A stretch of 54,734 bases of DNA from Myxococcaceae bacterium (GTDB lineage: Bacteria > Myxococcota > Myxococcia > Myxococcales > Myxococcaceae): the NCBI GenBank assembly GCA_016926755.1, contig JAFGNZ010000183.1, positions 1 to 54,734 of the forward strand, given 5' to 3'. Both the position numbers and the translations under genes were made by a program. Under the pieces are notes generated by a model, which ran no database searches, was not told the DNA's origin, and was given only the letters and a program-made list of their open reading frames with translations. Positions within the stretch are counted from its first letter, which is position 1, and each line of letters begins with the position of its first letter. Positions 1-54,734 of the stretch are shown piece after piece.

Positions 1-8
1 ATCCGTGA

Positions 9-293
9 TCAACTCGCTGCTTCAACCCGCCTGCGACTACCGGGGACTGCGGCATGCCCGTAGTCCATATATTCAGCAGGAGGTCCCCAAATCACTGGGA
101 GCGGCCTGGCTTGTCCCATCGCCCATTCGACCCTGATGGGGCGGGGCGGCCACGCTTCGGCGCGAGTCAAGGCGAAGGCTTCATCGCTTGTCACGTCAAG
201 GTCGCCGGTGAACGCCTTGCTATAACCCGATCCTCCAAGCAGGAACATCCGGTCGAAACCAGGGAAGGGCCTTGACGTGGACTTGGAACCCAA
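9..293 (-). pseudogene. Truncated third copy of the Imm11-like immunity gene
   Basis: This is the 5' part of an immunity gene related to the two complete copies at 356-961 and 1034-1636. From the TTG at 293 the translation matches the neighbouring copy through the segment FDRMFLLGGSGYSKAFTGDL and on to a conserved VIW, ending near position 86. Similarity then stops abruptly and the frame continues into unrelated residues to a stop at 9. The C-terminal half, which carries the conserved GFTGWSLYEV and SWDGSDFF blocks in the full copies, is absent, so the product is probably non-functional. The overlapping frame just upstream encodes a remnant of the toxin C-terminus (GDEFGFQV), as before the other copies. 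A recombination or deletion breakpoint is the simplest reading. Confidence 0.6.
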
Positions 294-355
294 ACTCGTC
301 TCCCAACGCTCTTCCAAGCCGAATGACAGCGAACCTGCTCGCCCCGCGACACAGG

Positions 356-961
356 TTATGTTCGCCACGATCTTTCGAACTGATCCAACGGGGTGAAGTC
401 CACATTGCGGATCTTCGCCCGCTCGAACGCCTTCTTCACCTCTTCCACGACCAATACCGCTCCGTTACGGCGCGTGGACATGAAGAAGTCGGAGCCATCC
501 CAGGATGCAGGATCGAAGAAGAACCCCTTCCACACGGGGAAAATGCCGGCCGGGCGGATGCGTGGCACCTCGATGCTTTGGGACCAATCAATGTCGCCGC
601 ACCGTCCGGTGACGGCCAGACCGCTGTAGCCGGGGATCAGTTGACCCTGCTTGTCGCGAACGGAGACCTCGTAGAGCGACCACCCGGTGAACCCGTGCGA
701 CCGCAAGAGTTGGACTACCGGATCCGAGATAATGATGGGTACTGCGAGTGTCGTCCAAATCACGGGAAGTGGCCTGGCTTGTCCCATGGCCCATTCGACC
801 TTGATGGGGCGGGGTGGTCGCGCTTCGGCGCGAGTCAAGGCGCAGGCTTCATCGCTTGTCACGTCAAGGTCGCCCGTGAACGCCTTGCTGTAACCCGATC
901 CTCCAAGCAGGAACATCCGGTCGAAGCCAGGGAAAGGCCTAGATGTTGACCTGGAATCCAA
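356..961 (-). CDS. Imm11-like immunity protein (second copy)
   Basis: About 201 residues from a TTG start at 961. The start is chosen by analogy with the copy next to the toxin; an internal ATG at 916 is the alternative. The C-terminal half has RSHGFTGWSLYEV, IPGYSGLAVTGRCG, a WDGSDFF block and FTPLDQFE, the layout I associate with the Imm11 family that accompanies AHH-type toxins in myxobacteria. It should be a cytoplasmic antitoxin that binds and neutralises a nuclease toxin. Compared with the 1034-1636 copy, the C-terminal half is nearly identical but the N-terminal 70 residues differ strongly, which suggests mosaic divergence toward another toxin variant. No complete toxin gene lies directly upstream; only a tail of about ten toxin codons is present. 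Confidence 0.65.
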   Translation of the reverse strand: MDSRSTSRPFPGFDRMFLLGGSGYSKAFTGDLDVTSDEACALTRAEARPPRPIKVEWAMGQARPLPVIWTTLAVPIIISDPVVQLLRSHGFTGWSLYEVSVRDKQGQLIPGYSGLAVTGRCGDIDWSQSIEVPRIRPAGIFPVWKGFFFDPASWDGSDFFMSTRRNGAVLVVEEVKKAFERAKIRNVDFTPLDQFERSWRT

Positions 962-1033
962 ACTCGCCTCCCAACGCTCTTCGCTCTTCCAAGCCGAATG
1001 CCAGCGAACCTGGCCGCCCCGCGACACAGGGCG

Positions 1034-1636
1034 TCATATTCGCCACGATCTTTCGAATTGATCCAACGGGGTGAAGTCGACGTTCCTGATCTTCGCCCGC
1101 TCGAACGCCTTCTTCACCTCCTCCACTACGAAGGTCCACCCAACGAACTCAGCCGGCATGAAGAAGTCGGAGCCATCCCATGAGGTTGGATCAAAGAAGA
1201 GCCCCTTCCATACAGGGAAGATGCCGGCTGGAAAGATGCGGGGCACCTCGATGCTTTGGGGCCAATCGATGTTGCCGCAACGGCCTGTGAAGGCAAGACC
1301 GCTATAGCCTGGGATCAAGTGACCTTGCTTGTCCTGGATAGAGACTTCATAGAGCGACCACCCGGTGAACCCGTGCGAGCGCAGGAGTTGCACCACCGAA
1401 TCTGCAATGATGAGCATGGTCCCCATCCTCGTCCAAATCACCTGGAGCGGCTTGGATTGACCCATCCCCCAATGGACTGCAATTGGAAGGGCTGGATGTA
1501 TTTCGGCGCGGGTCAACCCGATGGCGTCAGTCTTCACATCCACGTCGCCTCTGTAAGGCCTCTTGGCACACGGATCCCCAAGAAGGAACAGCTTGGCAAA
1601 ACCCGGGAAAGGCCTAGAAGTTGACTTGGAACCCAA
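1034..1636 (-). CDS. Imm11-like immunity protein (cognate copy)
   Basis: About 200 residues. The TTG start at 1636 lies inside the last codons of the AHH toxin gene, an overlap of 23 bases, so the two are probably translationally coupled. Key blocks are RSHGFTGWSLYEV, IPGYSGLAFTGRCG, SWDGSDFF and a C-terminal FTPLDQFERSW. The position directly after the toxin makes this the presumed cognate antitoxin, acting in the cytoplasm. Family placement in Imm11 is by recalled pattern rather than alignment. No ATG lies near the 5' end in this frame, so the start rests on overlap and paralogue length. Confidence 0.7.
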   Translation of the reverse strand: MGSKSTSRPFPGFAKLFLLGDPCAKRPYRGDVDVKTDAIGLTRAEIHPALPIAVHWGMGQSKPLQVIWTRMGTMLIIADSVVQLLRSHGFTGWSLYEVSIQDKQGHLIPGYSGLAFTGRCGNIDWPQSIEVPRIFPAGIFPVWKGLFFDPTSWDGSDFFMPAEFVGWTFVVEEVKKAFERAKIRNVDFTPLDQFERSWRI

Positions 1637-3056
1637 ACTCGCCTCCCATTTCTCTTCCGAATTGAAGGATCTGTTCTAATGTGGGGTTCTGTCTGAAGAA
1701 CTCTTCCCACTTCTTGTTGTATCTGTCTGCGTTTTTGAGATGCTTGGACTGCTCCCACCATGCGCCGAATCTCGGGTCGTGGATGTTGATCCCTTTTTCC
1801 TGAAATTTGATCTTGAGCGCATGAGGGAAGACGTGGTGAGCATGCGCTCCTTCGGGGAGTTGGCCAGTGAGGCGCGCGAGGTTCTCCCGGAAGTTGCGCT
1901 CCGTGAAGGGCTTGAAGCCACCGGCGGTGCTCTTGTCAGCACCCGAGGGCTGCGCCTCATCTGGAGCCTGGGTGGACTCCATGAAGACGTAGACAGCGCT
2001 GGTACCCGTTCCGAGCGCCGCGGCGGTGGAGCCCACGGGTAACACCACCTGCTCGACAACGAGGGCCCCCTCCGCCGTGAGCGAGAGCACTGGCAGCTTT
2101 GTTCCCGCCGCGGTGATGCGCGTGGCGGTCCCCGCGGCGCCGCCGTAGAGCAGGAGCAGGTGCGTGGACAGCCGGGCGGCCTCGCGAATCTGCTCCTGCA
2201 AGGGCCGCGCGGCGTAGCGGGCGAAGTAGTCGGGCGAGGATGCAATGAGGGCCGCCACGGCGGACGGCAGCTGCTGGAGCCCCTCGATGCTGCGCACCGG
2301 GTGGGTGACGAGGTGGGTCAGGGCCAGCACCAACTCTGCCAGCGCATCCTCACTCCCATCCAGCGCGGCGTTGAGCCAGTCGCGCTCCAGGCCCAGCTCT
2401 CCCACCAGCCCGCCCGAGCGGCGCAGCGAGCCATCCACGGGATAGAAGACGCCGCCCTTGTCGAAGTAGAAGGCGCCCACCTCGAACGGGCCTGCCATGA
2501 GCCTGCCCTCGCGCAGCTCCACGCGGCCCATGCGCTGGAGGGGCTTGCCGTTGAGCGCGCCGGCCAGGTAGCCGTCTGGCCGCATCACCACCAGGAAGTG
2601 GAAGGGGCGCAGGCGCTGCAACAACTCGGGGTAGGGCACGTCCTCACGCCGGGTGAGCACCTGGCTCAGCAGGAACATGAAGGAGCGGCGCGGGCCGAAA
2701 TTGAGGAGGGTGGTGCGCGTGCCAGCCAGCGCCTCCCATAGCGCCTGCGCGTCATCGGTCTCCAGCGCTTCTCCCGCCTCGTGCCGGGAGTCATCCTCCA
2801 GCCCCGCTGACTCTTGCAGCAGTTGGAAGTCATCCCGCTGCCGCCAGGGCCCGAAGCCACCTCCGTCCTCGGAGAAGCCAGAGGGAGCGATTCTTTGCTG
2901 GAGGGAAGAGGGGTGGCGGCCGGCAGCGCCAGTGGCGCAACCCGTCATCCCCATGAGCGCCACCAGCAGGAGCAGCACGCGCAGGGGCCACTTCGCTTCG
3001 TGACGCAGGCTCGTCCCCGCTGGAGCGTGGCGTGCCTGAAAGCCGCTCTCTGGCAT
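1614..3056 (-). CDS. AHH-nuclease lipoprotein polymorphic toxin (SitA-like)
   Basis: About 480 residues from the ATG at 3056. A hydrophobic signal ends in a lipobox (LMGMTGC, Cys at residue 40), so it is an outer-membrane or periplasmic lipoprotein. The long middle carries mixed hydrophobic and Gly/Ala-rich segments typical of myxobacterial lipoprotein toxins. The last 75 residues have the AHH motif (HAHHVFPHALK near residue 406) followed by HDPRFGAWW, a predicted nuclease of the HNH/ENDO VII superfamily. Lipoprotein plus C-terminal nuclease plus adjacent immunity gene is the architecture of Myxococcus SitA toxins, which pass between cells by TraAB-dependent outer-membrane exchange. No SitB-like gene is visible upstream. 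The start is uncertain: a GGGGAGG abuts the ATG, and a CTG closer to the signal peptide is possible. Confidence 0.75.
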   Translation of the reverse strand: MPESGFQARHAPAGTSLRHEAKWPLRVLLLLVALMGMTGCATGAAGRHPSSLQQRIAPSGFSEDGGGFGPWRQRDDFQLLQESAGLEDDSRHEAGEALETDDAQALWEALAGTRTTLLNFGPRRSFMFLLSQVLTRREDVPYPELLQRLRPFHFLVVMRPDGYLAGALNGKPLQRMGRVELREGRLMAGPFEVGAFYFDKGGVFYPVDGSLRRSGGLVGELGLERDWLNAALDGSEDALAELVLALTHLVTHPVRSIEGLQQLPSAVAALIASSPDYFARYAARPLQEQIREAARLSTHLLLLYGGAAGTATRITAAGTKLPVLSLTAEGALVVEQVVLPVGSTAAALGTGTSAVYVFMESTQAPDEAQPSGADKSTAGGFKPFTERNFRENLARLTGQLPEGAHAHHVFPHALKIKFQEKGINIHDPRFGAWWEQSKHLKNADRYNKKWEEFFRQNPTLEQILQFGREMGGEFGFQVNF

Positions 3057-3169
3057 CCTCCCCACTCTAGCGCAGGAGCCAGCTCCGTGCAGGCCCGTCC
3101 CGTGTCCAAGAACGGCGCACGTCGCGGTCACGCAGCGTGGTAGGTTGCGACCCAGGAGGTCACGCTTCC

Positions 3170-4054
3170 TTGGTCCAACCTTTCACGCGCGCCGGGGTGC
3201 TCGCCCTGCTGACGACGGTGACCGTCGCCGCGGCTCAGCCACAGGCCGCGCGAGGCCGGCGCGTGACGGTCGCCGCCAGCCCCCACCTGCCGCTTCCTGA
3301 GCTCTACGTGGCCGCCCATGTCGCGACGCTCATCCTGCTCGACGCGCCGATTGACAAGAACTCCGTGCAGCTTGATTCCGAGCGCGTCAGGCTCTTGGAC
3401 GTGGGGGAGCACTCGCTCAGCATCGAGCCCTTGGTGAACCCGGGCGAAGAGGAGCGGTGGGTCCTCCGGTTTCGCTACGCGGATGGCGCCGGCCCCGAGT
3501 GGGCCTCTCTCGTGCTCGTGTCCCATCCCTCCGCGGTGGATCAGCGGGTGGACGTGGTGCGCCCGGTGCGCCCCCCACAGCCCTTGGAGGCCTGCCAGGC
3601 CGCGCTCGCGGAAGCGCAGGCGCGCTGTCAAGGACCGCGCGCGGAAGTCTGGGTGCTCGAGGACCGGCTGGGTGGGGCTGGCGTTCAGAGCGAACCCATC
3701 GAAAAGTCGGAGCCTGGCGGTGGCCCGGAGCTCAAGGGTGGCTGGGCCTACCGGCTCGCAACCGGGGTATTGGTGGTTGTAGAGGTTCAGAACCTCACGG
3801 GCCTGCGGCCCTGGGTCCCCACGGAGGCGACGCTGCGTCCTGCTGGGGGGGCGGCGGTGAGGGTCCGTACGGTGGCGGTGAGGGGAGGGAGGATTTCGCC
3901 CGGTGAGGTGGTGCAGGTCGCGGTGGAAGCGGACCTCCCCTCCCCAGACGCAGTGTCTCCCTTCACGCTGGAACTGCGAGATGCGAGCGGCTGGAGTCTC
4001 GCGGTGCGAAAAGTCAGGATTCCCCAGGTGGACAAGGAGAGTGCCGAGCGATGA
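3170..4054 (+). CDS. DUF2381 family secreted protein
   Basis: About 294 residues. The TTG start at 3170 is preferred to the GTG at 3137 because AGGAGGT at 3154-3160 sits nine bases upstream and the signal peptide then begins immediately (hydrophobic stretch ending near AAAQ). The mature part is beta-rich, with LPELYVAAHVATLILLDAPI near the N-terminus, matching my memory of the DUF2381/TIGR02268 paralogous family of Myxococcus. Function is unknown. The stop codon overlaps the start of the downstream Ser/Thr kinase (ATGA), so the two are translationally coupled. The recurrent pairing of this family with a transmembrane kinase suggests it is an extracytoplasmic partner or ligand sensor; that role is inference. 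Confidence 0.75.
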   Translation: MVQPFTRAGVLALLTTVTVAAAQPQAARGRRVTVAASPHLPLPELYVAAHVATLILLDAPIDKNSVQLDSERVRLLDVGEHSLSIEPLVNPGEEERWVLRFRYADGAGPEWASLVLVSHPSAVDQRVDVVRPVRPPQPLEACQAALAEAQARCQGPRAEVWVLEDRLGGAGVQSEPIEKSEPGGGPELKGGWAYRLATGVLVVVEVQNLTGLRPWVPTEATLRPAGGAAVRVRTVAVRGGRISPGEVVQVAVEADLPSPDAVSPFTLELRDASGWSLAVRKVRIPQVDKESAER

Positions 4055-5874
4055 CGGTGCACCTGGATCCGGACAACCTTCCCGCTGGGACGCTGGTGGA
4101 CGGCTGGCGGGTGGTGCGCCGGCTGGGCGGCGGCGCCTATGGAACGGTGTACCAGGTGGAGAAGGGCGGCGACTTCTTCGCGCTGAAGATAGCGCGCTGC
4201 CGGGAGCAGAGCGGGGATGCGCGGCACACGGATGAGCGGGCCCAGCGAGAGCTGGCGTGCCTGCTGGCGCTGCGCCACCGCTACATTGCCCGGGCCTGGG
4301 GGCATGGCCGCTGGCCTCACCCCAGGGAGGGCTTCTTCTACGTGGTGATGGACTACGTGGAGGGCTACACCCTGGCCGAATGGCAGGAGCGCACCCGCGC
4401 CACGCCCCGTGAGGTGGTGGTGTTCTTCGAGAAGGTGTTCGAGGCCGTGGCCTCCATGCACGGACAGGGCATTTTTCACAGGGACTTGAAGCCCGGCAAC
4501 CTCCTGGTGCGTGCCAGGGACGGAGAGCCGGTAGTGGTGGACTACGGGGTGGCGCACTTCCCCGTGCCGGCGGTGCCTCAGCTGACGGACACGCACCTGC
4601 CGCCGGGCACTCCCCGCTACACCTCGCCCGAGGCGCAGCTCTTCGTCGCGCGGCACCGGCACGACAAGGCCGCGCGCTATGAGTTCCAGGCGGCGGATGA
4701 GCTGTACGCGCTGGGCGTCACGCTGTACGACGTGCTGACAGACCCGCAGCCCTGGAGCAACCCGCAACCGTTACCGGTGAGCAACCCGCATGTCCCGCCC
4801 ACCTTTGCACACGAGGAGAATGGGCGTGTGCCAGTGGCGCTGAGTCACTTCACGGCGCGGTTGCTGGCGCGTGAGCCGGCATCGCGGCCCGTCAGCGTGG
4901 AAGCCGCCCGGCGGGATCTCGTGGAGTTCCTGCGCCTGACGGCCGAGGAATGGGGGCAGTGGCCCCTGCACCCCTTGCCGCCGCCAGCGGAAACGGAGCC
5001 TGCCCATGTTGTTGCCTCCAGGGCCGCGGCGGTGCCCCAGGAAGAGCCCCACGCGAAGCCGCTGCACAGGCGGTGGGGATTCACCACCGCGGCTGGCGCC
5101 GTGGGGCTGTGCGCGCTCCTGGCATGTGGAGCGTACCTGGTCCTTCGCGGTGCCGCGCCAGCACCCGCCGAGCCACCGCCGTCCCCGCTCATGGCAGTGG
5201 AGCCGCCGCCGCCTTCAAGCCCTCCCCCCGCGGCCGTGCCCGTGGACAGAGTTCCCGCGGGCGCGCCATCAGCAGAGCCCGCTCCTGCCTCCCCAGACCT
5301 TGTTTCCACCCAGGAGGAACGCTCCCTCGTGAAGCCTGCTCATTCCCAAGAGAAGTCGTCCCCTTCGCTGTGCTCCCAGAAGATCCCTCCGCCGCGTGGC
5401 ACCCCAGAGTGGCGCACGTGGTGCAAGTGCGCCAGCATTGTGGGGACATTGGCTGCGTTCCAAGCGGGGTGTTCGGGGCCGCAGATGAAACCCACGTCAC
5501 CCAGATGTACGGAGGACGCCCTCAACGCGATGCGGATGATGCGCCTCCTGGACATCTTGGCGTTGGATACCAGGGCCGCTCACCCCATCAGAGGAGAGGG
5601 CCCCGTCACGTTCGTGGCGAGGGACGCGCAGCATGAAATCGAGGATGGGACCCTCCTCAGCGGTTATTTGTGGATCAAGAAGGAACCGGAGAAGCCGGAA
5701 GGGAGGGCGCTTGTCCGCCTGACGCAGGCGCAGTTGCCGGATGGGACTACATTCCCGGTCTGCTTCGAAACTGAGTGGTACATTTGGCGAAAGTCTCCTG
5801 GCGGCGAATTTGAGGGTATGGAGCTTCGAAAATTTGTTCCCGCTCCGACGTGGCGGGAGACAGGGGATTTGTAA
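4051..5874 (+). CDS. Transmembrane Ser/Thr protein kinase with extracytoplasmic C-terminus
   Basis: 607 residues. The N-terminal Hanks-type kinase domain has the glycine loop LGGGAYGTVY, ALKIARC, HRDLKPGN (catalytic Asp about 145) and the activation segment TPRYTSPEA. The magnesium motif is DYG (Asp 164) instead of DFG, a tolerated but uncommon change. A proline-rich linker and one transmembrane helix (about residues 348-368) lead to a Pro/Ala-rich stalk and a roughly 170-residue outer domain with several cysteines that I do not recognise. The gene overlaps the DUF2381 gene by four bases, so the secreted protein may signal through this kinase. Likely an active kinase sensing an envelope signal. 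Confidence 0.85.
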   Translation: MTVHLDPDNLPAGTLVDGWRVVRRLGGGAYGTVYQVEKGGDFFALKIARCREQSGDARHTDERAQRELACLLALRHRYIARAWGHGRWPHPREGFFYVVMDYVEGYTLAEWQERTRATPREVVVFFEKVFEAVASMHGQGIFHRDLKPGNLLVRARDGEPVVVDYGVAHFPVPAVPQLTDTHLPPGTPRYTSPEAQLFVARHRHDKAARYEFQAADELYALGVTLYDVLTDPQPWSNPQPLPVSNPHVPPTFAHEENGRVPVALSHFTARLLAREPASRPVSVEAARRDLVEFLRLTAEEWGQWPLHPLPPPAETEPAHVVASRAAAVPQEEPHAKPLHRRWGFTTAAGAVGLCALLACGAYLVLRGAAPAPAEPPPSPLMAVEPPPPSSPPPAAVPVDRVPAGAPSAEPAPASPDLVSTQEERSLVKPAHSQEKSSPSLCSQKIPPPRGTPEWRTWCKCASIVGTLAAFQAGCSGPQMKPTSPRCTEDALNAMRMMRLLDILALDTRAAHPIRGEGPVTFVARDAQHEIEDGTLLSGYLWIKKEPEKPEGRALVRLTQAQLPDGTTFPVCFETEWYIWRKSPGGEFEGMELRKFVPAPTWRETGDL

Positions 5875-5889
5875 AGGCGCTTGACAATC

Positions 5890-5905
5890 TGGCACGCAGC
5901 TCGCC
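5890..5905 (+). promoter_or_regulatory. Candidate sigma-54 (-24/-12) promoter
   Basis: TGGCACGCAGCTCGCC fits the sigma-54 consensus TGGCAC-N5-TTGC with one mismatch in the -12 element. The invariant GG (5891-5892) and GC (5903-5904) are ten bases apart, as required. It lies in the 141-base gap between two kinase genes, about 110 bases upstream of the second. Myxobacteria use sigma-54 widely. No enhancer-binding site was identified, so this is a pattern match only. Confidence 0.3.
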
Positions 5906-6015
5906 AGCGCGACAGAAAATGCCCAACCCAGGAAGTCCTTCACGGCAACCCACCCCAGCCGGTAGGTTCCCTGTCATCCGCGTGGCCAGGGGGCCCGCGG
6001 GAAAGGAGCGCTTCC

Positions 6016-7179
6016 ATGGCGACGACAGGGGGTTCCTCGGGACCCGTCATCCTCTTCACTCACGAGGGCATTTCCTACGAGTACCTCCAGAGCCTGGGCG
6101 TGGGGCCCAATGGCGAGGCGCTGCTGCTGGCGCGCAAGCGCACCGCTGACAACATCCTCGAGGACGTAATCGTCAAATCCCTGGGGCTGCCCCCCGGGGA
6201 GCCCACCCCGGAGACGCGCAGGATCCGCGCGCGCCTGGAGGAGGAGGCCCGGCTGGCGGCGTACCTGAGCCACCGCGCCCTCGTCCGCGTCCTCTGCCAG
6301 CATGAGACCCAGGACACGCTCTACACGGTGCTGGAGTCCGTCCATGGCCCCTCGCTCGATGATCTGGTGGCGCTCGCGCTCGAGCGGGAGCGGGCCTTCT
6401 CTGAAGCCTTCATCCTCCATGTCGGGGCGGAGCTGGCGGCGGCGCTGGACCACGTGCATACCCGCGAGGACGAGCACGGCAAGCCCCTGGGCATCGTGCA
6501 CCGCAACCTCAGCACCGAGACGGTCCGGCTCACCTGGTCCGGCGAGGTGAAGCTGGCGGACTTCGGCCAGGCGTACTCCCGCCTCCCGGGGCGTCACGCC
6601 ACCACGCGGCGCGCGCCGCGCGGGCCGCTGTTCTTCGCCGCGCCCGAGAGCCTCTTCAACGGGAAGTTGGATGCGCGCTCGGATCTCTTCGCGGTGGGCC
6701 TGGTGCTCCTGGAGTTCGCCACCGGCAGGCACCTGTTTGATCCGGCGCACAAGACGCACAGGGACATGAGAGCGGCGCTCTCCCCGCTGGAGCGCCGGCT
6801 CGTGGATCGCGCGGTGCGCGGGGCGCTGAGGATGGGGCACGCGGACTCCGCCGATCAGGCCATCTGGGGTGCGGCGACCTTCACCCCAGGGGACGTGGAG
6901 CGACTCGCCTCGCCCTTGTCCACGCCGGTGAAGTCCATCCTGGGCCGGCTGCTGAACCGGGAGCCCGCGGAGCGGCTCCAGACCGCCGCGGAGCTGGAAG
7001 ATCTGCTGCGCGCGCGGCTGGAGGAGGTGGGGCCGTACGACGGGCGCGCGGCGGTGGCGGAGGTCAAGAAGGCGCTGGCTGACGCGGGCGAGGCGCTGGT
7101 TGCGGACGAGCTGGTCCCAGCGCTGCTCTCACCTGGCCCCAGCAGGGCAGGTTCCCCAGGTCAACCCACCACCCGGTAG
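6016..7179 (+). CDS. Ser/Thr kinase-like protein, predicted pseudokinase
   Basis: 387 residues from the ATG at 6016, which has AGGAG seven bases upstream; an in-frame extension to 5881 lacks such a site. The fold is kinase-like: loop LGVGPNGEALLLAR, Lys 54 in IVKS, and DFG at Asp 182. The catalytic loop, however, reads HRNLSTET (residues 162-169) instead of HRDLKxxN, so the catalytic Asp, the loop Lys and the magnesium-binding Asn are all replaced. The activation segment ends in FFAAPES. No transmembrane helix or extra domain follows. It is probably a scaffold or allosteric partner rather than an enzyme, perhaps for the kinase encoded 141 bases upstream. Residual nucleotide binding is possible because Lys 54 and DFG remain. 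Confidence 0.8.
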   Translation: MATTGGSSGPVILFTHEGISYEYLQSLGVGPNGEALLLARKRTADNILEDVIVKSLGLPPGEPTPETRRIRARLEEEARLAAYLSHRALVRVLCQHETQDTLYTVLESVHGPSLDDLVALALERERAFSEAFILHVGAELAAALDHVHTREDEHGKPLGIVHRNLSTETVRLTWSGEVKLADFGQAYSRLPGRHATTRRAPRGPLFFAAPESLFNGKLDARSDLFAVGLVLLEFATGRHLFDPAHKTHRDMRAALSPLERRLVDRAVRGALRMGHADSADQAIWGAATFTPGDVERLASPLSTPVKSILGRLLNREPAERLQTAAELEDLLRARLEEVGPYDGRAAVAEVKKALADAGEALVADELVPALLSPGPSRAGSPGQPTTR

Positions 7180-7249
7180 CCACGGCGCGTGCGCCGGTGT
7201 GCGCTGAACTTCCTCCTTTTCCCGGAGTCGCGCATATGATGCCGGGGAA

Positions 7250-8080
7250 ATGGGGCTTTACGAACAGGTCCAGGAGACGGTGCAGGCCATCCGCCAGCGG
7301 GCGGGCGGCCTGGTGCCACGCGTGGGCATCATCCTCGGCAGCGGGCTGGGCGCCTTCGCGGACGGCTTCGGGCGCAAGGTGGTCATCCCCTACCAGGAGC
7401 TGCCGCACTTCCCTCACTCCTCCGTCCCCGGGCACGCCGGCCGGATGGTGCTGGGGGAGGTGGGGGGCGAGCCCGTGGTGGCCATGCAGGGCCGCGTCCA
7501 CTCCTACGAGGGCTATTCGCCCATGCAGGTGGCCTTCCCGGCGCGAGTGCTCTGCGCGCTCGGCATCCGGGCCCTGGTGGTCACCAACGCCGCGGGCGGC
7601 ATCAACACCCAGCTCGCCCCGGGGGATCTGATGGCCATCACGGACCACATCAACCTCTCCGGGTGGAACGCGCTGACGGGCCCCAATGACGACCGGCTGG
7701 GGCCCCGCTTCCCGGACATGAGCCGGGCTTATGCTCCGGCGCTTCGGGAGCTCCTGCTGGAGTCCTCGCGGCGCGCCCAGGTTCCCCTGCGCCAGGGGGT
7801 GTATGCCATGGTGTCGGGGCCCTCCTACGAGACGCCGGCGGAGATCCGTATGCTCCGCGTGGTAGGGGCGGACGCGGTGGGGATGAGCACGGTGCCGGAG
7901 GTGGTCGCCGCGGGCCACATGGGCATACCCGTGGTGGGGATCAGCTGCATCACCAACCTGGCGGCAGGGGTGGGAGACAAGCCTCTCACCCATGATGAAG
8001 TGGCAGAGACGGCGAACCGGGTGGCGGGTATCTTCTCGCGGCTGCTGACGGACTTTCTTCCTGTAGTGGCTCGCGCGTGA
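7250..8080 (+). CDS. punA: Purine nucleoside phosphorylase
   Basis: 276 residues, the usual length of trimeric PNP. It catalyses phosphorolysis of purine (deoxy)nucleosides to base plus (deoxy)ribose-1-phosphate. Motifs in order are the phosphate-binding GSGLG near residue 27, PGHAGRM, HSYEGYSPMQV, VVTNAAGGIN, VSGPSYETPAEIRML and GMSTVPEV, all characteristic of the PNP/MTAP family. Ala and Asn around the base site favour the low-molecular-weight PNP type over MTA phosphorylase. First gene of a nucleoside-salvage cluster; its stop overlaps a possible GTG start of the PilZ gene. Upstream, 7180-7249 holds no obvious promoter. Confidence 0.9.
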   Translation: MGLYEQVQETVQAIRQRAGGLVPRVGIILGSGLGAFADGFGRKVVIPYQELPHFPHSSVPGHAGRMVLGEVGGEPVVAMQGRVHSYEGYSPMQVAFPARVLCALGIRALVVTNAAGGINTQLAPGDLMAITDHINLSGWNALTGPNDDRLGPRFPDMSRAYAPALRELLLESSRRAQVPLRQGVYAMVSGPSYETPAEIRMLRVVGADAVGMSTVPEVVAAGHMGIPVVGISCITNLAAGVGDKPLTHDEVAETANRVAGIFSRLLTDFLPVVARA

Positions 8081-8097
8081 GCAAGGATTCGATAGCG

Positions 8098-8463
8098 ATG
8101 GCGGAGCAGACTGATTCCACGGGCACCCAGAATGAGGAGCGGCGGGACTCGCCGCGGGTGCCCATGAAGTTCCTGGTGCGGCGCGCCGGGAGCGAGGCGG
8201 ACTTCGAGCCCCGTGAGGGCGATCTGTCCCTGGGGGGCTGTGCCTTCCAGGGCGCGGCGCTGGATCCGGGGGCCCAGCTGGAGATGCGCTTCCTGCTGCC
8301 CTCCCTCCCGGACGAGCTGCGGGTGCGCGGCGAGGTGCTCGCCGTGCCGCAGGGAGCTCAGGCGGCCGCCACGCGGGTGCGCTTCCTGGAGCTGCCCGTC
8401 GAGACGGAGCTGGCCATCGCCCGCTACCTGGATGACATGGAGCTGGCCACAACGAAGAGCTGA
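8098..8463 (+). CDS. PilZ-domain protein
   Basis: About 121 residues from the ATG at 8098 (AAGGA ten bases upstream); a GTG at 8077 overlapping the PNP stop is the alternative. It is a single PilZ domain with the two c-di-GMP-binding signatures: RRDSPRVP (RxxxR) near the N-terminus and GDLSLGGCAF (D/NxSxxG) about 30 residues later. It is predicted to be a stand-alone c-di-GMP receptor in the cytoplasm. It lies between PNP and cytidine deaminase with 13 bases to the next start, so it is probably cotranscribed with nucleoside salvage. Target unknown. Confidence 0.88.
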   Translation: MAEQTDSTGTQNEERRDSPRVPMKFLVRRAGSEADFEPREGDLSLGGCAFQGAALDPGAQLEMRFLLPSLPDELRVRGEVLAVPQGAQAAATRVRFLELPVETELAIARYLDDMELATTKS

Positions 8464-8476
8464 GCCTGGAGGGAGC

Positions 8477-8881
8477 ATGGCCGAAGAGACGCCCTGGGAG
8501 GCGCTGTTTCAGCAGGCAGCCAAGGTGCGCGAGCGCGCCCACGTGCCCTACTCGCGCTTCCCGGTAGGGGCGGCCATCCTCTTCGCGGACGGCTCCGTGG
8601 TGACGGGCTGTAACGTGGAGAACGCCACCTATGGGCTCACGGTGTGCGCCGAGCGCAGCGCCTTCGCCTCGGCGGTGGCGCAGGGGCACACGCGGCCGGT
8701 GGCGGTGGCCATCGTGGTGGACACCCCCACGCCCTGTCCCCCCTGTGGCATGTGCCGGCAGGTGATGGCCGAGTTCTCCGGGCCGGACCTGGCCGTCCGC
8801 AGCCGGAACCTCAAGGGCGAGGAGGCGCGGTACACGCTGAGGGAGCTGCTGCCCCACGCCTTCACGCGCGACTTCCTCTGA
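8477..8881 (+). CDS. cdd: Cytidine deaminase
   Basis: 134 residues, the size of the tetrameric zinc cytidine deaminases. It deaminates cytidine and deoxycytidine to uridine and deoxyuridine. The N-terminal VPYSRFPVGAA, NVENATYGLT, VCAER (Cys 57 zinc ligand, Glu 59 proton shuttle) and PCPPCGMCRQ (Cys 90 and Cys 93 ligands) are all present. The ATG at 8477 has GGAGG five bases upstream. A 34-base gap precedes the amidohydrolase gene, consistent with one salvage operon. Confidence 0.93.
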   Translation: MAEETPWEALFQQAAKVRERAHVPYSRFPVGAAILFADGSVVTGCNVENATYGLTVCAERSAFASAVAQGHTRPVAVAIVVDTPTPCPPCGMCRQVMAEFSGPDLAVRSRNLKGEEARYTLRELLPHAFTRDFL

Positions 8882-8915
8882 GACTGGGCGGCTCTGTGTT
8901 AAGAGCAGCCAGTCC

Positions 8916-10244
8916 GTGGACCTGCTCCTCACCAATGGCACCGTCGTGACGATGAACCGCGAGCGCGAGGTGCTCGCGGGCGCGGACGTCCTCATCCAGG
9001 ATGGCCGGATCTCCCGGGTGGGTCGGGGCCTGAAGGCCCGCGGCCCGCGGCGGGTGATTGACGTGGCGGGCCAGGTGGTGCTGCCCGGCCTGATCCATGG
9101 CCACCTGCACGCCTGTCAGACGCTGTTCCGCAACTACGCGGACGGGCTGGAGCTGCTGGACTGGCTCCGCGAGCGCATCTGGCCCTACGAGGCGGCGCAC
9201 GACGCGGACTCCCTGCGCGCCTCGGCGGATCTCACCTTCGCCGAGCTCATCCTGTCCGGCGCCACCGCGGCGCTCGACATGGGCACGGTGCGCCACTACG
9301 ACGCGGTCTTCGAGTCCGCGCGGGACTGCGGGTTCCGGCTCACCGGCGGCAAGGCGATGATGGACACGGGCCAGGCCCTGCCCGCCGGCCTGCGCGAGTC
9401 GACGGAGTCCTCGCTGTCCGAGAGCCTGGCGCTGCTGGAGCGCTGGCACGGCAAGGAGGGTGGCCGGCTGCGCTACGCCTTCGCGCCGCGCTTCGTCCTC
9501 TCCTGCACCGAGCCGCTCCTCAAGGAGGTGGCGCGGCTGGCGCGGGAGAAGGGGGTGCGTGTCCACTCGCACGCCAGCGAGAACGCCACCGAGTGCGATC
9601 TGGTGCGCCAGCGCATGGGCCTGGACAACGTCTCCTACTTCCACTCGCTGGGGCTCACCGGCCCGCATGTGACGCTGGCCCACTGCGTGTGGCTCACCGC
9701 GGAGGAGCACCGCCTGCTGCGCGAGACGGGGACGGTGGTGTGCCACTGCCCCAGCTCCAACCTGAAGCTCGCCTCCGGCATCGCCAAGGTGCCCGAGCTG
9801 ATGGACGCCGGCGTGCACGTGTGCCTGGGCGCGGACGGCGCGCCCTGCAACAACAACCTGGATCTCTTCATGGAGATGCGGCTGGCGGCCCTGCTGCACA
9901 AGCCGCGGGTGGGGCCGCTGGGCATGCCGCCGCTGCGGGTGCTGGAGATGGCGACCCTGGAGGGGGCTCGGGCGCTGGGGCTGCAGGACGAGGTGGGCTC
10001 GCTGGAGGAGGGCAAGCGCGCGGACGTCACCGTGGTGGACGTGCGCGGCCTGCACACCCTGCCCACCCCCGACAGCGTACTGGGGGTGCTCGTCCACGCC
10101 GCGCGCTCCACGGACGTGTCCCACGTCGTCATCGACGGCCAGCTGGTGCTCAAGGATCGGCAGCTGCTCAGCCTGGACGCCCAGGAGGTGGCCGAGAGCG
10201 CCCGCAGGCACTCCGCCCGCATCGTGGAGCGGGCGAGCCTCTGA
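8916..10244 (+). CDS. Amidohydrolase, 5'-deoxyadenosine/S-adenosylhomocysteine deaminase type
   Basis: 442 residues from a GTG start. It is an AtzF/TrzA/MtaD-type metallo-amidohydrolase. N-terminal [14 protein letters not shown] gives the composite beta domain; [14 protein letters not shown] carries the metal-binding Hx[13 protein letters not shown] and LAHCVWL supply the other histidines; [17 protein letters not shown] has the metal-ligand Asp and the family NNxLD motif. The C-terminal [12 protein letters not shown] closes the domain. Neighbouring PNP and cytidine deaminase genes favour a nucleoside substrate (5'-deoxyadenosine, methylthioadenosine or adenosine) over triazines. Exact substrate cannot be read from sequence. 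It ends six bases before the convergent histidine kinase gene. Confidence 0.82.
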
Positions 10245-10250
10245 GGCCGC

Positions 10251-11648
10251 TCAGGCCGCGCGGCTCGCCTCGCTGGGGGTGCCTGGCGGCAGCCGCGCGA
10301 CGAACGAGGTGGCCCACCCCTGCGCATCCTCCACCGCGATGCGGCCGCCGTGGGCCTCCACCGCCAGCCGGGAGAAGTAGAGCCCCAGCCCATAACCCGT
10401 CCGGGTGGTGCGCTCCTGCGCTCCCTGGGCGTGCTTGTGGAAGAGGCTCGCGCGCAGCTCCTGGTCGATGGGGGTGCCGTCATTGCGCACGGCGAGGTAG
10501 GGCGTGTCGGCCTCCTGCCCTGCTTCCAGCCGCACGCGCCCGCCTGGGGGGGTGTGGCGCAGGGCGTTGGCGGTCAGGTTCTCCAGCACCCGGGTGAGCA
10601 GCGCCCGGTCTCCCTGGAGCGCCAGGCCCGGGGGCACCTCCACCTCCAGCGCGATCCGCCGGAACTGGGCGGCCCCGGCGAAGGACTGGCGCACCTCCTC
10701 GATCATGGCGGTGCTGTCTATCCGCTGCCGGCGCAGCTCCAGCCGGCCCTCCTCCAGGCGGGGGAGATCCAGCAGCTCCGCGATCATCCGCTCCATCCGC
10801 CCGGTGACGGCCAGCCCCGTGCGCACCCCCTGCATCAGGGCCGGATCGAACTGGGCGGTGAGCTCGGTCTCCAGCCAGGTGAACGTCATGGTCAGGGCGG
10901 AGAGCGGCGAGCGCAGATCATGCACGAGGAACTGGATGAGCTGCTCCTTCTCCCGCTGGAGCGCCAGGAGTTGCTCGTTCTGCGCGCGCGCCTCCCCGAG
11001 CATCTGCTCGATGGTGCCCCGGGCCTGCGCCATCTCCTGGGAGCGCCGGGCCTCGAGCTGGCGCTCCACCTCCGCCCGGGTGAGCGCCAGGGCGAGCTGG
11101 CGCATGCGCAGGCTCCCGTACTGGCTCATCACCGCCACCAGCGCCAGCACCACGCTGGCGGCGAGCACCGAGCCGTAGCTCACGTCCGCTTCGCGCATCA
11201 GCACGGCCTGGGCCACCGCGGAGAGCAGCGCTGTCGTATAGACGACACTGGGTTGGAGCGTGAGGCTGCTCAGGACCACCACCAGCGCGAAGAGCCCCAG
11301 GCTGAAGCCAGCGATCCCGGCCGGAAAGCGGGACAGGGGCAGCGCGGCGTGCTGCACCCAGAAGATCAGCCCCACGTCCACCAGGGACTGCGCCACCTCC
11401 AGCCGCTGGACGAAGGGCTTGTCCTGCAGGGCGAAGTGGGTCGCGGCCACGCCCAGGAAGAGGGCGAGCGGCAGCGGGTAGCGGGCCCAGTCCTCCCGCC
11501 CGGCCACCCACAGGGCTCCGATAATGAACAGGAAGACGAGCGCGCCGAGCACCCGTATCCCCGCGGCCACTCTCAGCACGCGCCGGCGTTGTTGCTCCAC
11601 GGCCTCGGCGAGCTTCTCATCGAGGCGTCTGGTGTCCTGCTGGCTCAT
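10251..11648 (-). CDS. Membrane sensor histidine kinase
   Basis: 465 residues. The N-terminal 200 residues hold about six hydrophobic segments, so sensing is probably within or at the membrane. A short coiled coil (residues about 195-235) precedes the HisKA box [13 protein letters not shown] (phospho-His 243). The ATPase domain shows [11 protein letters not shown] (N box), VRNDGTPID (G1) and [18 protein letters not shown] (G2). No response regulator is adjacent, so it is an orphan kinase. It converges on the amidohydrolase gene, and a 241-base gap separates it from the divergent pspA. Confidence 0.9.
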
Positions 11649-11889
11649 GTGCGCGTGGGCCAGACACTAGCACCCTGACAGGTTGTTCGAGGACTCCCCC
11701 CCGGTCGGTGGGGTGGGGAGCATCGCCCTGCTCCGTTGCCCGAGATCCGAGGCTTCGGGGAGGGAAATGTCACGCGGTGGCAATCTCCCGCCTCGGGTAT
11801 GCGTAGGGCAGGGAGAAGGATAGGCTTGGGCCCGGTGGGATCGTATAAGGTCCAGTCATCCGTGGCTCTTGGAGGAGGTAGCAGCCGAC
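11649..11889. other. Divergent intergenic region, histidine kinase / pspA
   Basis: A 241-base non-coding gap between divergent genes that must contain promoters for both. A TATAAG at about 11848 could be a -10 element for pspA, but no convincing -35 stands 17 bases upstream. No sigma-54 element with correct spacing was found. A G/C-rich imperfect inverted repeat lies near 11694-11721. Confidence 0.4.
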
Positions 11890-12624
11890 ATGTGGGAAAG
11901 GTTCAAGAGGGCAATGCGTAGCTTCGCGGGCTTCTTCGTCTCCTCCATCGAGGACCCGGAACTCATCCTCGAGCAGAACGTCCGGGACCTGAACGATCAG
12001 GTGCCGAAGATGAACGAGTCCATCGCCATGGTGCGGGCGAACCAGACGCTGCTGGAGAAGGAGAACGCCAAGTACCAGCAGGACGTGCGCGAGCTCACCG
12101 CCAAGGTGAAGGCCGCCATCCAGGCGGGCCGTGACGATCTGGCCGCCCAGTACGCCTCCCGGCTGCAGATGGAGAAGCAGGCGCTGGAGCGCAACCAGCA
12201 GCAGCTGGACACGGCGAAGGCGGCCTACGAAAAGGCGCTCAACGTCAAGAAGATGTTCATGCGCGAGAAGGAGCGGAAGACCCAGGAGGCGATGAACGCC
12301 ATCCGGGACGCCCGCCGCGCGAAGTGGCAGTCCAAGGTGGCCGACGCGATGGAGTCCTTCCAGGTCGCCGGCATCGACGCCACCCACGACGAGATGCTCC
12401 GCAAGGTGCAGGAGGGGGCCGCCGTCAACGAGGCGCGCATGCAGATGGCGCTCGAGTCGGTGGATCACCAGGCGCTCTCCATCGAGGAGGAGGCCGAGAA
12501 GCTCCAGGCCAACGAGCTGGTGAAGCAGTTCAAGATGGAGATGGGGCTGGAGAGCCCCGCGCCGGTGTCCGACGTGGGCGCCCCGGCGGAGAAGACGATC
12601 GGCAAGAAGGTGGAGGTGAAGTAG
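11890..12624 (+). CDS. pspA: PspA/IM30 family membrane-stress protein
   Basis: 244 residues from the ATG at 11890, with GGAGGAGG upstream; an in-frame TTG at 11869 lies within that ribosome-binding region. [20 protein letters not shown] forms the amphipathic membrane-binding helix, followed by [19 protein letters not shown] and long charged coiled-coil helices, the ESCRT-III-like PspA/Vipp1 layout. It should assemble on damaged inner membrane to keep the proton barrier intact. No PspF/PspBC homologue is adjacent; instead a substrate-binding-like protein and a coiled-coil protein follow within 30 bases each. About 20 C-terminal residues are Pro/Ala-rich. Confidence 0.88.
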
Positions 12625-12651
12625 CCCTCCCGGAGGGAAGAGACCGCACCC

Positions 12652-13839
12652 ATGAAGCTTCATCGCGGGCCAGGCCTCTTCCTGTTCCTCTCCCTGTGCC
12701 TGTTCGGCGCGGGCTACACGCTCGCGTCGCGGCTGGGGTACCTGGATCGCCTCCAGGCGCGCTACTTCCCCAAGGCCCAGGAGGCGGTCCGCCTGTCCCC
12801 CGGAGATTTCCCCGCGGGGGTGGCGGCGCCTGTGGCGGACGTGGCCTCGGTGCCGCTGCGGCCCGTGCTCATCGGCTTCACCGCGCGGGGCTCGGCGGCG
12901 GCGCTGCTGCTGGCTACGGGCGGCGCCACCACGCTGGACGCGCCGGGGCCCGTGCCGGGCGCCGCCCAGGGGCTGCTCAAGACGGCCTATGCGCTGGAGG
13001 CGCGCGCGGTGCTCTTCGCTCGTGACGAGGAGCTGCGGCAGGCGCTGGCCATCGGCGCGGAGAACGGCGGGGTGGACATGGCCTGCCTCTCGGTGGACCG
13101 GCTGGCGGCGTGGCTGCCCTCGCTGCGGGACGCGGCGCCGCGCACGGTGATGCTGGCGGGGCGCAGCCGCGGGCAGGAGGCGCTCGCGGCGGTGGGCGTG
13201 CCGGATCTGGCCTCCCTGCGCGGCAAGCGGGTGGGCGTGTACCCGATGGGCTCCTCGCACTACTTCTCCCTCTGGGTGCTGTCGCGCATGGGGCTGCGGA
13301 CAACGGACGTGACGTGGGTGGAGCTGCCCTCCACGCTGGATGCGGGCCGGGCGCTGCGCGAGGGGCGGGTGGACGCGGCCGTGGGGTTGTGGGGGGACGT
13401 GGAGCTGGCGGCCAGGGACAGGGGGGGCGCGGTGCTGGCGACGACGGCGGACGCGCCGCACCTGATCGCCACGGTGCTGGTGGCCCGCGGAGACTTCGCC
13501 GCGCGCTACCCGGATGCCGTGCGGCGGGTGCTGCGCGGCCTGCTGGACGCGGGGCAGAGCGTTCAGAAGGAGCCAGGCCCGGCGGCGCGGATGCTGGGGG
13601 ATGTGGCGCCGTACCTGGGAGATCCGATCGAGGCCATCCGGTCCGCTCCCCCGGCGACACTGGCGGACAATCGCTCCTTCTTCGGGCTTTCCGGCGAGGC
13701 GCCCGTCACCTATGACGAGCTCTTCCAGAGCGCCTCGGCGCTCTTTCAAAAGCTCAAGCGGGGGGCCCCGGTGCCACCCGCGGAGGACACACGCGACCTC
13801 GGCGCATTGAAGTACGTCTCGGAGGCTCGCGGACCCTGA
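12652..13839 (+). CDS. NMT1/THI5-like ABC substrate-binding protein, membrane-anchored
   Basis: 395 residues. One N-terminal hydrophobic segment (about residues 8-28) lacks a clear signal-peptidase site, so the protein may stay anchored to the inner membrane. The body is a periplasmic binding-protein fold of the SsuA/THI5 type: [20 protein letters not shown], then [16 protein letters not shown], and [20 protein letters not shown]. No ABC permease or ATPase is adjacent. It starts 27 bases after pspA and is followed 29 bases later by a coiled-coil gene, so it probably works with PspA as a periplasmic sensor or ligand-binding partner rather than in uptake; that role is inferred. Confidence 0.7.
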
Positions 13840-13868
13840 AGCCCCTGAGAGGGGCAGGAGAGAGAGCC

Positions 13869-14678
13869 GTGGCGGATTCGCCCAGCTTCATCAAGGCCGC
13901 CTTCATGTTGCCCGCCAACCTCGTGGGCCTGCTCACGGCGGGAGCCTCGTCGGTGCTGACGGGCGAGCCGCTGCCGGCGCTCGTGGCGCTGGGGGTGGAG
14001 GGGCTGTACCTGGGGATCGTCCCCTCGCTGAAGCGCTTCCAGCGGGCGGTGCGCGCGAAGGGTGGGGGCGAAGAGTCCGCGGAGGCGGGGCGCAAGCAGG
14101 TGGACTCGCTGCTGGTGGAGCTGGCGCCCTCGCAGCGTGAGCATTACCAGGCGCTGGTGGGGCTCAAGGAGAAGATCCTGGAGAACTACCGCCGGCTGCC
14201 CGGGGGCAAGGTGCTGGCGGCCGACAGCGAGCCGCGGCTGGACGCGCTGCTCACCTCGTTCCTGCGGCTGGTGTCGGCGCTCAACCATCACCGCACGTAC
14301 CTGAACAGCGCGGACCGGGAGCAGCTGGAGAGGGATCTGCGCGAGCTGGAGGCGGAGGTGGAGCAGGAGGCCAACCCGCGGCTGAAGGACGTGAAGGCCA
14401 AGCGGCTGGAGATCCTCCGCAAGCGGGTGGGGCGCTTCGAGCAGGCGGGGGACAGCCGGGAGGTGGTGAGCCACCAGCTGGCGGGCATCGAGGATCTGCT
14501 GCGGCTGACGCACGAGCAGTCCATCACGATCCGGGATCCGGAGACGGTGAACCGGCAGCTGGACGTGGTGAGCGCGGAGGTGCAGGCCACGGACGAGACG
14601 GTGCGGGAGATGGAGCGCTTCCTGGAGTTCCAGGAGGAGGTAGGCAAGCCGCTGCCGCACGGCACGCGGGTACGGTGA
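13869..14678 (+). CDS. Coiled-coil hypothetical protein in the PspA operon
   Basis: 269 residues from a GTG start with AGGAG upstream. The N-terminal 70 residues contain two moderately hydrophobic segments ([16 protein letters not shown] and [19 protein letters not shown]) that may lie in or on the membrane. The rest is charged alpha helix with coiled-coil character, including [20 protein letters not shown] and repeated Glu/Arg heptads. I do not recognise a family. Its position as third gene after pspA suggests a membrane-stress complex. It ends eight bases before the convergent acetyltransferase gene. Confidence 0.7.
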
Positions 14679-14685
14679 GGCGCGC

Positions 14686-15249
14686 TCAGTCGAGCGTCAG
14701 GCGCATCACGTGGCGCCGTGTTCCGGCGAGGCCGACCTCCTGGAAGCCGACCTGGCGGAAGGTGGGGACGAAGCCCATGAAGCGGTAGCTGGGCGAGTCG
14801 GGATCCACGGGGTAGGCCTCGACGACGGAGGCGCCCTGGGCCTTCGCGTGTGCGACGGCCGCCGCGATGAGCTGGCGCGTCACGCCCTGTCCGCGGAGAC
14901 GGCGGTCGATGAAGAAGCAGGCGAGGGACCAGACTGCGCCCGGCTGAGAGGGCTCCTCTGGCCCGCCGAGGGGGCGATAGGTCTCCCGCGGAGCGATGGA
15001 GCACCACGCCATGGGCTCGTCGCCGAGGTAGCCGAGCAACCCGACCGGTACGCCTCCGCGCACCCGCTTGGACATGGCGGCCTTCTTGCTCGCCTTGTCT
15101 GTCTTGCGGGCTTCGGGGCCCGTCGCGCGCCACGCCATGCACCAGCAGTACGAGGGCCCGCCACGGCGTTCGAACAAGCGCGCGAAGTCCTTCCAGCGGT
15201 CAGGGGTGACCTCGCGGAAGACGAGTTGAGGCGCTTGTGCGGTATGCAT
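14686..15249 (-). CDS. GNAT family N-acetyltransferase
   Basis: 187 residues. The acetyl-CoA-binding core is LACFFIDRRLRGQGVTRQLI (motif A with the RxxGxG/A loop), followed by AAAVAHAKAQGASVVEAYPV and YRFMGFVPTFRQVGF at the C-terminus. The N-terminal region with GGPSYCWCMAW resembles myxobacterial and actinobacterial GNATs of unknown substrate. Monocistronic, separated by 27 bases from the SUKH gene upstream on the same strand. Substrate unknown. Confidence 0.85.
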   Translation of the reverse strand: MHTAQAPQLVFREVTPDRWKDFARLFERRGGPSYCWCMAWRATGPEARKTDKASKKAAMSKRVRGGVPVGLLGYLGDEPMAWCSIAPRETYRPLGGPEEPSQPGAVWSLACFFIDRRLRGQGVTRQLIAAAVAHAKAQGASVVEAYPVDPDSPSYRFMGFVPTFRQVGFQEVGLAGTRRHVMRLTLD

Positions 15250-15276
15250 CGTCAGGCCTGGCGGTTGATCTTGGGT

Positions 15277-15711
15277 TCAATCATGTAACTTGTCCATGAA
15301 CGCCTTGAAGGTGTCTGCAATGGGGTAGATGAACGTTTCCACGGTGACGAGGACGATCGGCGGATCCTTCGGCCGGGTTCGATAATCGAAACATATAGAC
15401 TCGCCGCCGGGTGTTTCCGCAAACGGAAATATTCCTTCTGGAACCAGAGGCTTCAACACTTCATGGATCCGCCTGACGGAGTAAACCTCACGTCCTTCCT
15501 GGGGCTTTATGGTCAAGAGAACGTTGAACACGCTCGCGCCCTTGCCCACATCGAAGACGCAGGGTTCAGGCGTCATTCCTTGGTGGGCGGTGACCAGGCT
15601 CTTGTAGTCCTCGGGAAGGCTGACCCCCCATTCTTCTTCGAGTTGGCTCAGATCGCGAGGGGTCACTGGTTGAAGAGTGATGCCTAGATAGGGCTCCCAA
15701 CGAACAGTCAT
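15277..15711 (-). CDS. SMI1/KNR4 (SUKH) immunity protein, second copy
   Basis: About 144 residues from the ATG at 15711, two bases after the stop of the orphan WHH toxin fragment. SUKH hallmarks are LEEEWGVSLPEDYKSLVTAH near residue 25, GMTPEP, an FPFAETPGGESICFDYR core and a C-terminal YPIADTFKAFMDKL. SUKH proteins neutralise nuclease toxins in polymorphic toxin systems. This copy follows a toxin tip without its lipoprotein body, so it is probably an orphan immunity protein. Base composition is lower in GC than the flanks, consistent with recent acquisition. Confidence 0.85.
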   Translation of the reverse strand: MTVRWEPYLGITLQPVTPRDLSQLEEEWGVSLPEDYKSLVTAHQGMTPEPCVFDVGKGASVFNVLLTIKPQEGREVYSVRRIHEVLKPLVPEGIFPFAETPGGESICFDYRTRPKDPPIVLVTVETFIYPIADTFKAFMDKLHD

Positions 15712-15713
15712 GT

Positions 15714-15983
15714 TCAATACCCTCCGCCCCAGATGGCCATGCCCCCTGTGTGGGGGAGCGAGAGTTCGTGAGCATCGCTCTTGATGAGTTGCATCCGCCC
15801 CACATCTTGGTGATGGTGCCAGGTGTAGCCCTTGGGGGCGTTGCGAGCGAACAGTAGTTCGTCGACTTGTGTTTGGCTGAGTTTGAGGGCGGAAACGATC
15901 TTCCTAAAACGCGGGCTTTTGATCTTGGGGATCGCGGGCAAGCGCGGGGATCGGGCAGCTTCTTTCGGAACACTGGCGAACAA
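15714..15983 (-). pseudogene. Orphan WHH-nuclease toxin tip
   Basis: About 89 residues from a TTG with no good ribosome-binding site. The sequence matches the C-terminal nuclease end of the full toxin at 16592-18133: a helical lead (ALKLSQTQVDELLFARNAP), then GYTWHHHQDVGRMQL and HTGGMAIWGGGY, the WHH variant of the HNH fold. The lipoprotein signal and central body are missing. The frame is continuous with the fragment at 15989-16128 except for one missing base. It is most likely a displaced toxin tip left by recombination, kept beside its SUKH gene. Confidence 0.7.
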
Positions 15984-15988
15984 GATTC

Positions 15989-16128
15989 CTACGTCTGATG
16001 GTGGTGCCAGAGGTAGCCATCCGAAGCCTTCCGGGCAGAGAGAAGCTGTTCGATCTGGGACTGGTTGAGCTTGAGGGCTCTTGCCAGAGCAGGATCTGCC
16101 TGGATGGAGTGTCGCGTTTCGTTGTTCG
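15989..16128 (-). pseudogene. Frameshifted WHH toxin fragment
   Basis: Directly after the first SUKH gene, the minus strand encodes IQADPALARALKLNQSQIEQ, then the toxin-like GYLWHHHQ, and then a stop at 15989. Restoring a single G turns the end into HHHQDVG and runs on in frame into the orphan tip at 15714-15983. So this was a WHH domain that was joined to the leader of another copy and then lost a base. Not expected to make protein. Confidence 0.6.
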
Positions 16129-16148
16129 AGGGCGCAGGGAGTGTGCGG

Positions 16149-16595
16149 TTAATCGTGCAATCTGGCCAGGAGGCCGGAGAAGTCATTGGCAATGGGATAG
16201 AGGGCCTCCTCGCCAGAGTCCTCTGTGAAGTAGAACACGATCTTGGGCACGTGTGCGGATTCCCTGTAATCGAAACAAAGATAGTCGCCAGTTCCTGTGA
16301 CGGCGAACGGGTAGATCCCCTCAGGGACATGAGGTTTCACCTGAGTGTAGGTGTCCTTGATGGAGTAGGCACGGTGCTGTTCATCGGGGCTGACGAGTAG
16401 AAGTGCCGCAATGACATTCTCACCTCGTCCAACGTCAAAGGTATTCGGACGTGGAGACATCCCTTGGTGCGTGGAGATTATGGTCTTGTAGTCATCGGGA
16501 AGAGTTACTCCCCATTGCCGCTCAATGGATGCGAGCTCATCTGGAGAGGCCGGGTGCGGTTCGTTCCAAAGGTACTGTCTCCAGGTGACGCTCAC
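16149..16595 (-). CDS. SMI1/KNR4 (SUKH) immunity protein, cognate copy
   Basis: 148 residues from a GTG at 16595 that overlaps the toxin stop (GTGA), so expression is coupled to the toxin. SUKH signatures are IERQWGVTLPDDYKTIISTH, GMSPRPNTFDVGRGEN, YPFAVTGTGDYLCFDYRES and YPIANDFSGLLARL. It aligns along its whole length with the second copy at 15277-15711. It should act in the cytoplasm by binding the WHH nuclease domain; the SUKH-WHH pairing is well known in polymorphic toxin loci. Confidence 0.88.
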   Translation of the reverse strand: MSVTWRQYLWNEPHPASPDELASIERQWGVTLPDDYKTIISTHQGMSPRPNTFDVGRGENVIAALLLVSPDEQHRAYSIKDTYTQVKPHVPEGIYPFAVTGTGDYLCFDYRESAHVPKIVFYFTEDSGEEALYPIANDFSGLLARLHD

Positions 16596-18133
16596 CGATA
16601 GCCTCCACCCCAGATGGCCATCCCGCCAGTGTGTGAATTGGCCAGTCCGTGCTCGGAGAGGGGCACCAGTTGCATTCTGCCAACGTCTTGATGGTGGTGC
16701 CATGTATAGCCAGGAGGTGCTACGTGTGAATGGAGCAGGTCGTCCACGGCCCCTGGGCTCAAGCTGAGTTCCTTTGCAAGGGATGGGTCCTTCTCGATAG
16801 CGCGAAAGAGTTTTTCGTTGGATGCTCTCAGGTGTGCCTTGGGGTTGCCGTTTCCGATGTGTATATCGTCGAGCAGGGTTTCGAACTTTGTATTGAACTT
16901 GGGGAACCCGTCCTTGTCGAATTGGATGGTGGCTTGTCCATTGGTGATGGTTTTTCCGGCCCGGTCTCTCCCTTTGTTTTCGATCAGGCGCCAAGGGTTC
17001 TGCGAGTCCTCATATGGGTGGATTCGCCCATCCTCAGTCAGGCGGGGCTTGCGCCAGGACTCGACCGAGGTCAGCCGGTACTTCGAGGCGGGGGCTGGTG
17101 CGCTGGGCGGGGAGTTGCTTCCACCGCCGTTGCTCATGCCCTGGTTGGCCATCAGCAGGGCGCCCGGCTCCATGGAGACGGTGAGGATGCGGCCCGTCAC
17201 CTTCAGCGACTTCACCTGCCCCATGGCGCGAAAGGGGAGGCCTTGCGCCGTCGCCATCCTCGAGGCCTGGGCCAACTGCGGCAGCTGCGCTCCACCGCCG
17301 CCAACTCCAGCGCCGCCGGCCGAGCCGAGCGCCGCCGTGGCCGCCAGGATGAGCAGCCGGGTGACTTTCTCGCCCAACACCTGGCCGAAGCGCCTGCCTG
17401 CCGCGCGCAGCTCGGAGAAGGTGCGCGCGCGCCGGGCCGCCGCGTCCATGTGCCGCCAGCCTTCGATGATGCCCGACAGCGCGTCCCAGCCTACGTAGGC
17501 CACCAGAGAGAGGGTCAGGCCGATGACGATGAGCTTGGAGATGGGCTCGGGGATTGCGAGCAGCGCCATCGTGGTGGTGAGCGAGACCATGATCGCCAGC
17601 TGGAGCTGAACGGGGTCCAGCACTTCGTCGATGACGGCGGCGGTGCCGAGCCAGACGCCTTCGGTGGCCAGGGCGAAGGCCAGATCCCTCCTGGCCTTGT
17701 CGCTCAGGTAGCGCTGGCCCTTGAGCACATTCCAGCAGTCGCCCGGCGTGCCGCGCTCCTCGCACCACTGGAGGTATTCCTGGACGAGCTCGTCCTGCGG
17801 GTTGCGCTCTTCCGGGTTGCCCCAGGAGATGACCTCCAGCCGCTTCTCGGGCCGGGGAGGCAGCTTTTTTCGCAACTGGCTGACGAGCCGTACCATCGCG
17901 GCCTCGTACTCGGCCTGGGTCAGCTCCACTGGCTCCAGGCGAGCAGGAGGACGCACCACCTTGAGCGGTGCGCCCTCTGCCATGAGCACGATGCGTGACC
18001 CGGTGTCCGCCGGGTCGAATCCACGTGGCACCCCGCTGTCAGTGGCGCAGGCAGTCACGCACAGCAACAAGGCCAGGAGGCATGGCCCCCTGGCCGCTGG
18101 CTTTGTCTTCTTGCGCAAGGCCTGGGTGCTCAT
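16592..18133 (-). CDS. WHH-nuclease lipoprotein polymorphic toxin (SitA-like)
   Basis: 513 residues. A lipobox (VTAC, Cys 29) marks an envelope lipoprotein. The N-terminal 170 residues are globular and charged; residues about 170-225 hold hydrophobic stretches and residues about 265-290 an Ala/Gly-rich stretch that may aid membrane passage; a Pro/Ser linker follows; the C-terminal 130 residues end in GYTWHHHQDVGRMQL (Trp 478) and HTGGMAIWGGGYR, a WHH-type HNH nuclease. The adjacent SUKH gene is the antitoxin. By analogy with Myxococcus SitA, it is delivered to kin by outer-membrane exchange; traAB genes are not in this window. It starts 16 bases downstream of an esterase gene. GC content falls toward the 3' toxin domain. 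Confidence 0.8.
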   Translation of the reverse strand: MSTQALRKKTKPAARGPCLLALLLCVTACATDSGVPRGFDPADTGSRIVLMAEGAPLKVVRPPARLEPVELTQAEYEAAMVRLVSQLRKKLPPRPEKRLEVISWGNPEERNPQDELVQEYLQWCEERGTPGDCWNVLKGQRYLSDKARRDLAFALATEGVWLGTAAVIDEVLDPVQLQLAIMVSLTTTMALLAIPEPISKLIVIGLTLSLVAYVGWDALSGIIEGWRHMDAAARRARTFSELRAAGRRFGQVLGEKVTRLLILAATAALGSAGGAGVGGGGAQLPQLAQASRMATAQGLPFRAMGQVKSLKVTGRILTVSMEPGALLMANQGMSNGGGSNSPPSAPAPASKYRLTSVESWRKPRLTEDGRIHPYEDSQNPWRLIENKGRDRAGKTITNGQATIQFDKDGFPKFNTKFETLLDDIHIGNGNPKAHLRASNEKLFRAIEKDPSLAKELSLSPGAVDDLLHSHVAPPGYTWHHHQDVGRMQLVPLSEHGLANSHTGGMAIWGGGYR

Positions 18134-18149
18134 GCCCGGCGAGCGTCGC

Positions 18150-19253
18150 TCAGTACACCGTGCTCTGCCAGGGGAACAGGTACGTCAGCGGGATGTGCAG
18201 CCGCGCCGCCCATGCCGACTCGTTGTGCCCCGCGCCCTGCGCCACGTAGTAGTTGAGATCGCTGCCCTGCACGTAGCCATCCACCACGAGCGCATCCCTC
18301 ATCCGAGTCGTCTCCGGCAGCCCGTCGCTGCTCGTCCCCGCGTCGATGTAGATGTTCACCGCCACCTTCGTCGTCGCCGCCTCCACCTCCCGAGGCAACA
18401 TCTGGTCGTTCCACCAGAAGGAGCTCGAGAGCGCTCCCAGCTTCGAGAACACCTGCGGCTGCCGCCGACCCATGTAGAAGGACACCAGCCCCCCCAGCGA
18501 CGAGCCCATCAGCGCCGTGTTCTTGTTGCCCGGCAGCGTGCGGTAGCTCTGGTCGATGTATGGCTTCACCGTCTCCAGGATGAACCGCTCGTAGACGCTC
18601 GCTCCGCCGCCCCCGTACTCCGGATCACAGCACGGCGTGTACTCGTAGATGCGGCTGGACCCACCGTTGTCGATGCCGACGACGATCACCTCGTCCATCT
18701 GCCCGTTGTTGATCAGGCTGTTGGCCGTCTCGTCCACCCTCCACTCCACCCCGCCAAAAGCCGTCGAGGCCTCGAAGAGGTTCTGCCCGTCATGCATGTA
18801 CAGCACCGGGTAGCGCTTGAGCGGATTCAGCGAGTAGCTGGGCGGCAGGTAGATCCGCAGCGTCCGCGTGTTGCCCAGCTGCGGCGAGCTGAAGTTGTTC
18901 ACCTTCACCAGGGTGCCGGCCCGCGCCTGGAAGAACGGGTAGATGTCCACCGTCGCGCCCGCCTTCACCTTGTAGTTGGCCCCCACCGACCACGCCGCGT
19001 CGTTGATGAGCGGCTTGAGCTCCACATCCCCCACCGAGTTCGCCCAGGTGTACGTCCAGGCGTTGCCCGTGCTCCAGGTGGCGTTGACCCCGGTGCTCCA
19101 GCTGAACGGCGCCTTGTTGCCACGCAGCGTGATGCGGTTGCCCCACCCCACGTCGTAGAAGACCCGGACGGTGGTGGCGTCCGCCGCCGTGGCGAACACG
19201 AGGAGCAGCAGGCAGGCCAGGGCCCTGGCCCGGCTCAACAAGAACGTGCACAT
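18150..19253 (-). CDS. Secreted esterase (esterase D-type alpha/beta hydrolase) with N-terminal beta domain
   Basis: 367 residues with a signal peptide ending near ATAADA. Residues about 27-110 form a beta-rich module (VRVFYDVGWGNRITLRGN, then PFSWSTG) resembling starch-binding CBM20/25-type domains. The catalytic domain starts at RTLRIYLPPSY and has VLYMHDGQNLF, the nucleophile elbow GSSLGG and the late histidine in GAGHNESAW, as in the PF00756 esterase family (feruloyl esterase, enterochelin esterase, antigen 85). Substrate is probably an ester on a polysaccharide or siderophore. It lies 16 bases upstream of the WHH toxin gene and may share its transcript. Confidence 0.82.
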   Translation of the reverse strand: MCTFLLSRARALACLLLLVFATAADATTVRVFYDVGWGNRITLRGNKAPFSWSTGVNATWSTGNAWTYTWANSVGDVELKPLINDAAWSVGANYKVKAGATVDIYPFFQARAGTLVKVNNFSSPQLGNTRTLRIYLPPSYSLNPLKRYPVLYMHDGQNLFEASTAFGGVEWRVDETANSLINNGQMDEVIVVGIDNGGSSRIYEYTPCCDPEYGGGGASVYERFILETVKPYIDQSYRTLPGNKNTALMGSSLGGLVSFYMGRRQPQVFSKLGALSSSFWWNDQMLPREVEAATTKVAVNIYIDAGTSSDGLPETTRMRDALVVDGYVQGSDLNYYVAQGAGHNESAWAARLHIPLTYLFPWQSTVY

Positions 19254-19432
19254 GGTGTGACTCCCTCCCAGTGGATGGCGCCGCGCGGCGGAGTACTACC
19301 GAGCCACCAACCGCAGGCCAGCCAGCCATGTTGGCAGCCTGTCCAGTCATGGACAAGCCGCCAGCCGGAGATATCGAGCGGCGCCGCTACGAAGAAATTG
19401 ACTCCGGACTCCGGTCCGTCTGCACTCCGCCC

Positions 19433-21076
19433 ATGCGCTGTCGTGCCACGTCCTGGTTCCTGCTCCTGCTCCTCGTCCTCTCCGGCTGCTCGCGCTGTGG
19501 GAAGGAGAGTGGCCCGTCAGGTGGCACGGCGGCGAAACCCGCCACCGTCGAGCGCTACCTGCCGCGTGATGCGCAGGCGGCCATCGTCGTCTCGGATCTC
19601 GGCGCGCTCGGGGAGAAGCTGGCGCGCTTCCAGAACCTCAAGATCGCCTCCTTCCTGGCGAAGCTGCAGAACTTCCAGTCCGCGGAGGGCTATGTCTCCG
19701 CCGTGATGCGTCAGGTCGGCGTGGATCTGCGCAGCCGCCAGGCGATGGAGAAGGCCGGGATCGACCCCGGCAAGGGCGCGGGCGCCGCGTTCCTCACCGC
19801 CAACCAGGCCTTCACCGTGCTCGGGGTGAAGGACGCGAAGACGCTGGAGGAGACCTTCGCCAACCTCGCGCGCAACCGCCTCGGCGCCCCCGAGCGCAAG
19901 GAGGAGAAGGCCGGGGGCGGCACGCTCGTCACCTTCAGTCGGAAGGGCGCCGCCCGGCCGGAGCTGGGCCTGCTCTTCATCGGCGACTTCGTCCTGGTGG
20001 CCCCGGGGACCACCGTGGAGCGGCTGCCGGCGCTGGCCTCGCAGCCCGTGGAGAAGTCCCTGGTCGAGGAGCCCGTGATGGCCGCCTCGCTCGCGCGGCT
20101 CCCCAAGGAGCGCGACTTCCACGTCTACCTCCCCGGCGGCACCGAGCTGGTGCGCCCAGGCACCGTGCAGGGGCTGACCCTCACCGGCCTCGTCGAGGAG
20201 CGCGCGGTGACGCTGCGCGCGGACGCGCCCTGGCCGGACACGCAGGAGTCGCTGGCGCCGCTCGTTTCCAAGGAGGCGGCGGACCTGCTGGGCTACCTGC
20301 CCGCGGACAGCTTCCTGGTGGCGCGCTACCGCGGGGACCCGGCCACGCTGGGCGGCGTGTGGCCCTACCTCGCGGGCCCCTATGTCACCCGCGCGGTGCA
20401 GCAGAGCGGCTTCGACGTGAAGGGCGAGGTGCTCGACAACCTCCAGAGCGGCATCGTGGCCGGTCTCGCGCTGGCGCCCACCGCCCAGCTCGGCAGCGGG
20501 CTTCCGCAGCTGGACATCCGCCGCACCAGCCCCTTCAGCTACGTGCAGCTGATGGTGCTCGCCGAGGCGAAGGACGCCGCCAAGGCCCAGGCCACGCTGG
20601 CGAAGATCCCCGAGATGGCCGGCAACTTCGGAGCCCAGGTGAAGCCCGAGGACGTGGGCGGCAAGCGCGTGTACCTCACCTCGTACCGGGCGGGGGAGGG
20701 GGCGCACTTCGCGGAGGTGGGCGGGAAGCTGGTGCTCGCGGCGCCGCGCTCCCGGCTCGAGGCGGCGCTCACGGGCCTGCCGGGCAAGCCGGGAGAGAGC
20801 CCCGTGGCGCCGGATCTCCGAGACGCCATGAAGGAGCCGGTCCTCGCCGTGGTGCTGGATCTGCGCAGGCTGGCTGACGCGGTGCGCAACCTGCCCTCCG
20901 AGGCCTGGGGCGTCGGGGGCTTCGCCATCAAGGCCACGGCCATCCGGTGGCTGGAGGCCACGGATGATCTGCGCGCGGTGACCTTCCACCTGTCCCAGAA
21001 GGAGCGGGCCCTGCAGGCGGAGCTCTCCCTCAAGCTGACGGCCGCCCCTCCCCAGCCCCCCGAGTCGGCCCAGTGA
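19433..21076 (+). CDS. Lipoprotein resembling DUF3352, first gene of a LolD-like ABC operon
   Basis: 547 residues from the ATG at 19433; this start puts a signal with lipobox LSGC (Cys 19) at the N-terminus, while an in-frame extension to 19271 adds a poor leader. The mature protein begins VERYLPRDAQAAIVVSDLGA and carries several alpha/beta repeats of the DUF3352 type (a domain of unknown function starting with a LPxD-like motif). The last codons overlap the GTG start of the ATPase. Coupling to a LolD-like ATPase and an FtsX-type permease suggests an envelope lipoprotein serviced by or assisting that transporter. Confidence 0.75.
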   Translation: MRCRATSWFLLLLLVLSGCSRCGKESGPSGGTAAKPATVERYLPRDAQAAIVVSDLGALGEKLARFQNLKIASFLAKLQNFQSAEGYVSAVMRQVGVDLRSRQAMEKAGIDPGKGAGAAFLTANQAFTVLGVKDAKTLEETFANLARNRLGAPERKEEKAGGGTLVTFSRKGAARPELGLLFIGDFVLVAPGTTVERLPALASQPVEKSLVEEPVMAASLARLPKERDFHVYLPGGTELVRPGTVQGLTLTGLVEERAVTLRADAPWPDTQESLAPLVSKEAADLLGYLPADSFLVARYRGDPATLGGVWPYLAGPYVTRAVQQSGFDVKGEVLDNLQSGIVAGLALAPTAQLGSGLPQLDIRRTSPFSYVQLMVLAEAKDAAKAQATLAKIPEMAGNFGAQVKPEDVGGKRVYLTSYRAGEGAHFAEVGGKLVLAAPRSRLEAALTGLPGKPGESPVAPDLRDAMKEPVLAVVLDLRRLADAVRNLPSEAWGVGGFAIKATAIRWLEATDDLRAVTFHLSQKERALQAELSLKLTAAPPQPPESAQ

Positions 21077-21771
21077 TCCGCGCGCGCGATCTCCAGAAGG
21101 AGTACCTCGACGGCGACGGCACGCTGGTGCGCGTGCTGGACGGCCTGTCCCTCGATGTGGAGCAGGGGGACTTCGTCGCCGTGGTGGGCCCCTCCGGCAG
21201 CGGCAAGTCCACGCTGCTGCACCTGCTGGGCGGGCTGGACGTGCACTACACCGGCGAGGTGGAGGTGGGGGGCGTCAAGCTGCGCGGGCTGAGCGATCGC
21301 GAGCTGGCCCGCTTCCGCAACTCGCACGTGGGCTTCGTCTTCCAGTCCTTCCACCTCATCCCCAACCTCTCGGCGGTGGAGAACGTGCTGCTGCCCTCGC
21401 ACTTCGGCGCGGCGTCAACCGACGCGCGCAAGCGGGCCGAGGCCATGCTGGATCGCGTGGGGCTGCTGGCCAAGAAGGACCGCGCGCCGGTGCGCCTGTC
21501 CGGCGGCGAGCGCCAGCGCGTGGCCATCGCCCGCGCCCTCTTCACAGGCCCCAAGCTGCTGCTGTGTGACGAGCCCACCGGCAACCTCGACGCGGCCACC
21601 GGCGCCGGTGTCATCCAGCTCTTCCACGAGCTGCACCGCGAGGGGCTCACCGTGCTCGCCGTCACCCACGAGGAGCGCATGAGCTCCGCCGCCCGCCGCG
21701 TGCTGCGGCTGAAGGAGGGCCGGCTCGTCGAGGAGCCCGCCGCCAGCGCCGCCCTGGGAGGTGCGTCATGA
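21073..21771 (+). CDS. ABC transporter ATP-binding protein, LolD/MacB class
   Basis: 232 residues. Walker A GPSGSGKST, Q-loop VFQSFHLIPNLSAVENV, signature LSGGERQRVAIARAL and Walker B LLLCDEPTGNLD are all canonical. The sequence and size match the type VII (LolD, MacB, FtsE) ATPases that drive mechanotransmission rather than membrane transport. Overlaps both neighbours by four bases (GTGA and ATGA), so the operon is tightly coupled. Confidence 0.93.
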   Translation: MIRARDLQKEYLDGDGTLVRVLDGLSLDVEQGDFVAVVGPSGSGKSTLLHLLGGLDVHYTGEVEVGGVKLRGLSDRELARFRNSHVGFVFQSFHLIPNLSAVENVLLPSHFGAASTDARKRAEAMLDRVGLLAKKDRAPVRLSGGERQRVAIARALFTGPKLLLCDEPTGNLDAATGAGVIQLFHELHREGLTVLAVTHEERMSSAARRVLRLKEGRLVEEPAASAALGGAS

Positions 21772-23048
21772 GGCTGTCCGCGCTCTCCCGCCTGGTGCGC
21801 CTGAGCCTCGCCCGCGAGCGGCGCGGCGCGTTCTTCTCCGCCTTCGGCGTGGCCGTGGGCGTCGGGGCGCTCGTCTTCTTCGTGGGCATGGGCCTGGGCG
21901 TGGGCCGCGTCATCCGCGAGCGCATCTTCCCCACGGACGCGCGGCTGGTGGACGTGGTGCCCCCGTCGGTGTCGCTCGGCTCGCTGCTCGGCGGCGGCAA
22001 GCTGGACACCGAGACGGTGGCGCGCCTGGAGGCCCTCGCCGGCGTGGAGAAGGTGTACCGGAAGATGAACGTGCGCGTGCCCGCCGTCAGCCGCTACGAG
22101 GGCGCCTTCTTCGGCGCCCGGCTGCGCATGGGCATGGAGGTGCTGGCCGTGGGCGTGGATCCGGGGCTCGTGGCCAACGACGTCCGCCTGGGAGAGTTCA
22201 AGGATCCGGGGCCGGACAAGCCCATCCCCGCCGTCATCTCCACGCGCCTGCTGGAGATCTACAACAAGACCTTCGCCCCGGCCCGCAGGCTGCCGCAGAT
22301 CTCCCCGGAGATGATCGTCGGCTTCGGCTTCCCCGTGGAGTTCAACCGCTCCTATGTGGCGCAGGCCGCGCCGGGCCCGACGACGCCCGCGCAGGCCCAG
22401 GTGGTGGGCGCCTCCGATCGCGCCCTGCTGGCGGGCATCACCATCCCCCTGGAGACGGCGATCCGCCTCAACCGAGCCTCCGGGGTGGACGCCGAGACCT
22501 TCACCGGCGTGACGCTGGTGGCGACCGATCCCTCCCGAGTGCCGGCCCTCGTCACCGCGGTGAAGGAGATGGGCCTGGAGATCGACGACCAGGAGCGGCG
22601 CCTGGCGGAGAACGCGGGCGCGGCCGTGACGCTCACCACCTCCGCGCTCGCGCTGCTGTCCATCCTCATCTGCGTGCTGGCCGCGGTGAACATCGCCCAC
22701 GCGCTCTCCGCCTCGGTGCGCGCGCGCGCCAAGGAGATCGGCGTGATGCAGGCGGTGGGCGCCTCGCGCGCGGATGTGCGCAACATCGTCCTGGCCGAGG
22801 CCGGCGTGGTGGGGCTCCTCGGCGGCGCCATCGGGACGGCGGCGGCGCTGGGGCTCGCCCTGGCCGTGAATCGGCTCGCCGCCCGCTACCTGCCGGACTT
22901 CCCCTTCAAGCCCGACAGCTTCTTCTCCTTCCCCTGGCCGGTGGTGCTGGGCGGCGTGGCGCTCGGCCTCTTCGCCGCGCTCGCCGGGGCCTACTTCCCC
23001 AGCCGCCGCGCCGCCGCGATGGACCCGGCCAGGACGCTGGCGGGATGA
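21768..23048 (+). CDS. ABC transporter permease, FtsX/MacB type
   Basis: 426 residues. One N-terminal transmembrane helix (about residues 20-42), a large periplasmic domain (about 43-280) and three C-terminal helices beginning at TLTTSALALLSILICVLAAV. The cytoplasmic loop with ARAKEIGVMQAVGASRADV is the signature of the MacB/LolCE family, and the protein ends with the typical SRRAAAMDPARTLAG. It pairs with the preceding ATPase. Likely cargo is a lipoprotein or other envelope factor; the lipoprotein encoded first in the operon is a candidate. Confidence 0.9.
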   Translation: MRLSALSRLVRLSLARERRGAFFSAFGVAVGVGALVFFVGMGLGVGRVIRERIFPTDARLVDVVPPSVSLGSLLGGGKLDTETVARLEALAGVEKVYRKMNVRVPAVSRYEGAFFGARLRMGMEVLAVGVDPGLVANDVRLGEFKDPGPDKPIPAVISTRLLEIYNKTFAPARRLPQISPEMIVGFGFPVEFNRSYVAQAAPGPTTPAQAQVVGASDRALLAGITIPLETAIRLNRASGVDAETFTGVTLVATDPSRVPALVTAVKEMGLEIDDQERRLAENAGAAVTLTTSALALLSILICVLAAVNIAHALSASVRARAKEIGVMQAVGASRADVRNIVLAEAGVVGLLGGAIGTAAALGLALAVNRLAARYLPDFPFKPDSFFSFPWPVVLGGVALGLFAALAGAYFPSRRAAAMDPARTLAG

Positions 23049-23839
23049 CGCTCCCGGGCCGAAGGATCCTCCTGGCCAACGCCGCCTGCCTGCTCCTGCT
23101 GGCCTGGCTCTACGGGGGAGATCTCCTCGACGCCCTCCGCGCCCGCGGCGCCGACGTCTCCGCCTTCGTCGAGCCGCCCCCGCTCGTCCGCCCCGCGGGG
23201 GTGCTCGCCCTGGCGGCCCTCGCCCTGGGTGCGACGGTGTGGGGTATGCTGCGCCGCAGGGGAGATGACTTCAAGGGCTACCGACTGCTGCCCCTGCTCC
23301 TGGTGGGGGCCCTCTTCGTGGATCTGGTCTTCGCGGAGAGCCGCATGCCGCTGGGCTCCACGGATCTGGCCACCATGTCGCTGAGGTACTTCCACAACCT
23401 GGCGCAGCAGCAGGCCACCGAGGATGCCGTGCCGGCCGATCCCGCGATGCTCAGCCCCCTGCTCCAGAAGCTGGGGCGCCCGCCGTACCTCGTCCGAGGC
23501 CAGCCCGCCAGCCAGTACACCCTCCAGGTCCGTCAGGACTGTGAGGGCCCCGTGCGCTCGGCGCCCGGGCTCCAGCCCGGCACCTTCATCTACTGCGTGG
23601 CCCCTGGGCGAAAGGGCGCCTGGATCACCCTGGTGGGGCTCCCCGCCGAGCAGCGCTTCGGCACGCCTGACATACTCTCCGTGCGAGGCGAGGCGCGTTT
23701 CCTGCTCGTCCAGCCCTCCCGGCCGGAGGAGGAGCCCGGCAGCAGCGAGGTGTTCGCTCCCTTCCGGGACAGGGCCTCGGGAGGGGCCGCGCCACCTGGG
23801 CCTCGAAGCGAGGGCTCGGAAGCCCTCCCCGGGCCCTGA
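23045..23839 (+). CDS. Membrane protein, last gene of the ABC operon
   Basis: 264 residues from an ATG overlapping the permease stop (ATGA). Three hydrophobic segments are near residues 8-22, 50-65 and 80-97; the remainder is soluble, contains RYFHNLAQQQATEDAVPADP, two cysteines and a Pro/Gly-rich tail. I do not recognise a family. Operon position suggests an accessory subunit of the LolD-like transporter. The 103-base gap to the next kinase gene contains no clear terminator. Confidence 0.75.
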   Translation: MTLPGRRILLANAACLLLLAWLYGGDLLDALRARGADVSAFVEPPPLVRPAGVLALAALALGATVWGMLRRRGDDFKGYRLLPLLLVGALFVDLVFAESRMPLGSTDLATMSLRYFHNLAQQQATEDAVPADPAMLSPLLQKLGRPPYLVRGQPASQYTLQVRQDCEGPVRSAPGLQPGTFIYCVAPGRKGAWITLVGLPAEQRFGTPDILSVRGEARFLLVQPSRPEEEPGSSEVFAPFRDRASGGAAPPGPRSEGSEALPGP

Positions 23840-23942
23840 GCAAGGGCCTGCCTCCCCGCTCTCCGAGGGCTCCTCCGATGGTTGACCCTGTGGAGGCGCG
23901 ATCGCTAGGCTCCAGGCCCAAACCCCGAGACCCTCGAATCTC

Positions 23943-26522
23943 GTGACGACCTCTCAACCGAAGCGGCAGCCCATCCCATTTGGGAAGTACCTTCTTCTCG
24001 ACCGCATCAACATCGGCGGCATGGCCGAGGTGTGGCGTGGGAAGATGTTCGGCGCGGGAGGGTTCGAGCGGCTCGTCGCCATCAAGCGCATCCTCCCCAA
24101 CATCGCGGAGGATGATGAGTTCATCGCGATGTTCATCGACGAGGCGAAGATCAGCGTCCAGCTGAACCACGCCAACATCGCGCAGATCCACGAGCTGGGG
24201 CAGATCTCCAACAGCTACTTCATCGCGATGGAGTACATCCCCGGCAAGGACATGCGGGCGATCTTCGATCGCTGCCGGAAGAAGAGCGAGCCGGCCCCCA
24301 TCCCGCTGGTGGCCTACTGCGTGTCCAAGATGTGCGAGGGCCTGGACTACGCCCACCGCAAGAAGGACTCGATGGGGCGGGACCTGAACATCGTCCACCG
24401 CGACATCTCCCCCCAGAACATCCTCGTCTCCTATGAGGGCGAGGTGAAGGTCATCGACTTCGGGATCGCCAAGGCGGCCGGCAAGGCGACCAAGACGCAG
24501 GCGGGCATCCTCAAGGGCAAGTTCGGCTACATGAGCCCGGAGCAGATCCGCGGCCTGCCGCTGGATCGGCGCTCGGACGTGTTCGCCATCGGCGTGTGCC
24601 TCTACGAGATGCTCACCGGCGAGCGCCTCTTCATCGGTGACAGCGACTTCTCCGTGCTGGAGAAGGTGCGCAAGGCGGAGGTGGAGCCGCCCTCCAAGCA
24701 CAACCGGAGGATCCCGGAGAGCCTCGAGAAGATCGTCCTCAAGGCGCTCGCGCGGGACGTGGACGAGCGCTACCAGTACGCCAGCGAGCTGGGCGACGAT
24801 CTGCAGCGCTTCCTCATCACCAGCGACACCATCTTCGGCCGCAAGGACCTCATGCAGTACATGAAGTCCACCTTCGCGGAGGAAGTGGAGCGGGAGAAGC
24901 AACGCCTGGCGGAGTACGCCCTCATCAAGCCCCCCGAGGGGATGCTCTCCGCCATCGAGGCGGGGTTCAGCGGCGCGCCTTCGCCTTCGGTGAGCCTCCC
25001 GGTGGTCTCCCCGGCCCCCGCGGTCCCCAGCCAGGCGCCCGTGGACTCGGCCAGGACCGTGGCCTCCGGGCCACCCGCGGGCGCCGCCGGGCTCGAGAGC
25101 CTCCGGCGGACCCCCTCGCTCACCGCGCTGCCCAAGCTGACGGCCGCCGCGGCCGCGCCCACGGCTCAGGACGACGAGGCCGTCGCGACCATGCTGGTGG
25201 ACTCGCGCGAGTACTTCGACGACGCCGACGAGCCCTCCACCATGCCGGGCGCCGCCAGCCGAGCCATCACGCCGCTGGACACGCCGGCGGCGATGGAGGA
25301 GGAGGAGGAGGGAGAGCCCACCAATTCGGGGAAGACGGCCGTGATCGGGCCGCCCCAGTCGGCCAGCGGGGCGCCAGCGACGGCTTCCGCGCCTCGTGCG
25401 TCCCTCACGAACATCCCCGTGGTGACGCCCACGCCCAATGTGCAGATACGCCCCTCCGTGTTGAGCATGCCCGCGGTGGGGGGCCTGCCCGAGGCCGCCG
25501 GGGCGCCCGGGGCCCGTCCCGCTCCGGGCCGGATGCCAGGGGATGGGCTGCCGCGCATCGCTCGCCCGGAGCATCCTGCCGGGGGGCCTCCCATGCTGAG
25601 CCCGGCCGGTGCGCAGGCGAGTGCTCCCGCGGCGCGGCCCGCTGTCGCGTCGCCGCTGGCTCCAGCCTCGACGCCTCCGGTCGCGCCCCCGCGGCCTGTT
25701 TCCGAGCCGAGCGACACGAATGCACCGGCGCCCGGGCTGCCGTTCGGCCAGAAGCGGATGGCGGTCTTCGGGGGGATCGGTGCCGTGGTGCTCGTCCTGC
25801 TGGGGGTGATCGGCTTCCTCATGACGCGCGCGCCCGCCATGGGCTTCATCATGGTGGAGCTGCCGTCGAAGCTGGCCGGGAAGGCCCAGGTGACGCTCAA
25901 CGCCAAGCCCGCGCAGATCCAGAACGGGGCCGTCCTGCTGCAGGTGCCCGCGGGCGAGGTCGTCGTGATGGTCAGCGCCGAGGGCTACAAGGCCTTCAGC
26001 CAGACGGTGAACCTCCCGGAGGGCAACCAGGTCACCCGCGTGCTGCCGGAGCTCGAGCCGCTGGTGAAGTCGATGTCGATGGTGCTCGCCACCGTGCCGC
26101 TGGACGCCGAGGTGAAGCTGAACGGCCAGGTGGTCCGGAAGCAGGGGAGCCAGGAGGCGTTCCTCCAGAACCTGCCCATCACCGAGGAGCTGGCGATCGA
26201 GGTGAGCGCCCCGGGCTTCAAGCCCTTCCAGCAGAAGTACGCCCCGTCCGAGGGCGCCGCGCCCCTGCAGGTGACGGCGAAGCTGGAGCCGGCGGAGGTG
26301 GCGGTGCGCGTGGAGTCCGTGCCGGAGGGCGCCACCATCTTCGCCAGCGGCAAGGAGTGGGGGGCCACCCCGGCCGTGGTGAAGCTGCCCGCCAGCGTGA
26401 AGCAGGTGACGCTGAAGCTGAAGTGCTTCGAGGAGGCCGAGCTGTCGGTCAACCCGCCCGCTGCTGGGGAGACCCAGGCGGTGGTGAAGGGCGCGTTGAA
26501 GAAGCAGCCTGGCTGCAAGTAG
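23943..26522 (+). CDS. Ser/Thr protein kinase with C-terminal PEGA-type domains
   Basis: 859 residues from a GTG. Canonical Hanks kinase (residues about 12-285): INIGGMAEVWRGK, VAIKRIL, HRDISPQNIL, DFGIAKA, YMSPEQIRG. A long Pro/Ala/Ser-rich linker (about 330-600) leads to a single transmembrane helix (about 607-628, AVFGGIGAVVLVLLGVIGFL). The external part consists of three repeated beta modules of about 75 residues with the PEGA-like pattern (VTLNAKPAQIQNG, VKLNGQVV, VESVPEGATIFASGKEWG). PEGA domains are thought to contact envelope or cell-surface components. All catalytic residues are intact. A typical myxobacterial Pkn-type kinase. Confidence 0.92.
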   Translation: MTTSQPKRQPIPFGKYLLLDRINIGGMAEVWRGKMFGAGGFERLVAIKRILPNIAEDDEFIAMFIDEAKISVQLNHANIAQIHELGQISNSYFIAMEYIPGKDMRAIFDRCRKKSEPAPIPLVAYCVSKMCEGLDYAHRKKDSMGRDLNIVHRDISPQNILVSYEGEVKVIDFGIAKAAGKATKTQAGILKGKFGYMSPEQIRGLPLDRRSDVFAIGVCLYEMLTGERLFIGDSDFSVLEKVRKAEVEPPSKHNRRIPESLEKIVLKALARDVDERYQYASELGDDLQRFLITSDTIFGRKDLMQYMKSTFAEEVEREKQRLAEYALIKPPEGMLSAIEAGFSGAPSPSVSLPVVSPAPAVPSQAPVDSARTVASGPPAGAAGLESLRRTPSLTALPKLTAAAAAPTAQDDEAVATMLVDSREYFDDADEPSTMPGAASRAITPLDTPAAMEEEEEGEPTNSGKTAVIGPPQSASGAPATASAPRASLTNIPVVTPTPNVQIRPSVLSMPAVGGLPEAAGAPGARPAPGRMPGDGLPRIARPEHPAGGPPMLSPAGAQASAPAARPAVASPLAPASTPPVAPPRPVSEPSDTNAPAPGLPFGQKRMAVFGGIGAVVLVLLGVIGFLMTRAPAMGFIMVELPSKLAGKAQVTLNAKPAQIQNGAVLLQVPAGEVVVMVSAEGYKAFSQTVNLPEGNQVTRVLPELEPLVKSMSMVLATVPLDAEVKLNGQVVRKQGSQEAFLQNLPITEELAIEVSAPGFKPFQQKYAPSEGAAPLQVTAKLEPAEVAVRVESVPEGATIFASGKEWGATPAVVKLPASVKQVTLKLKCFEEAELSVNPPAAGETQAVVKGALKKQPGCK

Positions 26523-26586
26523 CCGCGCCTGCCCGAGGCGGGCGGGCACGGGGCCCCTTATAGATGGGGCGGAGGGACGTTCGTCC

Positions 26587-28344
26587 GTGACGACCAAAAC
26601 GCGCAAGGCCAGCAAGGCGGATCCACTCTCGGAGCTGCCCCGCTGGGCCCAGAAGCTGGCCCAGAAGTACTACACGAAGACGGTGTCCACCTTCCTGCTC
26701 TACGGGGCGGTGAGGGACCTGCAGCCCATCACGCTGGAGGACGGCAGCCGGGGCTACAGCATCCTCAAGACGTTCCTGGCCGAGGAGCTGTTCGGCGGCA
26801 GGGATCACGTCATCTTCTATGATCGCTCCTCCGGCATCCGCGCCGCCTCGCCGGAGACGCAGAAGGATCTGCAGCGGGCGATGGCGGGGTATGACGCGCT
26901 CTACGGCACGGACTACGCCAAGTCGCTGCCGAGAGATCCGGGCCGGGCGCTGCAGATCCTGGAGAACTTCCTCCGGCTGCGCCTGGTCGAGGGCAGGTCG
27001 ATGGCGCTGGTCATCGACTTCGCGGAGACGCTGGTGCCCGGCGGGGAGATGAGCCACCTGTCCGCGGAGGACCGCTTCGTGGTGGCCACGCTGGACAAGT
27101 GGGCGCACGATCCGCAGTTCCTGTCCAACGACGTCTCCGTGGTGCTGCTGGCGGAGAACCTGGCGGACATCTCCCCGCGGATCGCCCGCAACCCGTACGT
27201 GGCCCCCATCGAGCTGCCGCTGCCCGGCGAGGACGAGCGGCTGGACTACGTGCGCTACAAGCTGGAGGGCAAGCGGCTGCAGTCCGTGTCGGACGTGCCG
27301 GTGGCGGCCCTGGCGAAGATGACGGCGGGCCTGTCGCGCATCAACCTGGACCGGGTGCTCACCGAGGCCATCGAGCGGGACGTGCGCATCACGCCGGAGC
27401 TCCTCAAGGAGAAGAAGAAGGAGATCATCCAGGCGGAGTGCCACGGCCTGCTGGAGTTCATCGAGCCGGCCAACAACCTGGACTCGGTGGCGGGCCACGC
27501 CAAGGCCAAGGAGATGCTGCGCAACGCGGCCAGCGCGCTGAAGAAGGGCCGCAACGAGGTGATGCCCATGGGCTACCTCATCAGCGGCCCGGTGGGCACC
27601 GGCAAGACGTTCATGGTGACCAGCTTCGCCGGGGAGATTGGCATCCCCGCGGTGAAGTTCCTCAACTTCCGCAGCCAGTGGCAGGGCGTCACCGAGGCGA
27701 ACCTGGAGCGCATCTTCACGCTGCTCAAGGCGCTGTGGCCGGTGGCGGTGATGGTGGACGAGGCGGACACCTTCCTGGGCAACCGGGACGCCAGCGGGGA
27801 CTCGGGGACGAGCAGCCGCGTGTTCGGCTCCATCGCCTCGTTCATGGGCAACACGCAGTACCGCGGGAAGATCGTCTGGTTCCTGATGACGGCGCGGCCG
27901 GATCTGCTCCCCATCGACCTGAAGCGGCAGGGGCGCGCGGAGGAGCACCTGGCGCTCTTCTACCCGCAGACGGACGCGGAGCGGGACGAGCTCTTCCGGG
28001 TGATGCAGAAGAAGACGGGCGTGTCGGTGGACGTGTCCTCCTTCGCGGAGCTGCTGCCGGAGGGCGTGCGCCAGTTCAGCGGCGCGGACATCGAGGCGGT
28101 GATGGTGCGCGCGAAGTTCCGCGCGCTGGCGCAGGGGCGGGAGCAGGTGGCGGTGGACGATCTGAAGGCGGTGCTGGCGGACTTCATCCCGCCCAGCTAC
28201 CCGCTGGAGATTGAACTGCAGAACCTGGTGGCGGTGCAGGAGTGCACCAGCCGCGAGCTGCTGCCCGAGGAGTTCCGTGCCATGGATCGGGATCAGATCA
28301 CCCGGCGCGTGCGCGAGCTGAAGCTGCTGCTCGAGGAGCAGTGA
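26587..28344 (+). CDS. Ycf46-like AAA+ ATPase
   Basis: 585 residues from a GTG start. The N-terminal half (about 1-280) resembles an AAA domain without Walker A: FLLYGAVRDL, then SMALVIDFAETLVPGG and a sensor-like VSVVLLAENLADISPRI. The C-terminal half is an active FtsH-class AAA module with GPVGTGKTF (Walker A, about residue 338), VAVMVDEADTFLG (Walker B) and an arginine-finger region FLMTARPDLLPIDLKRQGR. A degenerate first module plus active second module is the Ycf46 layout known from cyanobacteria and many bacteria. Function unknown. It converges on the three-gene Clp-like operon across a short pseudogene. Confidence 0.8.
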   Translation: MTTKTRKASKADPLSELPRWAQKLAQKYYTKTVSTFLLYGAVRDLQPITLEDGSRGYSILKTFLAEELFGGRDHVIFYDRSSGIRAASPETQKDLQRAMAGYDALYGTDYAKSLPRDPGRALQILENFLRLRLVEGRSMALVIDFAETLVPGGEMSHLSAEDRFVVATLDKWAHDPQFLSNDVSVVLLAENLADISPRIARNPYVAPIELPLPGEDERLDYVRYKLEGKRLQSVSDVPVAALAKMTAGLSRINLDRVLTEAIERDVRITPELLKEKKKEIIQAECHGLLEFIEPANNLDSVAGHAKAKEMLRNAASALKKGRNEVMPMGYLISGPVGTGKTFMVTSFAGEIGIPAVKFLNFRSQWQGVTEANLERIFTLLKALWPVAVMVDEADTFLGNRDASGDSGTSSRVFGSIASFMGNTQYRGKIVWFLMTARPDLLPIDLKRQGRAEEHLALFYPQTDAERDELFRVMQKKTGVSVDVSSFAELLPEGVRQFSGADIEAVMVRAKFRALAQGREQVAVDDLKAVLADFIPPSYPLEIELQNLVAVQECTSRELLPEEFRAMDRDQITRRVRELKLLLEEQ

Positions 28345-28345
28345 G

Positions 28346-28490
28346 TTGGAGGTTCGGCGCGAATGGACGATCGGCAAGCACCGGGCGCACCTCGAGGAGC
28401 CTGACCTGCTGCTCGTGAAGCTGGTGGGCCCTACTGGAGGAGGCGCGCACGCTCATCCAGCGGATGCGCGCGAAGCTGTCCTCCGGGTGA
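28346..28490 (+). pseudogene. Remnant of a SpoIIAA/STAS-like myxobacterial protein
   Basis: Starting at TTG 28346 the sequence reads EVRREWTIGKHRAHLEEPDL, then LLVKLVGPT. After one base shift near 28434 it continues EEARTLIQRMRAKLSSG to a stop at 28490. The first part is like the start of small myxobacterial SpoIIAA/STAS-type proteins (a recalled pattern: RREW.IGKHR...EEPD). The frameshift and the length of under 50 codons indicate a decayed fragment lodged between the convergent ATPase genes. Confidence 0.4.
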
Positions 28491-28493
28491 GGC

Positions 28494-30818
28494 TCAGGGG
28501 CTGGGAGCGGGCCGAGGCCCGGCGTCGAGCACCGTCGCCAGCGCCCGGAGCTCCGGCCCCATCATCCGCTCCGCCGCGGTGCCTGCGACGACCACCGGCA
28601 GCATCTGCCCCTCCAGCGCGGCCTCGGCCGAGAGCCGCACCGCGATGGGCGCCATCACCTGGGCCTCGATGAGGCGCTTGAGCGGCCGGGCCCCCAGCTT
28701 CGGATCATAGCCGTGGCGAGCCAGCCAGGTCCGCGCGGCCGGGTCCACCACCAGCCGCAGCCTGCGCCGCAGCAGCCCCGCCCGTGAGGCCGCCTTCTCC
28801 AGCTCGAGGTCGACGATGCGCAGCACGTCCGCCTCCGAGAGCCGGCGGAACGGGATGACATGGTCGATGCGGTTGAACAGCTCCGGCCGGAACGCCTGCC
28901 GGACGGCCCGCATGAAGTCTCCCGCGCCGCGCTCGGCGCCGTAGCCCACCGGCTCGGACTGCTCCACGCCGAGGTTGCTCGTCATGCAGATGACCGTCAT
29001 CCGGAAGTCGACCAGCCTCCCGAGGCTGTCGGTGAGCCGCCCCTCGCCCAGGATGCCGAGCAGCAGATCGAACACCTCCGGGTGTGCCTTCTCGATCTCG
29101 TCGAAGAGGACGAGCGACATGGGCTGCTGCCGCACCCGCTCGGCGAGGCTGTTGATGCCCGGCCCCACCTCCATCAGCCGCTGCGCCGAGCCCGGGAGCA
29201 TGTACTCGGACATGTCGAGCCGGATCATCCGGTCCTCGTCTCCGAAGAGCGTGCGCGCGAGCTGCTTGGACAGCTCCGTCTTCCCCACGCCCGTGGGCCC
29301 GACGAAGAGCAGCGTGCCCACCGGCTTGTCCGGATCATTGAGGCCCGCCTTGAGCCGCGCGAGCACCCCCGCGGCCTGCTCGCAGGCGCGCTCCTGCCCG
29401 ATGACTCCGCGAGCGAGCTGCGCGGCGAGCGTGCTCTGCTCGGCGGGGAGCTCGTCGCTGATGAGCTGCAGCGGCAGCCCCGTATAGCGCGCGTAGGCCT
29501 CCGAGGCGTCGCGCGGGTAGAGGGTCCGGGGCTTGCCGCGCTCCCCCTGCTGATCCAGCCAGTCCAGGAAGCGGAAGGCCTTGCCGGGGAACAGGCTGTC
29601 ACGCTGGAACATCTCCAGGTGCCCGACGAGCTGCCGCAGCCCCATGGGGTGGACGGTGACGCTGCTGCGCCGGGTCTCCTGGTAGCGCCGCATCAGCTCC
29701 GGGACCTGCGAGGCCGGCGGCTCCTCGAAGCGGACGACCGTGAAGGGGCGCAGCGCCTCCGGGAAGCGGCGCTGGCAGCGCTCGAACTCGCCCTCGGTGC
29801 ACTCGGCGATGAGGGAGATCTCCTCGCTCATCGCCGCGGGCAGGAGCAGGTCGCCGATCGAGGAGCCATCCGGCTGGGGCGCCAGGAGCGAGGTGAGCCG
29901 GTCGACGTAGAGGTAGTGGTTCTCGTGCGAGAGCGCGTCGATGATCTTCAGGCAGCGCTCCTGCCACATGCCCAGGTACACCATGCCGGCCACGATGCGC
30001 TCGGCGCTGGTGCGCCAGATCTTCGGGAAGTGCGCCTCCTTGTCCTCGCGCCGCTTCGCCACGATCCACCGCGCGAGCTTCAGCACCCAGCTCGTCTTGC
30101 CGATCCCCGGCCCCCCCACGAGCAGGAGTGAGCGCGGCGGCTGGCGCTTCAGGGCGCCGAGCCAGCCGTCCATCGAGTCGCTGTCATAGACCAGGGGTGG
30201 GAGTCGCCCCGCCGCCGCGAGCCGGGTCAGCTCCTCGCCGATCTGCCCGAGCACCTGCGGCGCGGGCTCCTCCTCGGAGCCCCTCCGGGAGGACTGCTGG
30301 AGGTCGCCGGGATCCCAGCTCTGCACGTACTCCTCGCCCTCGTAGCGGAAGTCGTAGAGCCCCTTGGGCTGCTCACCGAGCAGGGCGGTGGCCAGCGCCT
30401 GCTGCAGCACTTCGCGCGCGATGGTCAGCTCCTCGAGCACGAAGGACCAGCCGAAGCGCGGCACCAGCACCCGGTACGCGCCGCTCTCCAGCTTGCCGTA
30501 GACATAGGTCAGCTTCAGCGGGACCAGCGCCTTGCCGATCACCGGCCGCTTCTTATGCAGCGTCTGCGGGTGGACCTCCACCGTGAGCGTCCTGGCCTGC
30601 AGGGACTCCTCCCACAGGAAGCGCTCGAGCGCGGAGGTGTCGTCGACCAGCATGAGCCGCACCTGGGACTCGAGCAGGCTGTAGACCTCGGCCGCGCTGG
30701 CACCGTAGGCGGACGGCGCGGGCGCATCGAAGAAGCGCTCCCACACGGGCAGCAGCCGTCCCGTCAGCCGGCCGTCATGGTGCGTGGTGAAGTAGACGCG
30801 AAGACTCTTGTCGCTCAT
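28494..30818 (-). CDS. Clp-like double AAA+ ATPase, short form (third gene of triad)
   Basis: 774 residues. Residues about 1-150 form a non-Clp N-terminal domain shared with the two upstream genes (VEVHPQTLHKKRPV, then KALVPLKLTYVYG and YRVLVPRFGWSF). AAA-1 has Walker A GGPGIGKTS (about residue 235) but its Walker B reads HYLYVDRLTSL, lacking the catalytic Glu. AAA-2 is a complete Clp/Hsp100 module: GPTGVGKTELSKQLARTLFG (about 508), LVLFDEIEKAHP, TSNLG, and the C-terminal small domain with DPKLGARPLKRLIEAQVMAP. There is no ClpB coiled-coil middle domain. Unlike its two partners it stops right after AAA-2. It begins four bases downstream of the preceding gene. Confidence 0.85.
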   Translation of the reverse strand: MSDKSLRVYFTTHHDGRLTGRLLPVWERFFDAPAPSAYGASAAEVYSLLESQVRLMLVDDTSALERFLWEESLQARTLTVEVHPQTLHKKRPVIGKALVPLKLTYVYGKLESGAYRVLVPRFGWSFVLEELTIAREVLQQALATALLGEQPKGLYDFRYEGEEYVQSWDPGDLQQSSRRGSEEEPAPQVLGQIGEELTRLAAAGRLPPLVYDSDSMDGWLGALKRQPPRSLLLVGGPGIGKTSWVLKLARWIVAKRREDKEAHFPKIWRTSAERIVAGMVYLGMWQERCLKIIDALSHENHYLYVDRLTSLLAPQPDGSSIGDLLLPAAMSEEISLIAECTEGEFERCQRRFPEALRPFTVVRFEEPPASQVPELMRRYQETRRSSVTVHPMGLRQLVGHLEMFQRDSLFPGKAFRFLDWLDQQGERGKPRTLYPRDASEAYARYTGLPLQLISDELPAEQSTLAAQLARGVIGQERACEQAAGVLARLKAGLNDPDKPVGTLLFVGPTGVGKTELSKQLARTLFGDEDRMIRLDMSEYMLPGSAQRLMEVGPGINSLAERVRQQPMSLVLFDEIEKAHPEVFDLLLGILGEGRLTDSLGRLVDFRMTVICMTSNLGVEQSEPVGYGAERGAGDFMRAVRQAFRPELFNRIDHVIPFRRLSEADVLRIVDLELEKAASRAGLLRRRLRLVVDPAARTWLARHGYDPKLGARPLKRLIEAQVMAPIAVRLSAEAALEGQMLPVVVAGTAAERMMGPELRALATVLDAGPRPAPSP

Positions 30819-30822
30819 GGCG

Positions 30823-33800
30823 TCACGCGCTCCCGTCCGTCGGGTTCTGGGTCATCCGCAGCCGCCAGAGGGCGGGCAGGGCCTCCGCGGGAGCCCGTAC
30901 CCGGTGCGTGCCGCTGTAGCTGAGCAGGTAGTCGTCGAGCTCCATCGGCGCCACCGCGCCGGGGCGGGCAGGCGGCTCGACGCGGTAGGCGCGCACCACG
31001 GGGACCGCCGCCTCGGGGTTCTCCGGCAGGGGCGTGGCGCCCTCCTGGCGCGCCTTGTGGAAGGCCTGGAGCTTCGCGTCATGCAGCGTGAGCAGCTCCA
31101 GCGGCTCCGGCGCGGACTCACCGTGCACGCGCACCTTGACGATCTCCGGGAGGCGCCCCGTGGACTGCCAGACGTGCAGCCCGGCCTCTCCCTCGAAGAA
31201 GGGCCGCACGCCCGGGCCCACCTGCTTGAGCACGATGTGCACCGGCTCCATGTTCCACTGTAGGAGCGCCGGGAGCTCCCGCGGGCCGCCCGAGGTCAGC
31301 GCGCCTCCCGGGAAGCGGACGGCGAAGCGCTCGATCTCGCCGCGCGTGCCGCGGGCGTACGCGTCGCAGAGCCAGCGGGCGAGCAGCGAGCCGGAGGCGC
31401 CCCCCTCTCGCCACTGCCCCAGCGGGAACAGCTCCAGGGTGATGACGTGCTGGTCGGAGCGGGCGAGCTCCCGGAGGATCCGCTTCAGGAAGGCGACCTC
31501 CGCGACCGCGTCGAGCATCTGCTCGCGGGAGACGACCTTCACCGGCTCGAAGGCCCGCCGGTCGAAGATCCGCACGCGCTCGCCATCGGAGCCTCTGTAG
31601 GTGTCGGTGCGGCGCTCGAGGACTCCGAAGCGCTCGACCTCGATCATCTCCCGCGCCTCCTCCTCGGGGGCTCGCGCGAGGGCCTCCAGCCGCGCCGCGA
31701 ACTCCTCCAGGTACAGCCGCATCGCGTCGAGCGTGTAGAGCGACTCGGCGTGGTCGCGCTCCCCCGCCTGCAGCCGCGCGAGGTGGAAGCGGACCTGCTC
31801 GGACAGCGCGCCCAGCGAGTCGCTGTGCCGCATGCGCTGCACCTCCTCGCGCGCCTCGAGCGCCTTCTCGCGCAGCTTCGCGATGGGGAGCGCCAGGAGC
31901 GGCTCGAGCGCGAACCCCTCGGGTACCGGCTCGCGGGGCACGAGCGCGTCGGCCTGCACCTCGAAGCGGCCGTCGCGGGTGTAGAGCTGGAACAGCCGCA
32001 TGAGCGCCTGGGGCCCGCGGATGATGGCCTCGGAGAGGACGTGCCCGACCTTCTCCTCCAGGTAGCGCTTGAGCGGCCGCGCGCCCAGGGTGGCATCGAA
32101 GGCCTCCGCGACGATGCGCCGCTTCACCTCGTCATCGGTGGACACGAAGATGTGGCGCGAGCTCAACCCGCGCCGCGCCAGCAGCCGCGCGAGCTCCTTC
32201 TCCACCACCTTCTCGCCCGACTCCCGCGAGAGCGGCGAGAAGTGGACGATCTGGTCGATGCGGTTGAAGAGCTCGGGCGGGAAGAACTCGCGCACGGCCC
32301 GGTCCGAGTCGAGGGCCACGCTCCGGGCGTCCACCTCGCCGATGCCCACCGGCTGCTTCTGCCGGGCCCCGAGGTTGCTCGTCATCACGATGACGGTGTG
32401 GGTGAAGTCCGCCGTCTCGCCCGAGGCGTCGGTGAGCCGGCCCTCGTCGAACGTCTGCAGGAGCAGGTTGAGCAGGGCGGGGTGGGCCTTCTCGATCTCG
32501 TCGAGCAGCACGAGCGTGAAGGGCTGCTCGCGGATGGTCCGCGTCAGGCGGCCCTCCGGCTGCCACGCGTCGCCGGTGAGCCGCGCGACGGCGTCCGGCG
32601 TCTGGAACTCGGCCATGTCGAGCCGCACCATGCGCGAGGCATCGCCGTACAGGTAGCTGGCCAGCGCGCGCGCCAGCTCGGTCTTCCCGGTCCCCGTCGG
32701 CCCGGTGAACAGGTAGACGCCATAGGGCCGGCGAGGATCGGTGAGGCCGGCGTGGATGCGCGCGATGAGATCGGCCGCCACCGCCACCGCCTCCGGCTGG
32801 CCCATCACCTTGCGTGACAGGGCCGCGAGGACCTCGGAGGGCTCCAGCCGCTTGTTGGGGTGGAGCAGGAAGTCCGGCAGCCCCGTCACGCGCGAGAGGT
32901 GATCGAAGAGCACGCCGGTCTCCAGCTCCTGCTGGTCGCTGTAGTCGGCGGCCAGCTTCCGCAGCAGGTCGAGCGCCTTGCCCGGGAGCGCGGCCCCGGC
33001 GAAGAGCGACTGGGCCTGCTCCAGGAGGGTAGGGAAGAGCGTGGGCTCCCAGGTGACGTCATGGCGGCCCTCCAGCTCCCGGGACTCGTGGAGCAGCATC
33101 CGCAGCGTCTCGTCCGTGCTGGTGGGCCGGACGTGGAGCGGGGTGAAGAGCGCGGCGAAGGACGGGGCATCCGTCTCGAGCCGCTGGAGCTGCTCCGGCG
33201 TCACCGCGCCCACGAGCATGATCTCCCCGCGCGCGAGCGGCCCCTGGAAGAAGAGGGCGAGGTTGGCGTCGCTGTCGCGCGAGCGGCCGATGCGGCCGAA
33301 GGCGTGCAGATCCTCGACGAAGAGGATGCGCCGGCCTCCGCGCGACTCCTCGAGGAGCTTCAGGCAGCGCTGCTCCCAGTCGCCGACATAGCTCATGCCG
33401 GCGATGATCCGCTTGCCCGCGACCGACCAGACCTCGGTCACCTTGTCCAGGTTGCGGTGGCTCCGGAAGTCCTCGGCCTCGAGCTGCTCGGCCACGAAGC
33501 GCCGGAGCAGGGTCCGCTTGCCGCAGCCCGGCGGCCCGACGAGCAGCACCGGCGTGCGCCGCTCCCCGCCCAGCAGGAACTGGAGCTGCTCGCGGTAGGG
33601 GCTGCGCGGCATCCCGGTGTCGAGCGAGCCCTCCGCCGCCTGGAGGGTGAGGTTCGTCCCCAGGCTGTTCAGCACCTGTTTGCCCCCGCGCGACTTCTTC
33701 TTCTTGCCGGGCCGGTCCTCCAGCTCGAGGTCATCCCAGGGCCCCTTCTTCTTGCCGAGCTCGTCGATCAGCGACTTGGGGCGGGCCACGAAGGAGATGG

Positions 33801-34287
33801 CCTGGAGGTTGTCCTTGCGGCTGGAGCGCAGCTCCTCGTGCTCGTACGCGAACAGGCCGGCCCAGGCGCGGGTGAAGAAGGCCTTCGCCTGCTCCTCGAG
33901 GCCAATCTCGGGATCGACCGGGAACCACTCGTCCTGTCGCGCGGGGTGGTAGGCGATCGTCATCGGCTCCTCGCGCGTGCGCCACCGGGGCTCGAGGATG
34001 AGCGGGAAGAGGCCCGCCAGCTTCCGTGTCTCGGCCCCGCTCTGGACCCGCCGGAAGTCCAGCTCGAGCCGCACCCGCTCCAGCCGGATGCCACGTGGGA
34101 GCTGGAAGTACGCCAGCTCGCGGACGGGGAGCTCGCCGATGATGGTGCGGAGATCGTCCACCAGGTTGCGCTGCAGCTTGACCGAGCTCTTGCCCGAGCG
34201 GCTGCGGGTATACGGGCCGAGCGCGAGCGTGGTCCAGTGCAGGCCCCTGGGGCCCCGGAGTTGGTAGATGGCGATCGTGAGGTTCAT
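30823..34287 (-). CDS. Clp-like double AAA+ ATPase with PCRF-like C-terminus (second gene of triad)
   Basis: 1154 residues from the ATG at 34287, which overlaps the upstream stop (ATGA). The N-terminal domain is about 210 residues. AAA-1 has Walker A GPPGCGKRTLL (about 250) and a Walker B-like ILFVEDLHAFG (Glu-Asp instead of Asp-Glu). AAA-2 is canonical: GPTGTGKTELARALASYLYG (about 530), LVLLDEIEKAHP. After a helical stretch (about 820-940) comes a region resembling the PCRF domain of RF1/RF2: HVITLELFPLGQ, SLLARWLCDAYARGTRG, then VHIVLKQVGPGVRPFFEGEA followed by GLHVWQS (about 1035). The release-factor GGQ domain is absent. Together this suggests an unfoldase that may recognise a ribosomal or nascent-chain target; function is inferred. 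Confidence 0.85.
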   Translation of the reverse strand: MNLTIAIYQLRGPRGLHWTTLALGPYTRSRSGKSSVKLQRNLVDDLRTIIGELPVRELAYFQLPRGIRLERVRLELDFRRVQSGAETRKLAGLFPLILEPRWRTREEPMTIAYHPARQDEWFPVDPEIGLEEQAKAFFTRAWAGLFAYEHEELRSSRKDNLQAISFVARPKSLIDELGKKKGPWDDLELEDRPGKKKKSRGGKQVLNSLGTNLTLQAAEGSLDTGMPRSPYREQLQFLLGGERRTPVLLVGPPGCGKRTLLRRFVAEQLEAEDFRSHRNLDKVTEVWSVAGKRIIAGMSYVGDWEQRCLKLLEESRGGRRILFVEDLHAFGRIGRSRDSDANLALFFQGPLARGEIMLVGAVTPEQLQRLETDAPSFAALFTPLHVRPTSTDETLRMLLHESRELEGRHDVTWEPTLFPTLLEQAQSLFAGAALPGKALDLLRKLAADYSDQQELETGVLFDHLSRVTGLPDFLLHPNKRLEPSEVLAALSRKVMGQPEAVAVAADLIARIHAGLTDPRRPYGVYLFTGPTGTGKTELARALASYLYGDASRMVRLDMAEFQTPDAVARLTGDAWQPEGRLTRTIREQPFTLVLLDEIEKAHPALLNLLLQTFDEGRLTDASGETADFTHTVIVMTSNLGARQKQPVGIGEVDARSVALDSDRAVREFFPPELFNRIDQIVHFSPLSRESGEKVVEKELARLLARRGLSSRHIFVSTDDEVKRRIVAEAFDATLGARPLKRYLEEKVGHVLSEAIIRGPQALMRLFQLYTRDGRFEVQADALVPREPVPEGFALEPLLALPIAKLREKALEAREEVQRMRHSDSLGALSEQVRFHLARLQAGERDHAESLYTLDAMRLYLEEFAARLEALARAPEEEAREMIEVERFGVLERRTDTYRGSDGERVRIFDRRAFEPVKVVSREQMLDAVAEVAFLKRILRELARSDQHVITLELFPLGQWREGGASGSLLARWLCDAYARGTRGEIERFAVRFPGGALTSGGPRELPALLQWNMEPVHIVLKQVGPGVRPFFEGEAGLHVWQSTGRLPEIVKVRVHGESAPEPLELLTLHDAKLQAFHKARQEGATPLPENPEAAVPVVRAYRVEPPARPGAVAPMELDDYLLSYSGTHRVRAPAEALPALWRLRMTQNPTDGSA

Positions 34288-37200
34288 CGCTTCGCCTCCC
34301 GGAGCGTGTCCAGCTCGAAGGAGAAGCTGGCCTCGCGGTCGAGGCCGCCGGTGCGCTCGGCGTGGGCGAGGTGCTCGAGCAGGACGAACTCGAGGTCCGG
34401 GAAGTAGTCCTGCTCCTCCAGCTCGAGCTCGCGCGCGTCCTCGCACAGCGAGAGCTTCCCCTCGGGGAGGTGGCTGCGCACGGCCGGCATCAAGCGGAGC
34501 TGCTTGATCATGGGCGGTGGCGGCGGGCTGATGACCGGCAGGGAGAGCTCCTTGTCGGACAGGTGGCTGCGCATCGCGACCGGCCTGACGGTGAGCAGGG
34601 TGGGCGGCTCCTTCTCGTCCGCGCCGGCATTCTGGAAGCGATGCAGCCCGGCCTCGAGCGCCAGGAAGACGCCGGCGTTGGGGCCGTGGATCGACAGCAG
34701 CACCTCGTGGAAGGTGCGCTCGGGATTGGCGAGGGCCCGCTTCAGCTCCTCCATGCCGAGCAGCTCACCCCACTTGCGCTTGCGATCGCTGCTCTTGCTG
34801 ATCAGCGCCGGGCGGCCCTCGACGACCCAGCGGCGCCGCGGCGCGTCCTCGAGCAGGGGGAGGAGCCAGCGTTCGAAGCCACGCATCCCGGGAGGTTCCT
34901 GGAGGAGCAGCGTGATGTCATCCCGCCGCGGCTGGAGCGCGAGCAGCAACGCGGGCAGGTGTCGGCACAGGGTTTGGAGCTGTTCGCCGGCGTCCTCGAC
35001 GAAGGGCTCCACGTCCTGTTGCTCGAACAGGGCCATCAGCGCCAGCTCCTCGGCCGCCACCAGCGCGCCGCGCAGCTGCTGCGCCTGCGCCCAGAGCCCA
35101 TCGAGCCGGTGGTGCTCACCCCTCAGGCTCGCTACCGAGGCAGCGCCGGGCCCGCGCTCATCGCGATCGCCCTGGGAGAGCTGGGCCACCAGGAAGCCGA
35201 GCTGCTCTTCGAGCTGCACCACCGCGTCGAGCCGGAAGAGGGCGTCGATCTTCCGGCGCTGGGACTGTAGCTCCCGCACCCGCTCGAGCTGGTTGCGCGT
35301 CGCCTTCGGGCTGCTCTTGTGCAGCTGCACCGCGATCGCCCTGTCTCGCAGGGTGACTTCGAGGCGTGCGCCCTGTCCTTCGCGCCCCGCCGCGGAGAGG
35401 GCGCGCGCCAGGGGGACGACGAGCTGCTGGTCCAGGTGCCTGCGCATGGCGCGCGCGCCATAGGCCTCCTGGTAGCCGGAGGTGGCCAGGGCGGTGGTGG
35501 CCTCGGGCGGGAGCTCCAGCGTGATGCCGCGCTGGAGCAACCCCCGCCGCTGCCGCAGCTTCTCCACCCCCAGCCGGGCGACCTCCGCCACCTGCTCGGA
35601 GGTGAGCGCGTGGAAGGGGATGATCTGGTCGATGCGGTTGACGAACTCGGGCCGGAAGTGCCGGTGCACCTCGCGCAGGTAGTGGGTGGCCTCATCCGCC
35701 GCCGTCGCGCCGATGCCCAGCGGGGTGCGGCGGTGCGCCGCCCCGAGGTTGCTGGTCATGATGATGATGGCGTTGTGGAACCAGGCGGTGCGTCCGCGGG
35801 CGTCGGTGAGGCGCCCCTCGCCGCAGACCTGCAGGAGGAGATCGAAGACGGCGGGGTGGGCCTTCTCGAGCTCGTCGAGCAGCAGCACGCAGAAGGGCTG
35901 TTGGCGGATGCGCCGGGTGAGCTGGCCTTCGCCCTGCTCGTTGCCGCGGATGAGCCGGTCGGCGGCCCAGGCGTCCATGAACTCGCTCATGTCGAAGCGG
36001 AACATCCGGTCGGCCGAGCCGAAGAGGAAGGTGGCGAGCAGCCTCGCGAGCTCGGTCTTGCCCACGCCGGTGGGGCCGACGAAGAGGAACGTCGCCAGCG
36101 GCTTGCCCTGGGGCTGGAGCCCCGCCTTGACCATGCACAGCGTCTCCACCACGCGGCGCACGGCGAGCTCCTGGCCGATGAGCTGGCGGCGGAAGTTTGC
36201 CTCGACGTCCCCGGCGAGCAGCGAGCGATCCACGCGCAGCAGGAACTCGGGGACGCCGGTCTTCATGCTGAAGAGCGAGTAGACCCGCTCGCGGGTGAGC
36301 ACGGCGGCCTTGCCATCGGCGGTGCGCTCCTGCTGCACGCCCGCGCGCATCTCCTCGTAGAGGCGGAAGGCCTTGCCGGGCAGCGCGCGGCTGGGGAGGT
36401 AGCGCTCGGCCAGCTCCACCAGCGGCTCCACCGCATCGTCGGCCAGCGCCGGCCGCTGGGGCTCCCTCTGCCGCTGCCACGCCACGCGCCCCCGCAGGGC
36501 CTCGCACGTGGTCCGCGCGCCCAGCGGCTCCAGGCGCACCCTCGCGAGCGCGGCGAAGAGGCCCGGGTGCCGGCTCTCGAGCAGGTCGAGCGACTCGGGC
36601 AGCAGCTCGCCGAGGAAGCGGACCTTGCCCTCCTCGAGGAAGGGCTTCATGGCGCCGGGCAGATCGATGGACTCGGTGGAGTGCTGCGCGAGCAGCTCGC
36701 CCAGGTTCTCGAAGTAGAGGATGGCGCCGAGATCGTGCGCCGCGCGCATCACGCGCAGGACGCGCTCCTGCCACTGGCCGAAGCCGGACATGCCCGCGAT
36801 CAGCCGCGAGCCGCTCGTGGCATACACCCGCCGCTCCCGCCCGGCCCGCCGCTCCGCGCGCAGCCAGGCGTAGAGCAGCTCCGTCTTGCCCGAGAGCTCC
36901 GGGCCGACGAGCAGCACGCCCTGCCGCTTCGCGCCGCCGAGCAGGCTCGACAGGAGCGACAGCTCGGTATCGCGGCCGATGAGCGGGGGCCCGCGTTTGG
37001 CCTCCTCGCGCTCGTGGAGCAGGGTGGAGACGGAGAGGAGGACCTCATGGGCCTGGTCTCGTTGGAGCTTCTCCTGGAGCTTCTTCCGGGTCTGGCGTGC
37101 CTTCTCCCCGGCAAGGTCCTGGCGCCGGAGCTGGAGGTGCACGGTCTCCAGCGCCACCGACTTCGGGGGCAGCAGCCGCAGGTACTCGTGGGCGTTCGGC

Positions 37201-37640
37201 TCCCGCGCGGCCAGCAGCCGCTCCACGTCCGCGCGGACGAGCTCGAGCACGTCCTGGTTGCGGGCCACGTAGACGGTGTGATCGAGCGCGGGGACGAAGG
37301 CCCAGATCTCCTGCGGCAGGGGCACGATGACCGTGGCGAGCTCGAGCGTCTTCGGCTTGAAGAGGCGCTTGGGCAGGTCGGCGCGAGGCGCCAGCACCTC
37401 GATCATCTCGAGCCGCACCTTGGGGGGGAGGGCGAAGCGGGCGAGGATGTCGGGCTCCACGCGGGAGAGGTGCTCCTCCAGGAAGAGCCGTTGCTCGGCG
37501 AGGCAGGCCTCCTGGGTGGGCGCGTGGCTCGTCATCGCGGGCGCGGCGACGGGGAACGCCAGGTGGTCACCGTTCCAGAGCTGCTGGCAGAGGAGCGGGG
37601 TGGCGAAGGCGAGGGTCCCGGAGACGTCGGAGGCAGGCAT
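34284..37640 (-). CDS. Clp-like double AAA+ ATPase with PCRF-like C-terminus (first gene of triad)
   Basis: 1118 residues. The ATG at 37640 is preferred over the one at 37535 because the extra residues look like part of the N-terminal domain. AAA-1 carries Walker A GPELSGKTELL (about 246) and Walker B-like AILYFENLGELL, again lacking the Asp-Glu pair. AAA-2 is canonical: GPTGVGKTELARLLATFLFG (about 525), VLLLDELEKAHP, TSNLG. From about residue 800 a helical segment leads to a second PCRF-like region: DDITLLLQEPPGMRGFERWL, then FHEVLLSIHGPNAGVFLALE with AGLHRFQ (about 997), matching the EAGVHR strand-turn of release factors. A Pro-rich stretch follows. First of three coupled genes; 66 bases separate it from the lytic transglycosylase upstream. 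Confidence 0.85.
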   Translation of the reverse strand: MPASDVSGTLAFATPLLCQQLWNGDHLAFPVAAPAMTSHAPTQEACLAEQRLFLEEHLSRVEPDILARFALPPKVRLEMIEVLAPRADLPKRLFKPKTLELATVIVPLPQEIWAFVPALDHTVYVARNQDVLELVRADVERLLAAREPNAHEYLRLLPPKSVALETVHLQLRRQDLAGEKARQTRKKLQEKLQRDQAHEVLLSVSTLLHEREEAKRGPPLIGRDTELSLLSSLLGGAKRQGVLLVGPELSGKTELLYAWLRAERRAGRERRVYATSGSRLIAGMSGFGQWQERVLRVMRAAHDLGAILYFENLGELLAQHSTESIDLPGAMKPFLEEGKVRFLGELLPESLDLLESRHPGLFAALARVRLEPLGARTTCEALRGRVAWQRQREPQRPALADDAVEPLVELAERYLPSRALPGKAFRLYEEMRAGVQQERTADGKAAVLTRERVYSLFSMKTGVPEFLLRVDRSLLAGDVEANFRRQLIGQELAVRRVVETLCMVKAGLQPQGKPLATFLFVGPTGVGKTELARLLATFLFGSADRMFRFDMSEFMDAWAADRLIRGNEQGEGQLTRRIRQQPFCVLLLDELEKAHPAVFDLLLQVCGEGRLTDARGRTAWFHNAIIIMTSNLGAAHRRTPLGIGATAADEATHYLREVHRHFRPEFVNRIDQIIPFHALTSEQVAEVARLGVEKLRQRRGLLQRGITLELPPEATTALATSGYQEAYGARAMRRHLDQQLVVPLARALSAAGREGQGARLEVTLRDRAIAVQLHKSSPKATRNQLERVRELQSQRRKIDALFRLDAVVQLEEQLGFLVAQLSQGDRDERGPGAASVASLRGEHHRLDGLWAQAQQLRGALVAAEELALMALFEQQDVEPFVEDAGEQLQTLCRHLPALLLALQPRRDDITLLLQEPPGMRGFERWLLPLLEDAPRRRWVVEGRPALISKSSDRKRKWGELLGMEELKRALANPERTFHEVLLSIHGPNAGVFLALEAGLHRFQNAGADEKEPPTLLTVRPVAMRSHLSDKELSLPVISPPPPPMIKQLRLMPAVRSHLPEGKLSLCEDARELELEEQDYFPDLEFVLLEHLAHAERTGGLDREASFSFELDTLREAKR

Positions 37641-37706
37641 ACGGCCCGCATCCTATGACGCCACGCCCACCGGCGCGTCATGCTCCGCGCACGCAGGCGC
37701 GCGCGC

Positions 37707-39617
37707 TCAGGGAGCGCTCACCAGGAGCTGCTTGCCGGCGGGGATGTTGCGGTGGTCCTGGATGTTGTTCCACCGCTTGATGTCCTCGACGGTGACGCCG
37801 TAGCGCTGGGCCACGACCCAGAGCGTCTCGCCCGCGGCCAGCGTGTGCAGGGAGGCGCGGCTGCCCTGGGGCTTCGACGGCTCGAGGGTGGTGGCCACCA
37901 CGGTGCCCGCGCGCTCCTCCACCTGCGCGGGAGGGGTGCCCGGCCACACCTGGAGGACGGTGCCGATCCGCAGCCCGCGCTTGCGCCGCGGCAGATCGTT
38001 CCAGCTCCGCAGCTCCTCCACCGTCACGTGGAAGCGCTGGGCGATGGCCCACAGGCTGTCGCCCTCCTGCACGCCGTAGGTGACGCGCGTGCGGCCGTTG
38101 ATGATCTCGGTCTTGATGGGGCCGGTGGCCACCGGGGCCCGAGGCGTCCCCGCGGGGACCTCCTCCTCGGGGCGCAGCACCGTCACGCCGCTGCGGCGGG
38201 CCTGGGCCACCTTGCGCTCCAGCGCCGCGACGCCACGCTTCCCGGCGGGCACGGGGATGGCCAGCTCCGCGTTGACGCGCAGCGAGCGCGCGCTCTTGAG
38301 GCGGTTGAACGTGAGGATGGCCTCCGCCGCGCTGCCGTAGGCGAGGGCGATCTGCGAGAGCGTGTCCCCGCGCTTCACCTTGTGGATGCGGAAGGTGAGC
38401 CGCTCGTTTGGGGAGAGCTTCTTGAAGTTCTGCGCGAACTGCTCCGCGGTGCCCGTCGGCAGCCGGAGCAGGTACGGCTTCTTCTCGGTGGACGGAGGGG
38501 TGCACCAGCGCTTGAGCTCCGGGTTGAGCTCCTGCACCTCCTTGACGCTCACCCCCGCGGCGCGGGCGATGACGTCCAGGTCCGTGGCGTCCACCAGCTT
38601 CACCTCGTCGAAGGTCAGCGGCGGCTCGTACTGGAACTCCTCCTCGCGGAAGCCGAAGGCGCTGGGGTGCTTGGCGATGAGCGCCGCGGCGATCAGCTTG
38701 GGCACGTAGTGCTGCGTCTCCTTGGCGAAGCCGCGCTCCAGGGACAGCGCCCAGAAGTCCGAGGTGCCGTGCCGGTCCATCATCCGCCGCACGCGCCCGC
38801 CGCCGGTGTTGTAGCCGGCCCAGGCCAGGTACCAGTGGCCCAGCTCCGAGTAGAGCTGCTTGAGGTACTCCGCGGCGGCGTGGGTGGCCTTGACGGGATC
38901 CCTGCGCTCGTCCACCCAGAAGTCCTGGCGCAGCCCGTACTGCTTGCCCGTGCTGGAGATGAACTGCCAGGGCCCCGCGGCGTGCGCCCACGAGTAGGCA
39001 TGGGCGGAGAAGCCGCTCTCGATCATCGCCAGGTACACCGTGTCGCGCGGCAGCCCCTTCTCCTCGAGGATGGGCTGCATCACGGGCAGGTAGCGCGTGG
39101 AGCGGGACACCCACTTGCGGAACCACTTGCGGCCCGGTCCCCGGAAGAACTGGATGTACTGGGCCACCAGCGGCTGCATCTCCACGGGGATGTCGTACCG
39201 GTCGCGGATCTGCCCCACGTCGAAGCTGGCCAGATCCGTGATGAGGGGCAGCTCCGGCAGGGAGTCATCCTCCCGGAGGGTGGGCTCCTCCAGGGCGTCC
39301 AGCATCCTCACCCGCAGCGGGTTGGCCAGCCCCAGGCGGTGCAGCGACTGGAGCACCTCCGCGTTGGGCTTCGCCGTGGGATCCAGCGCCGCCCCCTCCA
39401 GCGCCCGCATCTCCTCGAGCTCGGCGGACTCGGACTCCACCTCCTCGTGGGCCTCGTCGGGGGCCTCCTCGCCCGCCGCGGCGCCGCCGAGCAGCTGCTT
39501 CGCGTCCTCGGCGCCCAGCAGCTGCATGCCCGCAGGCGGGGGCGGCATCGGCAGCTCCTCCTGGAGGGAGGGAGACGCACCGACGAGGGCGACCAGCATC
39601 AGGCTGAGAGACGGCAT
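37707..39617 (-). CDS. Membrane-bound lytic transglycosylase D-like with three LysM domains
   Basis: 636 residues from the ATG at 39617 with a short signal peptide (SLSLMLVALVGAS). The catalytic SLT domain (about residues 130-290) contains AMIESGFSAHAYSWAHAAGP with the catalytic Glu in IESG, then WQFISSTGKQYGL and AWAGYNTGGGRV. Three LysM modules follow (VKRGDTLSQIALAYG, VQEGDSLWAIAQRF, LAAGETLWVVAQRYG), which bind glycan strands. The architecture is that of MltD, which cleaves peptidoglycan to 1,6-anhydro products during wall remodelling. An acidic stretch of about 60 residues precedes the enzyme. A 107-base gap separates it from the cytochrome gene upstream. Confidence 0.92.
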   Translation of the reverse strand: MPSLSLMLVALVGASPSLQEELPMPPPPAGMQLLGAEDAKQLLGGAAAGEEAPDEAHEEVESESAELEEMRALEGAALDPTAKPNAEVLQSLHRLGLANPLRVRMLDALEEPTLREDDSLPELPLITDLASFDVGQIRDRYDIPVEMQPLVAQYIQFFRGPGRKWFRKWVSRSTRYLPVMQPILEEKGLPRDTVYLAMIESGFSAHAYSWAHAAGPWQFISSTGKQYGLRQDFWVDERRDPVKATHAAAEYLKQLYSELGHWYLAWAGYNTGGGRVRRMMDRHGTSDFWALSLERGFAKETQHYVPKLIAAALIAKHPSAFGFREEEFQYEPPLTFDEVKLVDATDLDVIARAAGVSVKEVQELNPELKRWCTPPSTEKKPYLLRLPTGTAEQFAQNFKKLSPNERLTFRIHKVKRGDTLSQIALAYGSAAEAILTFNRLKSARSLRVNAELAIPVPAGKRGVAALERKVAQARRSGVTVLRPEEEVPAGTPRAPVATGPIKTEIINGRTRVTYGVQEGDSLWAIAQRFHVTVEELRSWNDLPRRKRGLRIGTVLQVWPGTPPAQVEERAGTVVATTLEPSKPQGSRASLHTLAAGETLWVVAQRYGVTVEDIKRWNNIQDHRNIPAGKQLLVSAP

Positions 39618-39724
39618 GGAGACCCTGGGGGCGTAGGCCCGTGCGGCGGAAAGAGGCCCAAGTTTCCGCCATTTTCCTTGACAGTCAAACAAGCAAACCT
39701 GCCGCGCTGCTGGCCAGGCAGGCG

Positions 39725-41248
39725 TCAGGGGGGCCCGGCGGCGCGTGCGGCGTGGCCCGGCCCGAGGATCTTCGGCAGGTAGGTGGCGTAGTCGAAGTGG
39801 GGTGAGTTCTCCGGGTTGTGGCAGGTGACGCACAGCTCCCGCCCCGGGTTGAGGACGATGTTCTTCGGCGTCGGATCCTCGGCGTGGAGCGAGCCCGGGC
39901 CGTGGCAGCTCTCGCAGCCCACGTGCTCGCGGCCCTCCACCTTGTCCAGCCGGCAGACGCCGCCGGGCTGCTCGTAGCCGGTGACGTGGCAGCCCACGCA
40001 GTTGAGGTGGAGCTGCTTGCCCACCGCCGCCAGCGTCTCCCAGCCGTGGCTGTGCTTGGACTTCTCCCACACGGGGAAGGCCTCCTCGTGGCACTCCCGG
40101 CAGGCGCGGCTGCCCACGAAGGCGGCCTCGCCCTTCTTCGGCGCGGGGCAGTCCTGGCCGTGCTCCTTCGCCCAGGCGAGGTTCATCTTCCCCACGTCCG
40201 CGTCATACTTCACCACGATCGCCTTCACGTCCGGATCCTCCGGGAGGCTGGACTCCAGCGGGAGGAAGCGCAGCGTGAAGCTGTTGGCGCCCGTGGGGGC
40301 CACCGCGGGCTCCGTCAGCAGCTTCTGCTTGCGCGCCACCAGCTCCTCCAGCTTGGCCTGCCGGGCCTTCTTCAGCTGGGGATCGATGCCCGGCAGGTTG
40401 ATCTCCTTGTCCAGCAGCTCCATGCGCTGATCCAGCAGGGACACCTCGCGCTCCGTGTCCCCCTGGCCCTTCACCGGGGTGAAGCGCTTCTTCCCGGAGC
40501 CGTAGCTCAGGTCCACGCGCAGCAGCGAGCGGCCCTTGCTCTGCAGGCCCACCACGGGCACGGCGGCGCGCACCAGCTTGTTCTCCTCGGCGCTGAACTC
40601 GGAGGCGGAGTGGGTGGCCAGGAGCAGGTCCGCCTCCAGCCCTTGCGTGGCGGCCGCCTGCTGGGCCTGCTCCACCGTCCCGTGGAAGAGGGCCACCACG
40701 AAGTCCGCGCCCTCCTTGCGTGCCTGGGCGCTGGCCTGCGCGAGCTGCTGGGCATCCTGGGCGGACACCACGCCCACCTGGCGCGAGCCGGCCCGCAGCA
40801 GCTTCAAGCTCCCCGGAGCCAGCTCCGGGAGGCCCAGGCCCTGGCGGAAGCCCACGCCGCGCACGTCATCCAGCTCGCCCGTGGCCCGGGCGGCCAGCCC
40901 CATTCGCTTCATGGCCTCGGCGAGCGCCAGCGCCTTGCGCTCCTCCTGGGGCACCTGGGCCGGCGTGAGGGTGTGCTGGCCGAAGAGGCTGTCCCCGCCA
41001 TCGATATAGAGGACGGGCAGCGAGCCCTTGCGCGCCTCCAGCACCTGGAAGGCCGCGCGGGCGATGCCGCCCCGCATGTTCTCGCTGCAGCCGCAGGGGG
41101 CCAGGTAGCCGCGCGTGTCCGCGGAGAACAGGAGGAGGGCGCCGGAGGCTTCGGCCTGGGTTGGGGGCTCGGGGGCGGTGGGCTCCGCGCCGCGCTTGCA
41201 CCCCGCCAGCAGCACCACCAGCAGCGCCGGGAGCGTGAGCGCGCGCAT
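39725..41248 (-). CDS. UshA-like phosphoesterase domain fused to tetraheme cytochrome c lipoprotein
   Basis: 507 residues from an ATG at 41248 that shares its A with the response-regulator stop (TGATG). Lipobox LAGC (Cys 17). Residues about 40-270 resemble the metallophosphatase part of UshA/5'-nucleotidases (SADTRGYLAPCGCSENMRGG, VLYIDGGDSLFG), although the full metal-ligand set is not evident. A coiled coil (about 255-295) leads to a cytochrome region with four CxxCH haem sites: CRECH, CVGCH, CESCH and CVTCH. It is likely an envelope electron carrier. The phosphatase-like part may be structural only. Such UshA-cytochrome fusions occur in deltaproteobacteria, but function is unknown. Confidence 0.82.
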   Translation of the reverse strand: MRALTLPALLVVLLAGCKRGAEPTAPEPPTQAEASGALLLFSADTRGYLAPCGCSENMRGGIARAAFQVLEARKGSLPVLYIDGGDSLFGQHTLTPAQVPQEERKALALAEAMKRMGLAARATGELDDVRGVGFRQGLGLPELAPGSLKLLRAGSRQVGVVSAQDAQQLAQASAQARKEGADFVVALFHGTVEQAQQAAATQGLEADLLLATHSASEFSAEENKLVRAAVPVVGLQSKGRSLLRVDLSYGSGKKRFTPVKGQGDTEREVSLLDQRMELLDKEINLPGIDPQLKKARQAKLEELVARKQKLLTEPAVAPTGANSFTLRFLPLESSLPEDPDVKAIVVKYDADVGKMNLAWAKEHGQDCPAPKKGEAAFVGSRACRECHEEAFPVWEKSKHSHGWETLAAVGKQLHLNCVGCHVTGYEQPGGVCRLDKVEGREHVGCESCHGPGSLHAEDPTPKNIVLNPGRELCVTCHNPENSPHFDYATYLPKILGPGHAARAAGPP

Positions 41249-41631
41249 CACCAGAGGATGCTCTGCACCAGCTCGTCGATCTTCTCGCCCATCGCCTCCA
41301 GCCCGTTCACCTTGGACAGCGAGCCGTCGGCGCCCACCTGCTCGGCCAGCTTGGACAGCTCGTCGTCCGGGAGGCTGGAGAAGAGGATGATGGGGATGTC
41401 CTGCGTGTTGTACTCGTTCTTCAGCGTGCGGCAGATGTCCGTGCCCTTGGCCTCGGGCATGTGGATGTCGGTGAGGATGAGATCCGGCCGCCACGTTCGA
41501 AGCGTCTTCTCGAACTCCATCAGCGTCGAGGTGGCGACGACCTCGTAGCCGCGTGCCTCGAGGACGGCCTTCTCCATGGCGAGGGTGATCTCACTGTCGT
41601 CGATGAGGAGGATTTTTCGCTTCTCTTGCAC
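41248..41631 (-). CDS. Single-domain response regulator
   Basis: 127 residues, a receiver domain only. LLIDDSE gives the acidic pair (Asp 11 and Asp 12), LILTDIHMP the phospho-acceptor Asp 55, IILFSSLPDDE the Ser/Thr switch and GSLSKVNGL the conserved Lys. No DNA-binding output, so it acts through protein contacts in a relay. Its stop overlaps the start of the cytochrome lipoprotein gene by one base, implying coupled translation. The nearest histidine kinase in the window is 30 kb away. Confidence 0.92.
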   Translation of the reverse strand: MQEKRKILLIDDSEITLAMEKAVLEARGYEVVATSTLMEFEKTLRTWRPDLILTDIHMPEAKGTDICRTLKNEYNTQDIPIILFSSLPDDELSKLAEQVGADGSLSKVNGLEAMGEKIDELVQSILW

Positions 41632-41808
41632 GGCGACCTTCCCTTGGAGCCCCGTTCTAACTTATCCGCCTCCCGAGGTACCACGGCTTTCCGTCCGCCT
41701 GGTTGCCCGGCGAGCCCCTCCCCATGTCCACGGGCATACGGTCCGTTGCTTCCATTCTTCAATGATGGTTGCGGGCAAAGCCGGGACAAAGGAGTAAGGA
41801 AAGCGGTC

Positions 41809-43419
41809 ATGTACCGAGTCCTCCCGGTCCTTTGCGCGCTCGTCCTCGCCAGCCTCCCGGCCTGGGCCCTCAATGCCGGTCTGGGTGCACCTCCACCTAC
41901 CGTGGACCGGCAGACGCCGCAGGCCACCGTGCAAGGCTTCCTGGAGGCAGGCCATGCGGGGGACTACCGGCGGGCGGCGCACTATCTGGATCTCGACTTT
42001 CTGCCCCGCGCCGAGCAGGCCGAGCGCGGCGCCCAGCTGGCCCGCCGGCTGAAGTTCGTGCTGGACCGCAGGCTGCCCGTGGACCTGTCCACGCTGAGCA
42101 AGGCCCCCGAGGGCGACCCCGCGGAGCCACGCTTCGATCAGATCGGCACCGTTCCACTGGAAGGGGCGGTGGTCCCCATCCGCATCCAGCGGGTGGTGGG
42201 CGACGACGGTACGCTGGTGTGGGTGTTCAGCGAGAGCACGGTGAAGCAGGTGGACAAGCTCTTCGACGCGCACGGGCCGCTGCTGGCGGAGACGCTGCCG
42301 CGGGTCTTCTTCGAGCACCCGGTGCTGGGGCTGGAGCTGTGGCAGTGGCTGGGGCTGCTGCTGGTGCTCGGGGTGGGCTGGGTGCTGGCGGTGCTGCTGG
42401 AGCGGCTGTCGCTCGTGTTCGCCGCGCGGCTGGCGAAGTGGACCCGGATGGGCTGGGACGACTCGGTGGTGCAGGCGGGGAAGGGCCCGCTGCGCGTGCC
42501 GTACTACGCGGTGCTGGTGGCCGCGGGCACGTCCTTCCTGCAGCTGCCCCGCCCCGTCCAGCGAGGGATCTACCGGCTCTGCTATTCGCTCGTCGTCGTC
42601 GCGGTGGCGTGGTTCATCCTGCGCGTGCTGCGGGTGACGGCCACCTACGTGCACGAGAAGGTGTCCAGCACGACGAAGGATGCGGGGCGCCTGCGCAGCC
42701 TGAGCACCCAGCTCGCGGTGCTGCGGCACGTGCTCGAGGCGACCACCTATGTGGTGGCCGCGGCGCTGCTGCTCATGCAGTTCGAGGAAGTGCGCAACGT
42801 GGGCGTGTCGATGCTGGCCTCGGCGGGCATCGCCGGCCTGGTGCTCGGCCTCGCGGCGCAGAAGTCCATCTCCACGCTGCTGGCGGGGATCCAGCTCTCC
42901 ATCACCCAGCCCATTCGAATGGGAGATCAGGTGGTGGTGGAGAACGAGTTCGGCACCGTGGAGGAGATCACCCTCACGTACGTGGTGGTGCGGGTATGGG
43001 ACGAGCGCCGCCTGGTCGTCCCCATCACCCATTTCCTGGACAAGCCCTTCCAGAACTGGAGCCGGGCGAAGGAGATGTTGCTCGGGCCGGTCCTCCTCCA
43101 GGTGGACTACTCCACGGACATCGACGCCTTGCGCGCGGAGCTCCAGCGCATCCTGGAGAACGAGGGGCGCGAGCTGTGGGATGGAAAGGTGCAGGGCGTG
43201 GTGGTGCTGGAGGTGATGGAGAAGACACTCTCGGTGCGCGCGCTGGTGAGCGCCGTGGATCCGGGCAAGCTGTTCGACCTGCGGTGCCTGGTCCGCGAGC
43301 GGCTCCTCGTCTTCCTTCGCGGCCGGCCGGAGTGGCTGCCCACCGTGCGCAGCGAGACGCGCCCCATGCTACCAGGCGAGCAGGCGGTCCCAGCGTCCGC
43401 TCCCCCACCTCGGGCCTGA
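41809..43419 (+). CDS. MscS family mechanosensitive channel
   Basis: 536 residues from the ATG at 41809 (AAGGA upstream). A signal peptide and a soluble periplasmic domain (about 22-165) precede several transmembrane helices from residue 180. The pore helix and beta domain are recognisable: SMLASAGIAGLVLGLAAQKS, then QLSITQPIRMGDQVVVENEF and GTVEEITLTYVVVRVWDERR, PITHFLDKPFQNWSR. It should release solutes during osmotic downshock. The extra N-terminal periplasmic domain is a feature of large MscS paralogues. Divergent from the response regulator across a 177-base gap. Confidence 0.92.
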   Translation: MYRVLPVLCALVLASLPAWALNAGLGAPPPTVDRQTPQATVQGFLEAGHAGDYRRAAHYLDLDFLPRAEQAERGAQLARRLKFVLDRRLPVDLSTLSKAPEGDPAEPRFDQIGTVPLEGAVVPIRIQRVVGDDGTLVWVFSESTVKQVDKLFDAHGPLLAETLPRVFFEHPVLGLELWQWLGLLLVLGVGWVLAVLLERLSLVFAARLAKWTRMGWDDSVVQAGKGPLRVPYYAVLVAAGTSFLQLPRPVQRGIYRLCYSLVVVAVAWFILRVLRVTATYVHEKVSSTTKDAGRLRSLSTQLAVLRHVLEATTYVVAAALLLMQFEEVRNVGVSMLASAGIAGLVLGLAAQKSISTLLAGIQLSITQPIRMGDQVVVENEFGTVEEITLTYVVVRVWDERRLVVPITHFLDKPFQNWSRAKEMLLGPVLLQVDYSTDIDALRAELQRILENEGRELWDGKVQGVVVLEVMEKTLSVRALVSAVDPGKLFDLRCLVRERLLVFLRGRPEWLPTVRSETRPMLPGEQAVPASAPPPRA

Positions 43420-43525
43420 CCTGGAGGCCGCTTGTCCTCCGCGCGGGGGCTCGCTGAATATGCGCCCCGCCATAACGTCCCTGGTGTCGAAGTCCTGCAT
43501 TCCCCTGTCGCTGGAGTCCGCCGTG

Positions 43526-44098
43526 ATGAAGCGTCATGCCAGAGTGTGTGGGGCCGTCGCGCTGCTCGCCGCCATGCCCCTGCCAGCCCTCGCCCAGGAG
43601 CGCGGGCGTACCGATGGTCCCGAGGGCTCCGAGTACGGGAAGGGCGGCTATGAGGATCTCCACGGGGGCCGCTTCTCGCTGGAGTTCAACTGGGGCGCGG
43701 CCGTCAACCAGGAGGCTCCCCCGCGGGGAGCGCCGGAGGGGCCGCCGCTCTTCCTGGGGCTCACCGCCTCCTTCTGGGGGGATGACTGGTACCAGCTGGA
43801 CTTCAGCGGCGCCTACCTGATGGATGGCGGCCGGGTGGATCTGCTCGTGGGGCCGCGCTTCCGCACCTACGGCTACCCCCTGAGCCTCCATGCGGGCCTC
43901 AAGGCGGGCGCGATCTTCATCCCCGAGGTGGGGGTCCGCTTCGGCCTGTCGCCCCAGGTGGGGGCGGACTTCCTCGTGGGGAACCGGGACAACATCCTCC
44001 TGGGGCTCGCCTACGCGATGGACATTCCCCAGCCCCTCGACAGCGACGGAGCAAGTCTCACCCACCGGGTGTTCCTGAGCTTGGGGTACAGGTTCTAG
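43526..44098 (+). CDS. Outer-membrane beta-barrel-like protein
   Basis: 190 residues from the ATG at 43526 (GGAG nine bases upstream), which leaves a clean signal peptide ending ALAQ. The mature part alternates aromatic and polar residues in short strands (GRFSLEFNWGAAV, YQLDFSGAYLMDGG, GLKAGAIFIPEVGVRFGL) and ends LSLGYRF with the C-terminal Phe typical of Bam substrates. Predicted eight-stranded barrel in the outer membrane. First of a compact group with a hypothetical, LpoB-like and COG3014-like genes. An in-frame extension to 43460 has no signal-like N-terminus. Confidence 0.75.
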   Translation: MKRHARVCGAVALLAAMPLPALAQERGRTDGPEGSEYGKGGYEDLHGGRFSLEFNWGAAVNQEAPPRGAPEGPPLFLGLTASFWGDDWYQLDFSGAYLMDGGRVDLLVGPRFRTYGYPLSLHAGLKAGAIFIPEVGVRFGLSPQVGADFLVGNRDNILLGLAYAMDIPQPLDSDGASLTHRVFLSLGYRF

Positions 44099-44102
44099 CG
44101 CC

Positions 44103-44927
44103 ATGATCGCCCACGCCCTTCTCGCCGTCCTTACCCTCTCCGCCGGCCAGACGCCGCCCACTGCCGCGCGGCGCACGGCCGTCCCCACCTTCCCGTTCCC
44201 CTCGGGCGAGGTGCAGACGATCAACCTCATCGAGTGGAACGCCAACCAGCTCCCTCGCATCTACGAGCGCTCGGAGCAGCTGCCGCTCGTGGACGAGGAG
44301 GTGGCGAAGCTGTCCAAGGCGGGCTTCACGCCCGCGCAGCTGGTGAAGATGATCGAGGAGCGCCGCTGCGCCTGTGACGCCAGCGCGGACGGCCTCATCC
44401 GGCTCAAGCAGGCCGGGGTGCACCCGGACGTGCTGTCGGCCATCTCCCTGCACTCGCTGCCTCCCAACCGCGTGCTCAACCTGCTGGTGACGCTGGACTT
44501 CACCGGAGAGAGCCGCAGCGCGCGCGAGGCCTTCCTCTACTTCTTCGTGGAGGACGGGGACCTCACGCGGGTGCTCACCCTCAACATCCCGGACGTGCTG
44601 GCCAACCGCAACGCCTATGACGCGATGGTGGACCGCAGCGACCTCCTCCGGGCGCGGCAGGTGCGGCGCATCCAGCTCCCCGGGAGCGTGCCGCTCAAGA
44701 CGTACGGCCCGCACCGGGTGCTGGTGGCCGCCAGCGCGAAGCCCACCCTGACCCATCCCTCCCAGCTCACCGAGCAGGAGCGGGCGAAGGCGCAGCTCTA
44801 CACCTTCGACTACCCGCGCGCCTCGCTGCAGAGCCTCTGCCGGCTGACGGCCGGGTACCGCCAGGACGCGGTGCTCGCCTACAAGTGGCGCTTCGAGGGC
44901 AGCCGCTTCGAATGTGAATGGAACTAG
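44103..44927 (+). CDS. Secreted hypothetical protein with a helical repeat
   Basis: 274 residues, four bases after the preceding stop. A short signal peptide (ALLAVLTLSAG) precedes a region with LVDEEVAKLSKAGFTPAQLV and GLIRLKQAGVHPDVLSAI, a pattern of short helical hairpins seen in several myxobacterial envelope proteins. The C-terminal 150 residues are beta-rich with two cysteines near the end. Family and function not recognised. The next gene, for an LpoB-like lipoprotein, starts 13 bases later. Confidence 0.7.
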   Translation: MIAHALLAVLTLSAGQTPPTAARRTAVPTFPFPSGEVQTINLIEWNANQLPRIYERSEQLPLVDEEVAKLSKAGFTPAQLVKMIEERRCACDASADGLIRLKQAGVHPDVLSAISLHSLPPNRVLNLLVTLDFTGESRSAREAFLYFFVEDGDLTRVLTLNIPDVLANRNAYDAMVDRSDLLRARQVRRIQLPGSVPLKTYGPHRVLVAASAKPTLTHPSQLTEQERAKAQLYTFDYPRASLQSLCRLTAGYRQDAVLAYKWRFEGSRFECEWN

Positions 44928-44940
44928 GAGTGCAAGCCCC

Positions 44941-45546
44941 ATGAACACCCGCCTGATCGTCTCCCTCTGCCTCTCCGCCGCGCTCGGCGCCTGTGTGCAT
45001 GGCCCGCGGGCCTACACGCGTGGCACCTACGAGGATCCGAACATCATCGAGATGTTGTCGGATCGCTTCAACGAGAACGATCTGCAGCTCATCGCCAAGA
45101 AGATGGCCGAGTCGCTGGCGAGCTCGCCGCGCTTCGCCCAGGTGGATCCGCAGCGGCTGCCCATCGTGCTGGTGGGCAAGCTGAAGAACAGCACCTCCGA
45201 GCACATCGACATGCGCTCGCTGGGGGACAAGATCCAGACGGCGCTGGCGCAGACGGGCCGCTTCGCGCTGGTGGACCAGCAGGCGCGCTGGGACATCGCC
45301 GAGGAGTACGAGTACCAGCAGTCCGGCTACGTGGACCCGAACGCGGCCAAGGGGCCGGGGCAGCAGGTCTCCGTGGACTTCATCATGACGGGGGACCTGG
45401 CCTCCATCATCCAGGAGGTCGGCAACGACAAGCTCGTCTATTACAAGATGACGGCGAAGCTGAACAACGTGCGCACCGGCCTCATCGAGTGGACGGACGA
45501 GAAGCAGATCCGCAAGAAGTTCGAGCGGCGGACCGTGGGCTGGTGA
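44941..45546 (+). CDS. LpoB-like penicillin-binding-protein activator lipoprotein
   Basis: 201 residues from the ATG at 44941 (AGGAG upstream), lipobox LGAC (Cys 18). The LpoB fold is recognisable in LPIVLVGKLKNSTSEHIDMR, DKIQTALAQTGRFALVDQQA, VDFIMTGDLASIIQE and a C-terminal RTGLIEWTDEKQIRKKFER. LpoB reaches from the outer membrane through the wall to activate PBP1b in enterobacteria; here it may serve a class A PBP encoded elsewhere or another envelope job. The neighbouring COG3014-like gene is a known genomic partner of LpoB. Confidence 0.87.
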   Translation: MNTRLIVSLCLSAALGACVHGPRAYTRGTYEDPNIIEMLSDRFNENDLQLIAKKMAESLASSPRFAQVDPQRLPIVLVGKLKNSTSEHIDMRSLGDKIQTALAQTGRFALVDQQARWDIAEEYEYQQSGYVDPNAAKGPGQQVSVDFIMTGDLASIIQEVGNDKLVYYKMTAKLNNVRTGLIEWTDEKQIRKKFERRTVGW

Positions 45547-45566
45547 TCCGCCGCTGAGCTCCCCTG

Positions 45567-46835
45567 GTGCGCCTCATGCCCCGCCGCCACAGCCGCAGCC
45601 CTCGCCCGCGGGCGTGGGCCCTGCTCGTGCTCCTGGGGCCGCTGGTGCTGGCCGGCTGCGCGGGTGACTACGTGGCGCGCACCCGCGCCGTGCGCGAGGC
45701 CTACCAGGCGGAGGACTACCCGCGCGCGCTGGGTGGGCTGGAGGCGCTGGAGCGGCACGGGCACCCGAAGGACGCGCTGCTCGTGCTGCTGGACAAGGGC
45801 ATGGTGCTGCACTCCGCCGGGCGCTGGGAGGAGAGCCTCCAGGTGCTGGAGCAGGCGGACCGGCTGTCGGCGGAGCTGGACGCCATCTCCCTCAGCGAGG
45901 AGGCCGGCGCGCTGCTGAGCAACGAGCGGCAGCGGGCCTACCGCGGGGAGGACTTCGAGAAGCTGATGATCTCCGCCCTCCAGGCGCTCAACTACGCGCA
46001 GCTCGGCAAGGACGAGGACGCGCTCGTCGAGGTCCGCCGCGTCAACGAGCGGCTGGAGAAGATGATCGTCGACGAGAAGAAGCCGTACGAGCAGCTCGCC
46101 ATCGCGCGCTACATCGGCGGCGTCCTCTACGAGGATCAGCGCGAGTGGGACTCGGCGTACATCGACTACGCGAAGGCGCTGGAGCTGGAGCCGCGGCTGG
46201 GCGCGCTGGCGGAGCCGCTGCTGCGCCTGGCGAAGCGCACGGGCCGGGAGGAGGCCTACGCGTCGCTGCGGGAGCGCTTCCCGGGCGTGCCGCATGAGCC
46301 GCTCGGGCCGGGGGAGGGACAGGTGGTGGTCGTCGTCGAGGCGGGGCTCTCGCCGGAGAAGGAGCCCGCCTCCCGCCAGTACCCGCCGGACGCGGTGGAG
46401 CTCATCACGGTGCCCGTGTACCGGGATCGCGGCTCCACGCCCCTGGCGCAGGTGCGCGTGGGGGAGGCCACGGAGCGCGCGGTGACGGTGACGTCGCTGG
46501 AGCAGGTGGCGAAGATCCACCTGAACGATCGCATCGGCCGGATGCTGGCCAGGCAGGTGGCCGGCGCGGTGGTGAAGGCGGGGCTGGCCGCGGGCGCGGG
46601 GGCCGCCACCAAGAGTGAAGAGGTGGCCTACCTGACGTTCCTCCTGCTGAACCTGGCGAACGAGCCGGACCTGCGCTCCTGGCTGTCGCTGCCCGCCGAG
46701 TTCCAGCTCGCGCGCTTCCGGCTGCCCGCGGGGCGGCACACCGTCCAGGTGGAGCATGGCGGCCACGTGCTCACCCGGGAGGTGGAGGTGAAGCCCGGGC
46801 GAGTCGGGGTGGTGGTGGTGCGGAGCTACCGCTGA
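45567..46835 (+). CDS. COG3014-like lipoprotein with TPR-type helices
   Basis: 422 residues from a GTG, or 419 from the ATG at 45576. Lipobox LAGC. The N-terminal half is TPR-like (AYQAEDYPRALGGLEALERH, LQALNYAQLGKDEDALVEVR and a third unit ending YIDYAKALELEPRLG). The C-terminal half is beta-rich with VVVVVEAGLSPEKEPAS and FRLPAGRHTVQVEHGG. The composition matches COG3014 proteins, which sit next to LpoB in gammaproteobacteria. Starts 20 bases after the LpoB-like gene. Confidence 0.8.
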   Translation: MRLMPRRHSRSPRPRAWALLVLLGPLVLAGCAGDYVARTRAVREAYQAEDYPRALGGLEALERHGHPKDALLVLLDKGMVLHSAGRWEESLQVLEQADRLSAELDAISLSEEAGALLSNERQRAYRGEDFEKLMISALQALNYAQLGKDEDALVEVRRVNERLEKMIVDEKKPYEQLAIARYIGGVLYEDQREWDSAYIDYAKALELEPRLGALAEPLLRLAKRTGREEAYASLRERFPGVPHEPLGPGEGQVVVVVEAGLSPEKEPASRQYPPDAVELITVPVYRDRGSTPLAQVRVGEATERAVTVTSLEQVAKIHLNDRIGRMLARQVAGAVVKAGLAAGAGAATKSEEVAYLTFLLLNLANEPDLRSWLSLPAEFQLARFRLPAGRHTVQVEHGGHVLTREVEVKPGRVGVVVVRSYR

Positions 46836-46894
46836 ACCTTGCGCTGGCGTGAAGGTGTTGCGCCCCCTCGCTTCTGATGTAGGGTCCGCGCCCC

Positions 46895-47641
46895 ATGTCG
46901 CCGGTCGTGGCGGATGTCGCCATCTACTCCTTCATCATCCTGCTGGGCGCCATCGCGGGCGCGCTGGTGGTGGTGTTCACCCAGCGAGCGCATCGGCTGG
47001 TGGCGTTCCTGGCCTTCGCCGCGGGGGTGATGCTGGGCGCGGCCTTCTTCCACATGCTGCCCGAGGCGTTCCGCGAGGGCGGCTACCCGTCCTTCTCGCT
47101 GGTGCCGGCGGGCTTCGTCTTCCTGGTGGTGCTGGAGCGCTACTTCCTGTCGCACACGTGCGAGGAGCCGCTCAACTGCACCGAGCACGCGAGCCACGGG
47201 CTGGGGTTCACCGCCTTCATCGGCCTGTCCGTGCACACGCTCATCGACGGCATCGCGCTGGGCTCGGCGGCGAGGGAGGGCGTGGGCTCGGTGGCGCTGA
47301 TCGCCATCGTCTCCCATAAAATCCCCTCGTCGCTGTCGCTGGCCTCCATCCTCAAGGCGGAGGGCCGCGGCACGCGCGACATCCTCGCCTACGCCCTCTT
47401 CTACGGCCTCATGGTGCCGGTGGGGGCGGTGCTCTACTTCGTCTCGGACGAGGCGCTGCACTTCGAGAAGTTCTCGCCGTGGGCGCTCGCGTTCTCGGCC
47501 GGTACGTTCCTGTACATCGCCGTATCGGATCTGCTCCCCCACGTCAGCCGTCATGGCAAGGAGCGGCAGGGGCGCAACCTGGTGGCGCTCATCGCCGGGC
47601 TGCTGCTGATGCTCCTGCTGGCGCGGGTGACGGAGCACTGA
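46895..47641 (+). CDS. ZIP family metal transporter
   Basis: 248 residues with about eight transmembrane helices. The metal path is marked by GAAFFHMLPEAF (helix 2), GLSVHTLIDGIALGSA (helix 4) and IVSHKIPSSLSLASIL (helix 5), where the usual HE of ZIP proteins is HK. It is expected to import zinc or another divalent cation. No metal regulator gene or operator was seen nearby. Confidence 0.9.
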   Translation: MSPVVADVAIYSFIILLGAIAGALVVVFTQRAHRLVAFLAFAAGVMLGAAFFHMLPEAFREGGYPSFSLVPAGFVFLVVLERYFLSHTCEEPLNCTEHASHGLGFTAFIGLSVHTLIDGIALGSAAREGVGSVALIAIVSHKIPSSLSLASILKAEGRGTRDILAYALFYGLMVPVGAVLYFVSDEALHFEKFSPWALAFSAGTFLYIAVSDLLPHVSRHGKERQGRNLVALIAGLLLMLLLARVTEH

Positions 47642-47733
47642 ACGAGCGGTGGGTTGCCCGGCGGCTGGGTGGGTGCCAGCGGCTCCCGAGCACAGCTTGA
47701 GAGCCAGGGAGAGCCAGCACTCAGGAGGCGCCC

Positions 47734-48177
47734 ATGCTCACCGTCGAAGATCTCATGACCCGGGATGTCGTGACGCTGGATGCGGATGATGCCCTCATCC
47801 AGGTCGATGATCTCTTGAAGCGCCACCACATCCGCCATGTGCCCGTGGTGCGGGGCCGGCGGCTCGTGGGGATGGTGAGCCACCGGGACCTCATCCGCGC
47901 GCTCGCCCGGCAACCCGTCGGGAAGGGGCCGCACCTGCTCGGAGTGGAGGAGGTGATGACCCACGAGGTGGAGACCGTGGCGCCCCACGCCTCCGCCCGC
48001 GAGGTGATCGAGAAGCTCCTGGATCGCCGGTTCGGAGCCCTGCCCGTGGTGGATGCGCAGGGGGAGCTCGTGGGCATCGTGACCGAGTCCGACTTCCTGC
48101 GCCTGGCCCTCAGGCTCCTGGAGGAGCGCGAGCAGCCCCCCGTCTCCTTCGAGCAGGTGCCCGTGAGCCCGCACTGA
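47734..48177 (+). CDS. CBS-domain pair protein
   Basis: 147 residues with two CBS motifs. The first is DLMTRDVVTLDADDALIQVD, then HIRHVPVVRGRRLVGMVSHR. The second is EVMTHEVETVAPHASAREVI, then RRFGALPVVDAQGELVGIVT and ESDFLRL. Stand-alone CBS pairs bind adenine nucleotides and regulate partners. GGAGG-like sequence (AGGAGGCGCCC) lies just before the ATG. Independent of its neighbours as far as can be seen. Confidence 0.92.
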   Translation: MLTVEDLMTRDVVTLDADDALIQVDDLLKRHHIRHVPVVRGRRLVGMVSHRDLIRALARQPVGKGPHLLGVEEVMTHEVETVAPHASAREVIEKLLDRRFGALPVVDAQGELVGIVTESDFLRLALRLLEEREQPPVSFEQVPVSPH

Positions 48178-48244
48178 TGCGCGAGCCTCTTGGCTTTCGG
48201 CCCGCCGGGCTGGAGGATGCGCGCCGCTCAAGCTCGGCACCCCC

Positions 48245-49045
48245 ATGGAACGACGCTCCGACTGGTACGCCCACCCCAAGTACTACGAGGCCATCTTCGG
48301 CACTGACACCGAGAAGGAGATGGACTTCCTGCTCGCGGTGAACCGGGTCCACGGCACGGGAGGCTCGCTGCTGCTCGAGCCCGCCTGTGGCGCCGGGCGG
48401 TTGGTGGCGGAGGCCGCGCGGCGGGGGCTCCAGGTGGTGGGCTATGACATCTCCCAACCGATGCTCGAGCACGCCCGCAAGCGCCTCTCGCCCGCGCGGC
48501 GGCGGCAGATCCGCCTCTTCCAGTCCCGCATGGAGTCCTTCTCCGCGCCCGAGCTGGAGGGCCGGGTGGATCTGGCCTTCAACCTCGTCTCCACCTTCCG
48601 CTACCTGGACAGCGAGGCCGCGGCCCTGGCCCACCTGGAGAGCACGCGCCGCCTGCTCAAGCCCGAGGGCGTGTACGCGCTGGGCTTCCACCTCACCGAC
48701 TACGCGCGCACCACCTTCGAGCGCGAGCGCTGGGTGGGGCGCGTGGGCAAGGACACCGTCATCTGCAATACCCGCGAGGGGCTCCCGGATCGCCGCCTCC
48801 GCCGCTCGCCCATGCGCAACCGGCTGCGCATCACCGGGCCGGGCAAGGATCTGCTGATCGAGACGGAGTGGTTCTTCCGCACCTATGATCTGCTCCAGGC
48901 CCGGCGCCTCTTCCGCGCCGCGGGCCTGCGCGTCCTGGCCACGTACGACTTCGACTACCGCTTGGACACGCCCGTCCGGCGAGGCAGCGCCCGGCTGGAT
49001 CGCGTCTTCATCCTCCAGCCGGAGCCCGTCACTCAGGTGGGGTGA
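48245..49045 (+). CDS. SAM-dependent class I methyltransferase
   Basis: 266 residues. Motif I is LLEPACGAGRLVAEAARRGL, motif II VVGYDISQPMLEHARKRL, and the later LAFNLVSTFRYLDSEAAALA is the motif IV region. A beta-rich C-terminal segment (RLRRSPMRNRLRITGP) may shape the acceptor site. The substrate is unknown. It is the last plus-strand gene before the repeat-bearing intergenic region. Confidence 0.88.
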   Translation: MERRSDWYAHPKYYEAIFGTDTEKEMDFLLAVNRVHGTGGSLLLEPACGAGRLVAEAARRGLQVVGYDISQPMLEHARKRLSPARRRQIRLFQSRMESFSAPELEGRVDLAFNLVSTFRYLDSEAAALAHLESTRRLLKPEGVYALGFHLTDYARTTFERERWVGRVGKDTVICNTREGLPDRRLRRSPMRNRLRITGPGKDLLIETEWFFRTYDLLQARRLFRAAGLRVLATYDFDYRLDTPVRRGSARLDRVFILQPEPVTQVG

Positions 49046-49088
49046 TGTAGGCCGCATCGCCCGCTGGCAGGACCCTCGCTGGGGTACT

Positions 49089-49151
49089 TGCGTCCGTCTG
49101 GGACGCATCTGCGTCCAAACTGGACGCAGATGCGTCCGCTCTGGAAGCACG
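49089..49151. repeat. Three tandem 21-bp palindromic repeats
   Basis: Units start at 49089, 49110 and 49131 with the pattern TGCGTCC-N5-GGACGCA-NN. The first two units are perfect palindromes outside the spacer; the third has GGAAGCA. Because unit ends and starts face each other, 49101-49116 and 49122-49137 also form a perfect 16-base inverted repeat around AAACT. The 21-base period is two helical turns. It lies 44 bases after the methyltransferase stop. No T-run follows, so it is not an ordinary terminator. Confidence 0.85.
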
Positions 49152-49275
49152 TGTGCCCGAAAGGCTCGCCAAGTATCTGATTTCCCGAAGAGCGGTGCGA
49201 CTTCAGGGCTGGCACGCCGCAAGCATCAGAAAGAAGTGTGCCCCTCACCCGGGTGCATCGCAGTCTGGGGGGGAT

Positions 49276-49320
49276 AAAGCGCGGAAGGAGGGGCCGCTCC
49301 TTCCGCGCTTTTCTATTTTC
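49276..49320 (+). terminator. Rho-independent terminator
   Basis: A perfect 15-base stem (AAAGCGCGGAAGGAG, 49276-49290, pairing with CTCCTTCCGCGCTTT, 49297-49311) around loop GGGCCG, followed by TTTTCTATTTTC. On the minus strand the stem is followed by TTTAT, so it may also stop the kelch transcript, whose stop codon is about 37 bases away. It serves the convergent junction. The rest of 49152-49356 has no recognisable gene. Confidence 0.88.
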
Positions 49321-49356
49321 TCTCCGGACAGCTCTCCTGCGATGCCCCCTCCTGGC

Positions 49357-52300
49357 TCAGGGAGTGGGGTCGACCTTCAGGACGAACATGTCGTACCCCG
49401 GGCATGCGTTGGACAGGGGCCCCGACCCGAAGTCCACGGTGCCACGGAAGCTCCCTCCCAACAACGCGTTGCCCTGGGGGTCGAAGCCAGCCATCCCCCT
49501 GGAAGAAGCCGAAGGCAAACCGCTGGGAGGGTAGTACGTGTCCGCCAGATAGCCTCCATTGGCCCCGTACCAGGCAAGGAACGCAGCGGGCAGGGGAGAG
49601 GCCCGAGCGCCTCCTCCAAAGTCCTGACTCCCCTCGAACGATCCGGAGATCAGGACATTGCCCGCGGCATCGACATCCAGCGCCGTCGGCATCATGGCGC
49701 TGCCGCTGCCTGGCGTGCTCGGGATGTCTCGGAGGCTCCGTTCCCAGAGCACCTCACCGCTGGGTGTGAGCTTGGTCAGCGCGATCGAATTCACGGAGCC
49801 GAGGTGCCCCCCCGTCCACAGCAGCAGCAGGTTGCCCGCCCCATCGAGCTTCATCTGCGAGGGCGTTTCGCTGAACGAGGCCTTGCCGAACCGCACACTT
49901 CCGGAGGCCACACCGCTGCTGCCAGAGAGCTTCACGACGAAGACATCCGATCCACCCGTCGAGGGGATCAGGCGCACTCCATCCAGGCTGAGCTCCTTGG
50001 AGACGGGCACGGCCCAGAGCACGTTCCCAGCTCCGTCCACCGCGACCTTCAGGCTCAAGGCGTAGTCCCCCAGGCTCTTGCTCCACACGGGCTCACCTGT
50101 GCTCGCATTGAACCTGGCCACGTAGCCGAACTCGAACCACGGCTGCCCCGAGGAGTGCTCGGTGTCGCCGAGGCGCAAGATGCCAGAGAAGCGGCCCGTG
50201 ACGATGACGCCGCCATCGTGATCCGCGGCGATCCCCGTCAGCCAGGCCTTGTCGTCGGAGCCTCCCACGAATGGCCGGGACCACTGCAGGTGCCCCGCCG
50301 CCGAGATCTTCTCCACCACGAGCTTGTGGATGACCCCCGAGGCGGAGGAGGTGGTGTACCGCCGTGCCACCAGGGTGTTGCCACTCGAGTCCACGGTGAT
50401 GAGCTCCTGCCCGTCCCAGCCAAAGTCCGTGGGGATGGCCAGCTCCCATTCCGTGGCGCCGCTGCCATTCACCTTCGAGACCAGCGACATCATCGCGCCG
50501 GTCCCGGTCGCGAAGCTGCCCAGAGACAGCGCGTTTCCTTCTCCATCCACCACCATGCCCCGGGCGGATGGGCAGCGGGGGCCCGGCTGGCGCTGTAGCC
50601 ATTGGGACACAGGCTGGCACTCGTTCGAGCCATCACAGTCGTCATCGCCCAGGGTCGCGCAGCTCTCCGTGCGCGGGAGCTGCTGGCCCTGACAGACGGC
50701 GTTGCCGAACAGATCGCACTTCACGGTGCCCCCGTGGCACATGCCAACACCTTGCGTCCCGGCAGGGCCGCCGTAGCAGGGCTGACCCTCCTGAATGGAG
50801 CAGGAGCAGTCCTCGTTGACGACGCCATCGCAGTCATCATCGAAGGGGCTGGTGCAGGTCTCGGGCGCGGGGAGCACCTCCCCCAGGCAGGCACTCCATT
50901 CCGTGCCGAGCACATTGCACTGCTGGCGGCCGGCCTGGCACGCACCCTGGCCCTGGGTACCGTCGGGTCCCGAGTAGGGACACTTCTGGTATGCGCCCGG
51001 CGTGCAGATGAGCCTCGGCGCTGCGAGCGTGACCTGGGAGCAGGAGCCGGTGCCGCAGACGGCCGCCTCCCCCATCGCCGTGACCGTCACGGTATCGGTG
51101 ATGGGCTCGCCAGCGAGCCCCGCGAAGAGCTTGGCCGTGTTGCCGCGCTTGATCTCGACGCAGGCGCGGCCATCCGCCCCTGTGTACGCGGGCCGGCTGA
51201 CCCCCGTGTAGCTGACGCCCTGGGCATTCACCTGCGCGTGGGGGATGGGCGCCCCGTCGCGGTTCACCACGCGGACATCCACGCAGCTCTTGTCCGTGTA
51301 GGGGGCATCGCAGTTCCACCAGGTGAAGTGGTGCACGGTGGCGACCCAGGCAAGCCTGCCCGGCTGGGTCTGCGAGGGCTGGATGGTGCCCGAGCCCTCC
51401 TCGCGCCAGTGGCCGGCATCCAGGTCGAGCCACCAGGCGGGCACGGAGTCTCCCTCCTGGAACTGGCCGGCCAGGGACTCTGGCAGGACGAACTCCAGGG
51501 TGGCCGAGGCGCCAGGCGCGAGCTGCACCGGGGCGCCGTTGCTCCACAGGCTCACCTCGGCCATGAAGAAGCTCTCGAGCGACACGGTGTCTCCGCTGGA
51601 GGAGGTGATGCCCTCCAGAGGCCCGGGCATGGTGGCGAGTTGGGTCGTGGGATCAATCGGGGCGATGGTGACCTGGACGGTGCCGGTGACGGGGCGGCCC
51701 AGCATGTCCACGACGGCGCTGGGAGGAATGGTGACGCGGACCTGCTCCGTCTGGATGACGCCGCCCTGCTCGGCCTGGAAGGGGATGGGGTCCGCCAGGC
51801 GGTGCAGCTTCACCTGCGCGCCCGCGTGAGCGCCTGCCTGCAGGTCGACCACCGCGGTGGCCGAGCTGAAGCCGAGCGCGTCGACCCGCGCGAGGAAGCG
51901 CCCGGCGGGCAGGTTCTCGAAGAGGATGTGCCCCGAGCCATCCGTAGGGAACACCGCGTCCTGAGAGGAGATGGCCGCCGTTGGAATCGGGGCTCCGGCG
52001 GTGTCGACGACCTGCAGGAGCAGGCTGGTTCCCTCGGGCTCGGTGGGAGACTCAGGGGTGGACAGCGCAGGGGTGTACAGCTCACTGGAGGCTTGATCGC
52101 CAGTGCTGAAGCCGCCCGTGACGAGGACCTGATCAGCTCCCAGGAGGGTCGCCGTGTGAAGATAGCGGTTCTCGGTCATGTCTCCCGCGGAGCGCCAGGA
52201 GCCGCTGGTCGCGTCATAGAGCTCGGCCGAGGTGAGGATGCCCGTGTACTCGTGGAAGCCCCCCGCCACCAGCACGTTCCCCGTGGGCAGGAGCGTCGCC

Positions 52301-53211
52301 GAATGGTGGCGGCGCGGTTTGGCCATGGGGGAGGCGGACGTCCAGGAGCCAGTGCCAGGGTCGAACACCTCCACCGAGGCGCTGCTCTCCCAGTCAGCGC
52401 TGCCTCCGCCCGCGACGAGCACCCTGCCGTCAGCCAACCGCGTAGCCGAGTGGTTGGCGCGGGGGACCGCCATGGCCGCCACCGGGCTCCACGTCCCCGT
52501 GGTTGGATCGTACACCTCGGCCGAGGCCTGGAGCGCTCCGCCGCCGTTGGTGCCCCCCGTGACCAGGACCTTTCCTTCGTTCAAGAGCGTGGCGGTGTGA
52601 TGGCTGCGGGCGGTGGACGGGGGGGCCGTCGGCGTCCAGAGGCCACTCTGCGGGTCATAGATCTCCGGCTGGGCCAGCACGTTGCCGCCGTATTCGCTGT
52701 CTGCTCCCCCCACGACCAGGACCCGGCCGTCTGGCAGCAGGGTGGCGGAGTGGTGGAAGCGCGGTGTCGAGAGGTTGCCCGTGGCGGCCCACGTGTGGGT
52801 GGCCGGATTGAAGAGGGCCGCGGAGCGGCCGCTGTCCCACTCGGCACCGCCCGCGCCCGCGACGAGCACCTGGTCGTTCTTCAGGAGCGTCGCCGTGGCA
52901 CTCCGGAAGGTGTTGGGAGCATCGGCGGTGGGGCTCCAGACGCCGGTGGCCGGCTCGTAGAGCTCCGTCGAGCGGGTGTAGCCCCCCGTCGCGAGCACCT
53001 TCCCGTCAGGCAGGAGGGTGGCGGTGTGCAGGAGCCGGGGCGCCGCCAGGAGCCCCGTTGCGCTCCAGGAGCCCTCGGCGCTGGACGCGGCCGGTTGTTG
53101 GTGGGAGCTGAGGGAGTGGGTCGCCTCAGGCGGCCCCTCCGTGCATCCTGCCGTGAGCGCAAGCAGGAGCGTGATCAGGCGCTGAAAGCGCCCAGCAGAG
53201 ATGTGCGGCAT
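49357..53211 (-). CDS. Kelch/MopE-like multidomain lipoprotein
   Basis: 1284 residues from the ATG at 53211, which has GAGGA six bases upstream; a GTG at 53223 is in frame. Lipobox TAGC (Cys 23). Seven kelch blades (residues about 60-400) repeat the form HSATLLPDGRVLVVGG. Next come a carboxypeptidase-regulatory-like beta domain (LLLQVVDTAGAPIPTAAISS) and a domain with WWLDLDAGHWREEGSG. A Cys/Asp-rich region with DDDCDGVVNEDC and DDDCDGSNEC follows, the MopE-type putative metal-binding motif. The C-terminal 400 residues form a second propeller of SBBP-like repeats (LDVDAAGNVLISGSFEG). It should be a surface lipoprotein; ligand unknown. Start lies eight bases after the hemerythrin-like gene. 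Confidence 0.85.
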   Translation of the reverse strand: MPHISAGRFQRLITLLLALTAGCTEGPPEATHSLSSHQQPAASSAEGSWSATGLLAAPRLLHTATLLPDGKVLATGGYTRSTELYEPATGVWSPTADAPNTFRSATATLLKNDQVLVAGAGGAEWDSGRSAALFNPATHTWAATGNLSTPRFHHSATLLPDGRVLVVGGADSEYGGNVLAQPEIYDPQSGLWTPTAPPSTARSHHTATLLNEGKVLVTGGTNGGGALQASAEVYDPTTGTWSPVAAMAVPRANHSATRLADGRVLVAGGGSADWESSASVEVFDPGTGSWTSASPMAKPRRHHSATLLPTGNVLVAGGFHEYTGILTSAELYDATSGSWRSAGDMTENRYLHTATLLGADQVLVTGGFSTGDQASSELYTPALSTPESPTEPEGTSLLLQVVDTAGAPIPTAAISSQDAVFPTDGSGHILFENLPAGRFLARVDALGFSSATAVVDLQAGAHAGAQVKLHRLADPIPFQAEQGGVIQTEQVRVTIPPSAVVDMLGRPVTGTVQVTIAPIDPTTQLATMPGPLEGITSSSGDTVSLESFFMAEVSLWSNGAPVQLAPGASATLEFVLPESLAGQFQEGDSVPAWWLDLDAGHWREEGSGTIQPSQTQPGRLAWVATVHHFTWWNCDAPYTDKSCVDVRVVNRDGAPIPHAQVNAQGVSYTGVSRPAYTGADGRACVEIKRGNTAKLFAGLAGEPITDTVTVTAMGEAAVCGTGSCSQVTLAAPRLICTPGAYQKCPYSGPDGTQGQGACQAGRQQCNVLGTEWSACLGEVLPAPETCTSPFDDDCDGVVNEDCSCSIQEGQPCYGGPAGTQGVGMCHGGTVKCDLFGNAVCQGQQLPRTESCATLGDDDCDGSNECQPVSQWLQRQPGPRCPSARGMVVDGEGNALSLGSFATGTGAMMSLVSKVNGSGATEWELAIPTDFGWDGQELITVDSSGNTLVARRYTTSSASGVIHKLVVEKISAAGHLQWSRPFVGGSDDKAWLTGIAADHDGGVIVTGRFSGILRLGDTEHSSGQPWFEFGYVARFNASTGEPVWSKSLGDYALSLKVAVDGAGNVLWAVPVSKELSLDGVRLIPSTGGSDVFVVKLSGSSGVASGSVRFGKASFSETPSQMKLDGAGNLLLLWTGGHLGSVNSIALTKLTPSGEVLWERSLRDIPSTPGSGSAMMPTALDVDAAGNVLISGSFEGSQDFGGGARASPLPAAFLAWYGANGGYLADTYYPPSGLPSASSRGMAGFDPQGNALLGGSFRGTVDFGSGPLSNACPGYDMFVLKVDPTP

Positions 53212-53219
53212 GGTTTTCC

Positions 53220-53630
53220 TCACGTGAGCAGGTACGGCGGTTGGAAAGGAGGTGAGAGGTGGTCGGAGGGTGCAGAGCTCAGCGGGCTCGGCATCACCAC
53301 GAGCGCTCGCGGCGAAGACCGGAACTGCTCCAGGTCGAAGCGGGCCTGATGCTTCGACAGGAAGTCCTGCAGCAGCGCGGTGATGCGCTGCATGTTGCTG
53401 GCGAAGAGCCGGGCCGTCTCCAGCATTCCCAAGTCCTGCTTCGCATCAGCAACCCGGATCAGCCCGGGATAGATCTGATCCTCCAGCGACAGGTGGACTC
53501 GAATGGCTTGAGCCAGACGTGAGAGCACCGCGCGCGTCTCGGCTTCCCCCCCGCACGCGAGCGCCGCGTCCATCCTTCCGATGAGCTGGACCAGCTCCTG
53601 GTGCTGCTGCTTGAAGGTGTCGATCAACAA
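53220..53630 (-). CDS. Hemerythrin-like HHE domain protein
   Basis: About 136 residues from a TTG at 53630 (GGAG eight bases upstream). The open frame extends to an ATG at 53786, but that extension is low in domain character and spans a strong inverted repeat, so the shorter start is preferred. HHE-type residues are FKQQHQELVQLIGRMD (His) and AIRVHLSLEDQIYP (His, Glu), with a later FLSKHQARF. Hemerythrin domains bind a di-iron centre and sense or carry oxygen. The stop overlaps the alternative GTG of the kelch gene, so they are probably cotranscribed. A full set of seven ligands is not evident, so iron binding is uncertain. Confidence 0.6.
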   Translation of the reverse strand: MLIDTFKQQHQELVQLIGRMDAALACGGEAETRAVLSRLAQAIRVHLSLEDQIYPGLIRVADAKQDLGMLETARLFASNMQRITALLQDFLSKHQARFDLEQFRSSPRALVVMPSPLSSAPSDHLSPPFQPPYLLT

Positions 53631-53742
53631 GGTGTCGTCTCCGTGAAAGGGCTTCCAGGTGGTCCCTGATCTGGGGAGACAACGAGCGGGCGAGCTATGC
53701 AGCGGCTTTCGGGAAGAGACGGCAGGCAGGCCCGAAAGCACG

Positions 53743-53776
53743 CGCCCCCCACTCACCCGGAGGCAAGTGGGGGGCG
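53743..53776. terminator. GC-rich inverted repeat, possible terminator
   Basis: CGCCCCCCACT (53743-53753) pairs perfectly with AGTGGGGGGCG (53766-53776) around a 12-base loop. It lies 85 bases beyond the stop of the secreted protein gene at 53861, so it could end that minus-strand transcript. Only a weak T-rich stretch follows on that strand, so efficiency is uncertain. Confidence 0.5.
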
Positions 53777-53860
53777 AACGATGCACGCCGTGGAGGCCCA
53801 GCGGGCCACGACGTCACTGGAGGACGTTGGCGGTGCTGTATGACTGGCGGGTGGAACTCG

Positions 53861-54436
53861 CTACCACCTGCTGATGACGGAGTAGCTCACGGAGACACTG
53901 CCTACGAGGCCGCCCACGCCCGTGTTCGTGGCGATCCTGCCGCGAATGCCCGTCACGAACTCTCCGGGCTGCGCGTAATCCCAGAAGGGCGTGCCGCCAG
54001 TCCCGCCCGTGCTGGGGCCGGTATACGAGTATCCCCAGTCGAGCGAGCGGCACACGATGCCAATCGAGTCCAGGAGCGACGCGTACCTGCCGTAGATGGT
54101 TGAGATGGCGTAGCCAGGCGCGCAGTCCAGGTCGAACCACCCCCCCCCATCACCTCCACCGCCCCCGGCGTAATAGGTCGCGCCCAGCTGCCCGACGGCA
54201 ATAGCCGGCGCACACTTGAGATTGAGCTGATCGATCGCGCTGCCGGAGCGCCCCCAGAGGCCGACGGCTACAGTGCCCGGAGCGCACATCGCGCTGTACC
54301 AGGGCCCATTGTGGGTACCGTACCAGGTGCCCCACCGCGTGTGAGTGGTCTCGCTGGCGAAGGCCGTGCCCTGCAGGGAGAGGAAGAGGAGTACCGCGGC
54401 CAGCTGCCAGCTACCTGACTTCATTGAGATGCTCAT
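53861..54436 (-). CDS. Secreted protein with three Cys/Gly-rich beta repeats
   Basis: 191 residues with a signal peptide ending AFAS. The mature protein has three similar units of about 45-50 residues: PGTVAVGLWGRSGSAIDQLN, then PGYAISTIYGRYASLLDSIG and PGEFVTGIRGRIATNTGVGG, each followed by a strand containing Cys or Ser. The pattern G.x.GRxG..ID.l...C resembles jacalin/VMO-I-like beta-prism repeats, suggesting a lectin-type fold. A Gly-rich loop lies between repeats 1 and 2. ATG start at 54436 with AGGAGC upstream. Secreted; ligand unknown. Confidence 0.72.
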   Translation of the reverse strand: MSISMKSGSWQLAAVLLFLSLQGTAFASETTHTRWGTWYGTHNGPWYSAMCAPGTVAVGLWGRSGSAIDQLNLKCAPAIAVGQLGATYYAGGGGGDGGGWFDLDCAPGYAISTIYGRYASLLDSIGIVCRSLDWGYSYTGPSTGGTGGTPFWDYAQPGEFVTGIRGRIATNTGVGGLVGSVSVSYSVISRW

Positions 54437-54625
54437 GACATGCTCCTTGCGTGTTGGATTGTTGCAGTGAGAGCCCAGCCCACCAGGATCGAGGTGGGTT
54501 CCGAGCTCTGAAGTCGCGTCCCAGAGGTGCGCGCTTTCACTGATGAAGAGACGCGGAGCATGCGAGCTATGCAGGAGTTTTTCGAAGGCTCCTGCGCGGG
54601 GCTTCAGCCCACCTCATGAAGCTGC
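54437..54625. other. Intergenic region upstream of the secreted protein gene
   Basis: A 189-base gap that should contain the minus-strand promoter of the gene at 53861-54436. No confident promoter element, repeat or RNA was recognised. Confidence 0.35.
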
Positions 54626-54734
54626 TTACGCGTGAGGAGCAGCAGGGAGGCCGCGCAGGGGCTTGTCCTGGCCAATGACGATGAAGGGAGCCCAGGAGGA
54701 GGGGTGGGGATGGCGCTCGCGCAGTTGGAGCATG
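54626..54734 (-). CDS. C-terminus of a CHAT-domain protein (cut by window edge)
   Basis: The last 35 codons of a gene entering from the right edge. LRERHPHPSSWAPFIVIGQD is the usual ending of CHAT (caspase HetF-associated with TPRs) peptidase domains, where a HPxxWAPFVLIG strand closes the caspase fold. The stop TAA is at 54626. The catalytic His/Cys and any TPR region are outside the window. In myxobacteria CHAT proteins often carry N-terminal TPRs. Function of this one cannot be told from the fragment. Confidence 0.6.
   Translation of the reverse strand, partial: MLQLRERHPHPSSWAPFIVIGQDKPLRGLPAAPHA

What the first reader, a model, noticed from the sequence alone, without database searches (positions are those of the whole stretch)
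28494..37640. Operon of three Clp-like ATPases, two with release-factor-like (PCRF) C-termini
Three non-identical double AAA+ proteins are encoded head to tail with 4-base overlap or gap. Independently in the first and second, the region after AAA-2 shows the ordered signature of the RF1/RF2 PCRF domain: an ITLxL strand with PPG/PLG, a helix ending RW or DAYARG, then a strand ending GP.AG....EAGLHRFQ or GPGVRPFFEGEAGLH. The GGQ catalytic domain is absent. Finding it twice in divergent paralogues argues against chance. An unfoldase carrying a decoder-site-like domain could act on ribosomes, stalled peptides or release factors.
Basis: partly seen in the sequence, partly recalled or inferred. Interest (0 to 1): 0.88.

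Follow-up and report, generated by a model that had tools for sequence, protein, structure and literature searches.

The report
Unfoldases carrying a disarmed release factor
A three-gene operon of myxobacteria makes protein-unfolding machines, at least one of which carries, as its tail, a worn-down copy of the factor that ends protein synthesis, stripped of its stop-codon-reading and chain-cutting parts; a published experiment shows that the probable counterpart operon in Myxococcus xanthus switches on when ribosomes are blocked.

Summary
Three minus-strand genes (34284-37640, 30823-34287, 28494-30818) encode double-AAA+ Clp/Hsp100 proteins. The C-terminus of the first is homologous to peptide chain release factor RF2: the six orthologues tested match only PCRF reproducibly in Pfam (best E 0.001). 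A divergent but unmistakable chain leads from RF2 through a fourth, highly conserved Clp-RF2 fusion (own genome, contig C231; RF2 E 2.5e-21) and the Myxococcus/Corallococcus version of the operon. Even a poor AlphaFold model finds release factors as its top 12 PDB hits. The second gene's match is shorter but beats all shuffles; the third gene has no such tail. GGQ, SPF and the alpha-5 GG tip are gone, so this is not a release factor. The operon is a self-contained unit: 14 genomes carry the window type, about 41 a diverged type, none both. By synteny the M. xanthus version is MXAN_4823-4825, reported as induced up to about 12-fold (log2 3.57) by chloramphenicol. Best reading: a hetero-oligomeric unfoldase, powered by its second ring, that uses a decoding-dead RF2 module as an arm to reach stressed ribosomes or termination complexes. 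The RF2 origin is well supported; ribosome targeting is inferred and untested.

The parts
34284..37640 (-). gene 1 (P0003, 1118 aa): N-domain, D1, D2 AAA+, D2-small, RF2-derived C-terminal module
   Evidence: orthologues in 14 genomes
34941..35318 (-). gene 1 aa ~775-900: helical stretch equivalent to RF2 domain 1 (approximate limits)
   Evidence: profile-profile alignment with B-type gene 1, which aligns to RF2 domain 1; helical in the (low-confidence) AF2 model
34581..34928 (-). gene 1 aa ~905-1020: PCRF-like (RF2 domain 2) core, without the alpha-5 GG tip and SPF
34629..34715 (-). gene 1 aa 976-1004: GPNAGVFLALEAGLHR motif that matches PF03462 positions 149-177
34356..34517 (-). gene 1 aa ~1042-1095: probable remnant of RF2 domain 4 (aligned to KDLRTG region of B-type gene 1); approximate limits
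35622..36104 (-). gene 1 D2 AAA_2 (aa 513-673): Walker A/B and Arg finger intact, no GYVG pore loop
30823..34287 (-). gene 2 (P0002, 1154 aa): N-domain, D1, D2 AAA+, eroded RF2-like C-terminal module
31108..31470 (-). gene 2 aa ~940-1060: PCRF-like region (GPGVRPFFEGEAGLHVW at 31165-31251); approximate limits
   Evidence: gene-2 HMM hits the PCRF part of the G017 Clp-RF2 fusion at E 1.7e-4 in a whole-genome search; hhalign 78-85%, above all shuffles
28494..30818 (-). gene 3 (P0001, 774 aa): N-domain, D1, D2 AAA+, no RF2-like tail

Best explanation
The operon encodes three different Hsp100 subunits that probably assemble into one mixed ring (inferred from constant co-occurrence and order). ATP hydrolysis is expected in the second AAA ring; the first ring has lost its catalytic glutamate but keeps an aromatic pore loop that can grip a polypeptide. 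Subunit 1, and in a more eroded form subunit 2, ends in a module descended from release factor RF2 (domains 1, 2 and 4) that has lost GGQ peptide release and stop-codon reading. I propose that this module works as a docking arm that brings the unfoldase to ribosomes or termination/rescue complexes during translation stress, where the machine pulls on stalled nascent chains or stuck factors, possibly passing them to ClpP. Shown here: the homology, the loss of catalytic and decoding motifs, operon conservation, and which ATPase motifs survive. From the literature plus synteny: induction by chloramphenicol. Inferred: mixed ring, ribosome docking, substrate, ClpP partnership.
For: RF2 origin: own-genome Clp paralogue C231 hits PCRF at 65 bits, E 3.6e-17; its profile hits RF2 structures at 2.5e-21 over 67-362 of 375 positions and aligns to RF2 over 288 columns at 99.7%. 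B-type gene 1 hits RF2 at 2.7e-7; gene 1 of the window aligns to B-type gene 1 over 243 columns at 92%. All six gene-1 members hit PCRF. Blind AF2 model: PDB ranks 1-12 are all RF2/RF1/mtRF1 or a ribosome entry's release-factor chain, while the still poorer gene-2 model gives no such enrichment. Disarmed: alignments lack GGQ, SPF and GG tip. Unit: three genes contiguous in 13 genomes examined besides the window, flanks mostly unshared; B-type triads examined are likewise compact operons. Motifs: D1 Walker B Glu lost in all subfamilies, D2 Walker A/B and Arg finger kept. Translation stress: MXAN_4823-4825 Clp operon up log2 1.5-3.6 with chloramphenicol (PMC6617876); identity by synteny with T6SS MXAN_4800-4813, ABC transporters 4818/4819 and Clp MXAN_4832. 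Some B-type gene-1 proteins carry a ribosomal L12-CTD-like insert (E 0.003, below cut-off). C231-type genes lie adjacent to, or within about 7 kb of, RNase J in five loci viewed in the close relatives (RimO and YajQ in the block where seen).
Against: No binding data. The decoding contacts that hold RF2 in the A site are lost, so A-site docking is not assured. A large C-terminal domain would sit on the D2 exit face, where ClpP docks. Chloramphenicol induction could be general proteotoxic stress, and the B-type operon is a diverged homologue of the window's. Gene-2 homologues of B type show no detectable PCRF signal. In the AAA tree gene 1 A and B do not group together, although their N-domains (85%) and tails do align.
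Confidence: 0.5

Rival explanations
1. The RF2-derived module has been exapted as a structural or adaptor-binding tail (ring assembly, substrate or partner recognition) and no longer touches ribosomes.
For: Codon-reading and catalytic motifs are all lost and the module is very divergent in the operon proteins; gene-2 version is eroded to near invisibility.
Against: Chloramphenicol induction of the syntenic operon; strong retention of the E.GxHR core motif in gene 1 and in the Clp-RF2 fusion; L12-like insert and RNase J neighbourhood in relatives.
Confidence: 0.3
2. The module binds partners of normal release factors (RF3, PrmC, rescue factors) or RF2 itself, so that the unfoldase remodels or degrades termination factors off the ribosome.
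For: RF2 domain 1 is clearly retained in the relatives; several subfamilies keep a [VLI]GF-like loop where ClpP-binding loops lie.
Against: No direct evidence; the loop reads GIG or GYG in the window's own proteins, and PrmC recognises the GGQ domain that is missing (general knowledge).
Confidence: 0.12
3. The resemblance to PCRF is convergence or chance.
For: Gene 1 is below Pfam's cut-off (12 bits) and gene 2 has no Pfam match; AF2 models are low-confidence (pLDDT 44 and 35).
Against: Transitive chain to RF2 with significant steps, all shuffle controls beaten, and release-factor-only Foldseek ranks 1-12.
Confidence: 0.05

Closest known systems
Class-I bacterial release factor RF2 (PrfB)
   Same: Domain 1, PCRF core and C-terminal domain-4 motifs, in the same order (best seen in the C231-type fusion and B-type gene 1).
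   Different: No GGQ, no SPF, no alpha-5 GG tip; fused behind a double AAA+ motor; normal RF1 and RF2 genes also exist in the genome.
ClpA/ClpB/ClpC Hsp100 unfoldases
   Same: Two AAA+ modules, D2 Walker A/B, Arg finger and D2-small.
   Different: No Pfam Clp_N match, no catalytic Glu in D1, no GYVG pore loop in D2, own N-terminal domain, RF2-like tail, three different subunits per operon; scores far below the ClpA/ClpB equivalog cut-offs.
Balon (aeRF1/Pelota-family hibernation factor; PMC10901736)
   Same: A release-factor fold that has lost stop-codon and GGQ motifs; shown to bind the ribosomal A site.
   Different: aeRF1 family, not bacterial RF2; no ATPase; homology unrelated.
PrfH (RF-H) two-gene systems (Baranov et al. 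2006, PMC1586002, listed)
   Same: Unusual RF homologue in a small conserved operon.
   Different: From general knowledge, RF-H keeps the GGQ domain; no Clp partner.

Membership tests
Class-I release factor (RF1/RF2) | PCRF domain above Pfam gathering score | tested here: not met
   Gene 1: 12-15.7 bits against cut-off 24; gene 2: none. The C231 relative does meet it.
Class-I release factor (RF1/RF2) | GGQ peptidyl-hydrolase motif/domain 3 | tested here: not met
   Absent in the sequence and alignments.
Class-I release factor (RF1/RF2) | Codon-reading SPF/PxT loop and GG tip of alpha-5 | tested here: not met
   RF2 'AGAGGTD' and 'HRLVRISPFD' against 'CASEAMEAQ' and 'HRRIEDEK' in C231; missing in gene 1 too.
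Class-I release factor (RF1/RF2) | Common ancestry of domains 1-2 (homology) | tested here: met
   Transitive profile evidence and Foldseek ranking; strong for gene 1, weaker for gene 2.
Clp/Hsp100 double-AAA+ ATPases | Two AAA+ modules with D2-small | tested here: met
Clp/Hsp100 double-AAA+ ATPases | Both Walker B motifs catalytic | tested here: not met
   D1 reads FEN, VED, VDR, LGH, VDD, LDS or IRD in the subfamilies; D2 LLDE/LFDE intact.
Clp/Hsp100 double-AAA+ ATPases | Aromatic pore loops in D1 and D2 | tested here: inconclusive
   D1 aromatic loop kept in the operon proteins (GFG, YVG, YLG); D2 GYVG absent in all.
ClpP-partnered unfoldases (ClpA/C/X) | [LIVMP]-G-[FL] loop for ClpP | tested here: inconclusive
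   Loop at the right place reads LGI, VGI, VGY in the window, mostly xGF in relatives; binding not tested.

The most novel reading that the evidence does not exclude
A previously undescribed bacterial ribosome-targeted Hsp100 machine: a hetero-oligomeric unfoldase that uses a stop-codon-blind, GGQ-less RF2 derivative to dock on stalled ribosomes and extract nascent chains or factors, induced by ribosome-blocking antibiotics.
Probability: 0.4. Interest if true: 0.9.

Novelty: new variant of a known kind. Interest (0 to 1): 0.78.

Why it matters
Bacterial ribosome rescue is known through tmRNA, ArfA/B, RqcH and similar factors. A dedicated AAA+ unfoldase physically joined to a release-factor derivative would link unfolding power directly to the translation machinery, loosely as Cdc48 is linked to ribosome quality control in eukaryotes. 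The probable counterpart genes (MXAN_4823-4825, and an orthologue of the C231-type fusion in Myxococcus) lie in a tractable laboratory organism, so the idea can be tested at once. I found no paper describing the fusion in the held library.

Tried and rejected
Single-protein Pfam at default cut-off misses the domain. The single genome-contig scan found one locus (Hyalangium versicolor), so phyletic breadth beyond Myxococcota is untested. The PDB sequence search with gene-2 profiles found nothing. Flanking genes as functional clues for the triad: mostly unshared between genera, rejected. Orthology of A- and B-type gene 1 from the AAA tree alone: not supported. The release-factor evolution review (PMC6514570) gives no lead: no mention of Clp or PCRF.

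Full report
What is in the window. Three minus-strand genes lie head to tail: gene 1 37640..34284 (1118 aa), gene 2 34287..30823 (1154 aa, 4-nt ATGA overlap), gene 3 30818..28494 (774 aa, 4-nt gap). All three are double AAA+ proteins of the Clp/Hsp100 type, with AAA_2 and ClpB_D2-small domains; they align to ClpA across both modules but score far below the ClpA/ClpB equivalog cut-offs.

The C-terminal module of gene 1. On its own, gene 1 reaches PF03462 (PCRF) at only 12 bits. As a bare tail it reaches 15.7 bits, E 0.014; the six orthologues all match PCRF (best E 0.001) and no other Pfam family is matched by more than one of them. A profile of 14 orthologues searched against all PDB sequences at E up to 10 returns two hits, both RF1. 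A template-free AlphaFold2 model from two sequences is poor (pLDDT 44.5), yet Foldseek against 350,542 PDB chains places release-factor chains (RF2, RF1 or mtRF1) at ranks 1-12, best E 5e-4, with low TM-scores of about 0.2 (rank 12 is a ribosome entry whose matched chain is RF1). The gene-2 model, poorer still, gives no such enrichment, so the result is not a general artefact of bad models of this family.

The bridge to RF2. A PCRF search of the whole genome found RF1, RF2 and a third strong hit (65 bits, E 3.6e-17) inside a 975-codon frame on contig C231 that is itself a Clp-type ATPase. Its tail aligns with RF2 over 288 columns (99.7%) and hits RF2 structures at 2.5e-21 from domain 1 to the C-terminus: it is a Clp fused to an entire RF2, with GGQ, the SPF loop and the alpha-5 GG tip gone. 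By my count it occurs in 86 of 96 genomes of the family and in one sister-family genome; elsewhere in the phylum only lower-scoring matches were listed, which look like RF2 itself. These scores beat all column-shuffled controls, and the best HMM scores between families exceed all 7,400 shuffled sequences.

Gene 2. Its tail profile hits the PCRF part of the Clp-RF2 fusion of genome G017 at E 1.7e-4 in a six-frame genome search and aligns to the fusion family at 78-85%, again above every shuffle. The similarity is limited to about 50 residues and is not seen in the B-type gene 2, so I rate it likely (about 0.8) rather than certain. Gene 3 has no such tail.

A conserved unit. Gene 1 and gene 2 occur in the same 14 of 96 family genomes, in four genera. 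In the 13 examined besides the window the three genes are contiguous and in the same order, while flanking genes are shared with none of the window's and only patchily among close relatives. Gene 1 of the B type is found in about 41 genomes, none of which has the A type, and reaches other families of the phylum (G049, G054); the B-type loci examined carry the same compact three-gene order where the contig allows. The AAA tree groups gene 2 of both types (95/94) and separates all operon genes from canonical Clps and from the C231 fusion (96/93); gene 1 and gene 3 of the two types are linked by their N-domains (85% and 56%), not by the AAA tree. The window genus is Hyalangium (genome G006, placed in the window's genus, is H. 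versicolor).

Motor anatomy. In every subfamily the D1 Walker B glutamate is gone, whereas D2 keeps Walker A, Walker B and the Arg finger. The operon proteins keep an aromatic D1 pore loop but lack the GYVG loop of D2. At the position of the ClpP-binding loop relatives have mostly xGF, and the window proteins LGI, VGI and VGY. This suggests one powered ring (D2) and one gripping ring (D1), with ClpP partnership uncertain. This is inference from sequence.

Link to translation. In a Myxococcus genome (G132) the B-type triad lies between the T6SS cluster and a zinc-finger ClpC-like gene. The T6SS locus tags MXAN_4800-4813, with ClpV MXAN_4813 (PMC5801462, PMC4239648), the ABC transporters MXAN_4818/4819 (PMC6617876) and the Clp gene MXAN_4832 fit this gene order and identify the triad as MXAN_4823-4825. 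That operon was reported, annotated only as Clp ATP-binding subunits, as up by log2 1.47/2.17/1.92 and 3.57/2.67/2.61 in two chloramphenicol conditions (PMC6617876); no other paper in the held library mentions it. The identification rests on synteny; the DK1622 sequence itself was not at hand. Weaker hints: some B-type gene-1 proteins have a ribosomal L12-CTD-like insert (E 0.003, below cut-off), and the C231-type gene sits near RNase J, YajQ and RimO in several genera.

Reading. The simplest account is an Hsp100 machine whose RF2-derived, codon-blind, release-dead arm directs it to ribosomes or termination complexes under translation stress. Homology of the gene-1 tail to RF2 I hold at about 0.95, of gene 2 at about 0.8, ribosome/termination targeting at about 0.5, the mixed ring at about 0.6. 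Balon (PMC10901736) shows that a release-factor fold without decoding and GGQ motifs can become an A-site stress factor. It is neither a release factor (defining features tested and absent) nor a standard ClpA/ClpB.

Noticed in passing
L044:4534-7458 (own genome contig C231): A fourth Clp-type ATPase fused to a whole RF2-like region, about 85% identical between Hyalangium and other genera and in about 86 of 96 family genomes: the clearest member of this theme and perhaps the best experimental target.
   Followed up: yes
L052:6031-6246 and relatives L162, L163, L169: Some B-type gene-1 proteins have a ribosomal L7/L12 C-terminal-domain-like insertion within the PCRF region (PF00542 best E 0.003, below cut-off).
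   Followed up: partly
L128:2753-7441; L044:2778-4418: The Clp-RF2 fusion gene lies beside or near RNase J, with YajQ and the S12 methylthiotransferase RimO in the block where examined.
   Followed up: partly
window 26587-28344 (+): A 585-aa AAA+ protein converges on the triad in this genome but is not found at the other triad loci.
   Followed up: no
L187, G132 5933979-5934407: A small protein resembling a ribosome hibernation factor (HPF/RaiA, by eye only) sits between the T6SS and the triad in Myxococcus.
   Followed up: no
window gene 1-3 N-termini (aa 1-215): The N-terminal domains have no Pfam match except a weak, below-cut-off RecJ_C hit in gene 1; by eye they look like tandem HicB-like alpha/beta units.
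   Followed up: partly
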